From IMG/VR virus record IMGVR_UViG_3300025929_000019, positions 1 through 57,527 of that record: a DNA stretch of 57,527 nucleotides. The stretch is one strand, 5' to 3'. The stretch's first letter is position 1; each line of letters starts with the position of its first letter. This stretch comes from a virus. The notes beneath the pieces were generated by a model that made no database searches, was not told where the DNA came from, and worked only from the letters and a program-made list of their open reading frames with translations. Below, in pieces: positions 1 to 57,527 of the stretch. Both the position numbers and the translations under genes were made by a program.

Positions 1-53
1 CGTCCGACCTGCCCCTTAGGAGGGGGCTGCTCTATCCACTGAGCTACCGGGGC
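1..53 (-). tRNA. tRNA-Arg (CCU), 5' 53 nt; 3' part lies outside the window
   Basis: Read on the minus strand from base 53, the sequence gives an acceptor strand GCCCCGG, a D-arm and a 5-bp anticodon stem GCCCC/GGGGC enclosing the loop CUCCUAA, so the anticodon is CCU (Arg). The window starts before the T-arm. Bases 16-53 (the 5' half up to the anticodon loop) also occur at the right end; bases 1-15 do not. The phage therefore carries the 5' half of the tRNA and the host supplies the 3' half, with the join in or beside the anticodon loop. Confidence 0.9.
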
Positions 54-141
54 TTTTCACTCTGAATCACGCCGCCTTCCGTTTTCGACTGTGTACCGTT
101 TTCGTGGCCACGTTCTTTTCGGATGGCGGTCGCGCATTATC
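16..141. repeat. Left copy of the 126-bp terminal direct repeat (att core plus integrase 3' end)
   Basis: Identical to 57402-57527. The first 38 bases are the 5' half of tRNA-Arg(CCU), which is the likely attachment core. The rest is the intergenic spacer and the last codons of the integrase. Sequence left of the repeat differs at the two ends: here it is the remainder of the tRNA, at the right end it is phage arm sequence. Confidence 0.95.
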
Positions 142-1062
142 CGCGAATCCGGCCACGTAGGAGGGCGCAAGGTGCGTGTAGCGCTGCACCATCGCCGGCG
201 TGCGCCACGCGCCGAGCTTCTGGAGGACGTCAGCCGGCGTGCCACCCATCGCGTGCCAGCTCGCCCACGTATGACGCAGATCGTGGAACCGGAAGCCATC
301 CAGGCGGGCCCGCGTAATGGCCTTGCGCCAGGCCGTTTTCGGGCTTCCTACGCGTTTCCCGCGCCAGGTGAACACATACCCTTCCCGCGGCCCTGAAACG
401 CCACGCAGGACCGTTCTGGCGGTCTTTGATAACGGTATCTGGATCGCGCGCTTGCCCTTGGCGTCGCGGGCCTCGACCCACGCGATCCCGCGCTCGACAG
501 AGACACGATCCCACGTCAGGCCTGACACGTTCGACCAGCGCAATCCGGTCGCTAAGGCAAACGCCGCCATCGCCCGCAAATGCTCGGGCAGCTCATCGCG
601 TAGCGCAACCCACTGCTCGGCCGTCAGGTAGCGCATGGCCGTCTCAGGCTCCTTGCGCTTGCCGATGCGCGGGACGGCGTCGATCCAGCCGGCGCGCCGG
701 GCCATGTTCAAGGCCGAACGGACGATGACGATTAGCTTGTTGTAGGTTCCCGGCGACTTCTCGCCGAAGGCTTCGATCAGGCTCGCCTCGCTCACGTCGA
801 CCAAGCGGCGATCCTTGTACGTCCTGCGAATCTGCTTGAGCGCGTTCAACTCGCTTCGGCTGCGCGGCTTCGCTTTCGTCCACGCGAGGAGCGCGTCGGC
901 GAGCGTGCGCCCGCTGTGTTTTTGCTGCCAGAGACGAGCTTTAAGCTCGTCGTGCTGCCGTTGCGCGTTCTCGCGGTCGGCGGTTCGAGCAGAGCGTCTA
1001 ATTCTTCCGCCGCGGTGGCGAATCGCGATCCACCAGACCTCACCCCGCTTGTAGAGGGACAT
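67..1062 (-). CDS. int: Tyrosine-family site-specific integrase
   Basis: A 331-residue tyrosine recombinase that would join phage and host DNA at the adjacent tRNA-Arg site. The N-terminus (residues 1-50) resembles a compact arm-binding domain, 50-130 the SAM-like core-binding domain, and 145-310 the catalytic domain. Visible catalytic residues are Arg175 (TGLRWSN), the HDLRH box around His260/Arg263, Trp286 in GAWRT where many relatives have His, and the nucleophile Tyr295 (QRYTHL). The gene ends 13 bases from the tRNA and points at it. It is the last gene of the leftward early operon and overlaps the excisionase-like gene by 217 bases. Confidence 0.95.
   Translation of the reverse strand: MSLYKRGEVWWIAIRHRGGRIRRSARTADRENAQRQHDELKARLWQQKHSGRTLADALLAWTKAKPRSRSELNALKQIRRTYKDRRLVDVSEASLIEAFGEKSPGTYNKLIVIVRSALNMARRAGWIDAVPRIGKRKEPETAMRYLTAEQWVALRDELPEHLRAMAAFALATGLRWSNVSGLTWDRVSVERGIAWVEARDAKGKRAIQIPLSKTARTVLRGVSGPREGYVFTWRGKRVGSPKTAWRKAITRARLDGFRFHDLRHTWASWHAMGGTPADVLQKLGAWRTPAMVQRYTHLAPSYVAGFADNARPPSEKNVATKTVHSRKRKAA
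90..112 (+). promoter_or_regulatory. Candidate arm-type integrase binding site inside int
   Basis: This 23-base word matches 57296-57318 at 21 of 23 positions, and a shorter relative (CCGTTTGTGGCCGC) lies at 57334-57347. Copies flank the attachment core on both sides, as arm-type sites of lambda-family integrases do. This copy overlaps the integrase C-terminal codons. Confidence 0.55.
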
Positions 1063-1250
1063 TCGCCGTTCCGGTATTGGCCGCGCAGATAGTCGGCAAG
1101 GTCAACGTCCAGGAAGCGCCATTCCTTGCCGATCTTGGCGCCGGGTATCTTACCCTCCGCGGCCCGCTCCCGAAGCGTGTCCGGGTGCAGCCCAAGGAAG
1201 GCGGCGGCTTCCGTCAGGTCCAGCGACGCGGCGTGCGGCGTGGGCGTCAC
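846..1250 (-). CDS. Excisionase-like helix-turn-helix protein
   Basis: The GTG start at 1250 is chosen because GGAGGAG lies about 8 bases upstream. Residues 9-50 form a MerR/excisionase-type winged helix (EAAAFLGLHPDTL, then KIGKEWRF). The remaining ~80 residues are low-complexity, Ser/Arg-rich and unlike a folded domain. Position directly upstream of int suggests a recombination directionality factor. The last 217 bases overlap int in another frame, so the tail may simply be read-through to the first stop. Function is inferred from the fold and position. Confidence 0.7.
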   Translation of the reverse strand: MTPTPHAASLDLTEAAAFLGLHPDTLRERAAEGKIPGAKIGKEWRFLDVDLADYLRGQYRNGECPSTSGVRSGGSRFATAAEELDALLEPPTARTRNGSTTSLKLVSGSKNTAGARSPTRSSRGRKRSRAAEAS

Positions 1251-1281
1251 CCGCGCTCCTCCGCAGTGAGCAGGCGGTCGG

Positions 1282-1602
1282 TCATGCCGATTTGGCCGCG
1301 AGCGCCTTAACCTTCCATCGCAGCCATTCATTGACCTTTTTCCAGCGCACGCTCGGCAATGCGCCGGGAGGGATGGAGTCGTTCACAGCCGCAACTTCGT
1401 CGATAAGCGCGGTGTGCAGCGTGATGTTCGGGTTGTCGGTCCAGAAGCAGCCCATCGCGCAATGACCGCCTTTGCCATCGTGTAAGCGGCCGCGAATGAG
1501 CGATCGCCGTTTCGCGACAGAATCGCGAATGAGAAACAGCGCCGTGTCATCCGCCAGCGCCTCCCCCTTCCCGGGTCCGCATTCCGGTCGCAATTTGCTC
1601 AT
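1282..1602 (-). CDS. Conserved phage protein of unknown function
   Basis: 106 residues, with a Gly/Cys-containing patch (KGGHCAMGCFWTDNPN) followed by a helical C-terminus rich in Trp and Lys. I recall similar small proteins near integrases of proteobacterial prophages but know of no function. It lies 31 bases upstream of the excisionase-like start, in the same leftward operon. Confidence 0.65.
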   Translation of the reverse strand: MSKLRPECGPGKGEALADDTALFLIRDSVAKRRSLIRGRLHDGKGGHCAMGCFWTDNPNITLHTALIDEVAAVNDSIPPGALPSVRWKKVNEWLRWKVKALAAKSA

Positions 1603-1630
1603 CTATCGCTCCCCTCCGATTGCAGCGCGC

Positions 1631-1858
1631 TCAAAACGGTACGTCACTGTCGGCTCGGAAATCAAGACGCAGCATGCTGTCGACCCGGCGCGCGGTGACG
1701 GCTTCCACGACGACGAATGTCTCGCCTGGGTTCGTCCGCGCGAGTCGCTCGGCTTCGGTGATCGCCCCAGCTTCCGTGTCGTGCTTGAAGTACGGCGATC
1801 GACCGCCCGGATTCCATACAAGCCAAAACGCCGCATATCGCAACGAGTTATCGCTCAT
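1631..1858 (-). CDS. Small phage protein, unknown function
   Basis: 75 residues beginning MSDNSLRYAAFWLVWNPGG. The start at 1858 overlaps the previous stop as ATGA, the coupling used through most of this operon; an upstream in-frame start is ignored for that reason. It looks like a small alpha/beta domain with a middle stretch GAITEAERLARTNPGE. This resembles small phage proteins that cross a Trp-rich strand with a helix, but no function can be assigned. Confidence 0.65.
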   Translation of the reverse strand: MSDNSLRYAAFWLVWNPGGRSPYFKHDTEAGAITEAERLARTNPGETFVVVEAVTARRVDSMLRLDFRADSDVPF

Positions 1859-2208
1859 TCCCGCTCTCCGGATCGTTCCCCTAGCGCGGCACGAGCGGCG
1901 CCCCACGCGAGCGGCCTGCGACGGTTATACGCGGCTTCCGCAAGCTGAAAAGCATGCATAGGGAAAGGGCGCTCCGCGTTCAATTGTGCAACCTGCTCCT
2001 TCAAATCCTTGCACGCGACAAGTTCGGCCAGCGCCGCCCGCAGCCTATCCCGCTCTTCACGTAGGGAGGATATTTCATCGGCAGCGGCTAGTTTGTCCGG
2101 ATCGCGCGGATCGCCAAACCCGACTTTGAACGAGACCACTTGCCCCGGCTCAAGCGGCTTCGGCAGCCCCGGAAACGCGCGCAGCTTGGCTATCAGTGCA
2201 TCACTCAT
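1855..2208 (-). CDS. Coiled-coil phage protein, unknown function
   Basis: 117 residues. A predicted coiled coil spans about residues 40-80 (ISSLREERDRLRAALAEL), followed by a basic, Ala-rich tail. It is coupled to both neighbours by overlaps: 8 bases with the upstream stop and ATGA with the downstream start. No recognisable family. Confidence 0.65.
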   Translation of the reverse strand: MSDALIAKLRAFPGLPKPLEPGQVVSFKVGFGDPRDPDKLAAADEISSLREERDRLRAALAELVACKDLKEQVAQLNAERPFPMHAFQLAEAAYNRRRPLAWGAARAALGERSGERE

Positions 2209-2401
2209 GCGTATCCTTCGGTCGCCGCACGCCTTTGATCGCCTGTTTTGCTTCCTCGCGCACGTTGTCGTAAGCCATTTCTATCGCCTCATCTGCACTG
2301 AGGCCGTACACTTTCTCTGAGCGTCGCCGCAACTGATCCGGCGACAAATAGTTGGTGATCCGTTTCAGCGCGTCATACATACGCGCGGCGTGGGCGCTCA
2401 C
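2201..2401 (-). CDS. Small phage protein, unknown function
   Basis: 66 residues, mostly helical (SADEAIEMAYDNVREEAKQA). The start overlaps the stop of the large upstream gene as ATGA, and its own stop overlaps the next start. Charge and size suit a regulatory or host-takeover peptide, but nothing specific is visible. Confidence 0.65.
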   Translation of the reverse strand: MSAHAARMYDALKRITNYLSPDQLRRRSEKVYGLSADEAIEMAYDNVREEAKQAIKGVRRPKDTHE

Positions 2402-3705
2402 GCCTTCGGCTCCGGTGCGTTCATTGCGGCGTCGATAAAAAGCGGGAGTCTCACAGAGGACACTTTCATAACCTCGACATCAACCAACTTGGCGTCCGTT
2501 CGCGCGTACTTTTGTGCGATGTCACTGGATGCGACGCGCGCCGCCTCTAGGTTTGGCTCCCACAGCAAGAAGTGCCGTGTATCCACGAAACGCGGCTCAA
2601 CTCCAGGGCCGTCCTCGTAATGGCACCGCGCTTCTGCCTTCCACAGCTTTCGCGCTGCATCCCGTCCCTCTGCTTGTAGGGATGCTCGTAGGGATTCGCA
2701 TTCGGCGCACTTCTCGCGGTAGTTCGCATCCTGTGCTTCCCATTGGCGCCGTGCTGCGTCTTGGCGCGCAGTGCAGTCGGCGCGGAGGCGAGCGATCTGT
2801 CCCGTATAGCTGTTATCTACTTGTGGGTCTGCTTCTGGCCGCGCATCGTCGTCACGTTGGGCGTCGCTCCGTTCCTCCTGGAGATCGCAATAGCGCAAGA
2901 ACTCGCCATGCTCGCTCTCGTATGCATCCCAATCTCCGTCCTCGTACACAACGATGTCGTATCGCTTCAATTTCGCTCGCGCATCGTCGTCACGTTGGGC
3001 GTCACTCCGTTCCTGGGCGTCGTACATGGCATGCCAAATCCTCGCTAGGCTTACCTCGGCTGGATTTATGGCCGATGCCGCCATCAACATTTCCGGCGTC
3101 GGCTCTCGCGGTACGTCACGTTGGGCGAGGGCGGCGGCAGCTTCGCGGAGTAGACTCGTCGGCGACCGCTTCCATCCGTGTCGCGCCCACTCGTCGGCTT
3201 CTGAGTTCAGCCTATCCACTAGCGCGTCCCGAGCAGGCGCGGCGGCTCCGCTGTAAAGGCGTGCTAGTCGCTCGCCCTCTAGCCGCAACGCGTCTGACCG
3301 CGCCTCAATGTCAGCGCGCGAGCCCGCTTGCGGCGCATCAGCGGGTAGGGGAGCCGGTGCAGCAAGGCAGTGTTTGAACATTGCTTTGGCCTGATCCGCA
3401 GTAAATAGATTGGTCCCAATGGGCCAAGTCTTGTTTTTGTTCCACTCGTCATCCTTCCTGCCGTCGAAACTGATGCCGCAGTCCGGAGCGAAATCGCGCG
3501 GCAACGGCCACGCAAGGAAACGATCGACCGCCCCTTTGATAATGTCTGTGGGAGCCGGTGCATCTGCTTGGCTGTCCGCGAGATAGTTGCGGCACGCTTC
3601 CTCAGCGCGGATCAGCGCGCAGGTAGAGCCAACTATGGTCGGGTCTTGCGACTCGTCCCACGCTTTGAAAAACCGGCGGAGCAGCTTCGTTGCTTCGTCG
3701 CTCAT
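2398..3705 (-). CDS. Mosaic phage protein with internal duplications
   Basis: 435 residues from the ATG at 3705, which overlaps the preceding stop as ATGA. It looks like several short phage modules joined together: an N-terminal helical part, a central LLREAAAALAQR segment common in phage proteins, then two copies of the peptide ERSDAQRDDDAR about 45 residues apart, then a Cys-containing coiled-coil region. The duplicated peptide reflects a 36-base direct repeat at 2841-2876 and 2979-3014. No enzymatic motif is visible. Confidence 0.7.
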   Translation of the reverse strand: MSDEATKLLRRFFKAWDESQDPTIVGSTCALIRAEEACRNYLADSQADAPAPTDIIKGAVDRFLAWPLPRDFAPDCGISFDGRKDDEWNKNKTWPIGTNLFTADQAKAMFKHCLAAPAPLPADAPQAGSRADIEARSDALRLEGERLARLYSGAAAPARDALVDRLNSEADEWARHGWKRSPTSLLREAAAALAQRDVPREPTPEMLMAASAINPAEVSLARIWHAMYDAQERSDAQRDDDARAKLKRYDIVVYEDGDWDAYESEHGEFLRYCDLQEERSDAQRDDDARPEADPQVDNSYTGQIARLRADCTARQDAARRQWEAQDANYREKCAECESLRASLQAEGRDAARKLWKAEARCHYEDGPGVEPRFVDTRHFLLWEPNLEAARVASSDIAQKYARTDAKLVDVEVMKVSSVRLPLFIDAAMNAPEPKA

Positions 3706-3929
3706 GCGGAGTCCTTTGGTATGCGCGAGCGAATTCGTAGTGCGAGGTATTCGGCGAGTGGCTCGTCGCTGTCGCTGTCCTTCTCGCAAACCCGAGCAGC
3801 ATCTTCGTAGGCGTAGCGCATGCCGGCCACGAAACCGGCTTCCTCAATGTACGGGCGGTCGTGGCCATCGTCGTCCCATTTTTCCAGCGCCGCTTCTAAC
3901 GCTTCACGCTGTTCTGGTGTGAGAGTCAC
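3702..3929 (-). CDS. Small acidic phage protein, unknown function
   Basis: 75 residues from a GTG at 3929 that overlaps the methyltransferase stop (GTGA). Acidic and helical, with a DDDGHDRPYIEEAG segment and a C-terminal helix. Translational coupling suggests expression in step with the methyltransferase. Unknown function. Confidence 0.6.
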   Translation of the reverse strand: MTLTPEQREALEAALEKWDDDGHDRPYIEEAGFVAGMRYAYEDAARVCEKDSDSDEPLAEYLALRIRSRIPKDSA

Positions 3930-5425
3930 GCGACCTCGCGCTCGTCCGTGGCCGCGAGATTCGCGCGCACCATCGCCTCGGCGCACGGCGGGCTGACGCT
4001 GTTGCCGCACATGCGCACCTGCGCCGTTTTGGTCAGCGGCTTGCCGTCGAACTCGATGTCGATCCGGTAATCGGCCGGGAAGCCCTGCGCGAGGAACAGC
4101 TCCCGCGGCCGCAGCATGCGCATGCCGATGTCGACGATGGCGTACTCCTCGCCGTGCACGGTGACGAGCCCGAAGCGCTCTTTCGCCGTCAGCGTGCGCA
4201 TTGGGTCATGCAGGCTCGCGCCATCCTTGTCGTTGCCGTAGTAGGCGACGAGGAACGCCCGGACCTCGGCGAAATGCGTTCCCTGCGCGCTGATCGTCTG
4301 CAGCGGCGAGCGCGCATCCTGCCCGATGTTGTCGCCGCGCAGTTTCATGAGATACGCCGCGACGAGCGCGTTGTGATCCGTCGCCGTGACGGTGGCGACC
4401 GGATCGCGCAGATCGGAGCCGACGACGCCGCCATAATGTTTCGCAAGAAATGCCGCGACGAGCGCGCCCTGACTGCCTTGCGCGGTAACGGTCGGATAGA
4501 CGTCGCGGATGTCGCGCACCCGCGGTGCTTGACCCTCGCGCTCGCCGTTGCGGGTGTTGATCAGGGTCGGCGCGCACAGCGCGAGCTCGCCGCGGTTCGC
4601 GCCGGTTATCGTCGGAAGCGGGTCGTCAATCGAATGCGTGCGCGCGTCGCCGTGATGTGTGAGCGGCACGATGAACGGCTCGGCCGCGTTGACGACGTAG
4701 CGCATGACGCCGCGCGCGATCCGTCGCAGCGTCGCATCCGCGAGCGGGCGCTTCCGTTCGAAGATCGACGGGCAGGGAATCGACCAGTCGATGCATTCCG
4801 CCGCGGCGCGCCATTTCGGCATGCCGCCGCGCCGCCAGCGATCGTGCGACGGCTCCGGCCAGACGATCGGGAGGCCGTCGCAGCGCGCGATCAGGAACAG
4901 CCGCTTGCGCGACGTCGGCGCGCCGTAGTCGGCGGCGACGAGCTCCTGCCAGTCGATCGCATAGCCGAGATTGCGCAGGCTGCCGACGAAGCGCCGGAAG
5001 GTGAGGCCCTTGCGCAGCGGGCACGGCGTTCCGTCAGCGAGCAGTGGGCCCCACTGCGCGAATTCCTCGACGTTCTCGAGGATGATAACGCGCGGGCGCA
5101 CGGTCTTCGCCCAGCGTACGGCGACCCAGGCGAGCCCGCGGATGCGCTTCTCGACCGGCTTGCCGCCCTTCGCTTTCGAGAAGTGCTTGCAATCGGGACT
5201 GAACCACGCGAGGTCAACCGGACGCCCGGCGCACGCCTCGCGCGGATCAACCTGCCAGACGTCCTCGCGCAGATGCCGCGTCGTCGGATGGTTCGCCGCG
5301 TGCATGGCCAGCGCTTCGCGATCGTGGTTGATCGCGATGTCGACGCACCGCCCGAGCGCTGCCTCGATGCCGCAGCTCGCGCCACCGCCCCCGGCGAAGC
5401 TGTCGATGATCAGGCCGTCGGTCAC
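3926..5425 (-). CDS. DNA cytosine-5 methyltransferase
   Basis: 499 residues with the ordered C5-MTase motifs: motif I FAGGGGAS (residues 10-17, SAM binding), motif IV SPDCKHFSK with catalytic Cys79, motif VI ENVEEF (about 117), motif VIII around GAPTSRKRLFLIA, a long target-recognition region, and the terminal GNSVSPP motif. No restriction endonuclease gene adjoins it, so it is an orphan enzyme. In a prophage its likely role is to mask phage DNA from host restriction or to affect regulation. It is part of the leftward early operon, coupled to the neighbours on both sides. Confidence 0.93.
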   Translation of the reverse strand: MTDGLIIDSFAGGGGASCGIEAALGRCVDIAINHDREALAMHAANHPTTRHLREDVWQVDPREACAGRPVDLAWFSPDCKHFSKAKGGKPVEKRIRGLAWVAVRWAKTVRPRVIILENVEEFAQWGPLLADGTPCPLRKGLTFRRFVGSLRNLGYAIDWQELVAADYGAPTSRKRLFLIARCDGLPIVWPEPSHDRWRRGGMPKWRAAAECIDWSIPCPSIFERKRPLADATLRRIARGVMRYVVNAAEPFIVPLTHHGDARTHSIDDPLPTITGANRGELALCAPTLINTRNGEREGQAPRVRDIRDVYPTVTAQGSQGALVAAFLAKHYGGVVGSDLRDPVATVTATDHNALVAAYLMKLRGDNIGQDARSPLQTISAQGTHFAEVRAFLVAYYGNDKDGASLHDPMRTLTAKERFGLVTVHGEEYAIVDIGMRMLRPRELFLAQGFPADYRIDIEFDGKPLTKTAQVRMCGNSVSPPCAEAMVRANLAATDEREVA

Positions 5426-5976
5426 GCCGTCGCGCCTTCAGTCGCCGCATCAACCAAATCCGGCTCGCGCGTCTCCGTCTTCACCGGCACCTTCGGAGGC
5501 GTCATCGTCACGCAGACCTCTTGTTGCAGCTTGTCGGCAAGCGGGTCGAGCTGACCGATGTCCGGGTGAAATTGCACCCGGCAGGTGATCGCCACCGTGC
5601 CGCCCTCTTCGAGATTCAGCCGGAATTCGTTGATCTGGCAACCGTCGAGCACGATCGCGCTGTCCTCGTTGCCGGCGTGATCGATCACCACCTGGTAGCC
5701 GGCGCACTTCAGGTCGTACGCCAGCGAGTCCTGCGCGAGCAGCGGGTGAATGCGCTTCGTCAGCGCTTGCGGCAGCAGCACGCCCTGCGCGTCGGTGTCG
5801 GCCATGTAGAACGAGCCGCGCAGATGCGGCGAGAGCTTATCGAGCAGATCGTTGCCGCCCTTGACGACGAGCTTCAGGTCGCTCGCGGTGCGCCCGTCGG
5901 CGGGATTCTTGCCGGCGAGCTCGCGGCGAACGTTGAGCGAGGCCAGGCGCATCGCGTGTTTGGTGAATTGCAGCAT
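5422..5976 (-). CDS. Conserved phage early protein, unknown function
   Basis: 184 residues. The ATG at 5976 is preferred over an upstream TTG because GGAG lies 5 bases before it. The protein is alpha/beta with a middle segment on interaction or modulation (CQINEFRLNLEEGGTVAI, then RVQFHPDIGQL) and a Pro/Thr/Glu-rich tail. It sits between recombination genes and the methyltransferase. I recall similar proteins in phage early regions but without a function. Confidence 0.7.
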   Translation of the reverse strand: MLQFTKHAMRLASLNVRRELAGKNPADGRTASDLKLVVKGGNDLLDKLSPHLRGSFYMADTDAQGVLLPQALTKRIHPLLAQDSLAYDLKCAGYQVVIDHAGNEDSAIVLDGCQINEFRLNLEEGGTVAITCRVQFHPDIGQLDPLADKLQQEVCVTMTPPKVPVKTETREPDLVDAATEGATA

Positions 5977-5987
5977 CAATACTCCGA

Positions 5988-6200
5988 TCAATTTTCAGGT
6001 TGGAAATTGGAATCGCGCGCCAGCGCATAGAGCGCGCGTGCGAGCTGCACCATTTCATCGTGGTCGGCTCTGGCGCGATCGCCGTCGTCGTCGTCCATAG
6101 AGTTCACCCACTTTTGCCTGCCTACGGCGTGCGTCGAGCGGAGAATCCGCGCGTAGTCGCGTAGCCAATACCCTGCGCGACGGAGTTCCTTCGGAGTCAA
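5988..6200 (-). CDS. Small phage protein, unknown function
   Basis: 70 residues with a basic, aromatic N-terminal half (RRAGYWLRDYARILR) and an acidic DDDDGD loop before a C-terminal helix. The start overlaps the upstream stop (ATGA). Nothing identifies its role. Confidence 0.6.
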   Translation of the reverse strand: MTPKELRRAGYWLRDYARILRSTHAVGRQKWVNSMDDDDGDRARADHDEMVQLARALYALARDSNFQPEN

Positions 6201-6382
6201 AGCAGCCTCTCCGATTCCTCAATCCCCTGCAGCGTCGCGAGCACCGCCTCCATCGCCGCGATCTCGTCGTCGGCCTTGCGCTGCGTCATCTGCTGCGCGG
6301 CCACACGGCGACCGTAGACTTCGCGCCGCATCTTCAGCTCGCGGGCGACGCACTCGATTTGCCTACCTATCGGAACCTGCAT
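6197..6382 (-). CDS. Small helical phage protein, unknown function
   Basis: 61 residues, almost all helix with heptad-like spacing (RKADDEIAAMEAVLATLQ). This type of short coiled-coil protein is common next to phage recombination genes. Unknown function. The 142 bases between it and the next gene upstream hold no gene I can see. Confidence 0.6.
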   Translation of the reverse strand: MQVPIGRQIECVARELKMRREVYGRRVAAQQMTQRKADDEIAAMEAVLATLQGIEESERLL

Positions 6383-6524
6383 CGCGCCTCCAATTCGTTG
6401 CCGGTCTCATTCCCGGCCGTCACAGCCATTCGTTACGCGCAGGTATGGGACGTTAGTACCCGAGGCCGCTGCACGCTTACCCCGCGGATGCATCCGATGC
6501 ACTCGGTCGCGGGTGGAATTCGGT

Positions 6525-7646
6525 TCATGCCGTAGCCAACTCCGCGCGCAGCGTCTTGTACATCGCCGCCGCCTCGTCCTGATGCTCGACGGGCAGCAGC
6601 ATGAGCAGATCGGCGTGAGCGTCAAGCAAATCCACGTCCTTCGCCTTGTACGCGCTGTTGAACTTGTCGGTCAGAGTGGCGAGGGTGAGCGTTGGCGGTT
6701 CGGATTTGCCGGCAGCCGGACCCGCGGGCGCCTTCGTCTGCGCGGCTTGCGCGGCCTTCGCGCGCAGCCCCGCCGCGCCCTTGGTCGGCGCCGTCGTCTC
6801 GGTCGTACCGTTGCCTTCCGGCGGCGGCTCCATGTCGAACCATTCGCCCGCGCTGCTCATGCCGTCGCGCAGGCTGTTGTAGATTTTCCCGAGGTTGACG
6901 ACGAGCGCCGGCGTGATCGCCTCCATGTGGCGCTGGATGCGCTTCTCGATCGCTGTCTGCGTGACGTTGAACTCGGCGAACTTCGCGAGCAGGCTCTTGA
7001 TCAGCTCGGGCGTCACTTCGACCTTCGTCTTGAGCGTCACGTCGCACTGCTTCATGGCACCCTCGACGACGTCGCCGGGGATGATGCCGAGGATGCACGC
7101 GCGTAGCCGCCGCGCACCTTGGTTGGCGACGAGCTCGTAGATGTCGCGCGGGTCCTCGAGCTTGTACGTCGCCTTGCGCGTGTAGCGCAGATGCGGCACC
7201 TGGAACACCTTCACCTGCCGCGTGTTCGTCTCGATGTCCCAGGCGAAGGCCTCGACGGTCGATTCGCCGTTGCGCTGCTCGAGCTCGCGCACGCCGAACT
7301 GCACGTTCCCCCAGCACTGCGCCAGCGTCTCCGCGGCGCGGATCGACGGCCCGGTGATTTCGGTACCGCCGCGGGCATAGGAGTACATCGCCGACTCGGC
7401 CAGCGTCGGCCGGGTGAATGCCTGCAGGATACGGTCCATCGCGGCGATCGGGTCGCGCGGAAAGCGCTTTGCGATGACCATGGCGGCCTGCGTCTCGGCG
7501 ATCGCGCGCGCCTGGTCGGTGTCCGCGGCCGCGTTGTTGGACAGCGGCCGCGCGACCTGGCCGAACGGGTTGATCGGCGCCGGCGGCTGCTTGAGCGACT
7601 GCTCGTCGCGCACTTCGTCGTCGGTGAACATGGTGTCGTTCGGCAT
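6525..7646 (-). CDS. Probable phage single-strand annealing / recombination partner protein
   Basis: 373 residues. A conserved core (about 55-280) contains RPTLAESAMYSYARGG, GPSIRAAETLAQCWGN and ANQGARRLRACILGIIPGD. It is followed by an Ala/Pro/Thr-rich linker and a C-terminal helical domain, a layout seen in phage annealing proteins. It lies 3 bases downstream of the YqaJ-type exonuclease gene, and exonuclease plus annealing protein form the usual two-component phage recombinase (as exo/bet or recE/recT). I recognise the family as conserved in phages; its identity as an annealing protein is inferred from context. Confidence 0.65.
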   Translation of the reverse strand: MPNDTMFTDDEVRDEQSLKQPPAPINPFGQVARPLSNNAAADTDQARAIAETQAAMVIAKRFPRDPIAAMDRILQAFTRPTLAESAMYSYARGGTEITGPSIRAAETLAQCWGNVQFGVRELEQRNGESTVEAFAWDIETNTRQVKVFQVPHLRYTRKATYKLEDPRDIYELVANQGARRLRACILGIIPGDVVEGAMKQCDVTLKTKVEVTPELIKSLLAKFAEFNVTQTAIEKRIQRHMEAITPALVVNLGKIYNSLRDGMSSAGEWFDMEPPPEGNGTTETTAPTKGAAGLRAKAAQAAQTKAPAGPAAGKSEPPTLTLATLTDKFNSAYKAKDVDLLDAHADLLMLLPVEHQDEAAAMYKTLRAELATA

Positions 7647-7649
7647 GGC

Positions 7650-8594
7650 TCAACTCCTCTTGGATGGCGCGCGCAGTACGCGGAACTCGCTGACTCGGGT
7701 GAAGGCTTTGGCGATCTCGGGATGCGCCCGACGCAGCTCGTCGGCGGCGATATGGCTCGTCGACTGCGCCTTGTAGGTGAACAGCGGCGCGCCGCCATAG
7801 ACGGCCGTCGTGCGGTCCTGCATGAACTCGCCGAGCTCGAATTGCAGCGCCTTGATCCCCTCGTCGGCCACCTTGCGGCGCTCGCGCAGCTCGCACAGCG
7901 ACGCGTAGAGGGCGGCGACCTTCGGCGTGGCCTCGATCGTGCGGCCGGTGTCACGCGGCCACAGCTTCAACAGGTCCTCGGGTGTGCGCGGCGGCGGCGG
8001 GATGCGCGGGCGCACGTGCTCGGTCCAGAATTGGATTGCGGCGTCGCGCAGCCAGGCGATCACGTCATCGTCGCGGCGCACGTGGTAGAGCGTCAGGTCG
8101 TCGGCACCGAAGACGACGCCGTACTGGCACAGATCGCGGCCGGTGGTCATCATTCCCCACTGCGACTGCGCGGCGTTGTACATCGGGACTTCGTCGGTTT
8201 CCGGCTCGCCCCAGCCTTGCGCGGCGAACGGGTTGACCGACTTGATCTCACCGTTCGTTACCGGTGAATCGCGCAGCGTCCACTCGAAATCGATCTCGGA
8301 AGCGAGGAACGGAAACTCCGGGTCGACGTAGCGCGCGTTGCGGGCGACGACGTAGATGCCGTGCTCCTCGCGCAGCATATCGACGACGATCGGCTCCCAC
8401 AGCTTGCCGCGGCGCAGGCGCGCCTCGCGCTTCGGGTCAGGCTTATCGGGCGGCGCTTCGCCGACCTTCTGCAGGTATACGTCCAGCGGCGTGCGGAACG
8501 GATTGACGCCGACGATCGCGGAAATATCGCCGCCGCCGATGTATGTGCGCCGGTCGATCGTGCCGACGTCGGCAAGCGTGGCGGGGGCGTTCAT
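7650..8594 (-). CDS. YqaJ-type viral exonuclease
   Basis: 314 residues from the ATG at 8594. The YqaJ/lambda-Exo (PD-(D/E)XK) layout is clear: IGGGDISAIVGVNPF near residue 20, LRRGKLWEPIV, SEIDFEWTL, and the catalytic GEIKSVNPF with Glu-Xaa-Lys. These enzymes resect double-stranded DNA 5'-3' to make single strands for annealing. A long in-frame N-terminal extension reaches back to 8804, but it belongs to the separate upstream peptide, so the start beside the GCATGA junction is preferred. Confidence 0.88.
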   Translation of the reverse strand: MNAPATLADVGTIDRRTYIGGGDISAIVGVNPFRTPLDVYLQKVGEAPPDKPDPKREARLRRGKLWEPIVVDMLREEHGIYVVARNARYVDPEFPFLASEIDFEWTLRDSPVTNGEIKSVNPFAAQGWGEPETDEVPMYNAAQSQWGMMTTGRDLCQYGVVFGADDLTLYHVRRDDDVIAWLRDAAIQFWTEHVRPRIPPPPRTPEDLLKLWPRDTGRTIEATPKVAALYASLCELRERRKVADEGIKALQFELGEFMQDRTTAVYGGAPLFTYKAQSTSHIAADELRRAHPEIAKAFTRVSEFRVLRAPSKRS

Positions 8595-8801
8595 GCTGCC
8601 GCCGCCTTGACCGCCGCGACCTTCGGCGCCTTCGCCTTGCGGGCGCGACGCTTCGTGGCCTTGATGACCGCGATGTTGAATGTGACGCTCACCACGTCGA
8701 TTGTCGTATTGGCTGCGATCCACCATTCGCGACGCGTACTCGGTCATCGCGGCGCGCACCTGCGACTCGGACAGCGTAAACGTGATCTGCTGCTTGGCCA
8801 T
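8591..8801 (-). pseudogene. Small early gene with an apparent +1 frameshift
   Basis: AAGGAGG lies 5 bases before the ATG at 8801 (a tandem ATG sits at 8804). Reading starts MAKQQITFTLSESQ and reaches ...RMVD, but then runs open into the exonuclease. One frame over, starting near 8724, the sequence reads sensibly to a TGA that overlaps the exonuclease ATG (TTIDVVSVTFNIAV, then a Lys/Arg/Ala-rich tail). Dropping one base joins the halves into a roughly 70-residue protein with the standard ATGA coupling. This is either a sequence error or a real lesion. Function unknown. Confidence 0.55.
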
Positions 8802-8811
8802 CATTCCCTCC

Positions 8812-9096
8812 TTATGCGAACCAGCCGAAACAGAGGCCAAGGACAATGAACACCGCGGCGAGCGACATCACGATCGACACCACGCGTCCGCCGATGCGGT
8901 CGTTCCAGGCATCGACGGGCTGATCGGCAAGCCGCCGTAGCGGCCGCGCCACATACGGCACGTGCAGATCGGTGACGGACCCGGCGAAGGTTCGTGTCGG
9001 CGATGGACTGCGGCGCTTCACGCGATCGAAGAGTTCGGCGACGTTTGTGTTGTCCGAGTTGCGGTATTTGAAGTCTGGATCGAGGATCGATTTCAC
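8812..9096 (-). CDS. Small C-terminally anchored membrane protein
   Basis: 94 residues: a soluble basic N-terminal part and one strong transmembrane segment at about 72-93 (SIVMSLAAVFIVLGLCFG) ending two residues from the C-terminus. This tail-anchored form is unusual for early phage genes and suggests an inner-membrane target. The start overlaps the previous stop (ATGA). Confidence 0.65.
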   Translation of the reverse strand: MKSILDPDFKYRNSDNTNVAELFDRVKRRSPSPTRTFAGSVTDLHVPYVARPLRRLADQPVDAWNDRIGGRVVSIVMSLAAVFIVLGLCFGWFA

Positions 9097-9275
9097 GCCG
9101 CCTCTCCCCTGAATATCCGCAGCGCCTGATCGCAGCCCTCGGCCTCGCCCTTGACGAACGCGAGCGTCAGCAAGGTGTCGATCGAGCGCTGCTCCGTCTC
9201 GCGCGTGCCGAGAAACGCCTGCGCGCGCAGCAGCATGAAATCTTTGTCCGCGGTGAGTGGGGCGGGGAGTTTCAT
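9093..9275 (-). CDS. Small phage protein, unknown function
   Basis: 60 residues starting MKLPAPLTADKDFMLL. Helical, with a conserved-looking TREQRSIDTLLTL-type stretch (here TEQRSIDTLLTLAF). It shares one base with the upstream stop (TAATG). Confidence 0.6.
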   Translation of the reverse strand: MKLPAPLTADKDFMLLRAQAFLGTRETEQRSIDTLLTLAFVKGEAEGCDQALRIFRGEAA

Positions 9276-9640
9276 TACCGCGTTCTCACGTCCGCCACGT
9301 CCTGCGCGTACTGATCGATCGATGCGCCCAGCTTCGCGTTGAACACGCGCCAGCGCTCGGCATCGCTTGCGCCGACAAGCGCCTTGGCGAGCTGCGCCGC
9401 GAGGACGATGTCGATGAACTGCTCGTTGTCCCACTTCGGCGCGTCGGAAATCAGCTTCCATTCGCCGCGCGGCCAATAGTCGCCGCGGCCGAGCTGCGCG
9501 TCGGTGTACGCGTCCTTGTACGCGTCGTTCCACGCGGCATCTTCAGCGGTGTGCTCGGGAGCGAGCGATGGCGGCTCGTCGCGATAGCCGAGCGCGGACT
9601 TCGCGAGGTTGAGCATGAAGGCGTTATCTCTTGCGCTCAT
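9275..9640 (-). CDS. Small phage protein, unknown function
   Basis: 121 residues from the ATG at 9640, which overlaps the preceding stop as ATGA. Contains WNDAYKDAYTDAQLGRGDYW and WDNEQFIDIVLAAQLAKAL, suggesting a helical fold. No recognisable family. Confidence 0.6.
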   Translation of the reverse strand: MSARDNAFMLNLAKSALGYRDEPPSLAPEHTAEDAAWNDAYKDAYTDAQLGRGDYWPRGEWKLISDAPKWDNEQFIDIVLAAQLAKALVGASDAERWRVFNAKLGASIDQYAQDVADVRTR

Positions 9641-9825
9641 CGCCGCGCCTTCACGTTCTTGAAGCGCCGCTTGTTGCGACGATGCGCACGCTTCGCATCC
9701 TTCCGCCGGCGCGCCGCGCGCTGCTCGCGCGTTTCTCCGGGCCGACCTACGCGCCATTCGAACATCGGCGTTGGAAGCGAGAAGTGCGCATAGAGCGCTG
9801 CCAGCATCGACGCGCCGCGTCTCAT
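9637..9825 (-). CDS. Small very basic protein
   Basis: 62 residues; the last 35 are almost all Arg, Lys and Ala (TREQRAARRRKDAKRAHRR), suggesting nucleic-acid or ribosome binding. It is coupled on both sides by ATGA overlaps. Confidence 0.55.
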   Translation of the reverse strand: MRRGASMLAALYAHFSLPTPMFEWRVGRPGETREQRAARRRKDAKRAHRRNKRRFKNVKARR

Positions 9826-9947
9826 GCGTTCACCTTCGCCTGATGCGTCGCCACTGCGCGCTCGAACGACGCGACGGCTTGCGTTTTTGCGTACAGCGCG
9901 CCGACGGCGATGAGCACGACGATCGTGAGTACGGCGAGGGTTCTCAT
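9822..9947 (-). CDS. 41-residue single-span membrane peptide
   Basis: ATG at 9947 to TGA at 9822. Residues 4-20 form one hydrophobic helix (LAVLTIVVLIAVGALYA), followed by a short helical cytoplasmic or periplasmic tail. ATGA overlaps at both ends fit this operon exactly, which is the main reason to accept so short a gene. It could be a membrane-active early peptide; the function is not known. Confidence 0.6.
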   Translation of the reverse strand: MRTLAVLTIVVLIAVGALYAKTQAVASFERAVATHQAKVNA

Positions 9948-10448
9948 TTGACGTTCCCGAGTCCCGTGATTGCTGCCTTTGCCGCCGGCAGCGCGTCGTT
10001 GCTATCGACGATTTGTCGTTCGATGCGTCGCACGGACTTAGCGGAACCGAGCTCGGCGATGGCTGACAGCACGCTTACCTTCGCGTTGTGTTGCACTTGC
10101 TTTTCGCGGGGCAGCGTCCCGTAATCGACGCACGTCAGTCGCACGACGCCCGCGCTTCACTATTCGACGTGCGCGGCTTATGAACCTATCGCCGGAGTCC
10201 ACGACGCCGACGTTGTCGAGACGACGCAGCCCGCTGCTCGGCACCGTCTCAAAAGCAATCTGCATGTCCCTTTCGAGCGCGCGCCGAGCGGCGAGCGTCG
10301 CCGGATATGCGGCGCCTTCTGGATCGGCCGCGCGCCCGAGTTCGCGTGACATGTCGTCCCACGAAACGAGGTCGCCTACCTTCGCTTGCGACAGCATCCG
10401 CACGAGGGCGAGCGTGTCGCTTGAGGCGCGGAAGAGAGGTTGCTTCAT
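9944..10448 (-). pseudogene. Conserved phage early protein, split by an apparent +1 frameshift
   Basis: The N-terminal part from the ATG at 10448 (MKQPLFRASSDTLALVRML... GDRFISRARRIVKRG) and the C-terminal part (VRLTCVDYGTLPREKQVQHN ...) lie in different frames. They meet near 10150, where one extra base would have to be removed. I recall an unbroken phage family with this order, ending in a CVDYGRLP-type motif, so the split is probably a lesion or an assembly indel. If the shift is real, two peptides result. Function unknown. Confidence 0.65.
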
Positions 10449-10657
10449 CGGACTACCGTTGCGATGCGTTGCGGCGAGGAACGCTGCCAAGTGGAGCGCT
10501 GCGGTGCGCGGCGGAGCGGCGCGCAGATCTGTAAGAAACGTTGCGATGCGTAGCAGGACGACGTGACGAGCAGCGTTGCGATGCGCGGCGGAGCGCTGAG
10601 GAGTGAAGCGTTGTGGCGCGACGAGTTGCGTGGCGGCGCGGTGCGGAGCGCTGTCAT
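10445..10657 (-). repeat. GCNNC pentanucleotide array (about 40 five-base units)
   Basis: On the minus strand this stretch divides into 5-base units. Of 40 full units, 25 are exactly GCNNC and 8 more keep NCNNC, with the inner two bases varying freely. A 12-base interruption (TTACAGATCTGC, 10520-10531) splits it into blocks of 24 and 14 units. It starts 8 bases after the stop of the Cas7/RAMP-like gene. An ATG at 10657 opens a 70-codon frame that ends ATGA at 10445 and reads as pentapeptides such as APPRN, APPRI and SPQRI, but no Shine-Dalgarno is visible. The conserved bases fall on all codon positions, so the constraint appears to be on the nucleic acid. Confidence 0.85.
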
Positions 10658-10665
10658 GTCAGAGT

Positions 10666-11223
10666 TCAAATCCACGCCAATTCCTTGACCTTGAATCGGC
10701 CGTAATAGCCGTTGTTGCGCGGACGGAAGCGGCCGATACCAATGAATGCGCCGGCCTGTTCGAGCGTTTCCTTGAAAACCTCTTCGGTGATTGTTTCGTC
10801 GAGCACCTTGAACTCGACGTCTCCGGACCATTGGCGGATCAGCGGATAGCACTTGTCGACGCGCTTGCCGCCGCCGCGCTTCCCGTCGGACGGCAGGAAA
10901 AGCCATTCGCCTTCGACGTCGACAGCCAGCAGCGGCAGCACTAGCGGTTCGATGCACAGCACGCCGGCTTCAAAGTGCTTCGTGTACGTCGATTTCCCTT
11001 TGCCGGGTATCTGCACGCCGAGAAATTTCGCGGCCTCCGATAGGCAGTTCTTGAAAGCCATCGGTGGAATGAACACGTATCCGTCGTCCGTCTTGTGCAC
11101 ACGCTCCATCCACGTCCGCGCTTCGTGATCGCGCGCGGTTTCCTTCTTGTCGCGCGGCACGTCGTGGTGACGCGACTGCGAGTACGGCGAGACGCTTTCG
11201 AGCGTGGCAATAGCGGTTTTCAT
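10666..11223 (-). CDS. Possible Cas7/RAMP-like phage protein
   Basis: 185 residues; ATG at 11223 with AAGGAACGGG just upstream. It is the first gene of the leftward operon. I recall it as a conserved phage protein of unknown function. Two features recall the RAMP (Cas7-type) fold: the VFIPPMAFKNCLSEAAKFL helix entry at 50-68, resembling the 'iPgssLkGalR' element, and the glycine-rich AGAFIGIGRFRPRNNGYYG at 157-175, resembling the RAMP G-loop. A basic Gly-rich loop (KRGGGKR) lies at 115-121. It is directly followed by the pentanucleotide array. The fold assignment is inference from motif shape. Confidence 0.55.
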   Translation of the reverse strand: MKTAIATLESVSPYSQSRHHDVPRDKKETARDHEARTWMERVHKTDDGYVFIPPMAFKNCLSEAAKFLGVQIPGKGKSTYTKHFEAGVLCIEPLVLPLLAVDVEGEWLFLPSDGKRGGGKRVDKCYPLIRQWSGDVEFKVLDETITEEVFKETLEQAGAFIGIGRFRPRNNGYYGRFKVKELAWI

Positions 11224-11376
11224 CCCGTTCCTTTCGTTGTCCCGCCTTGATCGCGGGGAGTGCTGCCGGCTGCGTCCTACCGAGGTTTCACGCTGCCGCG
11301 CCTTAGCTTTTGTTCGGTCCGAAGACCAGTGGCGCGGGGCCGGTTGCTGCCGCGTCCGTTGGGAGCGCGTAGGAGG

Positions 11377-11405
11377 ACGATAAGCCACTGGCGGCTTGTT
11401 GTCAA
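11377..11405 (-). promoter_or_regulatory. Leftward early promoter PL
   Basis: On the minus strand TTGACA (11400-11405) is followed after 17 bases by TATCGT (11377-11382). The same -35, spacer length and -10 occur in the rightward promoter at 12518-12546. Start of transcription would be near 11370, giving a leader of about 150 bases before the first gene at 11223. Both operators of the left pair overlap it. Confidence 0.75.
11382..11397. promoter_or_regulatory. Operator OL1 (repressor site)
   Basis: Palindrome AAGCC-N6-GGCTT lying in the spacer and reaching the -10 of the leftward promoter. One of four matching sites near the repressor gene. Confidence 0.8.
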
Positions 11406-11419
11406 GCCGTAAATGGCTT
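11404..11419. promoter_or_regulatory. Operator OL2 (repressor site)
   Basis: Palindrome AAGCC-N6-GGCTT abutting the -35 of the leftward promoter. Its start is 22 bases from that of OL1, about two helical turns, the same spacing as the right-hand pair. Confidence 0.8.
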
Positions 11420-11477
11420 ATCGGTGGCGATCTTACGGAAGCGGCCGCAGTGGCGGCGCGGCGCTACTTAAACGGAA

Positions 11478-11921
11478 TCACGGATGCAGGCGAACGCTTA
11501 CATCGGTTAGCGTTTCAATGGCGTCGGCGTGGGAAAGCCCCTTCTTCCGTAGCACGACGTATAGAGCGAGGGGGCCTGCGAATGTCTCGCTCGACAGTCT
11601 TACAATGGCGATTCGGTTCATGCCCTCCAGAATTTCCAGCAAGGGCTCGTCGACTCCAGATTCACGCATGCTCGTTTGCGCGACGACGGCCATGTCCGCC
11701 AGCCTCATGGGCGGCTCTCCGTAAGCGCTTGAAAGCTGCTCGAGCAAGCTGTTGATGCGGGCTACCTTCATCGCGTCGGTCGAAACGCCGTCGAGCTTGG
11801 CGATCGCGATGAATGCGACGGTCTCCGGTGGGGAACGCTCCTCGCGGCGCGCAGGTGAGACCAAGACTGTCGCGACGACTCCAACAATGCACAGCGCAGT
11901 GATGATGAGGCCAGCGCGCAC
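11478..11921 (-). CDS. Signal-anchored protein co-transcribed with the repressor
   Basis: 147 residues. An N-terminal hydrophobic segment (5-22, LIITALCIVGVVATVLVS) is followed by a Pro/Glu linker and a helical domain that would lie in the periplasm. It starts 4 bases after the repressor stop on the same strand, the position of rexAB in lambda, so it should be expressed in the lysogen. That makes it a candidate for superinfection exclusion or host-surface change. No known family recognised. Confidence 0.65.
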   Translation of the reverse strand: MRAGLIITALCIVGVVATVLVSPARREERSPPETVAFIAIAKLDGVSTDAMKVARINSLLEQLSSAYGEPPMRLADMAVVAQTSMRESGVDEPLLEILEGMNRIAIVRLSSETFAGPLALYVVLRKKGLSHADAIETLTDVSVRLHP

Positions 11922-11925
11922 CGGT

Positions 11926-12480
11926 TCAGTTCGTTTCTTTGCCGGGCTTCCGCTTTACTTGGGATGCCTTCGCGGCCGCCGCCGCTTCCTCATGTTGCTT
12001 GTCGGCTGCCGAAAGGTGCCCGAGTCGTTCATCCGGCACTTCGTCGGCATGCTGCAGCGCTTTCGAGTAGAGCTCCCGCTTGAACTTCATCCGGTCGCGC
12101 TCGTCGAGCTTCATCCACATCTTGGCAAGTTCGACCTGCTCGGGCAGCAATTGCACCATTTCAACGTCCTCCAGTTCGATATCTACATCGATCGCGCCTA
12201 CTGCTTGCGCAGGGTTTGGCTCTGATTCGTTTCGTGCCCCTTCCGGCTTTGGGGGCTCAAGCGCCGGTTTGAGTAGTTGCCAAGCTTCGACCCGGTATGC
12301 GCGCGCAATGGCGTCAAGGTTCTTAACGGTAGTATTTCCATTCCCGCGCCTAGCTCTACTGACGGTCCCTTCCCCGACACCGGCCTTCTTCGCCAGTTTC
12401 ACTTGAGGGCGAAGTGCAGGTACGGCCTCCTTGAGCGCGCGGAGGTTCTCCGCCATCACGGCGACCGCTGGCTTCCCCAT
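11926..12480 (-). CDS. Prophage repressor (CI-like, XRE-type HTH)
   Basis: 184 residues from the ATG at 12480 (an alternative ATG is at 12456). A lambda-repressor-type helix-turn-helix lies at about 9-60 (VGEGTVSRARRGNGNTTVKN is the recognition region). The remainder is acidic then Ala/Lys-rich helix and lacks the Ser-Lys peptidase of LexA/CI repressors. It lies between the two operator pairs and is transcribed away from the right pair, so it very probably binds AAGCC-N6-GGCTT and maintains lysogeny. With no cleavage domain, induction must use another route. Confidence 0.85.
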   Translation of the reverse strand: MGKPAVAVMAENLRALKEAVPALRPQVKLAKKAGVGEGTVSRARRGNGNTTVKNLDAIARAYRVEAWQLLKPALEPPKPEGARNESEPNPAQAVGAIDVDIELEDVEMVQLLPEQVELAKMWMKLDERDRMKFKRELYSKALQHADEVPDERLGHLSAADKQHEEAAAAAKASQVKRKPGKETN

Positions 12481-12498
12481 GTCGACAAAGTAGCCCGA

Positions 12499-12527
12499 AT
12501 AGCAAGCCTTTAGCGGCTTGACAGCAA
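12499..12527 (-). promoter_or_regulatory. Candidate repressor-maintenance promoter (PRM-like)
   Basis: On the minus strand TTGCTG (12522-12527), 17 bases, then TGCTAT (12499-12504) gives a weak promoter with a start near 12492, 12 bases before the repressor ATG. It overlaps operator OR3-like sequence and the rightward promoter -35, as expected of a PRM that competes with PR. Confidence 0.4.
12504..12519. promoter_or_regulatory. Operator OR-a (repressor site)
   Basis: Palindrome AAGCC-N6-GGCTT whose last two bases are the first two of the rightward promoter -35. Confidence 0.8.
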
Positions 12528-12546
12528 GCCACGTATGGCTTATCGT
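12518..12546 (+). promoter_or_regulatory. Rightward early promoter PR
   Basis: TTGACA (12518-12523), 17 bases, TATCGT (12541-12546). Same elements and operator placement as the leftward promoter. The predicted start, 12553-12554, coincides with the ATG of the Cro-like gene, so that message would be leaderless or nearly so. Confidence 0.75.
12526..12541. promoter_or_regulatory. Operator OR-b (repressor site)
   Basis: Palindrome AAGCC-N6-GGCTT filling most of the rightward promoter spacer and touching its -10. It starts 22 bases after the first site of the pair. Confidence 0.8.
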
Positions 12547-12553
12547 CGAGACC

Positions 12554-12784
12554 ATGCATAGCTCGATTCTCGATGAGGTGGTGACCGGATTGGATGCGCA
12601 TAGAGGAATTTGGCCTCGAATCGCCGCCGAGACGGACGTTCCCTACTCGACGCTGCAAAAGATTGCGCAGGGACAGAGGAAAAATCCGCGTGTTCAAACG
12701 GTAATCGCGCTTCGCGATTGGCTAAAGCAGAACCTGCCGCCACAACAAGCCGCCGGCGGCGTGCGCGACGGGCAGATGCGATGA
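12554..12784 (+). CDS. Cro-like HTH regulator
   Basis: 76 residues. A compact helix-turn-helix spans about 20-60 (RIAAETDVPYSTLQKIAQGQ). It is the first gene of the rightward transcript, divergent from the repressor, which is the cro position. The ATG at 12554 falls at the predicted transcription start; no Shine-Dalgarno is visible. Confidence 0.8.
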   Translation: MHSSILDEVVTGLDAHRGIWPRIAAETDVPYSTLQKIAQGQRKNPRVQTVIALRDWLKQNLPPQQAAGGVRDGQMR

Positions 12785-13014
12785 GCGCCGAACATATTTC
12801 GCCGGAGCCAACGAACAGCGCGCAACGGCCGGAATGCCTGACGATCAAGTTCGCCAATGGCATGACGCTGCGCGCGTTCGGCGCAGTCGAGATCGACATG
12901 CCGCCGTTGCCCGACATCAGTGTTGGCATCAAGGCCGACAAAGGCGACGTGTTTTCGGCCGACAAGGTCCGCGAATTACTTGTGCCGGCGCTCGATGGGT
13001 GTCGCGAGCCATGA
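12781..13014 (+). CDS. Small early protein, unknown function
   Basis: 77 residues, start overlapping the Cro-like stop (ATGA). A beta-rich segment (CLTIKFANGMTLRAFGAVEI) precedes a short helix. No family recognised. Confidence 0.6.
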   Translation: MSAEHISPEPTNSAQRPECLTIKFANGMTLRAFGAVEIDMPPLPDISVGIKADKGDVFSADKVRELLVPALDGCREP

Positions 13015-13223
13015 TCGATCTAGGCGCCGGCGTCTTCATGTTCCCGAGCGACGGCTACCTGACGGCCTTGCGCGAACGCCTGCTCTCCGTTGCGCCGGTC
13101 AATTGGGTTTCGTCGGCGGACGGGCTGACATTGACAGCGCAGCTTGCAGGCGTTCGGCGAGTGAGCGCGCCTCGGCGAGCGAAAACGAAAAGCCGATCCA
13201 CCCGTAGGCGTCGTCGCACATGA
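13011..13223 (+). CDS. Small early protein with an Arg-rich tail
   Basis: 70 residues, coupled to the previous gene (ATGA). Residues 1-45 look like a normal small domain (MIDLGAGVFMFPSDGYLTAL). The last 25 are nearly all Arg, Lys, Thr and Ser, coming from sequence antisense to the convergent gene at 13099-13476. The original C-terminus may have been replaced by recombination here. Confidence 0.5.
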   Translation: MIDLGAGVFMFPSDGYLTALRERLLSVAPVNWVSSADGLTLTAQLAGVRRVSAPRRAKTKSRSTRRRRRT

Positions 13224-13476
13224 GCACGTGCACCGCTTCGGCGTTGGGATCGGTCAGCACCGCGTTCGGTGCGTCCTTGACGACGCGCCCGGGCATCCGC
13301 GTTGGCGGATTGGCGCGAAAGCGCGGCTCCATCAGCGCGCGCACGTCGGCGAGCAGATCGATGAAGCCGGACAGCGTCTTCGCATCGACTTCAACGCGTG
13401 GCGGCAGCTCGAACTTGACGTCGGTCTTGGCGTCGTTCAGGCGAAATTTCAGGTTCAACGGGGCAGCATCAGGCAT
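13099..13476 (-). CDS. Phage protein of unknown function, counter-oriented
   Basis: 125 residues; AGGAG lies 7 bases before the ATG at 13476. An N-terminal beta part (LNLKFRLNDAKTDVKFELPP) is followed by helices. It is the only leftward gene within the rightward early block. Its 3' end overlaps the previous rightward gene by 125 bases, so the two transcripts would converge. Confidence 0.65.
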   Translation of the reverse strand: MPDAAPLNLKFRLNDAKTDVKFELPPRVEVDAKTLSGFIDLLADVRALMEPRFRANPPTRMPGRVVKDAPNAVLTDPNAEAVHVLMCDDAYGWIGFSFSLAEARSLAERLQAALSMSARPPTKPN

Positions 13477-13614
13477 CGGTAACTCCTGTTCGGGTGGGAA
13501 GGGCAGCGTGGTGCCGTCAATCCTACTCGGGCAGGGGCGACCGTACCGGGTGCGCCAGGTGAGCGTAAGCGGGTTGCGCATGCCGGCCATTGTTCGCGCG
13601 AGACGGCGGACATT

Positions 13615-13636
13615 GGCGGAAAAATATGTTTCCGCC
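13615..13636. promoter_or_regulatory. Perfect inverted repeat in a divergent intergenic region
   Basis: GGCGGAAA-N6-TTTCCGCC, 8-bp perfect arms, lies 12 bases before the CII-like gene and upstream of the leftward gene at 13476. The symmetry and size fit a dimer-binding operator, perhaps for the CII-like protein. It does not match the AAGCC operators. Confidence 0.5.
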
Positions 13637-13648
13637 GCGGCATAGAGC

Positions 13649-14029
13649 ATGCAATCCAACTTCGATTTCACGCCGGGCCTGACAGCGCAATTCAAGTCGC
13701 TGCGGCAGGTGCTTTGCGCATCGGTCTACGGGTCGCGCGCGAGCCTCAATGGCGTGGCATCGGACCTCGATGTCTCGCCTTCGGAGTTGTCGCGCATGCT
13801 GAACCGCGGCATCGCCGACGAGCGCAAGCTGGACGCCGACGACATCGAAAAGATCATCGTGTCCACGGGCGACCTGCGCGCGGTGCAATGGATGATCGAG
13901 AAGTTCCTGCAAAACCCGGATCAGGTGCGCGCTGCGGCTGCGGTGCAGCTCGCGCAGATTCTGCCGGTGATCGTAGAGCTCGCGAAGCAGGCGGGCGTCA
14001 CGCCAATTTCCCACACGAAACGCCGATAG
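13649..14029 (+). CDS. CII-like HTH regulator
   Basis: 126 residues. The N-terminal two thirds carry a helix-turn-helix (GVASDLDVSPSELSRMLNR, about 32-50) in a family common in prophages of Burkholderiales, where it takes the place of cII. The C-terminal part is helical and would multimerise. Lies after the divergent intergenic repeat and ahead of the replication genes. Function inferred from fold and position. Confidence 0.65.
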   Translation: MQSNFDFTPGLTAQFKSLRQVLCASVYGSRASLNGVASDLDVSPSELSRMLNRGIADERKLDADDIEKIIVSTGDLRAVQWMIEKFLQNPDQVRAAAAVQLAQILPVIVELAKQAGVTPISHTKRR

Positions 14030-14039
14030 GAGCCGCCCC

Positions 14040-14393
14040 ATGCGCGACGCTCTGCGATATCCGTTTGTGCCGAAGCCGGCAATTTCTTCCAAACAACCGT
14101 CGGTAACGGGCAAGAATTCCCGGCTGCTTTTTCCTGAAAAAACGCCCGTTCGACACGACGGCGCGCCGACACGGGCCGAACTCGAATCCGCGGAGCCCGG
14201 TGGCCTGCCGCTGCTGATCCTGTTCTACGCGGCCATCTGGCTCGCGACGTGGGCCATCGCACACGTGCAGCCGGGGCTCGCCCTCGGTGTCGGCGCGGCG
14301 TTCGTCATCGTGCCGGGAATCTACCTTCTGGCGCGCGTTCGCATTGAGCGGGTCGCGCTTCTCTTGCATCCGGGTCGCCGGTATCGGGGTTAG
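14040..14393 (+). CDS. Two-span membrane protein, unknown function
   Basis: 117 residues. A basic soluble N-terminus is followed by two hydrophobic helices at about 57-75 (LLILFYAAIWLATWAIA) and 80-98 (ALGVGAAFVIVPGIYLLA). AGGAG lies 10 bases before the ATG. Unknown role in the early region. Confidence 0.65.
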   Translation: MRDALRYPFVPKPAISSKQPSVTGKNSRLLFPEKTPVRHDGAPTRAELESAEPGGLPLLILFYAAIWLATWAIAHVQPGLALGVGAAFVIVPGIYLLARVRIERVALLLHPGRRYRG

Positions 14394-14397
14394 CTGC

Positions 14398-14673
14398 GTG
14401 GCCGTCCCTGATTCTGGCGGTCCGGATGCGTCGCTTCTTCGGCGTCGTCTCGCGCATGACCGCGAACGGCGCAGCGTTTCGGAGCTCGGCAACGATATGC
14501 GTGCGTGCGGCTCTGAGGCGATTCTGCTGCTCGTGCAGCTCGTGCACGGCGGGGCGCATGCGCTGCCGCCGTGGGCCCGCGAGCCCGCCGGTCGTATCGT
14601 CGCGCGCTATCACGCGGCGACGCATCGGTTAGATCTCAAGTTCGACGCCGATACGAAGGACCATCGCCGATGA
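14398..14673 (+). CDS. Small early protein, unknown function
   Basis: 91 residues from the GTG at 14398 (chosen as the first start after the preceding stop). Helical, with EAILLLVQLVHGGAHALPPW. Its stop overlaps the next start (ATGA). Confidence 0.5.
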   Translation: MAVPDSGGPDASLLRRRLAHDRERRSVSELGNDMRACGSEAILLLVQLVHGGAHALPPWAREPAGRIVARYHAATHRLDLKFDADTKDHRR

Positions 14674-15131
14674 AGACGAAGATGCTGCGTTTCGCGAGCG
14701 AGGCCGACATGCATCGGGATCGGCAAGCGCGACGCGAGGCGTTCAATGGCGGATCGCGAGGGCGAGCCGTCGTTCCAGAGCGCGACGTTCTGGCCGCGGG
14801 GCTCGAGTTGATGCATAAGCATCCCGGCGTGCGCTTCGCGTTTCGCATGAATAGCGGCTCGGGATTTCTTTTGTACGCCGACAAGTTCAAACAGCTTGTC
14901 GCCGATGGCCACCTGAAGGCGAGCGATGCGCGCTTCATGCGCTTCGGTTTCCCCGGGTGTCCCGACGTCATCGCCATGCTCGCCGGCGGTAGGCTCTGTT
15001 TCGCCGAAGCGAAATCGAGCGTAGGTCCTATCCGTGATGACCAGCAAGCGGTGCTTGAGGCCACGAACGCAGGGGGCGGACTCGGCTTCGTGTTTCGCAG
15101 CGTCGAGGACGTGGTGAAGGCGCTCGCATGA
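14670..15131 (+). CDS. VRR-NUC-type nuclease
   Basis: 153 residues with the PD-(D/E)XK core of the VRR-NUC family: FRMNSGSG early, then GFPGCPDVIAML (catalytic Asp) and LCFAEAKSSVGP (Glu-Xaa-Lys), followed by QQAVLEATNAGGG. Such phage nucleases cut branched or damaged DNA during replication or packaging. ATGA-coupled to the neighbours. Confidence 0.82.
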   Translation: MKTKMLRFASEADMHRDRQARREAFNGGSRGRAVVPERDVLAAGLELMHKHPGVRFAFRMNSGSGFLLYADKFKQLVADGHLKASDARFMRFGFPGCPDVIAMLAGGRLCFAEAKSSVGPIRDDQQAVLEATNAGGGLGFVFRSVEDVVKALA

Positions 15132-15331
15132 TGCGTGATAAGGCCACACCGCTCGAGCGGCGCAAGCGCGCGATCGCGACGTTCATGGTGCGCGTCGGCC
15201 AGGTCGGGCGCACGGCGCGACGCAAGCGCTGCGAGCACACGCTGCCGCTGATTCCGCTGGTGCTGATCCTCGACGCCGATGGAACGCTGCGCGGGGATGC
15301 GCGCGAGCTCGTCGAAAGGATTGCGGCATGA
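15128..15331 (+). CDS. Small early protein, unknown function
   Basis: 67 residues from tandem ATGs at 15128 and 15131. Basic N-terminal half, hydrophobic stretch LPLIPLVLILDADGTL in the middle, short helical end. Coupled between two nuclease genes. Confidence 0.55.
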   Translation: MMRDKATPLERRKRAIATFMVRVGQVGRTARRKRCEHTLPLIPLVLILDADGTLRGDARELVERIAA

Positions 15332-15789
15332 CCGATCTCGCCGTCCCCGTGCGCACCTACGCGGAAAAGCTCGCGGATCCGCGCTGGCAGAAGGTGCGCC
15401 TCGAGGTCTTCGATCGCGACGATTGGCGTTGCCGCTGCTGCGGCAATCACGAATCGGAGCTCCACGCGCACCATTCGTTCTATCGCCAAGGCTGCGATCC
15501 GTGGGATTACCCGGTCGACTCGATCATCACGTATTGCCACGGCTGCCATGAGGCCGAGCATGGGCGCAGTTTCGCAGGCGACGCGGGCGTGCTGCAGCTC
15601 CTACGCAAAGCCGGCTTCGCTAGGGTCGAGGATCGCGTCTGCATCGCTTCGGCCTTCGTGCGCGAGGTCGGCGCGCTGTCGATCGACGACCTCGCCGAGA
15701 TCGAGATTGTCGTCCGAGTGCTCGTCGGTCATCCGGACATTCGTCAGGCGATCCTGAAGGAATGCCTCGCCAGGGAGAATGCGGGTTGA
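15328..15789 (+). CDS. HNH-type nuclease / zinc protein
   Basis: 153 residues. Residues 30-75 hold a zinc-bound HNH-like core: WRCRCCGNH, then LHAHHSFYRQG and ITYCHGCHEAEH, giving two Cys pairs and the catalytic His pair. The C-terminal 70 residues are helical. Probably nicks or cleaves DNA in replication or recombination. Coupled to the primase gene through a TTGA overlap. Confidence 0.72.
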   Translation: MTDLAVPVRTYAEKLADPRWQKVRLEVFDRDDWRCRCCGNHESELHAHHSFYRQGCDPWDYPVDSIITYCHGCHEAEHGRSFAGDAGVLQLLRKAGFARVEDRVCIASAFVREVGALSIDDLAEIEIVVRVLVGHPDIRQAILKECLARENAG

Positions 15790-17606
15790 TCACCGCCGGC
15801 GAAATCTCCGAGCGGCTAGCACGCCAAGCTGAAAGCGTTGCGCAGAAGCTCCTACCGGGCGGCAAGCGCGAGGGCCGTGAGTACGTCTCCGGTTCCACCG
15901 GTGGAGACGCGGGGAAATCGCTCAAGGTGTGCCTTTCCGGCGACAAGGCCGGCATCTGGTCCGACTTCGCCACCGGCGAAGGCGGCGATCTTCTCGATCT
16001 TTGGGCCGCGACACGCAGCATCAGCGTCGCCGACGCGCTGCGCGAGTCGCGCGACTATCTCGGGATCGCACCGCCGGCGTTCGCCGGATCGAAGCCGCGG
16101 GAATACCGCAAGCCAGACCGGCCACCGGTCACGCGCCCGAAACTGCGGGTGCTCGAGTACCTGCGCGGGCGAGGCTTGACCGACGAGACGATTGCGGCGT
16201 TCCGAGTAGCGGCGTCGCCCGACGACGATGAGATCGTGTTTCCATTCCTGCGCGGCGGCGAGCTCGTGAATGTGAAGTACCTGAAGCTCGAGCGTCCGAA
16301 CGGCAAAAAGGTCGTGCGCCAGGAGAAGGACGCCGAGCCGTGCCTCTTCGGCTGGCAGGCGATTCCCGACCGCGCGCGCAGCATCGTGCTCACCGAAGGC
16401 GAGATCGACGCCATGACGTGGCATCAGATGGGCTTTCCGGCCTTATCGGCATGGTCGGGCGCCGGCAATCTGCAATGGGTCGAAAACGAGTGGGACCGCC
16501 TCGCGCGCTTCGATCGCATCTACGTCGCGTTCGACGCCGACGAAGCTGGTGAAGCCGGCGCGAACGCCGTCGTGGCGCGCATCGGCCGCGCGCGCTGCCG
16601 CCTGGTCACCACACCGTACAAGGACGCCAACGAGTGCCTGCAGAACGGGCTCGATCGCGCCTGCTTTCGCGACATGATCGACGCCGCGCGCTCGCTGGAT
16701 CCGAAGGAATTACGCTCGGCGTCGACCTATCGCGAGGCGGTGCTCGCCCGGTTCTTCCCGCCGGAAGGCGAGCAGCGCCGACTCGACACGCCGTTCGAAA
16801 AACTGACGGCCCGCGGCGTCGGCTTCCTGCCCGGCGAGCTCGTGCTCGTGAACGGAATCAACGGACATGGGAAAACTTCGTTCGTGTCGCAGGTCGCGCT
16901 CTCGTTGCTCTGGCAGGGCGCGAAGTGTTGCATCGCGTCAATGGAGGTCAAGCCGGACATGCTGCTGCAGCGGATGACGATCCAGGCGTGCGCACTGCCC
17001 GAACCGTCGCGGCCATTCATCGAGCACGTGCAGGACTACTGGGACGGTCGACTGTGGATGTTCGACGTCGTCGGCACCGCCAAAGCCGAGTACCTGCTCG
17101 ACGTATTCCGCTACGCGCGCGCCTGCTACGGCGTCACGTGCTTCGTGGTCGATTCCTTCGCCAAGTGCGGGATCGACGACGACGATTACACCTCACAGAA
17201 GCGCTTCGTCGAAGCACTGTGCGACTTCAAGAACGAAACCGACTCGACCGTGTTCCTCGTGACGCACTCGCGCAAGCTGGAAAGCGAGACGCGCACCGTC
17301 GACAAGATGGACATCAAGGGCAGCGGCGCCTTTGCCGACCTTGCCGATACAGTCACCACGCTCTGGCGCAACAAGTCGAAGGAAGCGCGGCGCTCCGACG
17401 ACGATGAGGATCCCACCAGCCCCGTCGAGGACAAGCCGGACGCCGTCTGGTACTGGCAGAAGAACCGCAATGGCGACTTCGAAAAACCGGTGGCGCTGTG
17501 GTTTCACGCGCCGACGCGCCAGTTCCTCGGCAATTCGGAAGCCAACCCGCGCGCGTTCGTCGGCTTCGTGCGCGACGCGTCACCCCAGCTCGGGATCGCA
17601 ATATGA
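15786..17606 (+). CDS. TOPRIM primase / DnaB-type helicase
   Basis: 606 residues from the TTG at 15786, which has AGGGAG 8 bases upstream and overlaps the previous stop; an ATG at 15762 is a poorer choice. The N-terminal ~190 residues are primase-like, then TOPRIM (LTEGEIDAM near 203, FDADEAG). A RecA-like DnaB helicase domain follows, with Walker A GINGHGKTS near 357, the VVDSF Walker B near 451, and THSRK. This T7 gp4-like fusion would unwind and prime phage DNA. It is the main replication protein. Confidence 0.9.
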   Translation: MITAGEISERLARQAESVAQKLLPGGKREGREYVSGSTGGDAGKSLKVCLSGDKAGIWSDFATGEGGDLLDLWAATRSISVADALRESRDYLGIAPPAFAGSKPREYRKPDRPPVTRPKLRVLEYLRGRGLTDETIAAFRVAASPDDDEIVFPFLRGGELVNVKYLKLERPNGKKVVRQEKDAEPCLFGWQAIPDRARSIVLTEGEIDAMTWHQMGFPALSAWSGAGNLQWVENEWDRLARFDRIYVAFDADEAGEAGANAVVARIGRARCRLVTTPYKDANECLQNGLDRACFRDMIDAARSLDPKELRSASTYREAVLARFFPPEGEQRRLDTPFEKLTARGVGFLPGELVLVNGINGHGKTSFVSQVALSLLWQGAKCCIASMEVKPDMLLQRMTIQACALPEPSRPFIEHVQDYWDGRLWMFDVVGTAKAEYLLDVFRYARACYGVTCFVVDSFAKCGIDDDDYTSQKRFVEALCDFKNETDSTVFLVTHSRKLESETRTVDKMDIKGSGAFADLADTVTTLWRNKSKEARRSDDDEDPTSPVEDKPDAVWYWQKNRNGDFEKPVALWFHAPTRQFLGNSEANPRAFVGFVRDASPQLGIAI

Positions 17607-17827
17607 ACGAGCGCGAGCGCAACCGGCGGGAGTTTCCGGAAGCGGCAGCGTTCGTTGATCGAATGCGAAGCGTGTTCGGTCCGTCGGTCCGGCTACGGTG
17701 GTGGGTGGAGAACGGGAAGAGCATCGGCGCCGTGCCGGAAGAAATGGTCAGGCATTTTCAACAACAGCAGCACGAGGGAACGGTAGGCGGCTCATGCCAG
17801 ATCGCATCATCCGGGACGAGCTCCTGA
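17603..17827 (+). CDS. Small early protein, unknown function
   Basis: 74 residues, ATGA-coupled to the primase. A helical N-terminus (ERERNRREFPEAAAFVDRMR) precedes a WWVENGKS turn. The 3' end overlaps the initiator gene by 34 bases. Confidence 0.55.
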   Translation: MNERERNRREFPEAAAFVDRMRSVFGPSVRLRWWVENGKSIGAVPEEMVRHFQQQQHEGTVGGSCQIASSGTSS

Positions 17828-18615
17828 CCAGCGAACGATGGACGAAACTCGAGGACAACGCACACCGGGTAGCGTACGTGACGCTGCTACTCGTCGCGGA
17901 TGCCTTCGGCAATTGCGAAGGCGGCCAGTATCGCCTCGAGCGACTTTGGCGTGACTACCGGATCGAAAGCGATGGCGTGGATGAAACCGTTGCCGCCCTC
18001 ATGGGCCAGGACCTCGTCCGGCTCTACGAGTGCGACGGCAAACGCTACATCCACATCCCACGCTTCCGGCAGACCACTCGCTACAACAAGCGACTGCATC
18101 CACTGTCTCCATGGACCACTGAAGCGCAAAAACAATCACTTGCGAAAAATTCGCATGGTGAGCTACAGGTGGGCACCATGATTGCACATGTGCGCACGTG
18201 CCGAAGTGGTGTAGGTGTAGGTGTAGGTGTTGGTGAAGATGTTGGGGTAGGAGTAGGTGTTGGGGTTGGAGTAGGTGACACCCTCTTGCGCACGCCTGCA
18301 GCGCGCGCGGCAGGTGACCGGCGAGTTCGCAAGGCCAATGGCCACGATGCGGACCGCGACCCGGGATTTCTCGCCTTCTGGACCGCCTACCCGAGGAAAG
18401 ACAGCAAAGCCGAAGCAGCAAAGATCTGGGCCAAACTCAAGCCGTCGAGCGAGCTCGTCGAGCGGATGATCTCCGCCGTGACACGAGCCGCGACCTCGCC
18501 GGCATGGCTTCGCGACGGAGGGCAGTACATCCCGTACGCGTCGAAATGGCTCAACGGCAGGCGGTGGGAGGATGTCGGCTCATCCAACGAACCCGTCCTG
18601 GACGATCTGGTGTGA
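17794..18615 (+). CDS. O-like replication initiator
   Basis: 273 residues. The N-terminal domain (1-110) has a winged-helix look (YVTLLLVADAFGN, YRIESDGVDETVAALM). A linker of alternating Gly-Val follows at about 138-165. The C-terminal domain (185-260) contains FWTAYPRKDSKAEAAKIWAK, typical of O-like/DnaT-like helicase-loading proteins. Location next to the helicase supports an origin-binding and helicase-recruiting role. The DNA encoding the linker is a 6-nt repeat that may be the origin. Confidence 0.75.
   Translation: MPDRIIRDELLTSERWTKLEDNAHRVAYVTLLLVADAFGNCEGGQYRLERLWRDYRIESDGVDETVAALMGQDLVRLYECDGKRYIHIPRFRQTTRYNKRLHPLSPWTTEAQKQSLAKNSHGELQVGTMIAHVRTCRSGVGVGVGVGEDVGVGVGVGVGVGDTLLRTPAARAAGDRRVRKANGHDADRDPGFLAFWTAYPRKDSKAEAAKIWAKLKPSSELVERMISAVTRAATSPAWLRDGGQYIPYASKWLNGRRWEDVGSSNEPVLDDLV
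18208..18281 (+). repeat. GGTGTA-type hexanucleotide repeat within the initiator gene
   Basis: A 6-base period (GTGTAG, GTGTTG, GGGTAG, GAGTAG variants) runs for about 70 bases and encodes alternating Gly-Val. One GAAGAT unit breaks it. In lambda the origin iterons also lie in the middle of gene O, so this may be the replication origin. Whole-unit gain or loss would keep the reading frame. Confidence 0.7.
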
Positions 18616-18902
18616 CTGCCGCAACCATCTCACTCCCCACCACGCGCTGCGCAAAGCTCCTGCGCAAGTGGGCGCGTGACGTCGCGATCGAGGTCCGCGA
18701 TGCCATCCGCGAACGCAATGCCGGCTACGGCTCGCACGTGCTATGGGTCAACGGCGACGAGGTGCATTACGAGCCATCCGGTTCCGATGCGCCGGTCGGT
18801 TGGAAGCTGGTCGGCGTCTACGACGTCGCGGCGAGCATCAGCGACATTGCCGACGACATCGAACTCGTCGCTTCTCGGGAGCCGATGCATGCAAGCGCCT
18901 AG
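18612..18902 (+). CDS. Small early protein, unknown function
   Basis: 96 residues from a GTG overlapping the initiator stop (GTGA). N-terminal helices (KLLRKWARDVAIEVRDAIRE), then a beta part (HVLWVNGDEVHYEPSG). No known family. Confidence 0.6.
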   Translation: MTAATISLPTTRCAKLLRKWARDVAIEVRDAIRERNAGYGSHVLWVNGDEVHYEPSGSDAPVGWKLVGVYDVAASISDIADDIELVASREPMHASA

Positions 18903-19134
18903 CGGCAACCTCGAGCAGCGCGCGTTTGACTTCCTTGCCGCGCGCGCCGGCGTCGATCTGCGCGAGGCGTGCAGCGTGCTGCCGCAGCGCTGCGAATCGG
19001 TCCGCCAGGCGTTCTACCGGCTGCGCGAACAAGGTCTCGCGGATTGCGTGAAGGCTGGCGGCGTGCGCCTGTTCTTTGTTGTGCGCAATGCGGCGCGACC
19101 GCTGGACGATCGAGGCGCATGGCGGAAAAAGTAA
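18889..19134 (+). CDS. Small winged-helix-like protein
   Basis: 81 residues. The pattern NLEQRAFDFLAARAG, then ESVRQAFYRLREQGLAD and VKAGGVRLFFV resembles a winged helix-turn-helix. It immediately precedes the putative late antiterminator and may be regulatory. Overlaps both neighbours. Confidence 0.55.
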   Translation: MQAPSGNLEQRAFDFLAARAGVDLREACSVLPQRCESVRQAFYRLREQGLADCVKAGGVRLFFVVRNAARPLDDRGAWRKK

Positions 19135-19607
19135 GCGCGACGCTATGGGCGAAGTGGGACGCGAAACTCTACAACTGGGCGCTGTGCTACAGCGGGCTGG
19201 ATCGCCAGGCACCGATAAGTGAAGCGTACGATGCGCTTGAACTTGGCAAGCGGACCGGTGAAGTGCGCGACGACAAGGCGCGTGCCGCTGTGTGGGAGAC
19301 GCCGGAGCCGCCGGGCATAACAGGTGACGCCATGGATGTGCAGGCCTTGGTCATTCGGCTGCCCGGGTCGCTCTATTCCGCCGTGCGAGCGTACTGGTGC
19401 CTCGCGCTTCCCGTAGATGAAAAGGCCAGAGCAATCAATGCTCACGTCTCAACGCTGTACCGGCGCGTCGACGAAGCGATCATTGAACTAGAGCGCATGG
19501 ACGGCGCACTGCGCAGGGGCGAGCGGCCAAATCCGATCACCGGGAAACCAGGGTCGGCAGCCGTCGTTCGCAGGTCAACGTTCGTGCCTGACAATCCGGA
19601 CGGTTGA
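19119..19607 (+). CDS. Probable late-gene antiterminator (Q-like / RinA-like)
   Basis: 162 residues. Position at the end of the early block and just before the first late gene and a hairpin with a T-run is the Q position. The C-terminal half (YWCLALPVDEKARAIN, then STLYRRVDEAIIELER) resembles the regulator families that end with a helix containing a YRRVD-type element. The family assignment is inference. Confidence 0.6.
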   Translation: MAEKVSATLWAKWDAKLYNWALCYSGLDRQAPISEAYDALELGKRTGEVRDDKARAAVWETPEPPGITGDAMDVQALVIRLPGSLYSAVRAYWCLALPVDEKARAINAHVSTLYRRVDEAIIELERMDGALRRGERPNPITGKPGSAAVVRRSTFVPDNPDG

Positions 19608-19685
19608 AGAAAAAACAACTATCGCGCGAAGAATCCATGTAGATTTCGCTACGCTCGCGCCGAGCTTTCGCTCAACGCAGCGCAT

Positions 19686-19717
19686 GAAGCCCACGATGTC
19701 AGTGGGCTTCGCCTTTT
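19686..19717 (+). terminator. Hairpin with T-run after the antiterminator gene
   Basis: GAAGCCCAC, a 7-base loop, GTGGGCTTC, then GCCTTTT. A 9-bp stem. Between the Q-like gene and the first late gene this is where lambda has the late promoter and its leader terminator, so the antiterminator may act here. Confidence 0.65.
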
Positions 19718-19731
19718 AGGGGAGTGCCGAA

Positions 19732-20331
19732 ATAGCGTCCGGAGTCGGGGTAAGACTCACGACCAACGTCGATCAGGTCTTTCGCGACATGGACGCGTTC
19801 GTCTCAGATGTCGTATCCATCGCAGCGCCGCGCGCGATCAACAAGCTGCGCGACCAGGCCAAGACTGCTGGCTTTCGCAAGGTCAGTGAGCTCTATGGCA
19901 TCGGTCCTCGCACCATGGATCAATACGCTCGCGTGACCTACGCCAGCGCAGTCGACCTTAAAGCGCAGATCAACGTCAAGGGCAAGGGCTTTCCGCTCGC
20001 AGCCTTCCAACCGCGCCAGACGGCTGACGGCGTCTCGGTCGTGATCAAGGGCGTGCGCCAGATCATCGCGCACACGTTCCTGGCCAAGATGCCGAATGGT
20101 CACGTGGGCGTGTTCGCGCGTGGCACGTACGGCAAGAGTTTCATCTTCGGTCGAGGCAAGCACAAGAAGCGTCCCGATGGCGGCTGGACGGAGCTGCCCA
20201 TCAACGAGCTCTATTCGTTCGCGCCGCCTGACGCATTCGGCAATCCTGAAGTGGTAGATGCGATGCAGTCACGCGTAGACGAGCAGGCGCCCATCGTGCT
20301 GAAGCAAGAGATTCGGTTCGCCGCGCGATGA
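19732..20331 (+). CDS. Minor tail protein Z-like
   Basis: About 199 residues if begun at the ATA at 19732, 180 from the first ATG at 19789. The sequence VRLTTNVDQVFRDMDAF upstream of that ATG is typical of the N-terminus of this family, and AGGGGAG lies 7 bases before the ATA, so ATA (or a misread ATG) seems to be the real start. The middle has FLAKMPNGHVGVFARG and FGRGKHKKR. In lambda the equivalent protein completes the tail and connector; here the gene sits ahead of the terminase. Confidence 0.7.
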   Translation: MASGVGVRLTTNVDQVFRDMDAFVSDVVSIAAPRAINKLRDQAKTAGFRKVSELYGIGPRTMDQYARVTYASAVDLKAQINVKGKGFPLAAFQPRQTADGVSVVIKGVRQIIAHTFLAKMPNGHVGVFARGTYGKSFIFGRGKHKKRPDGGWTELPINELYSFAPPDAFGNPEVVDAMQSRVDEQAPIVLKQEIRFAAR

Positions 20332-20456
20332 GCCAAGGTATTTGAATTGAAAGCGAACGGGTCCTTCTCGCGCATTGGCAGACAGCGGGCGGCAAGCACG
20401 CGAGATTTGAACAGGTCAGAAAAAGTAAAGTCGCTTAACGCTTAACCGTGGCCACC

Positions 20457-21005
20457 ATGACCCGCTCCGAGTACGCGAAGCATCGCGACGTGAGCCGGGC
20501 CGCGGTCACGCAGTGGGCGGCAGCCGGTCGCATCGTGACCGACGCAAGCGGCAACGTCGTCGTCGACGAATCGGACAAGCGTCTGGCCGAGACCATGAAT
20601 ACGCGCGGCGGCAAGCGCCCACGTACCGACCTCGGCCAAGCGGCGCAGAGCGATCCCGTCGACACCCCGACGCAAGGCACGCTCGTCTTGCCGCCGGGCA
20701 GCTCGCTGACGCAGGCGCGCACCGCGCAGGCGCAGAGCAGGGCGCGGCTGGACGAGCTCGACTACCTCGAGCGTGTCGGGGCGCTGGTGGAACGCGCGCG
20801 CTACGACCAAGCCATACTCGATGCGCTGGCCCCGATCCTGTCGCGGCTCGATTCAATCGCCTCGCGCGCGGCGCCTAAGCTGCTGGGCCTGACCGACGTG
20901 CGGCGGATCATCGACGTCGTCGACGACGAGGTCATCGCGCTGCGGCAGGAAATCTTCGACACGCTGCGCGCCATGGCCGCGGCCGGCGGGGCGACGAAGC
21001 AGTGA
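20457..21005 (+). CDS. Terminase small subunit
   Basis: 182 residues from the ATG at 20457; a GTG 9 bases upstream is an alternative and neither has a clear Shine-Dalgarno. The N-terminal HTH (RSEYAKHRDVSRAAVTQWAA, 3-30) is Nu1-like. A linker and C-terminal helices (LARLDSIASRAAPKLLGL region) follow. It recognises the packaging site and delivers it to the large subunit. A 125-base gap before it holds no gene. Confidence 0.85.
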   Translation: MTRSEYAKHRDVSRAAVTQWAAAGRIVTDASGNVVVDESDKRLAETMNTRGGKRPRTDLGQAAQSDPVDTPTQGTLVLPPGSSLTQARTAQAQSRARLDELDYLERVGALVERARYDQAILDALAPILSRLDSIASRAAPKLLGLTDVRRIIDVVDDEVIALRQEIFDTLRAMAAAGGATKQ

Positions 21006-22918
21006 GCGATGCGCACCCTCAGCGTGCGTTCGACGGCCCCGACGGGTACGTTGCCGGCCTCGAGGCCATTTCGCGCGCGTTTGAACCGCGCCGGCCGCTG
21101 CCGATATCGGCGTGGGCGGCGCGAAACCGCGTCCTTTCGGGAAAATCGGCGTCTGAACCTGGCCGCTGGCGCAATGAGCGCATCCCGTACCTACCGGCGA
21201 TTATGGACGCGCTGGGTCCGCGCGACCCTGCGCGGATCGTTGTCTTCGTGGCGTCGAGCCAGGTCGGCAAGAGCGAGTGCGGGCTCAACTGGATTGGTTC
21301 CACGTGTCACCAGAAGCCGGAATCGTTCCTCGTGCTGTTCCCGACCGAGAAGGTCGCCCGCAAATGGGTGCGCACGCGGCTTGATTCGATGATCGCGACG
21401 ACGCCGGCGCTGCGCGCGATCCTGCCGCCCGGCCGGCGCTCGTCCGCCGGCAACACGCTGCAGGAGAAGCACGGCCCGGGCTTCGTGCTCTATACCGGCT
21501 CGGCGAATATCCCCGACGATCTCGCGTCCGTGTCGGTCCCGCACGTGCTGCTCGACGAGGTCGACCGCATGCCGACCGTGCTCGATGGCGAAGGCGACCC
21601 GATCGAGCTCGCGATGCGGCGCCTGACCACATTCCCGCGCTCGAAGTGCTTCATGGCGTCGACACCGACGACCGAGGAAACCTCGCGCATCTGGCCGGCG
21701 TGGGAAGGCTCGTCGATGGCGCGCTACTATGTGCCGTGCACGCACTGCGCGCACGCGCAATATCTGCGCTGGGAACAACTGAAATGGCCGGAAGGGCGTC
21801 CCGAGCAGGCGATGTACGCGTGTGAGTCGTGCGGTGGCCTGATCGAAGAGCGCGCCAAGACGGAGATCCTCGCGGCGGGCGAATGGCGCCATGAGCATCC
21901 GGAGCGCGAGATCGAGGTCAAGGGCTTCCACGCGTCGGGGCTGATGACGCCGATCGGGCTCGGCGACTCGTGGGCGCAGCACGCGAAGGTGTGGGAGCGC
22001 GCGAAGGGCAGGCCGGAGAGCCTGCAGGTGTTCTTCAATACGCGCCTGGGCGAAGTCGTCAAGAGCGAGCGCCAGCAGCTCAGGTGGGAAGCCGTCTACG
22101 AGCGGCGCGAGCCGTATCGGCTGCGCACGATCCCGAAGGGCGTGCTGCTCCTCACCGGCGGCACAGACGTGCAGGCCGACCGGCTCGAGACGCAGATCCT
22201 CGGCCACGGCCGCGAAGAGCGGATCACCGCGGTCGATTACATCGTGCACCGTGGCGACACGACGCGCCCGGAAGTGTGGGCCGAGCTTGACGACTACCTC
22301 GCCGGCGAGATCGTCAACAGCTTCGGCGTGCCGATGCGTCTCTCGTGCACGCTGATCGACTCGAACTACATTACCGAGACGGTGCTCGGCTTCACACGTG
22401 AACGGAAGTCGCGCAACATCCTCGCGGCCCGCGGTTCGAACATCGCCGGGCGCCTGCCGATCGGCAAGCCGTCGTATCCCGACGTGAAATGGCGCGGCAA
22501 GCAGGACAAGTACGGCGTCGAGCGCTACGAGATCGGCGTGTCGATGCTCAAGCACTGGCTCTACATGCGGCTCGCGGCCGATGCAGGGACGTCGGATGCG
22601 CCGATGCCGATCGATAGCCGGCACATCCGCTTCAGCGACGAGCTGCCGCAGGAATACTACCGGCAACTCGTGGCCGAAATCTTCGACCCGAAGAAGGGAT
22701 GGATCGCGCGCGCCAACTATCACCGCAACGAGGCGCTGGACACCTTCGTGCTCGCGCGCGCGGCGGCGTTACATCACTCGGTCGCCGTCCATCGCATGCG
22801 CGAGGCAGACTGGGCTCGCCTCGAGGCGCTGTATGAGCCGACGACGAAGCAGGAAAAGAGCGGCAAGCCGCCACAGCGCTTCCCCGGCTTCGTCCCGGTG
22901 CCAGCAAGGACGGACTGA
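21002..22918 (+). CDS. Terminase large subunit (GpA family)
   Basis: 638 residues, from the GTG at 21002 that overlaps the small subunit stop. Residues 80-92 hold a Walker A-like VASSQVGKSE, residues 181-190 the Walker B HVLLDEVD. A Cys-x2-Cys pair (CTHCAH and CESCGG) is near 241-282, and the nuclease half is C-terminal (GGTDVQADRLE). It cuts concatemers and translocates DNA into the prohead, together with the small subunit. Confidence 0.93.
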   Translation: MSDAHPQRAFDGPDGYVAGLEAISRAFEPRRPLPISAWAARNRVLSGKSASEPGRWRNERIPYLPAIMDALGPRDPARIVVFVASSQVGKSECGLNWIGSTCHQKPESFLVLFPTEKVARKWVRTRLDSMIATTPALRAILPPGRRSSAGNTLQEKHGPGFVLYTGSANIPDDLASVSVPHVLLDEVDRMPTVLDGEGDPIELAMRRLTTFPRSKCFMASTPTTEETSRIWPAWEGSSMARYYVPCTHCAHAQYLRWEQLKWPEGRPEQAMYACESCGGLIEERAKTEILAAGEWRHEHPEREIEVKGFHASGLMTPIGLGDSWAQHAKVWERAKGRPESLQVFFNTRLGEVVKSERQQLRWEAVYERREPYRLRTIPKGVLLLTGGTDVQADRLETQILGHGREERITAVDYIVHRGDTTRPEVWAELDDYLAGEIVNSFGVPMRLSCTLIDSNYITETVLGFTRERKSRNILAARGSNIAGRLPIGKPSYPDVKWRGKQDKYGVERYEIGVSMLKHWLYMRLAADAGTSDAPMPIDSRHIRFSDELPQEYYRQLVAEIFDPKKGWIARANYHRNEALDTFVLARAAALHHSVAVHRMREADWARLEALYEPTTKQEKSGKPPQRFPGFVPVPARTD

Positions 22919-23175
22919 TGACCGCCGAAACGTGCGATCAGATGCGGGCGCGGCTCGCAACCTACGTCGCGGCGCGCGACAACATCGTGATGGGGAAGCA
23001 GGTCGCGTCATTCGGCCACGGCGAGAATCACCAGGCGTATGCGGCGCCCGATCTAAGGACGCTGAACGCCATGATCACTGGGCTCAAGGGCGAGATCGCA
23101 TGCAAGTGCCCGGGCAACGGCCGGGCCAATCGCGTGATCCACATCACGCCGTCCGACGGCAGTAGACGCTGGTGA
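22918..23175 (+). CDS. Head-tail joining protein gpW-like
   Basis: 85 residues in the lambda gpW position, between terminase and portal. The residues RARLATYVAARDNIVMGKQV and LRTLNAMITGLKGEIA match the two helical elements of gpW. It occupies the portal pore in filled heads. ATGA/GTGA couplings on both sides. Confidence 0.8.
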   Translation: MTAETCDQMRARLATYVAARDNIVMGKQVASFGHGENHQAYAAPDLRTLNAMITGLKGEIACKCPGNGRANRVIHITPSDGSRRW

Positions 23176-24824
23176 GCATGCATACCGCGCTTGCGAAGCC
23201 GCATTACACGCTTCGCGGGGGCGAGCTCGTGCCGAAGATGACGGGAGATTTCCCGGTCGAGCGGTCGAATCGGCTGTGGGATACGTCGAACAAGGGCGCT
23301 GGCTGGACGCGCGACGTTGCCGACTGGAATCCACGCCGCGGCTCGGCGGACGCGGACATCCTGCGCGATCTGCCGATGCTAACCGGGCGTTCCCGAGACA
23401 TCGAGCGCAACAACGGCGTTGCGAACGGGATCGTCCGTACGCTCACCGACAACGTCGTCGGTACCGGTTTTCGGCTGGTGCCGCGGCCAAACTATCTCGC
23501 GCTCGGCAAGGACAAGGCGTGGGCGGACGACTGGTCCCTGAAGGTCTCGGCGCTGTGGTGGCAGTGGGCGGAAACGACGGCCTGCGACGCCGCCGACACG
23601 ATGACCTTCGACCAGATAACGACGCAGATCCTCACCGGGCAGATTCTCAACGGCAGCGCGCTCGCGCTACCACTGTGGCTCCCCGATCGCAACGACGGAT
23701 TCGCGACGAAATTGCAGACGGTCGAGGCCGATCGGCTGTCGAATCCGAACGGCGAGCCGGATTCGCAACGCCGCCGCGGCGGCATCGAATTCGACGAGTA
23801 CGGCGCGCCGGTCGCGTATCACGTCCGCAAGGTCCACCCTGGCGACTTCCTGATCGCAGGCGTGCAGAACGTTACCGATATGTTCACGTGGGAGACGATC
23901 CCGCGGCGCACGCCGTTCGGCCGGGCACGCGTGCTGCACGTGTTCGATCCGCAGCGCTCGCAGCAGTCGCGCGGCAAGCCGCTGCTCTCGTCGGTGCTCT
24001 CCGAGTTCAAGAACGTCGATCGCTACACGATGGCCGAGCTGCAGGCGGCCGTGGTCAACGCGATGATCGCGCTGGTGATCCAGACGCCGATGGACCCGGA
24101 ACAGGTCGCGCACCTGTTCGGCAACAACATGGACAAGTACCTCGCGTTTCGCGACGAGCATCACGTACGCCTGCAGGCCGGCAGCGCGATCTCGCTCAAT
24201 CCCGGGGATACGGCGCAGTCGTTCCTGCCGCAGCGTCCGGCGTCAGGCTTCGGCGCCTTCCTCGAGAACATGCACCGCATCATCGGGTTGCCGGCGGGGC
24301 TGCCGTACGAGCTCGTGATGAAAGACTTCTCGAAGACCAACTACTCGAGTGCACGCGCGTCGATGCTCGAGGCCTGGCGCTCGTTCCTGCGCTGCCGCGA
24401 CTGGCTCGGCACGCAATGGTGCGACCCGGTGTACGACCTCTGGCTCGAGGAGATGGTAAACGCCGGGAGGATCGAAGCCGCGGGCTTCTACGACAAGCGC
24501 GCCGCGTGGACGCGCTGCCGCTGGATCGGCCCTGGCCGCGGCTGGGTCGACCCGGTCAAGGAGGCGCAGGCGGCGCAGATACGGATGGCGTCGTTCATCA
24601 CCACGCTCGAAGACGAATGCGCGGAGACAGTGGGCGGCGACTGGCGCGAGAAGCTCGATCAAGCCGCCGTCGAGCGCGAGTACAAGGTCGCGAAGGGCCT
24701 GCCGCCCGATCTCGTCGTGCAAATGTCGCGGCAGGTGCAGGAGCACCCCGTCGACGACACGAGCCCGGGCGCCGCCTCTGCGGACCCGCAGGGCACGCCG
24801 GACGAAACGGCGGCCGCCGCATGA
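23172..24824 (+). CDS. Portal protein (lambda gpB family)
   Basis: 550 residues from the GTG at 23172, overlapping the previous stop. Family features are the N-terminal SRDIERNNGVANGIVRTLTD, the central FLENMHRIIGLPAGLPYELVMKDF, and the C-terminal His/Asp-rich segment. Twelve copies form the ring through which DNA enters and leaves the head. The final 30 residues are acidic and Ala-rich and may be cleaved or flexible. Confidence 0.93.
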   Translation: MSMHTALAKPHYTLRGGELVPKMTGDFPVERSNRLWDTSNKGAGWTRDVADWNPRRGSADADILRDLPMLTGRSRDIERNNGVANGIVRTLTDNVVGTGFRLVPRPNYLALGKDKAWADDWSLKVSALWWQWAETTACDAADTMTFDQITTQILTGQILNGSALALPLWLPDRNDGFATKLQTVEADRLSNPNGEPDSQRRRGGIEFDEYGAPVAYHVRKVHPGDFLIAGVQNVTDMFTWETIPRRTPFGRARVLHVFDPQRSQQSRGKPLLSSVLSEFKNVDRYTMAELQAAVVNAMIALVIQTPMDPEQVAHLFGNNMDKYLAFRDEHHVRLQAGSAISLNPGDTAQSFLPQRPASGFGAFLENMHRIIGLPAGLPYELVMKDFSKTNYSSARASMLEAWRSFLRCRDWLGTQWCDPVYDLWLEEMVNAGRIEAAGFYDKRAAWTRCRWIGPGRGWVDPVKEAQAAQIRMASFITTLEDECAETVGGDWREKLDQAAVEREYKVAKGLPPDLVVQMSRQVQEHPVDDTSPGAASADPQGTPDETAAAA

Positions 24825-24859
24825 CGCTTGATCGACACTCCTCCTGTCGGTCAACTTTC

Positions 24860-24888
24860 GGGGCGCTTCGGCGCCCCGTCCTTTTCGG
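24860..24888 (+). terminator. Hairpin with UUCG tetraloop between portal and protease genes
   Basis: GGGGCGC-TTCG-GCGCCCC, then GTCCTTTTC. A 7-bp GC stem with a stable tetraloop and a short T-rich run. It could slow or partly stop late transcription, or act as a protective RNA element. Confidence 0.55.
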
Positions 24889-24897
24889 GCGGCGCGC

Positions 24898-26301
24898 GTG
24901 AGGCTCCTCGGCCTCGCGACCGCGCTGTACAACCGGCCGCTGCTCGTCACGCCTGACCGCGCCGCCGAGATCGAGCGCGCCTATCGCCTGCACGAAAACG
25001 CGGACGGCCGCGCGGCGCTGCTGGCGCCCGCCGTCGAACATCCCACACCGCGGCACGAGCTCGCCACACCAGGCGGCAGCCGCACCGATGCCGGCTATTA
25101 CCGCACCGCCGACGGGGTTGCGATCATCTCCGTCGTCGGCACGCTGGTGCAGCGCGGCGATTCGATGGATGCGATGTCCGGCCTGCTCTCGTATGGGCGC
25201 ATCGCCAGCATGCTGCAGGCCGCGCTCGACGATCCGCGCACCGACACGATCCTGCTCGAGATCGATTCTCCCGGCGGCGAGGCGAACGGCCTCATGGACC
25301 TCGCGGCGAAGGTGAAAGCGGCCGGCGCGAAAAAACCGGTGCACGCCATCGCCCTCGAGCAGGCGTTTTCCGCCGCCTACTGGCTCGCGACGTCGGCGTC
25401 GAAGATCTACACCCCGCAAACCGGCATGGTCGGCTCGATCGGCGTGGTGATGCTGCACGTCGACCAATCCGGGCGCGACGCGAAGCAGGGCATCGTCTAT
25501 ACGCCGATCTTCGCCGGCGCGCACAAGGTCGATTTCTCCTCGCACGCGCCGCTCTCGGATGACGCGAAGGCGATCGCGCAGGACGAGGTCGACCGGCTCT
25601 ACGGGATGTTCGTGCAGGCGGTCGCAGATGGCCGCGGCGTGGATCCGCAAGTGGTGCGTGACACCGAGGCCGGGCTCCTGAATCCGCAGGCCGCGGAAGA
25701 CGCAGGATTGATCGACGGCGTCGCCTCATTCGACGAAACGCTCGCCGCGCTCGCGGCTGAAGCGAAGCAGTCCAGGTATCGCGGAATGCGGGCGGCGGCT
25801 GCCGCCCTGCTGGTCGAAGACGGCCGCGACGTTTCTCACTTCTCGCCACTCAACGATGAAAGGATTGACATGGCAGAAACAAGCAAGGCGCCGACGTTCA
25901 GCGCCGACGAGGTCGAAAAGGCCCGCGCGGAAGCGCGCGCGGAAGCGGAAAGCAAGGCGAAGGCCGAACGCGACCAAGCGGCGTCCGGCGCGGCGAAAGC
26001 AGCGCAGGAACGCGTTGCGGGCATTCTGGGCCATGCCGAAGCGCAGGGCCGGCGGACACTGGCCGAGCACATCGCGTTCAAGACGACGACGTCGCTCGAA
26101 GACGCGGTGGCGCTGCTCGCCGCGTCGCCAAAGGATGCGCCCACGAAGCCAGCGAATCCGCTCGCCGACGCAATGGCCGTGGTGCCGAACCCGAAGGTCG
26201 GCATCGATGCCGACAAGGATGCGAAGGTCGCCGCGCCGATCGCGGCCAACGTCTATGCGTTCCGACGCGAGTGCGTCGCGAAGGCCCGCGCCGGACGCTA
26301 A
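24898..26301 (+). CDS. Head maturation protease fused to scaffold (S49-type)
   Basis: 467 residues from the GTG at 24898. Residues 75-300 form an S49/SppA-like domain (TILLEIDSPGGEANGLMD, then EQAFSAAYWLATSASKIY with the nucleophile Ser near 158, and GMVGSIGVVM). Beyond 320 it is scaffold-like: highly charged coiled coil then a Pro/Ala-rich end. As in lambda C/Nu3, the C-terminal part can be produced separately from an internal start. Confidence 0.9.
   Translation: MRLLGLATALYNRPLLVTPDRAAEIERAYRLHENADGRAALLAPAVEHPTPRHELATPGGSRTDAGYYRTADGVAIISVVGTLVQRGDSMDAMSGLLSYGRIASMLQAALDDPRTDTILLEIDSPGGEANGLMDLAAKVKAAGAKKPVHAIALEQAFSAAYWLATSASKIYTPQTGMVGSIGVVMLHVDQSGRDAKQGIVYTPIFAGAHKVDFSSHAPLSDDAKAIAQDEVDRLYGMFVQAVADGRGVDPQVVRDTEAGLLNPQAAEDAGLIDGVASFDETLAALAAEAKQSRYRGMRAAAAALLVEDGRDVSHFSPLNDERIDMAETSKAPTFSADEVEKARAEARAEAESKAKAERDQAASGAAKAAQERVAGILGHAEAQGRRTLAEHIAFKTTTSLEDAVALLAASPKDAPTKPANPLADAMAVVPNPKVGIDADKDAKVAAPIAANVYAFRRECVAKARAGR
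25870..26301 (+). CDS. Nested scaffold protein (Nu3-like), in-frame internal start
   Basis: An ATG at 25870 has AAAGGA 5 bases upstream and opens the 143-residue C-terminal part of the protease gene (MAETSKAPTFSADEVEKARA). Charged, Ala-rich and coiled coil, as scaffolds are. Lambda Nu3 arises in just this way from within gene C. Confidence 0.7.
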   Translation: MAETSKAPTFSADEVEKARAEARAEAESKAKAERDQAASGAAKAAQERVAGILGHAEAQGRRTLAEHIAFKTTTSLEDAVALLAASPKDAPTKPANPLADAMAVVPNPKVGIDADKDAKVAAPIAANVYAFRRECVAKARAGR

Positions 26302-26325
26302 TCCATACAACGAAGGAGCATTTAC

Positions 26326-26685
26326 ATGCTGACGGAATCGATCCATGCCGGCGCCTTCCTGATCTCGGAAGAAGACGGCCATATCTCTCGCGACGCGGTC
26401 ACCATCGTCTCGGGACAGAATCTTGTTGCTGGGGCCGTGCTCGGCAAGATCACGTCGGGCGGCAAGTACGCCGCATACGACAACAACGCGAGCGACGGCA
26501 CGCAGACGGCGGCGGCAATCTTGTACGCCGCGTGCGACGCGACCGCCGGCGACACGCAAGCGACCGCGATCACGCGCATGGCCGAGGTCAACGGCAAGGA
26601 GCTCACCTGGTCGGACAACAGCCCGTCGTCGGACGTGACGGCCGGCATCGCCGATCTCGCGGTCGTTCACATCATCGTCCGCTAA
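26326..26685 (+). CDS. Head decoration protein (gpD-like)
   Basis: 119 residues with the family's AGAVLGKITSGGKYAAYD and ending in a beta strand (LAVVHIIVR). It would trimerise on the expanded capsid to stabilise it. AAGGAG lies 9 bases before the ATG. Confidence 0.88.
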   Translation: MLTESIHAGAFLISEEDGHISRDAVTIVSGQNLVAGAVLGKITSGGKYAAYDNNASDGTQTAAAILYAACDATAGDTQATAITRMAEVNGKELTWSDNSPSSDVTAGIADLAVVHIIVR

Positions 26686-26709
26686 TCGCGGCCCCCAGAC
26701 AGGACCATC

Positions 26710-27726
26710 ATGGACAACGTGCTTGACGTATTCAGCAGCGATGCATTCAGCTTCGTTGCGCTGACCGACGCGATCAACAAGATCCCGTTCGCGCCGAATC
26801 GCGCGAGCGTTGTCGTCGACTGGAATGAGCAAGGCGTTCCGGTCACGACCGTCGAATTCGAACAGATCGAAAACGTGCTCACGCTCGTCAACCCGAGCCC
26901 TCGCGGCGCGCCCGGCGAAACGCGGGCGAAACCGAAACGCCAGGTCGAGGTGATTTCGATCCCGCACTACGAACTCAATGGCGGAGTTGCCGCTTCTGAG
27001 GTGCAGGGCGTGCGCGCCTTCGGCCAGGGCAGTGTCATGCAGACCGCGCAGCAGAAGGTCGCGGAAGTCCAGCTCGTGCAGGCGAACGATCTCGACGCAA
27101 CGCTCGAGTATCAGCGTCTGGGCGCCATCAAGGGCATCGTGCTCAACGGCGACGGCTCGACGATGGTTAACCTGTTCACGAAGTTCAACGTGACGCCGCA
27201 GACCGAAGTCGACTTCAATCTCGATTCGACGGCAGACGACGGCGCGTTGCTGACGACCTGCACGCAGATCGTCCGCGGGGCCGCGCGAGCCTTGGGCGGC
27301 ACGCCGTTCACCGGCATCTACGCTTTCTGTTCGGACTCGTTCTGGGATGCACTGCTCTCGAACACGGAACGCCGCAAGACGTACCAGGCGCAGAACGCGG
27401 CGCAACTGCGCGACGGCGATGCCTTCGGGACGTACAGCTTCGGCGGCATCACGTTCGAGAACTACCGCGGCGGCGTGGGTACGGAAGAGAGCACGGCTTT
27501 CATCGAGGCCGACAAGGCGTATTGCTTCCCCGTCGGTGTTCCCCGTCTGTTCCGCACGGTCTATGCCCCCGCGGACTACTGGGAGACGGTGAACAGCGAC
27601 GGGTTGCCGCGTTACTCGCGACTCTTCCCCTGGGACAACATGAAGGGTGTCGGCATCGATACGCAAACCAACGCGATGTCGTACTGCACGCGCCCGCGCG
27701 CGCTGTTCAAGGGCAAGCTGACGTAA
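26710..27726 (+). CDS. Major capsid protein (gpE-like)
   Basis: 338 residues of the gpE family, at the expected place after the decoration protein. Visible markers are PFAPNRASVVVDWNEQGVP near the N-terminus, RAFGQGSVMQTAQQKVAE in the middle and the C-terminal DTQTNAMSYCTRPRAL. Builds the HK97-fold shell. A few bases separate it from the decoration gene. Confidence 0.92.
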   Translation: MDNVLDVFSSDAFSFVALTDAINKIPFAPNRASVVVDWNEQGVPVTTVEFEQIENVLTLVNPSPRGAPGETRAKPKRQVEVISIPHYELNGGVAASEVQGVRAFGQGSVMQTAQQKVAEVQLVQANDLDATLEYQRLGAIKGIVLNGDGSTMVNLFTKFNVTPQTEVDFNLDSTADDGALLTTCTQIVRGAARALGGTPFTGIYAFCSDSFWDALLSNTERRKTYQAQNAAQLRDGDAFGTYSFGGITFENYRGGVGTEESTAFIEADKAYCFPVGVPRLFRTVYAPADYWETVNSDGLPRYSRLFPWDNMKGVGIDTQTNAMSYCTRPRALFKGKLT

Positions 27727-27746
27727 CCGCTTGACCGGGAGCACGC

Positions 27747-27929
27747 ATGTCGGAAATAAGCACGCACGCGTTCAAGCTGTTCGAGTCCATCGATCAACGG
27801 CTTCAACGCATCGAGGCGCTCATGGGGCAGCTCGTGGAAGAGAAGGAACTGCGCGAGGCGATGATGCAGGCCGTCGTCGACATCAAGCAGCACGCGCAGG
27901 CGATCAAGGACGCTTTGCCAAGGGCGTAA
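27747..27929 (+). CDS. Small coiled-coil protein
   Basis: 60 residues, nearly entirely helical with heptad spacing (FESIDQRLQRIEALMGQL). The ATG follows the capsid stop by 20 bases and a terminator comes right after the gene. Unknown function; perhaps a head accessory protein. Confidence 0.65.
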   Translation: MSEISTHAFKLFESIDQRLQRIEALMGQLVEEKELREAMMQAVVDIKQHAQAIKDALPRA

Positions 27930-27931
27930 GT

Positions 27932-27951
27932 GCGCCGAGAGGCGCTTTTTT
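27932..27951 (+). terminator. Intrinsic terminator
   Basis: GCGCC-GAGA-GGCGC followed by TTTTTT. A clear rho-independent form with a 5-bp GC stem and six Ts, immediately after the small coiled-coil gene. Confidence 0.75.
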
Positions 27952-27973
27952 GCAATCACTGAAAGGAAAAAGC

Positions 27974-28225
27974 ATGGCCGCAATCGATGATTTCAAAGCT
28001 GCCGTCGCAGCGGAAGATACCCTGATCGACCAGGCAGTCGCATTCATCAAGGGCACGCCGGATGTCATTGCGGCGGCGGTCGCGCTGCAGGCGTCCAACG
28101 ACGATGCCGCGCTCGCGGCATTGCAGGCCGACGTGCAAGCGCACGCGGATGCGCTCACCAGTGCACTGCCGGCGCCCACCGTGACGCCGTCCACGCCAGC
28201 GGTCGAGCCAATTCCGACGGCGTAA
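27974..28225 (+). CDS. Small Ala-rich helical protein
   Basis: 83 residues. AAGGAAAAAG lies before the ATG. Helical and Ala-rich (ALQASNDDAALAALQADVQ), with a Pro/Thr-rich C-terminus (PTVTPSTPAVEPIPTA). Shares one base with the next start (TAATG). Confidence 0.65.
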   Translation: MAAIDDFKAAVAAEDTLIDQAVAFIKGTPDVIAAAVALQASNDDAALAALQADVQAHADALTSALPAPTVTPSTPAVEPIPTA

Positions 28226-28521
28226 TGTCAACGCAGGCGCAAATCGACGCGCGCAGCGCAGTGTTTGAGGCTGTGCGCGTCGGTTTAAACGTCGCCGCCG
28301 GCCAGTGGAATGCGATGGCGGCGGCGCTGAATGCTGCGCTTCCTGCCTTGCGCACGGATGGCGGATCGGACCCGCAGCCCTTGGTCGACGCATTGAACGC
28401 CATCGTCACGGTGGCGACGGCAGCGATCACGCCGCTGCACGCCGACATCGATGCGGCGGCGGCGATGGCGGCGAGCGATCCGCCGGCTGCGCCGACCAAT
28501 CTCGTCGCGACGCTCGCATGA
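28225..28521 (+). CDS. Small Ala-rich helical protein, similar type
   Basis: 98 residues, helical and Ala-rich with ALNAIVTVATAAITPLHAD and a SDPPAAPTNL ending. Resembles the preceding gene in composition and the two may be paralogues. Its last words recur at the start of the next protein (PAAPTNL), suggesting modular exchange. Confidence 0.65.
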   Translation: MSTQAQIDARSAVFEAVRVGLNVAAGQWNAMAAALNAALPALRTDGGSDPQPLVDALNAIVTVATAAITPLHADIDAAAAMAASDPPAAPTNLVATLA

Positions 28522-30953
28522 GCAAGCCCGCCCCGAAAAAGGTTCCGGCCGCGCCCACGAACCTCACCGCTGGAGTATCGATGAGCATTTCGCTCGCGTG
28601 GTCGCTATCGTCAGGAGCGACGAAGTACACGGTCTATCGCTCGACCGACGGCTCGCGCGGAGCGGCGCTCGGTTCCCTCACCGCACCGCCGTACGTCGAT
28701 ACCACGGCCGTCGCGGGAACGAGCTATACCTACGGCGTCACGGCGAGCAATTCGGCGGGAGAAAGTGCGCTGTCGGTACAGGTGCAGGCGGAGATCCCGG
28801 TGCCGGCTCCTTCGCCGACGCCGAGCCCAGCACCTGCTCCGAGTCCCTCGCCGAGTCCAGCGTCCGCTCCGACGCCATCACCGAGTCCCGCGCCCGCTCC
28901 GACGCCATCACCGAGTCCCGCGCCCGCTCCGAGCCCGACACCGACACCAGCCGGTGCTTTCGCGTGGTCTAAACTCTCTCCCGCTGATCCTTCCGTTGCC
29001 TTTGGTCCGTACGGCTTCTACTTCACGCCGGCCTGCATGTTGCCCGGATCGAAGATTCACCACGTCTGGGGCGGGACGTGGGAGTACGACGTCTCCGGTG
29101 TAGCAACTGCAACGCTGGTCAAGCCGACGCCACCGGGTAATCCCGAGAATCACGGCTGTGCCTATGTACCGGCGGAAAACGCCGTCTATTCCGGCGATGG
29201 CGGCCCGGATGGTTCGGTCAACATCGTTCCATCGCGGCGCTTTGACGTCGCAACGTCGACCTACGCCGATCTCCCGGCGGCGACGACGGCCGACGCCTGC
29301 CTGCTGTATGACCCGGCGCAAAACCGGCTGCTCTCGCTCGGCGGCTGGACGACCGGACAACCGCTGAAAGTGCGCCCGCTCGCAGGCACATGGCAGACGC
29401 TGCCGACGACCGTTCCCCCGATCACGACGGAAGCCGCGCGCATGACGTTCCTGCGGGCGAGCATCAGTTCGCAGGGTCGCGTCGGCGTTCTGGCCGACAA
29501 CGAAGAGCTGTATGAGTGGGACGGCGTTTCGACAGCCTTCACGCTGATGCCGACGACCGGCGCCAAGCCGCTGGCCTACTCGCTGTGTGTGCTGGACGAG
29601 ATCAATGATCGCTACGTCGCGTGGTGCGGCGCCAACGTCGTCGCGGGTGACAACAGCAATCCGCTCGGAGTTACGTGCATCCTGCCGCGTTCTACGTGGG
29701 CTTGGGAAAGCCTCGCGATTCTCGGTCCGCCGAAGCGCAACATGGCGAGCCAGGTCATGCTCGCCGACTCTGGCAACGTGTACTTGCTGTCGGACGGCGG
29801 CTACATCGAAATCTGGAAGTTGAGCGGAACCGCGTCAACGACCGTAACGCCTGCGCCCGCCCCTACACCGACAACGACGCCGACAACGCCGACACCGACG
29901 CCAACCACCACTCCCGCGCCGACCACAAGTGCGACAACGACGGGCAACTGGACCTCGCGTCCATTGCCGCAACTGAATGTCGATGGTTCACCGAACGGAC
30001 CGTTCACGGCAGGCTACGAGACGAAGCACGTCTGCGGCGTCAAGGTCACCGCAGCACAGGCCGCGAAGCTCGGATTGAAGCTCGCTGAGGACGGCATCGT
30101 GTTCATGGGCGGCGACTACGTCGGCGCGCCGCAGAACCAGTCGTACCGGCAGGAGGTGTGGTCGCACGGACTTACGTCGGGCGTGTGGAATCTGGAATGC
30201 GCCTACGATTCTCCCGCGCCCAGACCGATCAACCCGGACGCGATCGGCGTCCACAACGACATCGACCTGCGCGGCCGGATCGCGATGGTTCCCGGCATGA
30301 TCATGTCGCAGCCGAACGGCGCGGATGCGTGGGGATGGACGGGCGGCACGAACTGGACGCAGCTCACCAACGGCTTCCCCGGAACAGGGATGTTTCGCGG
30401 CGGGTGCTTCGACGCTGCCACCGGGCGCTGGATTTCCTTCCGACCCTCGGCAACACTGGGTCATACCTGCCGTGAATTCGATCCCGCGACATGGGCGATG
30501 ACGGCGGAAACGCCGTGGCCGCAGTTCGCGGGATTGAGTCTTTCCTACGAGCAGGGGCAGCCGTGCATCGTCGGCCGCTACGCGTATTTCCTCGCGAGCC
30601 ATACCGCCGACGGTCTGACCTACGACGTGTGGGCGCTGCGCTGGCATCTCGATAACCGGACGATCGAGCAGATTACTGCCCCTCCGGTTGCGAGCGTGAC
30701 GCCGGAAAGCACGCTGCTCGCGGCCTGCGGAACCAAGGTGGTGTTTCCGTACATCACCGGGCCGGAAGGTGTCGTGAACGGCGTTTATGTGCTCGATACG
30801 ACGACGCTGGTCTGGAGCCTTGACACGAGTCCAGCACCATCGGACCTCGCGATGAACTGCCATATCGCGCTGGGTGACGGAACGAGCTTCATGTGCGGCC
30901 GCGCATTCCAGACGCCGCACCAGACCTCCGAGTTCATCTACAGGCCGGCCTGA
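28518..30953 (+). CDS. FN3 / double propeller-like virion accessory protein
   Basis: 811 residues from the ATG overlapping the previous stop. Order: fibronectin type III-like domain (10-93; AWSLSSGATKYTVYRSTDGS, then SNSAGESALS); a Pro/Ser/Ala linker (93-146) from a DNA repeat at 28798-28955; a Kelch/propeller-like beta domain (150-440); a Thr/Pro linker (444-474); a second propeller-like domain (475-811). No catalytic motif is clear. Probably exposed on the head or at a vertex; could bind glycans. Domain calls are by pattern only. Confidence 0.65.
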   Translation: MSKPAPKKVPAAPTNLTAGVSMSISLAWSLSSGATKYTVYRSTDGSRGAALGSLTAPPYVDTTAVAGTSYTYGVTASNSAGESALSVQVQAEIPVPAPSPTPSPAPAPSPSPSPASAPTPSPSPAPAPTPSPSPAPAPSPTPTPAGAFAWSKLSPADPSVAFGPYGFYFTPACMLPGSKIHHVWGGTWEYDVSGVATATLVKPTPPGNPENHGCAYVPAENAVYSGDGGPDGSVNIVPSRRFDVATSTYADLPAATTADACLLYDPAQNRLLSLGGWTTGQPLKVRPLAGTWQTLPTTVPPITTEAARMTFLRASISSQGRVGVLADNEELYEWDGVSTAFTLMPTTGAKPLAYSLCVLDEINDRYVAWCGANVVAGDNSNPLGVTCILPRSTWAWESLAILGPPKRNMASQVMLADSGNVYLLSDGGYIEIWKLSGTASTTVTPAPAPTPTTTPTTPTPTPTTTPAPTTSATTTGNWTSRPLPQLNVDGSPNGPFTAGYETKHVCGVKVTAAQAAKLGLKLAEDGIVFMGGDYVGAPQNQSYRQEVWSHGLTSGVWNLECAYDSPAPRPINPDAIGVHNDIDLRGRIAMVPGMIMSQPNGADAWGWTGGTNWTQLTNGFPGTGMFRGGCFDAATGRWISFRPSATLGHTCREFDPATWAMTAETPWPQFAGLSLSYEQGQPCIVGRYAYFLASHTADGLTYDVWALRWHLDNRTIEQITAPPVASVTPESTLLAACGTKVVFPYITGPEGVVNGVYVLDTTTLVWSLDTSPAPSDLAMNCHIALGDGTSFMCGRAFQTPHQTSEFIYRPA

Positions 30954-31369
30954 TGATTGCACAGACCGCGTTCCATACCTATCGGGTAATGAATCAGTTG
31001 CAGCAGAACTTGACCGGCCTGCAACGCGACATCCGCTCCAACGCCGTGGCGTGGAAGGCGATGGCAACGGCGCAAAGTCCCGATGTCGCGACCCTGGCGC
31101 AATTCGCCAAGGACGCGGCGGCCTCGTATGAGACGCGGCTGGGCTGGGTGCTGACGTACAAGAACACGAGCCCGAACTGGCCGGCGGTGACGGCGATGTT
31201 CACCGCGCTCGGCGGAAACATCGCGGATGCGACGACGCTGTTCACGCAGATGAAGGCGGTTGCCGATCAGTTGGGCGCCGCGACCCTCACGACCTACGCG
31301 CAGATCAGTGCGGCGTGCGATCAGATCCTCGCGGCGGTGCAGGCGCCGGATTCGCTGTGGCCGGAATAG
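30953..31369 (+). CDS. Helical protein, unknown function
   Basis: 138 residues, overlapping the previous stop by one base (TGATG). All helical, with QLQQNLTGLQRDIRSNAVAW near the start. May be a partner of the large upstream protein. No family recognised. Confidence 0.6.
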   Translation: MIAQTAFHTYRVMNQLQQNLTGLQRDIRSNAVAWKAMATAQSPDVATLAQFAKDAAASYETRLGWVLTYKNTSPNWPAVTAMFTALGGNIADATTLFTQMKAVADQLGAATLTTYAQISAACDQILAAVQAPDSLWPE

Positions 31370-31674
31370 TCACGCAGGAACACGACCTGCCGAATCACCG
31401 TGTCGTCTCCATGTGGAGCGAGGCGGGCATCCAGTTTCGTTCGAACCTCCTGCTGGAACCGGGTGCCTCCATTCAACTGCACGCGCACAGCTACGATCAC
31501 GTCGCGATGCTGTTGCGGGGCGTGTTCGATGCGGTCGAGGTGACGCCGGATGGCGAACGTAAACAGTCGCGCTTGACGGCGCCGCAACGGATTACCATTC
31601 CTGCCGGACATCAGCATGGATTCACGCTGCTGGAAGGCGATCTCGGCGAAGTGCTCTGTATGTGGGGTGCGTGA
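31357..31674 (+). CDS. Cupin-like protein
   Basis: 105 residues from a GTG at 31357 inside the end of the previous gene (the exact start is uncertain). The single-domain cupin pattern is good: LEPGASIQLHAHSYDH (metal-binding His-Xaa-His), VAMLLRGVFDAVEV and ITIPAGHQHGFTLLEGD. Cupins are unusual in head-region modules. It may be an enzyme or a sugar-binding accessory protein. Confidence 0.7.
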   Translation: MAGIVTQEHDLPNHRVVSMWSEAGIQFRSNLLLEPGASIQLHAHSYDHVAMLLRGVFDAVEVTPDGERKQSRLTAPQRITIPAGHQHGFTLLEGDLGEVLCMWGA

Positions 31675-32279
31675 TGGCGTTGCCGCAAGGGCTCAATCTG
31701 CGCGCCAATCCAGGCTTCGTTACCGACGTCGGGGACGAGTTCTGGGTCGACGCAGGTGGCGCGTCCTATCCAACGACGTCGACGCAGGGCAACACTGTGG
31801 GCTGGGAGGTCGCTGCCGGCACGCTCGGGGCGCGCGATCGCAACAGTGGAAACGATCGTCGTCTTGCCGGCATCGATTTCACGACCGCGGCCAAGCAAGA
31901 CCTGCGCGTTGACCTCCCTTCGGTCGGGAGTTACGACATCCGGCAAGCGGCGGGAGACGCAACCTATTCGCAGTTGGCGAACGTGGAACTTTTCGACGGG
32001 TCGGTCAGCTTGGGCGTGCTGTCATCCGGGTCTACCGGCGCCGCTAATTCGTTCAAGGATGCGACGAATGTCGTTCGCACCGCTGCCGCATGGGCCGCGA
32101 ACAACGCTCCGGTTACGAAGACGTTCACGACCACGATCTGCCGGTTCCGCCTCGGCGACGGCGCCAACCTGAACGTGCTGGCGCATGCGCACATCGCGGC
32201 ATCGGCCGCGTCCGGCCCGTTTCCCCTGCCAGACCGCGGTCTGTTCAAGGATTCGCTGTCTACCCACCTTCGCATGTGA
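31674..32279 (+). CDS. Beta-rich protein, unknown function
   Basis: 201 residues; its ATG overlaps the cupin stop by one base. Beta-rich with Gly/Ser/Thr loops (VDLPSVGSYDIRQAAGD, then LSSGSTGAANSF). Looks like an exported or virion-surface protein. No family recognised. Confidence 0.6.
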   Translation: MALPQGLNLRANPGFVTDVGDEFWVDAGGASYPTTSTQGNTVGWEVAAGTLGARDRNSGNDRRLAGIDFTTAAKQDLRVDLPSVGSYDIRQAAGDATYSQLANVELFDGSVSLGVLSSGSTGAANSFKDATNVVRTAAAWAANNAPVTKTFTTTICRFRLGDGANLNVLAHAHIAASAASGPFPLPDRGLFKDSLSTHLRM

Positions 32280-32291
32280 AAAGGAGATTCG

Positions 32292-32543
32292 ATGCGCTAC
32301 GTGATCAAGAAACAAGGCGAGGGCTATTTCACCGAGATGGGCATCATCGAAACCAAGGCGGTGTACCTCAACGGCAACCTGATGGGACACGAGAACGTGT
32401 TCCGCCCGCTGTTCGAAGCGTTCAAGCCGCAACAGGGGTCGCACTTCGACACCGAGCTGGACGCGAACGAACAGATGGCCGACGCACGCTTCGGCGGCCC
32501 GGCGTCATTCGCCGATTGCGTTGTCGAGGCCACCGAAACGTGA
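32292..32543 (+). CDS. Small acidic phage protein, unknown function
   Basis: 83 residues: MRYVIKKQGEGYFTEMGIIE, an alpha/beta layout, acidic end. AAAAGGAG before the ATG. A terminator lies downstream. Confidence 0.6.
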   Translation: MRYVIKKQGEGYFTEMGIIETKAVYLNGNLMGHENVFRPLFEAFKPQQGSHFDTELDANEQMADARFGGPASFADCVVEATET

Positions 32544-32566
32544 GCGCCTGATGGGCGCACGCTCCA

Positions 32567-32587
32567 GCCGCCGCGTGCGGCTTTTTT
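32567..32587 (+). terminator. Intrinsic terminator
   Basis: GCCGC-CGCGT-GCGGC then TTTTTT. Ends the small accessory gene run, preceding the next structural gene by about 35 bases. Confidence 0.75.
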
Positions 32588-32622
32588 ATCGCCGCATTTC
32601 CCAATCGAAGGAGTAATCGAAA

Positions 32623-33105
32623 ATGTTCATCGGCCCGGTCTACATCCTCACCAACAACGGCGTGTCGATCTCGACCGCGATCTCGGCGCTGCAATGGAAG
32701 CCCGGCACCAATGGGCCGATCGAGGTGCTGCGCGCGGCGCTGACACAGGCGACATCGACGACCTCGACGCAAGTCGCGGCGGGACTGATCCGCAAAAGCG
32801 CGGCGGCGACGGTGACGCTCGGCGTCGCCGGCACGCACCTGCTGAAGCAGAACCCGGTCAATCCGGCGTCGGATGCCTCGCTCGGCACGTCGGCAACGGG
32901 AATTACCGCTTCGGCCGAGGGCACCAACGGCGAGCTGTCGATCCAGCGCGGATTCAACATCCTCAACGGTTTCGAATGGCTGCCGACGCCCGAAGAGCGC
33001 GTGCTCGCCCCGCAGGGAGGCTTCCTGGCGCTCACGTTTCTCTCCGCGCCGCCGTCGGCGACCTGGCACGCGACGATCGTGGCGCGCGAGCTGCGCGGAG
33101 GCTGA
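32623..33105 (+). CDS. Probable virion structural protein
   Basis: 160 residues, strongly beta (GPVYILTNNGVSISTAISAL, then LGVAGTHLLKQNPVNPAS). AAGGAG is 11 bases before the ATG. I recall similar proteins in phage structural regions; it may be a head-surface or completion protein. No firm function. Confidence 0.6.
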   Translation: MFIGPVYILTNNGVSISTAISALQWKPGTNGPIEVLRAALTQATSTTSTQVAAGLIRKSAAATVTLGVAGTHLLKQNPVNPASDASLGTSATGITASAEGTNGELSIQRGFNILNGFEWLPTPEERVLAPQGGFLALTFLSAPPSATWHATIVARELRGG

Positions 33106-33110
33106 AACGC

Positions 33111-33425
33111 GTGGCGGTCGGCAAGCGCTTTCGTCACCTCGACGAAATCTACAAGCGGCGTCTGCTCGCAGACGAGACGCCGCGCCGCGGCGATATCGCG
33201 CGCGTGGTGCGCGACCATCATCGCAGCGAGACCGGCATGCTGGTGCGCGTGGTGAACGATCCGCACGAATGCGAGGTGCACTGCCACGAGTGCGGGCAGC
33301 GGGTCTACGGCTTCTTCGTCGAGGTCGAGCCGACCGAGCCGATCCTGATCCCCGGCACCGGTCTCGTCTGTGCCGGCCCGTACTTCTATCCGCTCGAGTG
33401 GCTACGTAGGGCGAACCCGCACTGA
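33111..33425 (+). CDS. Zinc-ribbon-like protein, unknown function
   Basis: 104 residues from GTG 33111 (GGAG 10 bases upstream). Residues 48-60 contain HECEVHCHECGQRVYG, a Cys/His cluster that could bind zinc. A basic N-terminus precedes it. Unknown role; sits just before the large repeat protein. Confidence 0.6.
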   Translation: MAVGKRFRHLDEIYKRRLLADETPRRGDIARVVRDHHRSETGMLVRVVNDPHECEVHCHECGQRVYGFFVEVEPTEPILIPGTGLVCAGPYFYPLEWLRRANPH

Positions 33426-36157
33426 TGGGCGTCTATCGTTCCGATCCGCCGGTCAGGCTGTCGCCGCCGCCGCTTGCGCCCTTCGCGCCGGCCGCAGCGG
33501 CCTATCTGCAGCAGCAAGGTCCGCGCGCCCTGCAACAGACGCAGTGCTACTTTCGCGACTACCCGGCGCGCGACACGTGGGCGCGTCAGGAATTATTGCC
33601 GGGACAAGCACCATTTGCGCCCGCCGCAGCCGCGTTCCCGCCGGCCTTTGGGAGCCGGTCGCTGACGCAGAAGGCGGGGCTCTACTGGCGCGATCCGACC
33701 GACCTGTACCTGGCGGCCGCGAAGATCCTTCCGCCGGCGCCGTCCTTTTCCTTCCCCGGCATTGCGCTGCAGCCGGTCGCTCCGCACCTGCGCGAGCCGT
33801 CGCGTGCGCCGCAAATCGAGCCGCTGCTGCCGAAGGTTGCGCCGTATCCAACCACGCGTACGACGCAACCCCTCAGCGCAGTGGGGCCAGACCTCGCGAA
33901 TCCGCTCAACCTCAATTTGCAGTTGCTCTACAACCCGGCGGCATTCCAGGGTGATCTTGTCACCGGCACGCCGTTCACGGCGGACACCGGCAGCAATGTC
34001 ACCGTCAGCAGTAACGGCGCGAGCGTCGGCCATCAGTTCTTGGACGGGCAGTTCGCGTACTGGCCCAGCTCGATCATTACGGACATCGGAACCGGCGACT
34101 ATACGGTGACCATGCTTGTTAGGCCAGACAGTTTCTCGGGAAACATTCATAACGAGACGGCGTTTTCGACGGTGGATGCCAGCGATGCCAGCGGCATCCA
34201 GTTCAACCTCAACGACGACACGTTCGGGGGCGCCAATCAGTTCGGCGTTCAGGAAGCGACAGTAGGCACGCTGCACAACTCGCCGTCGCATGTGACATTG
34301 GCGACAGGAACGTTTTACGTCCTGGCCGCACGGCGGCGCAGTGGCGCCGGACTCATCGACGTAGCTGTGAACGGTTCCTACACAGCCGACGGCGATCCGG
34401 GCAGAGCTTTCGAGGGCGGCTCGATCGTACTTGGTACGAATCGCGGGCCCGGTGGCTTGTACGGAAAATGCACGATCGCTTTTCTGCACATCGTTGCGAC
34501 CGCGGTAAGCGACGCGCAGCTTGCGAGCCTCGCCACCAATCCATGGCAGGTGTTTCCGGCCGCCGACCCGTACGATTTCCTCGGCGTGGCGCTGCCGCCG
34601 ACCGCCAGCTACGCCCGCGACGCGCGCGAGCCCAGCCGGGTCGCGCAACAGCGCGCCTTGGTCCCCGCCGCATCGATCTTCGCGCCCGCGGATCCAGTCT
34701 ACAACTTCGCCGGCCCGACGTTGCAGAGCGTAGCCGCGCACGTGCGCGAGCCGCAGCGCGCGCGATGCGACGCGGCGAAGGTCCTGCCGCCGGTTCCGGA
34801 TTACGTTCTGCCGGCGACGCTGCCGGCGGCGTGGCTGCGCGAGCAGGGCCGCGCGCGCCTGACGGCGGCGCTGCTCACGGCCTCGAGCGACGACCCGTTG
34901 CCGGCCGCGAACATCCAGCGTTACGACGCGCGGCGCGAGTGGCCGGCGCTGCGTGCGACGGTGAATTTCACCGCGGCCGCCGACAGCCTGCCGCCATCGA
35001 CGATCGCGCGCTACGACGTGCGCGAAGTTCGTGCGCTGCCGATCGCGTACGACTTCACGCCTTCGGCCGACACGCTGCCGCCGCTGAGCATCGCTCGCTA
35101 CGACGTGCGCGAGACGCGCGTGCAAAGCTTGGGCACGACGGTGTTTCCCGAAGCGCAATTCACCTACGCGCCGCCCAACCAGTCCGCCGCCTGGCTGCGC
35201 CCGCTCGAGGCGCGCCGCGAATGGACGCCGCTTGCCGCGTGGTTCGCCGTTTTTGCGCCGGCCGATGCGTTCTATCCATTCGCCGGCGTTGCGCTGCAAA
35301 GCGTGGGCGCCTTCGCGCGCGGGCAGCCGCAGTATTGGGAGATGCGACCGTTGCAGCCATGGGCGGGATTGTTCGCACCGCCCGATCCGGCATACGTGTT
35401 CGCGCTGCCGTTGCCCGCCATTGCAGCGCGTCCCGCGCGCGCGCCGCGCGCATTACGCGTGAACCTCGTAGCGCCGCCGGAGGGCCCCATTCCGGGCGCC
35501 ACGCAGCCGTTGACCGCGCACCTGCGCGCCGCCGCGCGGGCAGTCTCGCCGACTGCGGCACATACGCCAAGCGGCGATACGGCGTTGCCCCCATCCGCGC
35601 TGCCGCGCGCGCACGGGCGAGAGGGGACGTCACCGCGACTCGCGTCTCCCAGCGCGGTCTATGACGCGGCCTTCGTGTTCGCGCCCGTCGTAGCGACGCC
35701 GGCAGCGCATCTGCGCGAGCGCGCGCTGCAGGCGCCGGCGCCGACTCGGTCTGCGCCGAGCGAGGCGATTTTCATACCAGCGGCCTCGATCGCCACAGCC
35801 TACCTGCGCGACGCACGGCCGGCGCGCCAGGCGCCCACGCAAGTCGCGCCGACGCCCCCGTTCGTGTTCGCGATGGCGCTATCGGCAACGCAGGCGGGCT
35901 ACCTGCGCGAGCAGGAATCGATCGCCTATGCGTATGCACGTCGCCGCTACGCCACCTTCCTGCGCCGCATCATCGATCCGGCGAGCGTCTGCCTTGCGCT
36001 CGCGCTGCCTGACGCCGCTTTGGCAACGGCGCTGCCGGCAGTTGACCTAAGCGCAGCGGTTCCGGCTATCGACGCGCAGGCGGCGCCTCCGAGCGTCGCG
36101 CTGGAAGCGGCGACGCCGAGCGTCACGCTCGAGGTAATCGTGCTCGAGGACTGCTGA
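33425..36157 (+). CDS. 910-residue tandem-repeat protein with an embedded LamG-like domain
   Basis: The protein is built from about 15 degenerate units of ~35 residues, each centred on a hydrophobic-Arg-Glu anchor (HLREPSR, HVREPQR, WLREQGR, YDVREVR, YLREQES) after a Pro/Phe/Ala-rich lead (FAPADP, FPGIALQ). At about 155-375 the units are interrupted by one beta-sandwich domain of the LamG/ConA-lectin type, ending SLATNPWQVFP, as in phage fibre lectins. The C-terminal ~60 residues are Ala/Val-rich. Overlaps the preceding stop by one base. I do not recognise the repeat; a virion fibre or whisker is plausible. Confidence 0.6.
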   Translation: MGVYRSDPPVRLSPPPLAPFAPAAAAYLQQQGPRALQQTQCYFRDYPARDTWARQELLPGQAPFAPAAAAFPPAFGSRSLTQKAGLYWRDPTDLYLAAAKILPPAPSFSFPGIALQPVAPHLREPSRAPQIEPLLPKVAPYPTTRTTQPLSAVGPDLANPLNLNLQLLYNPAAFQGDLVTGTPFTADTGSNVTVSSNGASVGHQFLDGQFAYWPSSIITDIGTGDYTVTMLVRPDSFSGNIHNETAFSTVDASDASGIQFNLNDDTFGGANQFGVQEATVGTLHNSPSHVTLATGTFYVLAARRRSGAGLIDVAVNGSYTADGDPGRAFEGGSIVLGTNRGPGGLYGKCTIAFLHIVATAVSDAQLASLATNPWQVFPAADPYDFLGVALPPTASYARDAREPSRVAQQRALVPAASIFAPADPVYNFAGPTLQSVAAHVREPQRARCDAAKVLPPVPDYVLPATLPAAWLREQGRARLTAALLTASSDDPLPAANIQRYDARREWPALRATVNFTAAADSLPPSTIARYDVREVRALPIAYDFTPSADTLPPLSIARYDVRETRVQSLGTTVFPEAQFTYAPPNQSAAWLRPLEARREWTPLAAWFAVFAPADAFYPFAGVALQSVGAFARGQPQYWEMRPLQPWAGLFAPPDPAYVFALPLPAIAARPARAPRALRVNLVAPPEGPIPGATQPLTAHLRAAARAVSPTAAHTPSGDTALPPSALPRAHGREGTSPRLASPSAVYDAAFVFAPVVATPAAHLRERALQAPAPTRSAPSEAIFIPAASIATAYLRDARPARQAPTQVAPTPPFVFAMALSATQAGYLREQESIAYAYARRRYATFLRRIIDPASVCLALALPDAALATALPAVDLSAAVPAIDAQAAPPSVALEAATPSVTLEVIVLEDC

Positions 36158-36158
36158 C

Positions 36159-36461
36159 ATGGCGGACGCGACAAGCATCGTGCTGGGTACGGCACCTCGG
36201 CTTCGCGCGACGTTTCGCAACGCCGACGGCGATCTCTTCGATCCGAGCGTGGTGCGCTTCAAGGTCAAGGGCCCCGACGCCACTATCGAGACGTTCGTCT
36301 ATGGCGTCGATCTTGACGTGGTGCGGTTAAGCGTCGGCGCCTACGAGCGCAAATACCTGCCAGCGACGGCGGGCGAGTACTGCTGGCGCGCCGAGTGCGA
36401 GGGCGACGACTGGGGCGCGAGCGAGGGCGAGATTGACGTTGACGGCGGATGCTTCGCATGA
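36159..36461 (+). CDS. Small connector-region protein
   Basis: 100 residues, beta-rich (DPSVVRFKVKGPDATIETFV, then LPATAGEYCWRAECEG). The family resembles proteins found beside phage fibre or connector genes. Coupled to the next gene (ATGA). Confidence 0.6.
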   Translation: MADATSIVLGTAPRLRATFRNADGDLFDPSVVRFKVKGPDATIETFVYGVDLDVVRLSVGAYERKYLPATAGEYCWRAECEGDDWGASEGEIDVDGGCFA

Positions 36462-36772
36462 GCATCGACGACAACGAGGCCGCGGTGTGGCAGACGTTGC
36501 AGGACGAAGGCTGGTCGGTGCCGGCGGTGTCGAAAGGGCGCAGCGCCTTCGTGATGTTCGTCATGCCGGGCGGGGTCACACCGAACGGCGCGCGCTCGAC
36601 CGATTACGAGATGACCTACTGGACCGCCGACCTGCCGACGCTGAAGGAGGGCGACCCGATCACCGTCGCCGGCGTGAAATACAAGGTTCGCGACACGCCC
36701 GACGTCACCGCCATGCCGGGCTACAGCCGCACCGGCAACTTCAAGCACGCACTGCTCACGGCGCTCAAGTAG
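36458..36772 (+). CDS. Head-tail joining protein (FII-like)
   Basis: 104 residues in the position of lambda gpFII. Contains DYEMTYWTADLPTLKEGDPI and VAGVKYKVRDTPD, matching head-tail joining proteins. Would bridge the head completion complex and the tail terminator. Confidence 0.7.
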   Translation: MSIDDNEAAVWQTLQDEGWSVPAVSKGRSAFVMFVMPGGVTPNGARSTDYEMTYWTADLPTLKEGDPITVAGVKYKVRDTPDVTAMPGYSRTGNFKHALLTALK

Positions 36773-37192
36773 ATGACCGGTTACGAGACCGTCCTGGCCT
36801 CGATTCTGGGCCGGTTGACGGCTGCGCCGAAAACGTGGGCGGACGACATCCGTCGCGCGCACCTGACGGCGCCTCCGAAGAGCGCGGGACGCGTCGTGCA
36901 TCTGATCGACGGCGAGGACGCGCCCGACAAGGGCGCGCGGCGCGACTGCACGCAACGCGACGGCGCCTTCAGCCTGGCGCTGTTCGTGCGCAGCGACCTT
37001 GGCGTCAGCGCCGCTGACCCGATGAAGATCGAGGTCATGCGCCGTCTCGCGCCGGACTCGGCGCCTTATCCGGACGGCGTCGCCGTGAAGCCGGGACGCG
37101 TCGTCCCGAGCGCGAACCTCGCGGACAACGATGCCATTCGCATCGACATGGACTTCACCTTTTGCTATCCGGCCACGGACTGGACGCTATGA
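36773..37192 (+). CDS. Tail terminator/completion protein
   Basis: 139 residues in the gpU position, next to the joining protein and upstream of the tail tube gene. Beta/alpha layout with DNAIRIDMDFTFCYPATDW at the end. Starts directly after the previous stop. Confidence 0.65.
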   Translation: MTGYETVLASILGRLTAAPKTWADDIRRAHLTAPPKSAGRVVHLIDGEDAPDKGARRDCTQRDGAFSLALFVRSDLGVSAADPMKIEVMRRLAPDSAPYPDGVAVKPGRVVPSANLADNDAIRIDMDFTFCYPATDWTL

Positions 37193-37386
37193 CGAAAACG
37201 TATCGGCTTCTCAAGGAACACCGGGTCGGCAGCATCGTGCACCCCCCCGGCAGCACAGTTGCGCTCAGCGATCGCGATGCCGACTGGCTCGCGGCGCAGG
37301 GCGTAATTGCCAGGCAGGTAATCGTGGCGGGTTCAGTGCCACAGGTAAGGCCCGTGCGCCGCCGTTGCGCGGGCTGCGGATGGTAA
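37189..37386 (+). CDS. Small tail-region protein
   Basis: 65 residues, ATGA-coupled. A small domain followed by a Cys-x2-Cys end (RRRCAGCGW). I recall similar short proteins before tail tube genes in related prophages. Function unknown. Confidence 0.6.
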   Translation: MTKTYRLLKEHRVGSIVHPPGSTVALSDRDADWLAAQGVIARQVIVAGSVPQVRPVRRRCAGCGW

Positions 37387-37415
37387 GTCCCCCTTTTTTC
37401 ACGTAGGAGCACACC

Positions 37416-38174
37416 ATGTTTTTCCAAGGACGCGGTAACGTCACGCTGTACCCGCTCGATGCGAATCTCCTCATCGACGGCCCGCCCATCCAGTTCTGCA
37501 CCGACACCTTCGTCGTCACACCGAATGTCACGACCTTTTCGCACATCAACATGTGCGGCGCGGTCGACGTCGAGGACGCGCGCGGCATCAAGAGCCAGGC
37601 GGTCGACGTGCAGATGACCACCGCCAGCGTCGAGGACAAGAAGTTCGCCGTCGGCGTGTTCGGCACGGTCAATGCCGCGGGCTCGCCGGGAACGGTCACC
37701 GGTGAAGTGCTGCCGACCGGCATGGTTGACGGCGACGTCTGGTTCGCCGGCGGCAAGACGCGCCATCGCGCCCTGACAGCGGTGGTCATCACTGACAGCG
37801 CTTCGCCGCCGGCAACGCCAGCGTTGACCACGAACTACACGGTCGATGCGGCGAGCGGCAAGATCACCTTCGTCGACGTCGCGACCTTCGTGCAGCCGTT
37901 CGTGCTCGCCTACGGCCACACGGACCCGGCGTCGGTGTCGATGATGACGGCGGGGCAGAAGGAGTATTTCTTCAACTACGAGTTCCTGAACCGGCAGGCG
38001 TCGAATGCGCCGGGCAGCCTCGAGCTATATCGCACGCGCTTCGACCCGGCGGCGAATCTGGATTTCCAGTCGCCCGAGCTGCAGGAGATGGACCTCAAGG
38101 GCTCGTGCCTGGCGGACACGTCGCGCTCGAACACGGACACGGTGCTGGGCCAGTTCGGGCGCCGGATCCTGTAG
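37416..38174 (+). CDS. Major tail tube protein
   Basis: 252 residues. Beta-rich with TFSHINMCGAVDVEDARGIK near the start, AVDVQMTTASVEDKKFA, and a C-terminal FQSPELQEMDLKGSCLAD. It stacks as hexamers around the tape measure. Precedes the tail chaperone pair as expected. Confidence 0.85.
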   Translation: MFFQGRGNVTLYPLDANLLIDGPPIQFCTDTFVVTPNVTTFSHINMCGAVDVEDARGIKSQAVDVQMTTASVEDKKFAVGVFGTVNAAGSPGTVTGEVLPTGMVDGDVWFAGGKTRHRALTAVVITDSASPPATPALTTNYTVDAASGKITFVDVATFVQPFVLAYGHTDPASVSMMTAGQKEYFFNYEFLNRQASNAPGSLELYRTRFDPAANLDFQSPELQEMDLKGSCLADTSRSNTDTVLGQFGRRIL

Positions 38175-38327
38175 TTGATTCCGTTCGTTTGCGATCACCC
38201 GGATCGGATCGGGGCGCGCATTTTTCGCGTGCTCCGCTCCGATTGTTCCTGCTGCACGTTCTGGCGCGGATTCGCGCTGGGCGTCACCGTGGCCGGCATC
38301 GCAATGGCCGCGGGACGCCTGTTGTAA
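38175..38327 (+). CDS. Cys-rich 50-residue membrane peptide
   Basis: From the TTG at 38175, which directly follows the tail tube stop, to TAA at 38327. The first 28 residues hold four Cys (CDHPD, CSCC), then a hydrophobic helix (FALGVTVAGIAMAAGRL). No Shine-Dalgarno is clear. Conserved-looking but unidentified. Could be a zinc-binding or membrane-associated tail accessory. Confidence 0.45.
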   Translation: MIPFVCDHPDRIGARIFRVLRSDCSCCTFWRGFALGVTVAGIAMAAGRLL

Positions 38328-38337
38328 CGGAGGATGT

Positions 38338-38757
38338 ATGGATGGTGAAACCGAGCTGAGCGACGAATTCGCCGACCTGGCGCAGCCCGACGACGTCGAG
38401 GTTGGCGTCGGCAAGCACGTCTTCAAGGTTCGCCATTTCGGCGTGCGCGACCTGCCGCTCGCCGCCGCCGCGGTGAAGATTGCCTACGCGGCGATCCTCG
38501 ATGATGCGCAAGCCGAGGCTGCGCTGGCGGCCAACGTCGAGCAGATTGTGCCGATCATCGCCAGTGCAATCGGATTGCCGGCTGCCACGGTTGCGAAGTT
38601 CCGGGGCGACGTGAAGTTGCAATTATTCGGCGCGGTGCTGCGGGTGAATCAGGGTTTTTTCGTCCAATGCTTCGCGATGAAGTTCGGGGAAGGAGCGAAG
38701 CGGGCGGTCGAGATGGGGAGCGGCGGCGGAGCTGGGCCGGCGCCATCCAATGCCTGA
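38338..38757 (+). CDS. Tail assembly chaperone G-like
   Basis: 139 residues. ACGGAGG precedes the ATG. Matches gpG-type chaperones by position, size and composition (VRHFGVRDLPLAAAAVKIAY). It coats the tape measure until the tube forms. A slippery heptamer near its end produces the longer G-T form. Confidence 0.8.
   Translation: MDGETELSDEFADLAQPDDVEVGVGKHVFKVRHFGVRDLPLAAAAVKIAYAAILDDAQAEAALAANVEQIVPIIASAIGLPAATVAKFRGDVKLQLFGAVLRVNQGFFVQCFAMKFGEGAKRAVEMGSGGGAGPAPSNA
38655..38661 (+). other. Programmed -1 frameshift site TTTTTTC
   Basis: In the G frame it reads T-TTT-TTC, and slipping back one base gives TTT-TTT-C. The overlapping -1 frame is open from here to 38999. Every feature of the lambda-type G/GT frameshift is in place. 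Confidence 0.8.
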
Positions 38758-38999
38758 AGGACCGCGGGCACCCCGAGTGCGAGCGCTACACCCCGGCGCG
38801 GTTTTTCCGGTTCCTGCACGAGATCGACGCGAATGAGATCGATCGCCAGGAACAGCGCGCGTTCGAAACGCGCATGGCGCACGCGAGCGATGATTCCTGG
38901 AAGACTTGGCGCAAGCGCCTCAACGCGCTGCGCAACCGGCTGGGGCCGCGCCGGCCCATGGTGCGCGCGCATGGCGACGGGCTAGAAGATGGCCGCTGA
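38661..38999 (+). CDS. T extension of the G-T tail chaperone (via -1 frameshift)
   Basis: After slippage the frame continues Arg-Pro-Met-Leu-Arg... to a stop at 38999, adding about 112 residues (FFRFLHEIDANEIDRQEQRA in the middle). The end overlaps the start of the tape measure gene. No independent start is needed, so it is expressed only as G-T. Confidence 0.75.
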   Translation, partial: RPMLRDEVRGRSEAGGRDGERRRSWAGAIQCLKDRGHPECERYTPARFFRFLHEIDANEIDRQEQRAFETRMAHASDDSWKTWRKRLNALRNRLGPRRPMVRAHGDGLEDGR

Positions 39000-41900
39000 C
39001 CGCACGTCTTCGTTCGTCCTGACCTTCGACGGCGAGGCGGGAACACTCAATTCCGTCCTTGCGGCCTTCAAGGCGCAGATGAAGAGCGACGTCGCCGAGC
39101 TCGAGTCGATCACCGGCAAGGTCAAGTTGTTCGAGGGCCTGCAGCAGCAGCTCACGACCGCGAACACGGCGTTCGATGCGTCGAAGGCGAAGGTCGACGA
39201 GATCGCCGCGTCGATCAACATCAACCTGGGCGGCGCGACCAAGGAGCTGCAGACGCAGCTCGCCGCGGCGACCAAGGAGATGAACAACGCCGGCCGTGAG
39301 GCGGCGAACACGCAGAGCAGGGTCGACAAGCTCGCCGCGCAACTGAAGGCCGCGGGCGTGAACACTTCGCAGCTCGCATCCGAGGAAGTCCGCCTTGCTG
39401 CGGCGCTGCAGGCGGCGAATGCTGCGGCGACCAATCAGGCCGCACAGCAGACGCTCGGTCTGAAGACGCTGAAGGATATCCAGCCGGCGATCAACCAGCT
39501 CAACGCCGCCTACAACACGCTCTCCGTCTCGGGCACGCTGTCGACCAAGGAACTCGCGCTCGCGCAACAGCAATTGCAAAGCAAGGTGACCGACTTGCGC
39601 AACTCGGTCACCGGCGTGGCGACGGCGGCGCGCGCGGGCACGCCGGACTTCGTCAACTTCTTCCAGCGCTCGCTGCTTCCAGCGCTCGGCATCACCGCGA
39701 CGCTGGCCGGAGTTACGGCCGGCATCAAGGAGGCGATCGCGGCGGCGAACTCGTTCACGCAGGGCGTCGCGGAAATCGGCACGGTCACCAACCTCTCAAA
39801 GGCGCAGCTCGACAGCCTCGGGCAGGGCGCCCGCGATCTCGCGCTGGAGCTCGGCATCGACGTCAACGGCGCCGTCAAGGGACTGTTCGACCTCATCCGC
39901 GCCGGCGTGCCGCCGGACAATGCGCTCACGGTGCTGAAGGTCGCGGCCGAGGCAGCGAAGGCGGCGCTGACCGACACTGCCACCGGCGTCAAGGCAGCGA
40001 ACCTGCTGATTGACTCGTTCGGCGCGAGCCTCGACGACCTGCCGCTGCTGTTCGACAAGATCATCAGGGGCGCGCACGACGGCGGCGCAACGCTCTCGGA
40101 ATTCGCGGCGTCCGGCGGGCAGCTGCTCAACGTGGCGCGGGCGGCGGGGATTTCCTTCGACGACCTGCTGGCGACGCTGACGGTGCTGGTGAGCAAGAGC
40201 GGCAACGCCGAGAAGTCGATCGGCGATCTCACGAAGATCATCGCCAAGCTCGACACGACGACCGTGCGCGACAAGCTGCGCGAGCTCGGCATCGAGGGCG
40301 ACAGCCTGGCGAGCATCTTTCAGCAGATCGGCGCGCGCGGGCTTTCGCTGCAGGACGTGCTCGGCTTGGGGCTCACCGGCGCCGGCATCAAGAGCGCGGC
40401 CAGCCTTGCCACGCTGGTCAACAACAGCAAGTTGCTGCCCGCCGAACTCGACAAGATCGCCGCGGCCGGCGGCGATGTGAGCAAGTCGCTCGCGACGCTT
40501 GCCGACACGCCGAAGGAGAAGATCGACAAGCTGGAGGCGTCGATCCATGACCTCGGGATTTCGCTCGGCGGCGTCGCGACGATCGCCACGCCGGTGATTC
40601 AAGGGCTGACCGCGTTCGTGAACGCCATCGCCAAGCCGAACGCGAGCCTCGATCTGCTGGCGCAGAAGGAGCAGGCGGCGGCCGCGGCGAGCAAGAGCGC
40701 CGATGCCGAGACGAAGGTTTGGGTCGCCACCCTCACCGGCATGCAGCTCGTCACGCAGTCGGCGGCGAAGGCGATGGACGCAGCCGACGCGAGCGCGGCC
40801 GCGCTGGGCGCGGGAATCGCAAACGCCGCCGACCGGGCGAACAAGGCAAGCGCCGATCTGACCGACTTCAGCGCCCGCCTGGCCGCTGACATCACCGCCA
40901 TCCAGCAGGCAAGCGCGCGCGACATCGGCGATGTGACGACGCGCGCCGATGCCGCGATCGCGCTCCTCGATAGGAGCGTGCAGGCGACCGCCGCAACTGC
41001 CGTGGCGACGCTCGCCATTCAGACGAAGGCGAATACCGACAAGCTCGCCGTCATCGAGAAGGGCGAGAAGGACATCACCGCGGCGATCGACAAGGAGGTC
41101 GCGGCGCGCACCGCGCTCGCGCGCAAGGAAGGGCTCGACGAAGGCAAGATCGCCGCCGACGCGGCTGCCGCGCGCATCACCGCGCTCGGCCCGGTGCTGG
41201 CGCAATACCAGGCGTTCTATGCGAGCCTGATCGCGCAGGAACAGGATTACGCGAGCAAGCTCAACGCGAGCGACCAGGCGCGCATCGAGTTCAACCGTGG
41301 CGTCGAAAAGACGCTGTTCGACATCCGCCTGACCGGGCTGTCGGTCTTCGATCAGTACGTCGCCAAGGCGGAAGAGGCCGACCGGCTGATTTCTCTGGCG
41401 CGGCAGGCCGGGGTGAACGGCGACATCGAGGGCGCGAAGAAATTCACCGACGAGGCGATCGCGCTGGCCGGCACGCTGCGCAAGACGACCGACGAGAACG
41501 GCGTCGTCATCGTCACCCAGACGCAGGCGCAACAGCAGGCGATCGACATCATCACCAAGGCGCAGGACGGGCTCAATGCCGCGTTCGATCGCCAGAAGGC
41601 AGCGGCGCTCGACGGCGCCGAAGCGACGCAGAAGAGCATCGCCGTCGTTGCGACGAAACTGTCCGACCTGCAGGGGCAGTACGACGCGCTGAAAAAGACC
41701 GTCGCCGACGGGCTCGCAGTGCGCGTCGACCTCGACGAGGCGAGCGTCAGCAACGCCCTGTCGGTGCTCGACGACCTGACGCGCCCGCGCGAAGTGATCG
41801 TCACCGTGAAGACGCAGGGCGGCGTCGACGTTACGACGCCAGGCGGCGTGACGACGTTCCCGGCGAACGATAGCGCCGGCAACACCGGCGACAACACGAG

Positions 41901-43134
41901 CCAGGGCTTCAATCGCGGCGGCCCGGTCAATTTCTTCGCGCGTAGCGGCTACGCGCAGCGGTTCATCCCGGCAGTTAATCCAATCACGCCCTACGCAATG
42001 GGCGGCTCAGTCTTCCGCGGTCCGAAGGTTCCCGGCACCGGCAACACCGATACCTATCCGACGCGGCTCAAGGCGGGCAGCTTCGTCCTCCGCAAGGCGG
42101 CGTCGTTGCACTACGGCGACGCTTTCATGAACAGCATCGCGCGCGGGTATGCGACGGGCGGCTTCGTCAGCAAGGTCGGGCCGACAGGCCTTGTGTTCGT
42201 TCCGTCGAGCACGGGCACTCCCAGCGGCGCAGCGGCGACGACGCCAGCGCTCTCGGGGAGCGTCTACGATCAGTTCTACGCCGACGCGCAGAAGGACATT
42301 GCCAAGCACGGCGACGGCTATTCGAGCCTGACGTTCAGCGACACCGTCGGCGCGCCGACGCTTCCTACCGATCCGAAGGCCAAGGAAAAGGCCGTTTTCG
42401 ATTACATCTTCAAGGTCCGCGAGCAAATTCGCGTCGATCGTCCCGGGACGTGGGACATGATGGTATCGGCGTTGAACAGCGACATCGTTCGCTATCAGCG
42501 CACGAAATCCGACGCGGACCTCGACGTCGTCCTGACCCGCGCGCGGAACATCGGGCTGAATCTCGGCTTCTCGCGCAACGAGCACGACGGCTTCGATGTC
42601 GATGGCCGGAAATACCATCCGGTCGCGCCGGCGAGTCCGCCCCCCGGATTGGCCGACGCGGGACGCTTCTTCGATTACGAGTTCTACGCGAAGGGCGGGG
42701 CGCTGAGGCCCAAGCGCGAGCCGGCAAGGACCTACCCCAGCCTGCCCGCCGTTCCGGCCCCGCCACGGCATTTCTACGCAGCCGGAGGGCCATCCTCGGA
42801 CACGATCCCCGCCATGCTGACGCCGGGCGAGTGGGTCGTTCCGAAAACGACGGTAGATCGATTCGGCGTGGGCTTCTTCGCGCGGCTCAATGCGATGGCG
42901 CTGCCGAAGCTCGACCTCGCGGCCATGATGGCGCCACCGATGCGCCACTTCGCCGAGGGCGGCCTGGTCGGCGATGCGCCGCGCGCGAGCTACGCGAATG
43001 CGCCCGCCGCCGCCCCGAGCTCGCTCACCGTGAATCTCAACGCCAGCGCGCAGGACCTGTTTTCGAAGGCCAACGTGCAGCGCTTCCTCGTGCCCGTGCT
43101 CGAGGACCTGCAGCGGAAATCCGCGCGCCGATGA
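38989..43134 (+). CDS. Tape measure protein
   Basis: 1381 residues. N-terminal coiled-coil region (KFEGLQQQL-type heptads), hydrophobic central segments (LLPALGITATLAGVTAGI), a long Ala-rich middle and Gly-rich C-terminal segments with FAEGG-type motifs and PGEWVVPKTT. Tail length should scale with its length; about 200 nm at 1.5 angstrom per residue. ATGA-coupled to the following gene. Confidence 0.92.
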   Translation: MAADRTSSFVLTFDGEAGTLNSVLAAFKAQMKSDVAELESITGKVKLFEGLQQQLTTANTAFDASKAKVDEIAASININLGGATKELQTQLAAATKEMNNAGREAANTQSRVDKLAAQLKAAGVNTSQLASEEVRLAAALQAANAAATNQAAQQTLGLKTLKDIQPAINQLNAAYNTLSVSGTLSTKELALAQQQLQSKVTDLRNSVTGVATAARAGTPDFVNFFQRSLLPALGITATLAGVTAGIKEAIAAANSFTQGVAEIGTVTNLSKAQLDSLGQGARDLALELGIDVNGAVKGLFDLIRAGVPPDNALTVLKVAAEAAKAALTDTATGVKAANLLIDSFGASLDDLPLLFDKIIRGAHDGGATLSEFAASGGQLLNVARAAGISFDDLLATLTVLVSKSGNAEKSIGDLTKIIAKLDTTTVRDKLRELGIEGDSLASIFQQIGARGLSLQDVLGLGLTGAGIKSAASLATLVNNSKLLPAELDKIAAAGGDVSKSLATLADTPKEKIDKLEASIHDLGISLGGVATIATPVIQGLTAFVNAIAKPNASLDLLAQKEQAAAAASKSADAETKVWVATLTGMQLVTQSAAKAMDAADASAAALGAGIANAADRANKASADLTDFSARLAADITAIQQASARDIGDVTTRADAAIALLDRSVQATAATAVATLAIQTKANTDKLAVIEKGEKDITAAIDKEVAARTALARKEGLDEGKIAADAAAARITALGPVLAQYQAFYASLIAQEQDYASKLNASDQARIEFNRGVEKTLFDIRLTGLSVFDQYVAKAEEADRLISLARQAGVNGDIEGAKKFTDEAIALAGTLRKTTDENGVVIVTQTQAQQQAIDIITKAQDGLNAAFDRQKAAALDGAEATQKSIAVVATKLSDLQGQYDALKKTVADGLAVRVDLDEASVSNALSVLDDLTRPREVIVTVKTQGGVDVTTPGGVTTFPANDSAGNTGDNTSQGFNRGGPVNFFARSGYAQRFIPAVNPITPYAMGGSVFRGPKVPGTGNTDTYPTRLKAGSFVLRKAASLHYGDAFMNSIARGYATGGFVSKVGPTGLVFVPSSTGTPSGAAATTPALSGSVYDQFYADAQKDIAKHGDGYSSLTFSDTVGAPTLPTDPKAKEKAVFDYIFKVREQIRVDRPGTWDMMVSALNSDIVRYQRTKSDADLDVVLTRARNIGLNLGFSRNEHDGFDVDGRKYHPVAPASPPPGLADAGRFFDYEFYAKGGALRPKREPARTYPSLPAVPAPPRHFYAAGGPSSDTIPAMLTPGEWVVPKTTVDRFGVGFFARLNAMALPKLDLAAMMAPPMRHFAEGGLVGDAPRASYANAPAAAPSSLTVNLNASAQDLFSKANVQRFLVPVLEDLQRKSARR

Positions 43135-46100
43135 GCGCTCCGCAGCGTTTCCTCGCGAATGACCGCAATCTCATTCGCACGGCAACGCTGACGCCGTCGG
43201 CCGTGCAGGCGGTCGCGAATGCCGTCATCGAGACGCCGCTCGCCCGCGCCGGCTCGGCGCAGCTCAAGCTCACCGGCTCCTATTCCGGGATCGAGGACGC
43301 GACCTACGATTTCCAGATCGAGGATCTGGCTTCGGGCACGAAGCTGATCTCGCAGCCGGTCTATACCGGCGTTGGATCGGAAACGCTCGCCAACGTCGCA
43401 TCGACGACGGCCGCGCAGGATTTCACGCTGGAGTGCCACAGCGCCGGGCAACCCGCCGTCGCGGCCGCGGTGGAGATCGAGGGCGTGAGCATAGTCGCCC
43501 GGGCAGGCGGCGTCGCCGGCAATGGCATCCATGTCAACGTCGACGTGTCCGGGCTCGTCTTCACCGCCTCGAACTTTTCGCTGATCGAGGCCGTGACCAA
43601 GGGTGCGGGCGCTGACGCGTCGCCGCTGATCGGCCCGCAGTACGATTGGGATACGGCGGCGATGGGCGCCGATGGTCTGATCCCGTCGACCGCGCACCGC
43701 TTCGCCTTCGAAGGCGACGAATCGAACGTGTACGTCGGCTACAAGAAATTCGTCGACAACGCGTGGCAGTACTTCACTGTTCCGGGGCTGCTCAACGATT
43801 ACGCGGCTGGCACGCGCGTACTGTTCGTCAGCGGTTCCTACACGGTCTCGATCATCGACGACGGCGGCTCTCCGCCGGTCACGGACACGCTCACCGGCGT
43901 CGTCACCGTCTACGATTTCCTCAACGCGGTGAAGACGACCTCGACGCTGTGCGATGTCGACGGCGTGATCGCCAACGACCGCAGTCCGACCGGCCAGGCG
44001 GCGCGCGAGTTCGCCTTGCGCACGGAGGCGCGTGCACTGCTCTCGACCGGCGAGGGATCGAAGGCCGCAACCGGATTTATCGACATCACCGTCGAGCCGG
44101 ACGCGAATACCGAGCTCGTCACGGCGGAATGCATTGCCATCGATTTCAAGCTCGATCCGCAGGCGTTCGTCGGGCATGAGGCGTGGACGCTGAAAGGCTC
44201 CGTGTCCGGCGTGCTCGGAACGATCTACACCGACGAGCCGTTCGCGGGCGCCACGTTCGGCCTCACGATCCCGCAGAAACTGCCGCCAACGACCGGCAAT
44301 TCCGCCGGGCGCTTCTCGCTCTCCGGTGTGCAGTACGCGTCGCGTGACGCAGGCGGCAGCGAAGTGGAAATCTGCTTCGCCGGCAAGCTCGGCCCGAACG
44401 CGGTCGATCAAACGTTGACGCTCGTCTATACCGCCCGGCCGCCGGAAGGCTGCAATTGCGAGTCGATGCCGGTTCCTCAACTCAACACACGCTGTCTCGG
44501 CGGCGCGGGGAGTGATACCGCTATGGGCTATTCAGCCGGTGCGCAGACGCGCATCGATGATCTCTACGATTGGGTGAGCAGCCTTGCCGGGAAGGTGACG
44601 CGGTATGTCGCCGGAAAGGGAATTCCTCCCTATCCTGCGACGACGTTTCCACCCGACTCGGAAACGGCGAGCGCAACGGTGAGCGGTGATGGCTTTTCCT
44701 CGACGAAGACATTTTCCAGCTCCACGCTCACCGGCGGCACGGATCTTCTGACGGTGGCGGATATTGTCGACACCGGCTATGCCGACGCGGCGCTTCCCGC
44801 GGGCTTCACGGCGCTCGTCGATCAATTCGATTCCACGCTGCAACTGATCGATGCGCTCGGGACGGGCGCCCCCCAAACGGCGGGCTTCACGGCGTGGGAC
44901 GACGCGCTTACCGCGATCCAGGGCGATCTCAACGATTCGGAACTTTCTACACTCGGCCATCGCCTCGCTTCGGTCGCATCCCTCAAGTATCAACTCATGC
45001 TTCGGCGCTCGCTCGCCGCAGCGGGGATATCGCCGCTGGGAAAATCTAGTGCCAGCACCCAAACATCCGGCGACGGGTGCTGGCAGGATTACGGTGACGC
45101 GTTCTACTGGAAGGTCACCGGCACGGATGGCGAATACGCGCCGGCGTTCACGAATCACGCATACTGGTCCTCGCGCAAGAACGACGCCGGCGTCTATTTT
45201 TCGACGAAGGAATTCGCGTTCATTCTCAACGTCAAGTGCCCGCAGAATCTGGTCGTTGGCGACACGGTTACGCTCACCATCGGCAACGCGGCGGCACTCG
45301 GCACCTATCAGGTCGGCGATATCCTGAAACTGCCGCTGATTGCGGCGGCAGATCAGTTTCTCGCGGGCGGCATCGACGCCAACGCCATCCAGAAGTGGTA
45401 CGTGACCGGCTCGGTCGACGGCGCCTTCGCCGTCTATACCTTCGATCCGGGCAGCCCGTCGACCTACTTCAACGGCGGCCTGACGCTGAAGCTCGTCATG
45501 GGCGGCATCGATCCGGCGGCGGGCGACACGTTCCTGTTTTCGGTCATCGGCGCGCGCTATAAATGGCGCAAGAATGGCGGCGCATACTCCGCGGCCGCCG
45601 AGATTCCGAGCGGCGCGACGGCCTTCGATTCCGGGCTGTCATTCACGTTCATCCCCGGCGCCGAGCCGAGTTTCGTCGCCGGCGACACATGGACCTTCCG
45701 CGCGCTGCAGAAGTGGGCCGTTTCAAACCTCGCCAAGCCGGACCGCAAGCGCTGGTTCCCGGGTGTTGCGACGTCAAACGTCTACGCGGAATTCGCTTCC
45801 GTGCAGACGCTTGACGCCGTCGGCATCGCGCTCCACACGATTCCTGAAGGCGCATCGATCACCCTGACGGGCGGGAACGTCCTCGCGGTGCAGGACTGGT
45901 CGGAAACAATCGTCTGGCAGGCCGGCGCGATCGTGCAGTTCCTGTCGCAGCTCCGCACGGCCCTATGGGTGCAGTTGAATCTCGCCACGGCGGACGCCTC
46001 GAGCATCGGCTGGCTGTGGGTCGGCCAGGCAGCGACGACCGCGCTATCGGCCGACGTGACGCTGAAGCGCAACTATAGCGTCGTGCGCGGCCAGGCCGGC

Positions 46101-46397
46101 GGCCTGTATCAGGGCGGGGCGTTCCTCGGCAAGTCGGTCAGCGCGACTGTGTCGTGGCAGGAAGGGTCGCTTACCGAGGCCGACGCTGCAATGCTGTCCG
46201 GAAGCCTCGATTACGTGAAGTCGAACAACGACGAGCCGATCCTGTTCGTGCCGCAATTCACGCGTCCCGCCGACGTGCTGCTGGCGCAGATCGTCGAGGA
46301 CGAGATCCCGCTGCCCGACGTGTTCGATTACAACCCGAACGTGGATCGGCCGCGCGCACTTTCGGCCTCGCTCACGCTTCAAGGCGTGTGGACCTGA
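43131..46397 (+). CDS. Large tail/baseplate protein
   Basis: 1088 residues, coupled to the tape measure stop. Beta-rich with many Gly/Thr turns (SGSYTVSIIDDGGSPPV, then TWTFRALQKWAVSNLAK). The C-terminus (PDVFDYNPNVDRPRALSASL) resembles tail-tip proteins in Burkholderiales prophages. Place and size suit a distal tail protein that binds the tape measure end. Exact role unknown. Confidence 0.7.
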   Translation: MSAPQRFLANDRNLIRTATLTPSAVQAVANAVIETPLARAGSAQLKLTGSYSGIEDATYDFQIEDLASGTKLISQPVYTGVGSETLANVASTTAAQDFTLECHSAGQPAVAAAVEIEGVSIVARAGGVAGNGIHVNVDVSGLVFTASNFSLIEAVTKGAGADASPLIGPQYDWDTAAMGADGLIPSTAHRFAFEGDESNVYVGYKKFVDNAWQYFTVPGLLNDYAAGTRVLFVSGSYTVSIIDDGGSPPVTDTLTGVVTVYDFLNAVKTTSTLCDVDGVIANDRSPTGQAAREFALRTEARALLSTGEGSKAATGFIDITVEPDANTELVTAECIAIDFKLDPQAFVGHEAWTLKGSVSGVLGTIYTDEPFAGATFGLTIPQKLPPTTGNSAGRFSLSGVQYASRDAGGSEVEICFAGKLGPNAVDQTLTLVYTARPPEGCNCESMPVPQLNTRCLGGAGSDTAMGYSAGAQTRIDDLYDWVSSLAGKVTRYVAGKGIPPYPATTFPPDSETASATVSGDGFSSTKTFSSSTLTGGTDLLTVADIVDTGYADAALPAGFTALVDQFDSTLQLIDALGTGAPQTAGFTAWDDALTAIQGDLNDSELSTLGHRLASVASLKYQLMLRRSLAAAGISPLGKSSASTQTSGDGCWQDYGDAFYWKVTGTDGEYAPAFTNHAYWSSRKNDAGVYFSTKEFAFILNVKCPQNLVVGDTVTLTIGNAAALGTYQVGDILKLPLIAAADQFLAGGIDANAIQKWYVTGSVDGAFAVYTFDPGSPSTYFNGGLTLKLVMGGIDPAAGDTFLFSVIGARYKWRKNGGAYSAAAEIPSGATAFDSGLSFTFIPGAEPSFVAGDTWTFRALQKWAVSNLAKPDRKRWFPGVATSNVYAEFASVQTLDAVGIALHTIPEGASITLTGGNVLAVQDWSETIVWQAGAIVQFLSQLRTALWVQLNLATADASSIGWLWVGQAATTALSADVTLKRNYSVVRGQAGGLYQGGAFLGKSVSATVSWQEGSLTEADAAMLSGSLDYVKSNNDEPILFVPQFTRPADVLLAQIVEDEIPLPDVFDYNPNVDRPRALSASLTLQGVWT

Positions 46398-46399
46398 CG

Positions 46400-46735
46400 A
46401 TGGAACTGCGGCTCTACATCGATCCCGATGCGCCGCTCGTCTTCGTCGCGCCGACCGTGCTGCCCGCCGATGCGCCGGACGCCTACCCGTGGCTCACCGA
46501 TGTCGGCGATCTCGTCCTGCAGGCGCGCACCGGCACGGTTCGCGGCGCCTTTTCGGATCAGAGCGCGAACGTCACGGTGACGCTCGACAACAGCGGGCGG
46601 CAGGCGTCGACGCTGATCGGGCAGCCGCTGCGCGTGCGCGCCGAGATCGAAGACGACGACGGGCATCTCTACTTCGCCGGCATGGTGCAGACCATCGATT
46701 ACGGGACCGTCGTCGCGCTTGATATCGGCGCCTGA
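46400..46735 (+). CDS. Small tail-tip protein
   Basis: 111 residues from the ATG just after the previous stop. Beta-rich (LVLQARTGTVRGAFSDQSA, then VRAEIEDDDGHLYF). Similar proteins recur in this place in related prophages. Function unknown. Confidence 0.6.
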   Translation: MELRLYIDPDAPLVFVAPTVLPADAPDAYPWLTDVGDLVLQARTGTVRGAFSDQSANVTVTLDNSGRQASTLIGQPLRVRAEIEDDDGHLYFAGMVQTIDYGTVVALDIGA

Positions 46736-46759
46736 TCCCCTCCATAGAAAGCCATCCCC

Positions 46760-47197
46760 ATGACGGCAACGGTCAGCTTCTACAACAACTGGAAAGCGGC
46801 GGTGGACGAGGCCGTGCTGCGCTCGGCGACTGTGAAGGCGACGCTGCACTCGTCGAGCTACACGTTTTCCGCTGCGCATAGCGTCTATGCCGATCTAACG
46901 AACGAGCTCGCGACGGCGCTCGGTTATACAAGCGGCGGCGCGACGCTCGCGAGCACTACGTGGGGCCAGACGGGAGGCACGGCGACCTTCGACGCGGCGG
47001 ATACCGTGTGGACGGCCTCCGGCGGCTCGATCGTGGCACGGCGCGCAGTCCTGCGTGTGGTCGGCACCATCAACGGCCAGGTCGATCCCCTGATCCTGTC
47101 GATCCTGCTCGACGCGACGCCGGCCGACATCACCTGCACCGACGGCAATGCGATCACGCTGATCTGGAACGCGCTCGGGATATTCACTTTGGGCTAA
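46760..47197 (+). CDS. Tail-associated protein, unknown function
   Basis: 145 residues, beta-rich, with FSAAHSVYADLTNELATALG and an RVVGTINGQVDPLILSIL region. I recall close relatives in phage tail modules. It may be a fibre or tail-tip accessory. Confidence 0.6.
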   Translation: MTATVSFYNNWKAAVDEAVLRSATVKATLHSSSYTFSAAHSVYADLTNELATALGYTSGGATLASTTWGQTGGTATFDAADTVWTASGGSIVARRAVLRVVGTINGQVDPLILSILLDATPADITCTDGNAITLIWNALGIFTLG

Positions 47198-47201
47198 AGC
47201 C

Positions 47202-48521
47202 GTGGCGATCATTTACGTTCGCTCGACTGACGGCAACAACGCAGACAACGGCTCGACATGGGCGCTCGCCAAGGCGACGCTCGCCGGCGCCGCAGCAATA
47301 GACGCCGCCGGCGATACGATCTACGTCTCGCAGGTGCATTCGGAAACGACGGCTGCCACGGTGAGCCTCAACTGGGCCGGCACGCAGGCGTTGCCGACGA
47401 AAATCATCTGCGCCAACGACGGCGCGGAGCCGCCGACCGCGGTCGCGATCGCCGGTGCGATGGCCGTGACCGGAGCCGGCAATCAGATCGGCCTCAACAC
47501 CGGCTCGGTCTACTTCTACGGGCTCAACTTCGCCGTCGGCACGGCGGCGAACTCCGGCAACATGGTGCTCGCGACGGTGCTCTGGCACCGCTACGAGAAG
47601 TGCACGTTTTCCAATCTCGGCAACCAGGCGGCGGCGTTCACCACCGGCGGCGGCTCGTCGACGAAAATTCTCTTCGAGAGTTGCGATTTCAAGTTCGCGA
47701 CGACGGCGCAGCTCTTCCAACTGGCCGGCGGCACAGCCAAGTTTCGCGGCGGCTCGGTGCTTTCTGGGAGTGCCGCGAACGTCGTGATGTTCGACATTTC
47801 CTCGGACGGCGCCCTCCACGTCGAGGGATTCGATTTCAGCAATTGCGCGCCCGCCATCAATCTAGTGAAGACTACGGGCGGAACTGCCGTCGTGTACCAG
47901 GCGCGCTTCGTCGACTGCAAATTGCCTGCGTCGTGGTCGGGTACGCCGCACAGCGGGACGCCGAATGCGATGTCAGTCGTCGAGATGATCAACTGCAGCG
48001 CTGGCGCCATGAATTACGCTTACTGGCGCAAGGTCTATGCGGGCGACATCACCCACGAGACGACGATCGTCAAGAGCGGCGGCGCGTCGGACGGCACGAC
48101 GCCGCTATCGTGGAAACTCGTTTCGAACGCGAATGCGATCTATCCGCTGATCGGGCTCGAGTCCGAAGACCTTTACGCGTGGAACGATACCGTCGGCAGT
48201 TCCGTGACGGCGACCGTCGAGATCGTCACTGACAACGTTACGCTCAAGAACAACGAGGCGTATCTCGAACTGTTCTATCTGAGCAGCACCGGAACGCCGA
48301 TCGCGACGCGCACGTCGAACAAGGTGGCCGACGTGCTGACGACGGCCGCCAATCAGTCGGCTTCGACCGCGACCTGGACGACGACCGGGCTCACGACGCC
48401 GGTCAAGCAAAAGCTCGCTGTCACCTTCACGCCGCAGATGAAGGGTTACGTCATCGCGCGCGTCGTGCTCATGAAGGCATCGACGACGATGTACGCCGAT
48501 CCCGTCATGACGCTCTCATAA
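47202..48521 (+). CDS. Parallel beta-helix tail fibre / spike-like protein
   Basis: 439 residues from a GTG. A repetitive beta-solenoid with ladder-like runs (GGSSTKILFESCDFKF, then FDISSDGALHVEGFDF and DCKLPASW), a form used by phage spikes and depolymerases. The end is a beta domain (KLAVTFTPQMKGYVIARVV). Probably recognises a surface polysaccharide. Confidence 0.7.
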   Translation: MAIIYVRSTDGNNADNGSTWALAKATLAGAAAIDAAGDTIYVSQVHSETTAATVSLNWAGTQALPTKIICANDGAEPPTAVAIAGAMAVTGAGNQIGLNTGSVYFYGLNFAVGTAANSGNMVLATVLWHRYEKCTFSNLGNQAAAFTTGGGSSTKILFESCDFKFATTAQLFQLAGGTAKFRGGSVLSGSAANVVMFDISSDGALHVEGFDFSNCAPAINLVKTTGGTAVVYQARFVDCKLPASWSGTPHSGTPNAMSVVEMINCSAGAMNYAYWRKVYAGDITHETTIVKSGGASDGTTPLSWKLVSNANAIYPLIGLESEDLYAWNDTVGSSVTATVEIVTDNVTLKNNEAYLELFYLSSTGTPIATRTSNKVADVLTTAANQSASTATWTTTGLTTPVKQKLAVTFTPQMKGYVIARVVLMKASTTMYADPVMTLS

Positions 48522-48522
48522 G

Positions 48523-50121
48523 ATGGCGCAAACACAGCTTCCCGGCGGCGGGTATTTCAACGCCGGCGTAGCGCGACAGTCGCAGATTCCCGGCAGCGGC
48601 TTCCTCGGCGAGGTGCCGGGCGGCGTCAGCATCAACGTTCCGCTCGGCTCTCTGGCGCTTACCGCCTTCGCCCCGACGGTGTTCGTGGGCGACCCGCAGA
48701 ACATCGCCGTTCCGCGCGCGACGCTCACCCTTGTCGGTCACGCGCCGTTCGTCAGCGTCACGCACGATATCGGCGTTCCCGTCGCGGCGCTGCATCTGAC
48801 CGCGCACGCGCCACTCGTCTCGGTGGGCGATGGCGCCACGGTGCGCGCGACCACGCCACGCCGACCCGGGCTGCTGCTGACAGACCCGCTGCCGCTCGCG
48901 CTCACGTCGCAGATCGGGGCCTTCGCCGAGGCACAGCTGCTCCCGCAGCGCTACGGCGACCTGCGCAAGACCCGCTTCAAGCTGATCCGCATGACGGCGA
49001 CGAAGTTCATCGCCGCCGGCCATGCAATGGAAATCACGCGCGCGTTCACCGCGGATCTCGAGACGAGCTCGTTCGCGGTGTCCGTTGAGTCGTCCGGGGC
49101 GCTCGTCTATACCGTCGTCGAATTCGCTGCACCGGTGCCGATCGGGACCGATTGCAGCGCGTCCGGGCTCGGCAAGCGGCATTCCGTCACCGGCGCATTA
49201 ATCGAGAATCCGGCCGATATTGCGGTCGATGTGCTAGCACTCGCCGGCCGCGTCGAGCCGTGGTTCGGGCAATTGCGGGCGGAAGCGACGGCGATCGCGC
49301 TCGCCGGCAGCTTCGGCGACGTCGTCGCCGTGCGCGACGCCATTGACACCGTCATGAATTCCGCCGGCGCCATCTGGTGCCCGGGCATGGCGCGGCTTTA
49401 TCCGGTGCCGTTCGACGGCTTCAAGATCGATATCGACGCCACGAGCGCGCATGACCTCACCGTGCAAGCCTCGGCGACGGACACCGCCGATATCGTGCGG
49501 CTCTCCTTCGACTTCGATGAGGTCGAGAATCGCAATCAGTCGTTCATCGAATTATCGGCCTCGCCACAGCGTTATGCGGGCAAGCTCATCGACGTTGCCC
49601 TGCCGATGCTGCGCAACCCGGCGACGGCGGAAGCCATCGGACGGCGCATCGCGGGCTGGTATGCCGGCGAGCGCTACACGGTCACCTACAAAGGCGACGC
49701 TGACGAGTTCGCGCGGCCCGGGACGTGGGCGCTGCTCACGGGTCACCCGCAGTGGCCATTTTCCGACGATCCCTATCTCATGCTGACGCAGACGACGATC
49801 AGCAAGCGCGAGAATTTCGTGAGCGTCACCGCGGAGACGTTGCGCAGTTCGCCGACGATCACGATCACGAATCACAGCCTCGGCGGCAACAGCATCGACA
49901 CCGGCGGTATCGAGGTGCAATTCCTTAATGGCATCGCGACCTTCACCGTCCTCGACAACAGCGACAAGCCGATCGTCGGCGCCTATGTGAGCCTCGACGG
50001 TGCTGCGCCAAAGAAAACGAACGGGCAGGGACAGGTCGTGTTCACCACGACGGCCGGTGCGCATGAGCTCGCCGTCGAGGCCGCCGGTTTCCTGCCGTAC
50101 TCGATTGGGCTGACGCTGTGA
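48523..50121 (+). CDS. Large tail protein with a C-terminal Ig-like domain
   Basis: 532 residues. The N-terminal part repeats short beta motifs (LALTAFAPTVFVGD, LTLVGHAPFVSVT, LHLTAHAPLVSVG), then a long central domain, and a C-terminal carboxypeptidase-regulatory-like/Ig-like domain (TFTVLDNSDKPIVGAYVSLD). Could form the tail tip or a fibre base. Confidence 0.65.
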   Translation: MAQTQLPGGGYFNAGVARQSQIPGSGFLGEVPGGVSINVPLGSLALTAFAPTVFVGDPQNIAVPRATLTLVGHAPFVSVTHDIGVPVAALHLTAHAPLVSVGDGATVRATTPRRPGLLLTDPLPLALTSQIGAFAEAQLLPQRYGDLRKTRFKLIRMTATKFIAAGHAMEITRAFTADLETSSFAVSVESSGALVYTVVEFAAPVPIGTDCSASGLGKRHSVTGALIENPADIAVDVLALAGRVEPWFGQLRAEATAIALAGSFGDVVAVRDAIDTVMNSAGAIWCPGMARLYPVPFDGFKIDIDATSAHDLTVQASATDTADIVRLSFDFDEVENRNQSFIELSASPQRYAGKLIDVALPMLRNPATAEAIGRRIAGWYAGERYTVTYKGDADEFARPGTWALLTGHPQWPFSDDPYLMLTQTTISKRENFVSVTAETLRSSPTITITNHSLGGNSIDTGGIEVQFLNGIATFTVLDNSDKPIVGAYVSLDGAAPKKTNGQGQVVFTTTAGAHELAVEAAGFLPYSIGLTL

Positions 50122-50852
50122 GGCTCGCGGTGAAGCTGGTCCCGGCCGGCATTATCCCGCGCGACCCGGGGCTGCGTCTGAAGCTGCAGCGCGCACCGGC
50201 CGCGGCGACGGTCAGCGAAACACCCAAGCCCGTGCCGGTCGCAGCATGCACGGCAACGGGCGCGACGGCGATGTTCGCCTCGTTCAACTTCACCGGCAAC
50301 CTGCCCGATTACGTCTCGGATAGCGGCGCCGTGTTCACGCTCAGCAGCGGCAATACAGCGGCCGACACTTACCTCGTGGAAAACGGGGTCCTGCGCCGGC
50401 AGGATTTCAGCGAGGGGCCGGATTCCGGCGGCGAATCGTGGGCGTACACCGATCAGCAGCCGGCGACGACCCGCTTCTACATTGAAGCGACGATCACGTT
50501 CAAGGGGCTGCCGAATGGCCCAGACCCGGAATTTTCGGCGCTCTATTTCTACCAGAACGCGACCGCTCCCGGCAATCCGGACGTGCTGTGCGGCCTCAGC
50601 AGCCAAGGGCTCGGCGTCGATGCGTCCCTGCTCGGCTTCCAAAATATCGCCTATACAACGCTTCCGAATACGCCCTACGTGATGCGCCTGTTCGTCGACG
50701 GCCACGATCTGACGCTGTGCATCAACGGGTCGGTCGTCGCCACCGCCGCGCTTGGCGCCGACCTGACGTTGCCGGTCGGCATCGACACCTTCAACTTCGG
50801 TGGCGCGAACAACTTCGCCATCGATGACCTGCGCATCGTCGACGTTCCATGA
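50118..50852 (+). CDS. LamG/ConA-lectin-like tail protein
   Basis: 244 residues from a GTG overlapping the previous stop. Residues 70-240 form a lectin-like beta-sandwich (FASFNFTGNLPDYVS, YVMRLFVDGHDLTLCINGSV, FGGANNFAIDDLRIVD). Likely binds a host glycan as the last tail protein. Confidence 0.65.
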   Translation: MRLAVKLVPAGIIPRDPGLRLKLQRAPAAATVSETPKPVPVAACTATGATAMFASFNFTGNLPDYVSDSGAVFTLSSGNTAADTYLVENGVLRRQDFSEGPDSGGESWAYTDQQPATTRFYIEATITFKGLPNGPDPEFSALYFYQNATAPGNPDVLCGLSSQGLGVDASLLGFQNIAYTTLPNTPYVMRLFVDGHDLTLCINGSVVATAALGADLTLPVGIDTFNFGGANNFAIDDLRIVDVP

Positions 50853-51526
50853 CGCTCGAGCGCGGCTGGACGACGGCAATCTGCGTTGCCAGCGGGCCAA
50901 GTTTGACCGACGCGCAATGCGCAATCGCCGACGAAGCGCGACGCGATGGACGCGCCAAGATCATCGTCGTCAACGACAACTGGTGCAAGCTGCGCGACGC
51001 CGATGCGCTCTACGCGTGCGACGGGCCATGGTGGGCGATATATGCCGATCAGGTGCGCGTCGGCTTTCGCGGCGAGTGCTGGACTCGCGTGGCGATTAAG
51101 GAGCCAGACGGCTCGTACAACACGGTCGAACGCCGGCATCTGGAAGTGGTCGCCGGCCTGCCGTGGCTTGACTGCGTGCCGGTGCTGCGCGACGTAGGGC
51201 TGCCGCGCAACGGCGCAATTCCCATGGGCGGCAACTCGGGGCACGGGGCGATCGGGCTCGCATACCTGTTCGGCGCGCGCCGGATCCTGCTCGTCGGGTA
51301 TGACATGAAGCGCGGAGCCAACGGCGAAGCGCACCACTTCGGCGACCACCCGAAACCGCTGACGCAGGGCGTGCCAACGTCGTGGATTCGCCGCTTCGAT
51401 CAGATGGCCGAGGACGCGAAGGCGCGCGGCGTGACGATCGTCAACTGCACGCGCGACACGGCGCTCACGCAGTTCCCGCGCATGGATCTGCGCGAAGCGC
51501 TCGCGATCGAGGCGGCTGTGTGCTAG
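50849..51526 (+). CDS. Glycosyltransferase-like protein (MptE/DUF115-type fold)
   Basis: 225 residues, ATGA-coupled. CVASGPSL near the start, IVVNDNWCKLRDADALYACD in the middle, and GNSGHGAIGLAYLFGARRIL with VGYDMK match Rossmann-like folds of the DUF115/sialyltransferase type, often found in phages. With the next two genes it forms a possible sugar-modifying cassette. The substrate is unknown. Confidence 0.65.
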   Translation: MTLERGWTTAICVASGPSLTDAQCAIADEARRDGRAKIIVVNDNWCKLRDADALYACDGPWWAIYADQVRVGFRGECWTRVAIKEPDGSYNTVERRHLEVVAGLPWLDCVPVLRDVGLPRNGAIPMGGNSGHGAIGLAYLFGARRILLVGYDMKRGANGEAHHFGDHPKPLTQGVPTSWIRRFDQMAEDAKARGVTIVNCTRDTALTQFPRMDLREALAIEAAVC

Positions 51527-52416
51527 TCCACGGCATGCACGGCCTCGGCGACAATCTTCACCAGCGCGCGGTCCTGCGACAACTCATGGCGCGCGAGCCC
51601 GTGTATCTCGAAACATCGTGGCCGTGCGCCTATCGGGATCTCGCCGGCCCGCGGCTGCATCTGCTCGCGAAGCCATCGGGGCTGCGCACGCAGGCGAAGA
51701 ATGCGCGGCGCGAAGCGGCAGCATTTTCTCACGCGCGTCCAGAGGGGCGGTCGGTCCGGGTGTGGTACGCGCCCGACGACGTGCGGCGCCACGGGTCCGT
51801 GTTGGCGGCGATGTGCGCGAACACGGAAACGAGCTTCGAAGCCGCCGACTTCCGTCTGCCGGTTCCCGATGCGTGGCGGCAGCGCGCCACGACGTGGATC
51901 GCGAAATGGCGACCGACGAAGCCGCTGCTGCTCTATCGGCCGCTCAACGAGCGCACGGAATGGACCGGCTGTCGCGCGCGCAATCCCGATCATGCTGCCT
52001 ACGCCGCCCTGGTGCGCTCGATCCGCGACCGCTTCTTCGTCGTCAGCGTCGCCGATCTCGATCCGGGGAAGGAGTGGATGGTCGGCGATGACATCGGCGC
52101 CGACGTCGAGTGTCACCGCGGCGAGCTCGAGTTCGAGACGCTGGCGGCTCTCGCCGCGCAGGCCGCTCTCGTCGTCTCGTCGCCAGGCTTCGCGATCATC
52201 CTTGCGCAAGCCGTCGGGACGTCGTCGGTGTGCATCTTCGGCGGATATGAGAACGCGCAGTCCTTCGCCGGCGGCGCGCGCCACGCGCCCTATCTCGGCA
52301 TCGAACCCATCAGTCCCTGCCAGTGTTTTCGGCATGACCATGCCTGCGATAAGCGGATCGAGTTTCCCGCGGCGATCGCGCGCCTGCGCGCCTTCACCGA
52401 CGAGGCGTTGACATGA
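51520..52416 (+). CDS. GT9-like (heptosyltransferase-type) glycosyltransferase
   Basis: 298 residues from the GTG at 51520, overlapping the previous stop. A typical GT-B layout: N-terminal GMHGLGDNLHQR (nucleotide-sugar contact), then the C-terminal AALVVSSPGFAIILAQA with VGTSSVCIFGG, matching the ADP-heptosyltransferase family. Phage copies may alter lipopolysaccharide or decorate the particle. Confidence 0.72.
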   Translation: MLVHGMHGLGDNLHQRAVLRQLMAREPVYLETSWPCAYRDLAGPRLHLLAKPSGLRTQAKNARREAAAFSHARPEGRSVRVWYAPDDVRRHGSVLAAMCANTETSFEAADFRLPVPDAWRQRATTWIAKWRPTKPLLLYRPLNERTEWTGCRARNPDHAAYAALVRSIRDRFFVVSVADLDPGKEWMVGDDIGADVECHRGELEFETLAALAAQAALVVSSPGFAIILAQAVGTSSVCIFGGYENAQSFAGGARHAPYLGIEPISPCQCFRHDHACDKRIEFPAAIARLRAFTDEALT

Positions 52417-53027
52417 AACGGCCGTCGATCAGACTCGCGCCAGGCCAAGTCGATCTCACCGGCACCGATCGGCGCTACTTCAACCGCGGCGAGCTCGAAG
52501 CGTTGATTCATCTCATTCGCAGCGTCGAGCCGAAGATCGTTGTCGAGTTCGGCTGCAACGAGGGGCGGGCGGCGGCGGCGATACTGCGGAACACGCCGAG
52601 CATTCAAAGCTACGTCGGCATCGACGTCCTCTCCGGCTACGTGACGATCCAGAAGTGCCAGCGCCGCGAAGTGCCGGCCGATCCCGGTCGGCTGGTGAGG
52701 GCAGACCCGCGCTTTCGGCTGATCCTGCGCAAGCGTGGAAGCTTCGATCTGACGCCGGCCGATCTCCCGGCCTGCGACGCAGCATTTATCGATGCCGATC
52801 ATTCACGAACTGGCGTGCGCAACGATTTCGCGCTCGCCAAGGCAATCGTGCGCCCGTGCGGAATAATCGTATTTCACGACGACAACGGACTGCCGGTCGT
52901 TGAGGTCACCCAGACGCTCGACGAATTGCATGCCGCCGGCGAAGCGATTACGCACGTCGACGATACGTGGCTCGCATTCATGCGAGTGCCGAGCGGCGCC
53001 CCGGCGCCGTTTTCATTTCAACCATGA
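52413..53027 (+). CDS. SAM-dependent methyltransferase (class I)
   Basis: 204 residues. Motif I is VVEFGCNEGRAAAAIL near 43-58, and FIDADHSRTGVRND with HDDN marks the rest of the Rossmann core. Family resembles small-molecule or sugar methyltransferases encoded beside glycosyltransferases. Coupled by overlap to both neighbours. Confidence 0.75.
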   Translation: MKRPSIRLAPGQVDLTGTDRRYFNRGELEALIHLIRSVEPKIVVEFGCNEGRAAAAILRNTPSIQSYVGIDVLSGYVTIQKCQRREVPADPGRLVRADPRFRLILRKRGSFDLTPADLPACDAAFIDADHSRTGVRNDFALAKAIVRPCGIIVFHDDNGLPVVEVTQTLDELHAAGEAITHVDDTWLAFMRVPSGAPAPFSFQP

Positions 53028-53035
53028 GGAAAAAA

Positions 53036-53419
53036 ATGCCGCCGCGCTCGCTGTTCCACACGCTGGGGGGCGGCTTCGACATTTCGCGCCTGATCGAGCA
53101 GATGATTCCGACCGTCCTCATGGGGATCGTCGTTATCTACGCGAATTCGCTGGTCTCGTCAGCGCAGATCAACAACCTCAAGGAACAGGTAACGCATTCG
53201 GACGAAGCGCGCGTCTCGATGCAGACGAACCTGCAGCAGACGAATGTGGAACTGGCGAAGTTGAACGCGCAAGTCGTCGCGTTTCTCGGCCAGCAGGTGA
53301 CCATGAACGCGGCGATGGACGCGCGGGTGACCTATCTCGAGCGTTCGCGCGAAAACGGCGGCGTGACGGTGATCCAACCGCCAGCCTCTTCGACCACGAT
53401 CCAGCCGCGGCACCGATAG
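53036..53419 (+). CDS. Membrane protein with coiled coil (holin candidate)
   Basis: 127 residues from the ATG at 53036, which has GAGG 5 bases upstream; an ATG at 53024 overlaps the previous stop and is an alternative. A hydrophobic segment (MIPTVLMGIVVIYANSLV, near 22-40) is followed by a long coiled coil and a Pro/Thr tail. It precedes the endolysin, so it may be part of the holin system. Confidence 0.6.
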   Translation: MPPRSLFHTLGGGFDISRLIEQMIPTVLMGIVVIYANSLVSSAQINNLKEQVTHSDEARVSMQTNLQQTNVELAKLNAQVVAFLGQQVTMNAAMDARVTYLERSRENGGVTVIQPPASSTTIQPRHR

Positions 53420-53421
53420 AC

Positions 53422-53940
53422 ATGGACGCGGATCGCGCCGATCAAGCATTGGTCGGCGGCGACTCCGCGCGCGCGTCTGCCGACTGCGAAACGTTCATCA
53501 AGGGCTGGGAGAAGTGCCGGCTAACGCCCTACCTCGACGAGGGAGAGAAGTGGACGGTCGGTTGGGGTCACCTGATGGCGCCGACCGATGACAAGACCGC
53601 ATCGATCACGCAGGCCGAAGCCGACGCGCTATTCGATTTCGAACTGCTCCATTTCTCGGACGGGGTTGCGCGGCTGATTCTCATGCCATTGCGCCAGTAT
53701 CAATTCGATGCGTTGGTGGCTTTTTCGTACAACTGCGGCCTCGGCTCGTTGGCGACCTCGACGCTGCGCAAGCGCGTCAATGGCGGTTACTTCACGGAAG
53801 CTGCGGAGTGGTTCGCGCCGTGGAACAAGATCGAAGTACCCGCTGGTAGCGGCAACTTCGTTGTAAGCGTGGGCTTGACAAAGCGGCGTGCCGCCGAGCG
53901 CGCGACGTTCGTTTCCGCCGACTACTCTGGTCGGCCGTGA
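53422..53940 (+). CDS. Endolysin, GH24 lysozyme family
   Basis: 172 residues. The T4-lysozyme-type triad is at Glu30 (IKGWEKCRLT), Asp39 and Thr45 (KWTVGWGH), with the usual spacing. AFSYNCGLGS and a C-terminal RRAAERATF helix follow. No signal peptide or signal-anchor is visible, so a true holin is needed to release it. Cleaves peptidoglycan between MurNAc and GlcNAc. Confidence 0.9.
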   Translation: MDADRADQALVGGDSARASADCETFIKGWEKCRLTPYLDEGEKWTVGWGHLMAPTDDKTASITQAEADALFDFELLHFSDGVARLILMPLRQYQFDALVAFSYNCGLGSLATSTLRKRVNGGYFTEAAEWFAPWNKIEVPAGSGNFVVSVGLTKRRAAERATFVSADYSGRP

Positions 53941-54038
53941 AGGATCAGCGCGAGTTCTGGGCGATGATCCTTTGCGGGTGCGCGATCATCTCTTTTCTCA
54001 TCTGGTTCCTTGTGGAACTCGTCAAGGATATTTCATGA
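53937..54038 (+). CDS. 33-residue single-span membrane peptide
   Basis: GTG at 53937 overlaps the endolysin stop, and its own TGA overlaps the next ATG. One transmembrane helix fills most of it (AMILCGCAIISFLIWFLVELV). This position and size suit a small holin, antiholin or lysis accessory. The overlaps on both sides support a real gene. Confidence 0.6.
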   Translation: MKDQREFWAMILCGCAIISFLIWFLVELVKDIS

Positions 54039-54454
54039 ACTGGCTGCGCGAGGCGATCAGCGACGAAACCGGGCAGGCAGACATTGCGTATGCGGTCATC
54101 GGCGCCCTCGCCGGCGGCGCGCTCGGCTCGCTGGCCTTCATCTGCGGCATGTCGGCGATCGCCTATTTCCGCTGTATCCCGCTGGTGAAGCCGGACGTCG
54201 TCGTTAATTGCTCATTCGACCCGCTCCCGATGGGGCAGGCTGCGGCATTGATCTTCGGCGCGTTCGCAACGCTCATTGGCGCGCTGTGCGGTTACATGGT
54301 GGCCACGCGCAAGCAGCGCTCGTCGCAGCCGGATCAAACGGTGATCGCGAACAGTGCCGTCGTGCATCAGGAAGCCGCGCAACCCGCGCCGGCCGAAGCT
54401 GCGACCGACCTCGGACCGCCGACGGTCCAGAAGCCGCGCAAGGGCAAGCGGTGA
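54035..54454 (+). CDS. Two-span membrane protein of the lysis region (holin candidate)
   Basis: 139 residues. Two hydrophobic segments (IAYAVIGALAGGALGSLAFI near 17-37 and GQAAALIFGAFATLIGALCG near 68-89) and a polar, Ala/Pro-rich C-terminus ending in a basic KPRKGKR tail. Resembles class II holins, although the loop and tail are long. One of three membrane proteins around the endolysin. Confidence 0.6.
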   Translation: MNWLREAISDETGQADIAYAVIGALAGGALGSLAFICGMSAIAYFRCIPLVKPDVVVNCSFDPLPMGQAAALIFGAFATLIGALCGYMVATRKQRSSQPDQTVIANSAVVHQEAAQPAPAEAATDLGPPTVQKPRKGKR

Positions 54455-54711
54455 TCGACTCGCTGCAGCGCTCCAATTGCCTGATCTTCGCGGTCAGGCG
54501 GTGGATGCGCGAAGGCGGCTACTTCATCGTCCGCAAGTCGCGGCACGGCTGGTGGCCGCACTTCATGTGGGCGAGATCGCTCAAGGGGCTCGCGATCGAG
54601 CAGTGGATTCCCTGCCCGCCGAAGAAATGGGACGACCTGCCGCGCTGGCAAAAGATACTGCCCGTCCACGTCGTGCTGTTTCGTGGCCAATTGAAGCGCG
54701 ACGATGATTGA
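54451..54711 (+). CDS. Small basic protein, unknown function
   Basis: 86 residues from a GTG overlapping the previous stop. Trp-rich (GWWPHFMWARSLKGL) and basic. No known family. Lies between lysis genes and overlaps the spanin gene by 8 bases. Confidence 0.6.
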   Translation: MIDSLQRSNCLIFAVRRWMREGGYFIVRKSRHGWWPHFMWARSLKGLAIEQWIPCPPKKWDDLPRWQKILPVHVVLFRGQLKRDDD

Positions 54712-55141
54712 TACCCTCATCAAGTACGCGATCATCGCGGCGATTGTCGGCGCAGTGGTCGCGACCTGCATCGCGCTGTGGGAAAGCTACATCGCCGAGC
54801 CGTATCGCATACAGGGCGACGTCCGCACGACGACGAAGCTCCAGCCGCAGATCAATACGCTGTCGAAGCAACTGACCGCCGCGCAGGCCATCAATAACGG
54901 CTTGCAGGGACAGTTCGCGGCCCTGCAAAAGTCATTCGCCGATTACGCGCAGGAGCGGATCGACGCGGAAGTCCGGGCTAAGGCTGCGCTCGCCGCCGAG
55001 ACTGCGCGCGCCGATGCCAACGCTGTCGAACGCGGGCGTCTGACCGCAATCCTCGTTCGTCCCAAATCAACCGAATCCACGGAGATCGTCTGTGCGCGCG
55101 CTGCTTCTATTTTGCACGACGTTGTTGATCTCCTGCAGTAG
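54704..55141 (+). CDS. Inner-membrane spanin subunit (Rz-like)
   Basis: 145 residues: an N-terminal signal anchor (YAIIAAIVGAVVATCIA, 8-24), then a long coiled coil reaching almost to the C-terminus and ending with CARAASILHDVV. That is the form of i-spanins, which join the outer-membrane partner to disrupt the outer membrane at lysis. The partner gene starts within it. Confidence 0.78.
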   Translation: MIDTLIKYAIIAAIVGAVVATCIALWESYIAEPYRIQGDVRTTTKLQPQINTLSKQLTAAQAINNGLQGQFAALQKSFADYAQERIDAEVRAKAALAAETARADANAVERGRLTAILVRPKSTESTEIVCARAASILHDVVDLLQ

Positions 55142-55379
55142 CGTTCCGACCGCCCCGGATTTGGCGGTCGGCAGCGTCGTGACCGTGCAGGCGCCCGTGG
55201 GAACGCCGTGCATCAAGGAGGCCGATATTCCCGCCCTTGCGCCGGCCAAGCCGATTGCCAAGGACGCCGATCCGGAGCAATTCGCCGCGTGGCTGAAGCT
55301 GCGCATCGACGAAGACGTCAAGCCGTACATCGCGAAACTGCGCGCCGCGCTCGTTGCGTGCTCATCTGGAGGAAAGTGA
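55092..55379 (+). CDS. Outer-membrane spanin lipoprotein (Rz1-like)
   Basis: 95 residues from the GTG at 55092, GGAG 7 bases upstream, overlapping the i-spanin gene by 50 bases in another frame. Lipobox LLISC-SS near residue 15 gives a lipid-modified Cys, then a Pro-rich stretch. The nested, overlapping arrangement is diagnostic of Rz/Rz1 pairs. Confidence 0.78.
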   Translation: MRALLLFCTTLLISCSSVPTAPDLAVGSVVTVQAPVGTPCIKEADIPALAPAKPIAKDADPEQFAAWLKLRIDEDVKPYIAKLRAALVACSSGGK

Positions 55380-55380
55380 C

Positions 55381-56379
55381 ATGAATGGATACCTGATCAC
55401 GGCGATCGTTTTCGCCATCCTTGCCGCCGTCGGCATCGCGGTGCTGATTCACCGTCGCAGCGATCCCGCCGCGAAGGTCGAAGTCGTCTCGTCGATCAGC
55501 TCATCGCTCGGCAAGGTCGTAAGCGGCGCCGTCGCGTCGCACGTCCGCATGCTGGGCGAAGACATGAAATCGCACGTCGATTCGTGGGGAAAGGCGATCC
55601 GCACGGACATTGCGAACACGACGTCGAAGACGCCGCAGCAGCATGCCGCGGACGCACTCTCCGAGATGGCCGGCGATACCGCAGCGCAGTTCGGCGCGCC
55701 AGTCCAGCATGCGGACGGCATGACGACGATCTCCCGTTCACCGAATCCCGCCGCGGTCGCCGCGTCCATTGCCGTCCCTCCTCCTGCGGCAGCTCCAACC
55801 GAGCCGTCTGCGGGCAGCGGCGGGACCGCGAAGGCGGTCGATACCGTCATGAGCAAGAGCGCGGATGGCAAGACACTGACCATCACGACGCAAGCGCCGT
55901 ATGTGCCGAACCCGTTGAGCAATACCCCGGATTGGCGCCGGTGGACCGATACCAGTCCCGAAGGCTATCCCGTCATCTACGGCCTCGGCGGCGACGGCCT
56001 GCCGGTCGTCGATGCAGCGGGACACGCCATGTCGGCGCTGCTGTACGACGGGAAGACCTTTCCCGATGCCGCCGCGATCGCCGCGTACAAGGAAGGCGTC
56101 GCGAAGAATGCCGGCGCCAGCGCGGCGCGCGATGCCGCTGAAGCCTCTCGCGTGCTGACGGGACCGGTGCCGGTTGCCAGCCTGACCGACGAGGACAAGA
56201 AATACCTGTGGTGGCGCGTGCGTCAGCCCGGCGCCATCAACTGGTACGTCAACGTGCTTGGCGGCTCGTGGATCGACGTACGCAATGCCCTGACGTGGGT
56301 CGATAACGTGCCTGGTCCAGGAATCATGCAGGCGTTCGATCCGGCGGCTTATACGGGTGTGCTCAAGCAATACGCGTGA
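55381..56379 (+). CDS. Membrane-anchored protein, unknown function
   Basis: 332 residues: one N-terminal transmembrane segment (LITAIVFAILAAVGIAVLI, 5-23), then an Ala/Pro/Ser-rich region and a C-terminal domain with YLWWRVRQPGAINWYVNV. Located after the spanins. Could be a lysis regulator, a lysogenic-conversion factor or a tail fibre accessory; I cannot choose. Confidence 0.55.
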   Translation: MNGYLITAIVFAILAAVGIAVLIHRRSDPAAKVEVVSSISSSLGKVVSGAVASHVRMLGEDMKSHVDSWGKAIRTDIANTTSKTPQQHAADALSEMAGDTAAQFGAPVQHADGMTTISRSPNPAAVAASIAVPPPAAAPTEPSAGSGGTAKAVDTVMSKSADGKTLTITTQAPYVPNPLSNTPDWRRWTDTSPEGYPVIYGLGGDGLPVVDAAGHAMSALLYDGKTFPDAAAIAAYKEGVAKNAGASAARDAAEASRVLTGPVPVASLTDEDKKYLWWRVRQPGAINWYVNVLGGSWIDVRNALTWVDNVPGPGIMQAFDPAAYTGVLKQYA

Positions 56380-56383
56380 TGCT

Positions 56384-56815
56384 GTGCTCCCGCACTTTCG
56401 CTCCATTCTTCGGCTGTCTCCGTACCCGGACGGGGTGACGTGGTATCTCGACACGGCCCTGGTGTATGTGCGCCGACTGGAGACGATTCGCGTGCCGGCG
56501 AATTTCGAGACGGACCTTGCTTCCGTGCCGCGCGCCTTCTACAGCGCGTTCCCTCCGTGGGGCGTGTACGGCGAAGCGGCCATCGTGCACGACTGGCTGT
56601 ACTGGCACCAGGCGACGACCAGGCCGGAAGCGGACGCAATCTTCCGCGAGGCCATGACGGCGCTCGACGTCCCGCGCTGGAAGCGGCTGTGCCTGTACTG
56701 GGCCGTCCGGCTGTTCGGGCAGATGGCGTGGGACAACAACGGGCTCATCGGCAACGCGGGCTATTCGCGCATTCGCACCAAGGCATCCCCGGTCTCGCCG
56801 GAGTGGAACCGTTGA
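56384..56815 (+). CDS. DUF1353-like phage protein
   Basis: 143 residues from a GTG at 56384 that follows the preceding stop. VPANFETDLASVPRAFYSAF, then WGVYGEAAIVHDWLYW, match the DUF1353 family of small phage proteins found in lysis or tail regions. Function not established. Confidence 0.75.
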   Translation: MLPHFRSILRLSPYPDGVTWYLDTALVYVRRLETIRVPANFETDLASVPRAFYSAFPPWGVYGEAAIVHDWLYWHQATTRPEADAIFREAMTALDVPRWKRLCLYWAVRLFGQMAWDNNGLIGNAGYSRIRTKASPVSPEWNR

Positions 56816-56985
56816 CGCCCGTCGCCGGGTGCTACCTGCACTTCCGCTGTCCGCAGCACGTCGTCGAGGGGCATTTCGAGAAGCGCGACGGCTTCGAGGC
56901 CAAATGCGAAGCGCCCGGCTGCGAGCGCGCGGCTTCCGGCTACTGGTACCGCGGCGCGCAGTACGCAGAACTGAAGGCGCCATGA
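56812..56985 (+). CDS. Small zinc-binding-like protein
   Basis: 57 residues from the TTG at 56812 that overlaps the DUF1353 stop (TTGA), with GGAG 8 bases upstream. Cys pairs (CPQH, CEAPGCERAAS) suggest a zinc site. Overlaps the next start (ATGA). Unknown function. Confidence 0.5.
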   Translation: MTPVAGCYLHFRCPQHVVEGHFEKRDGFEAKCEAPGCERAASGYWYRGAQYAELKAP

Positions 56986-57278
56986 CGGTCGACTCGATCG
57001 CCGACCAGTGCTTGCGGCAGGTCATCCTGTACGCGGGCAGCAAGGGCCTGGTCGGCAGCGACCTCGCGGTGCGCTGTCGAAATTACCGCGAGCTCGATTA
57101 CGCCGGCCGCTTCCGGGTGCAGACCCTGCTCGCCAAGACGCCGGAGATTTCGAGCACCGTCGGCAAGGGCGGCGCGTGGCGGTTCTATCCGCGCAGTCTG
57201 GCGCCGCGCGGGGCGTTCAACGTCGGCGACTTCCCCGCAGCAGGCGAGGCGATCATGCGGGCGATCGCGCGGACATAG
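56982..57278 (+). CDS. Small winged-helix-like protein, last gene of the late region
   Basis: 98 residues. AGSKGLVGSDLAVRCRNYRE resembles a helix-turn-helix, with a beta wing around WRFYPRSL. Last gene before the attachment region. May be a regulator; unknown. Confidence 0.5.
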   Translation: MTVDSIADQCLRQVILYAGSKGLVGSDLAVRCRNYRELDYAGRFRVQTLLAKTPEISSTVGKGGAWRFYPRSLAPRGAFNVGDFPAAGEAIMRAIART

Positions 57279-57295
57279 GCCCGCGCCTCGCTGGC

Positions 57296-57318
57296 TGTGT
57301 ACCGTTTTTGTGGCCGCG
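57296..57318 (+). promoter_or_regulatory. Candidate arm-type integrase binding site (right arm)
   Basis: 23-base word matching 90-112 at 21 of 23 positions, 18 bases after the last gene. A partial copy (CCGTTTGTGGCCGC) follows at 57334-57347. Both lie between the last gene and the att core. Confidence 0.55.
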
Positions 57319-57401
57319 TGGCGCAGAATTGGCCCGTTTGTGGCCGCTTTTCACCCGGTTGGATATACGGCGCTCCCTATGAGACAAAGTAGACCGGAAA
57401 G

Positions 57402-57527
57402 TTAGGAGGGGGCTGCTCTATCCACTGAGCTACCGGGGCTTTTCACTCTGAATCACGCCGCCTTCCGTTTTCGACTGTGTACCGTTTTCGTGGCCACGTT
57501 CTTTTCGGATGGCGGTCGCGCATTATC
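57402..57527. repeat. Right copy of the 126-bp terminal direct repeat
   Basis: Identical to 16-141. It begins at the tRNA anticodon loop (TTAGGAG) and goes through the tRNA 5' end into the integrase C-terminal codons, where the window stops. The preceding 15 bases are phage sequence, unlike the tRNA sequence before the left copy. Confidence 0.95.

Follow-up and report, generated by a model that had tools for sequence, protein, structure and literature searches.

A repeat-shaft protein with an internal LamG domain, encoded between the head and tail genes of a lambda-like siphovirus: a candidate accessory virion fibre

Between the head genes and the tail-connector genes of a siphovirus lies an open reading frame, at 33425-36157 on the plus strand, whose 910-residue product is built largely of short tandem repeats into which a single lectin-like domain is set. 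What would such a protein do, and where would it sit on the particle? A preliminary description of the locus proposed a rod that carries a lectin-like domain and whose gene stands between those for head and tail connector, and went on to suggest a new type of head fibre. We analysed the gene within the whole 57,527-nucleotide stretch of viral DNA that carries it (the window; IMG/VR record IMGVR_UViG_3300025929_000019). The first part of that proposal is borne out by the sequence; the second is taken up at the end.

An old array of tandem repeats

The start ATG of the gene shares bases with the stop codon of the preceding ORF (TGATGG), and the next gene begins at 36159. For the analysis the protein was divided into 17 units, of which 15 are well supported and two, at the N-terminus, weaker. 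A typical unit reads [F/Y]-x-F-x-x-x-x-L-x-x-x-A-x-[H/Y/W]-[L/V]-R-E-x-x-R, then about ten residues, then L/V-x-P-P, and the units are rich in proline, alanine and arginine (the rod is 14.5% proline). The anchors singled out at first, HLREPSR and YDVREVR, are present, the wider set comprising HLREPSR, HVREPQR, WLREQGR, RYDVREVR, RYDVRETR, HLRERAL and YLRDARP. A 33-column profile built from the 15 units, with boundaries chosen by us, matched 15 sites in the window, every one of them inside this ORF. When units were left out in turn and scored against shuffles of themselves, 14 of the 15 gave p<=0.01 (the unit at residues 656-687 gave p=0.056), and the ungapped self-similarity of the rod lay about 10-13 SD above shuffles. 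The tandem repeats are thereby established and the original count of about 15 stands, but a period of about 35 residues was too regular, the units being about 29-43 residues long and their spacing ranging from 29 to 44. Among the long window ORFs tested, strong internal repetition was confined to this one and to an fn3/Kelch-like ORF with a Pro-rich linker.

Along the protein, all on the plus strand, the two weak N-terminal units (residues 20-63 and 64-107; 33482-33745), both beginning FAPAAAA, were read from the sequence and fall below profile significance. The third unit, FSFPGIALQPVAPHLREPSRAPQIEPLLP (33746-33844; profile 18.7 bits, E 1.7e-4; leave-one-out p=0.008), is the last ahead of the lectin-like domain, beyond which profile matches define a main shaft of 14 tandem units at residues 379-849 (34559-35971). 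A C-terminal tail of 8-9-residue Pro/Val/Ala repeats, PAVDLSAAVPAIDAQAAPPSVALEAATPSVTLEV (residues 850-910; 35972-36154), was likewise read from the sequence; it recalls strand-like repeats seen in other LamG proteins.

The region of the gene is 69% GC and an antisense ORF of 568 residues (33593-35299) overlaps it, which is what one might see if the ORF were a high-GC artefact with fortuitous repeats, although nothing supporting the antisense ORF was found. Conservation between units, however, exceeds that of a codon shuffle most strongly at codon position 2 (+0.16, as against +0.08 and +0.05), and differing codons are used at 169 of 397 identical-residue pairs, from which it follows that this frame encodes protein and that the repeats are of long standing; the DNA-level repeats are imperfect. 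The units have diverged anciently under selection on the protein. Since, in addition, the repeats stand about 10-14 SD above shuffles and the LamG homology described below falls in the same frame, the artefact is refuted and we attach practically no probability to it.

The repeat family had gone unrecognised in the preliminary description, and it stays so after profile searching: the profile that recovers the 15 window sites, which served as a control, gave no match in 48 records and 398 genomes. With the full-length protein as query, Pfam, PHROGs, phages and IMG/VR yielded nothing useful, and a pattern search for paired RYDVRE anchors gave zero matches. Within the limits of those searches, the repeat sequence appears to be new to every collection searched. 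A 1102-residue protein in another record (L128:644-3952) has 28 WPNPRG/WPVPKG anchors, mostly 32-42 residues apart, and so resembles the rod in its Pro/aromatic anchors at similar spacing and, with terminase and portal genes nearby, in its head/packaging neighbours; no LamG was noted in it. It has no PHROG match, and a first pattern search for WPNPRG gave zero matches. Homology between the two repeats was rejected (hhalign probability 0.1%, no HMM cross-matches).

A LamG module set between two units

The lectin-like domain occupies residues 141-378 (33845-34558, plus strand), from TRTTQP..NPL to NPWQVF. Direct hmmscan of the window protein did not find PF13385, and the region returned nothing useful against PDB sequences and phages. 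A DNA pattern derived from the ending NPWQVF and scanned over IMG/VR gave at least 120 stretches, and 108 phage modules ending NPWQ[ILV]F, taken from the IMG/VR matches with the window protein excluded, were built into a LamG profile. Residues 141-377 score 104.3 bits against this HMM, the consensus of which matches PF13385 (E 2.6e-25) and, in tblastn, found nothing among isolated phages. As the window protein has no direct Pfam match, its link to PF13385 runs through this intermediate phage LamG family.

Structure prediction, put forward in the preliminary description as a check, gave a divided result. Modelled by AlphaFold without relatives, the domain reached a pLDDT of 31; with 90 relatives it is predicted to form a jelly roll in which 100 residues have pLDDT>=90, but the rod units, including those flanking the domain, were modelled with low confidence (pLDDT about 35-60). 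The best PDB match of the predicted domain in Foldseek was 5hon_A (E 2.3e-9; TM 0.71 by target length), corresponding to domain 4 of the GH43 arabinanase AbnA in an entry described as a complex; the predicted jelly roll is closest to a sugar-binding domain, and its best viral structure matches were phage ConA-like proteins. Toxin receptor-binding domains also appear in the Foldseek list, where the likeness is one of jelly-roll fold only. Judged by profile homology and the model together, we take the LamG/ConA-like fold to be real. In the alignment with the 90 relatives the QP and NPWQxF columns show no or almost no variation, the conservation of NPWQxF being by construction because the relatives were gathered by that pattern.

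The domain begins and ends where its relatives do (start TxQP...NPL, end NPWQ[ILV]F), which argues that it is a complete module lying between two repeat units. With the domain removed in silico, the anchors on either side of it come to lie about 40 residues from each other, a spacing within the usual range, again as expected if it sits between units. An inserted lectin-like domain had been anticipated correctly, but its position had not: it follows the third unit, the first that is well supported, rather than the fourth or fifth.

An extra block between head and tail genes

The window belongs to a lambda-like siphovirus, and its genes run in the order TerS, TerL, Ad1, portal, protease, gpD-like decoration protein, lambda gpE-like major capsid protein (MCP; 26710-27726, plus strand; phrog_29, E 3e-44) and then, after an extra block at about 27731-36157, head closure, tail terminator, major tail protein and tape measure. 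The block consists of a small gene pair, an fn3/Kelch-like protein, a small cupin-like protein (31315-31674; Cupin_2 E 1.6e-4, below cut-off), several unknowns and, last, the gene of interest. The fn3/Kelch-like protein (28518-30953, plus strand) combines, on weak domain matches, an fn3-like part (phrog_7440, E 4e-10), a Pro-rich linker and a Kelch-like propeller (E 9e-6); a 30/60-nt DNA repeat lies in its linker at 28815-28951. Immediately downstream of the block, at 36159-36461 on the plus strand, is a small and possibly Ig-like protein (phrog_18294, E 0.0025), a weak candidate for a partner or adaptor, for which tblastn gives a weak match (E 0.05) in a Microcystis phage, to a protein that itself matches Big_1 below cut-off. 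Head-closure and tail-terminator genes follow at 36449-37192 (plus strand; Phage_attach E 2.9e-5, phrog_10473 and phrog_179), and then the major tail protein with its Ig-like domain at 37416-38174 (plus strand; phrog_807, E 2.5e-37). The slot of the gene, at the junction of head and tail modules, is thus established. Elsewhere in the window, 50849-51526 matches phrog_4603 (alpha-2,3-sialyltransferase, E 5e-42) and has an MptE-like match, possibly denoting a phage sugar-modifying enzyme, and at 18207-18277 GGTGTA recurs in tandem with periods of 6/12/18 nt.

Of the relatives spanning the region, the closest (L132; MCP 58% and portal 55% identical) has about 1.6 kb between the MCP gene and its homologue of g38338, against 10.6 kb in the window, and none of its ORFs in that interval matches the LamG or rod profile. 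A second relative (L002) likewise has its MCP gene closely followed by connector and tail genes, with no gene of the rod-LamG type. The block is missing from both and we therefore regard it as optional accessory cargo. The same absence from close relatives, together with the cupin-like gene that shares the block, would also suit a protein that never joins the virion, being instead secreted, retained at the cell surface or carried as a lysogen moron; the overlapping start within a head-tail operon and the virion-type architecture argue the other way, and we consider such a role very improbable.

In cyanophage Cy-LDV1 the equivalent slot is occupied by an 803-residue protein annotated as a tail fibre (BLASTP found no detectable relation between the small 36159-36461 protein and Cy-LDV1 g09). 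That annotation, and the occurrence of LamG domains in phage tail proteins as well, would favour a tail or side-tail fibre, or another tail-borne adhesin, whose gene merely happens to stand in the head-tail junction. The Cy-LDV1 label is nevertheless an annotation alone, large genes at the usual tail-tip position follow the tape measure (from 43131 onwards, with no family match), and genes for the NPWQ-type LamG module cluster, among the matches listed, with head and packaging genes; we therefore hold a tail location to be unlikely.

A probable head- or neck-borne fibre and its counterparts

Among the matches listed, NPWQ-LamG genes in IMG/VR are followed downstream by genes such as those for terminase large subunit, head protease, portal, scaffold, adaptor and neck proteins, and their upstream neighbours include portals and major head proteins; this survey relied on simple gene calling and PHROG matches for part of the neighbours, without a base-rate control. 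Significant tandem repeats occur in the C-termini of 50 of the 60 relatives that, among the matches listed, extend at least 120 residues past the LamG. Their shaft periods are mostly about 20-22 residues, some doubled at 44, and the shaft sequences often look mutually unrelated, which suggests that one set of shaft repeats can give way to another without loss of the lectin module. Proteins combining LamG with a repeat shaft beside head genes thus appear, on sequence grounds, to be common in IMG/VR phages. The window protein shares with them (L028, L055 and L078 being examples) the LamG module, the tandem-repeat shaft and the head/packaging neighbours, and differs in having its LamG inside the shaft and in its longer, Pro/Arg-rich units of 29-43 residues. 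Among the matches listed, the relatives' LamG is nearly always N-terminal, whereas that of the rod protein starts at residue 141, and L028 is the only clear relative with more than 100 residues ahead of its first LamG. Its protein (L028:3-3632), with repeats of about 25 residues (ALxxTADIxGxGxL) on both sides of the LamG, has the closest architecture among the matches listed.

The nearest described counterpart is gp76 of phage phiCbK, a 2799-residue protein encoded near head genes, enriched in Gly, Ala and Pro and with a central ConA-like domain, which has been proposed as a head filament yet was undetected in virions (PMC3556154), so that the precedent is itself a prediction. In gp76 (JX100813) the LamG lies at residues 1157-1307 with repeat regions on both sides, and the gene stands between those for the MCP, gp68, and the tail tube, gp92. 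It therefore resembles the window protein in its internal ConA-like domain flanked by repeats, its slot between MCP and tail tube genes and its low-complexity composition. It is, however, three times longer, with Gly-rich N-terminal repeats and C-terminal IGTI/V-P repeats; its LamG is only weakly alike (25 bits), and the rod profile gave no match to it, so that there is no sequence homology outside the LamG. The dispensable head-borne fibre of phi29, gp8.5, which aids adsorption (PMC7602432), has no LamG; its shaft is a coiled coil of helices, a helix-turn-helix supercoil, standing on a beta-tulip base, from which the rod, with 14.5% proline and a low-confidence model, may differ.

Agrobacterium phage 7-7-1 offers a further comparison. 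Its capsid fibres contact and wrap flagella, and along the capsid itself there runs an extended linker protein (PMC12796354). We noticed that 7-7-1 gp108 (L138:5597-6619), which was detected in virions by mass spectrometry (PMC3517404) and is encoded just upstream of terminase and portal genes, is made of tandem repeats of about 21 residues, GDWxYPxYSxxG, and is a candidate for the capsid fibre of that phage. It is like the window protein in being a proline-containing tandem-repeat protein of the head module, its repeats being aromatic/Pro, but it has 340 residues, units of about 21 residues (GDWxYPxY) and no LamG; its repeats have no sequence similarity to those of the rod and the two are not homologous. 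The linker protein of 7-7-1 brings to mind another arrangement, in which the repeats would form not a rod but a flexible strap, its units docking on capsomers or on the decoration protein so that the chain staples the capsid surface and displays the LamG. Units rich in Pro, Ala and Arg, modelled at low confidence (and possibly disordered) around a conserved short anchor, and a phage that encodes a gpD-like decoration protein would suit a strap, but no matching repeat or capsid-docking motif was found and low pLDDT is also expected of a repeat without homologues; we regard the strap as distinctly improbable.

The head-gene neighbours of the LamG modules, the repeat shafts of the listed relatives, and the layout and slot of phiCbK gp76 together lead us to favour an accessory, probably head-borne, adhesive fibre. 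We put at about 0.55 the probability that the rod-LamG-rod protein is an accessory virion fibre, most probably one borne on the head or neck, with a glycan-binding LamG as a side knob. In such a fibre the tandem units would form an extended shaft, and the LamG jelly roll, flanked by a unit on each side and close to the N-terminus of that shaft, would project as a knob. The knob would bind a glycan of the host surface or of an appendage, and the fibre would thereby offer the particle an initial, reversible grip ahead of the tail's binding to its own receptor. A head or neck fibre is accordingly still the best-supported reading of the locus, but the type is not new: by analogy with phiCbK gp76, fibres of this kind had already been suspected in other phages (PMC3556154). 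The novelty appears to lie in the repeat sequence and in a LamG that is embedded in the shaft instead of preceding it at the N-terminus.

It is conceivable, although we think it rather unlikely, that LamG proteins with short repeats encoded in head modules are generic capsid fibres of many tailed phages, in which unrelated repeats of 20-45 residues serve as interchangeable shafts and the lectin module is shared. If this were true, it would account for unidentified capsid fibres such as those of phiCbK, with 7-7-1 using a form that lacks LamG, such as gp108. The capsid-fibre proteins of flagellum-binding phages are at present either unidentified (7-7-1; PMC12796354) or known at the level of candidates (phiCbK; PMC3556154), and an architecture that joins a LamG ending NPWQ[ILV]F to unrelated repeat shafts in a head-gene slot may supply concrete candidates for them.
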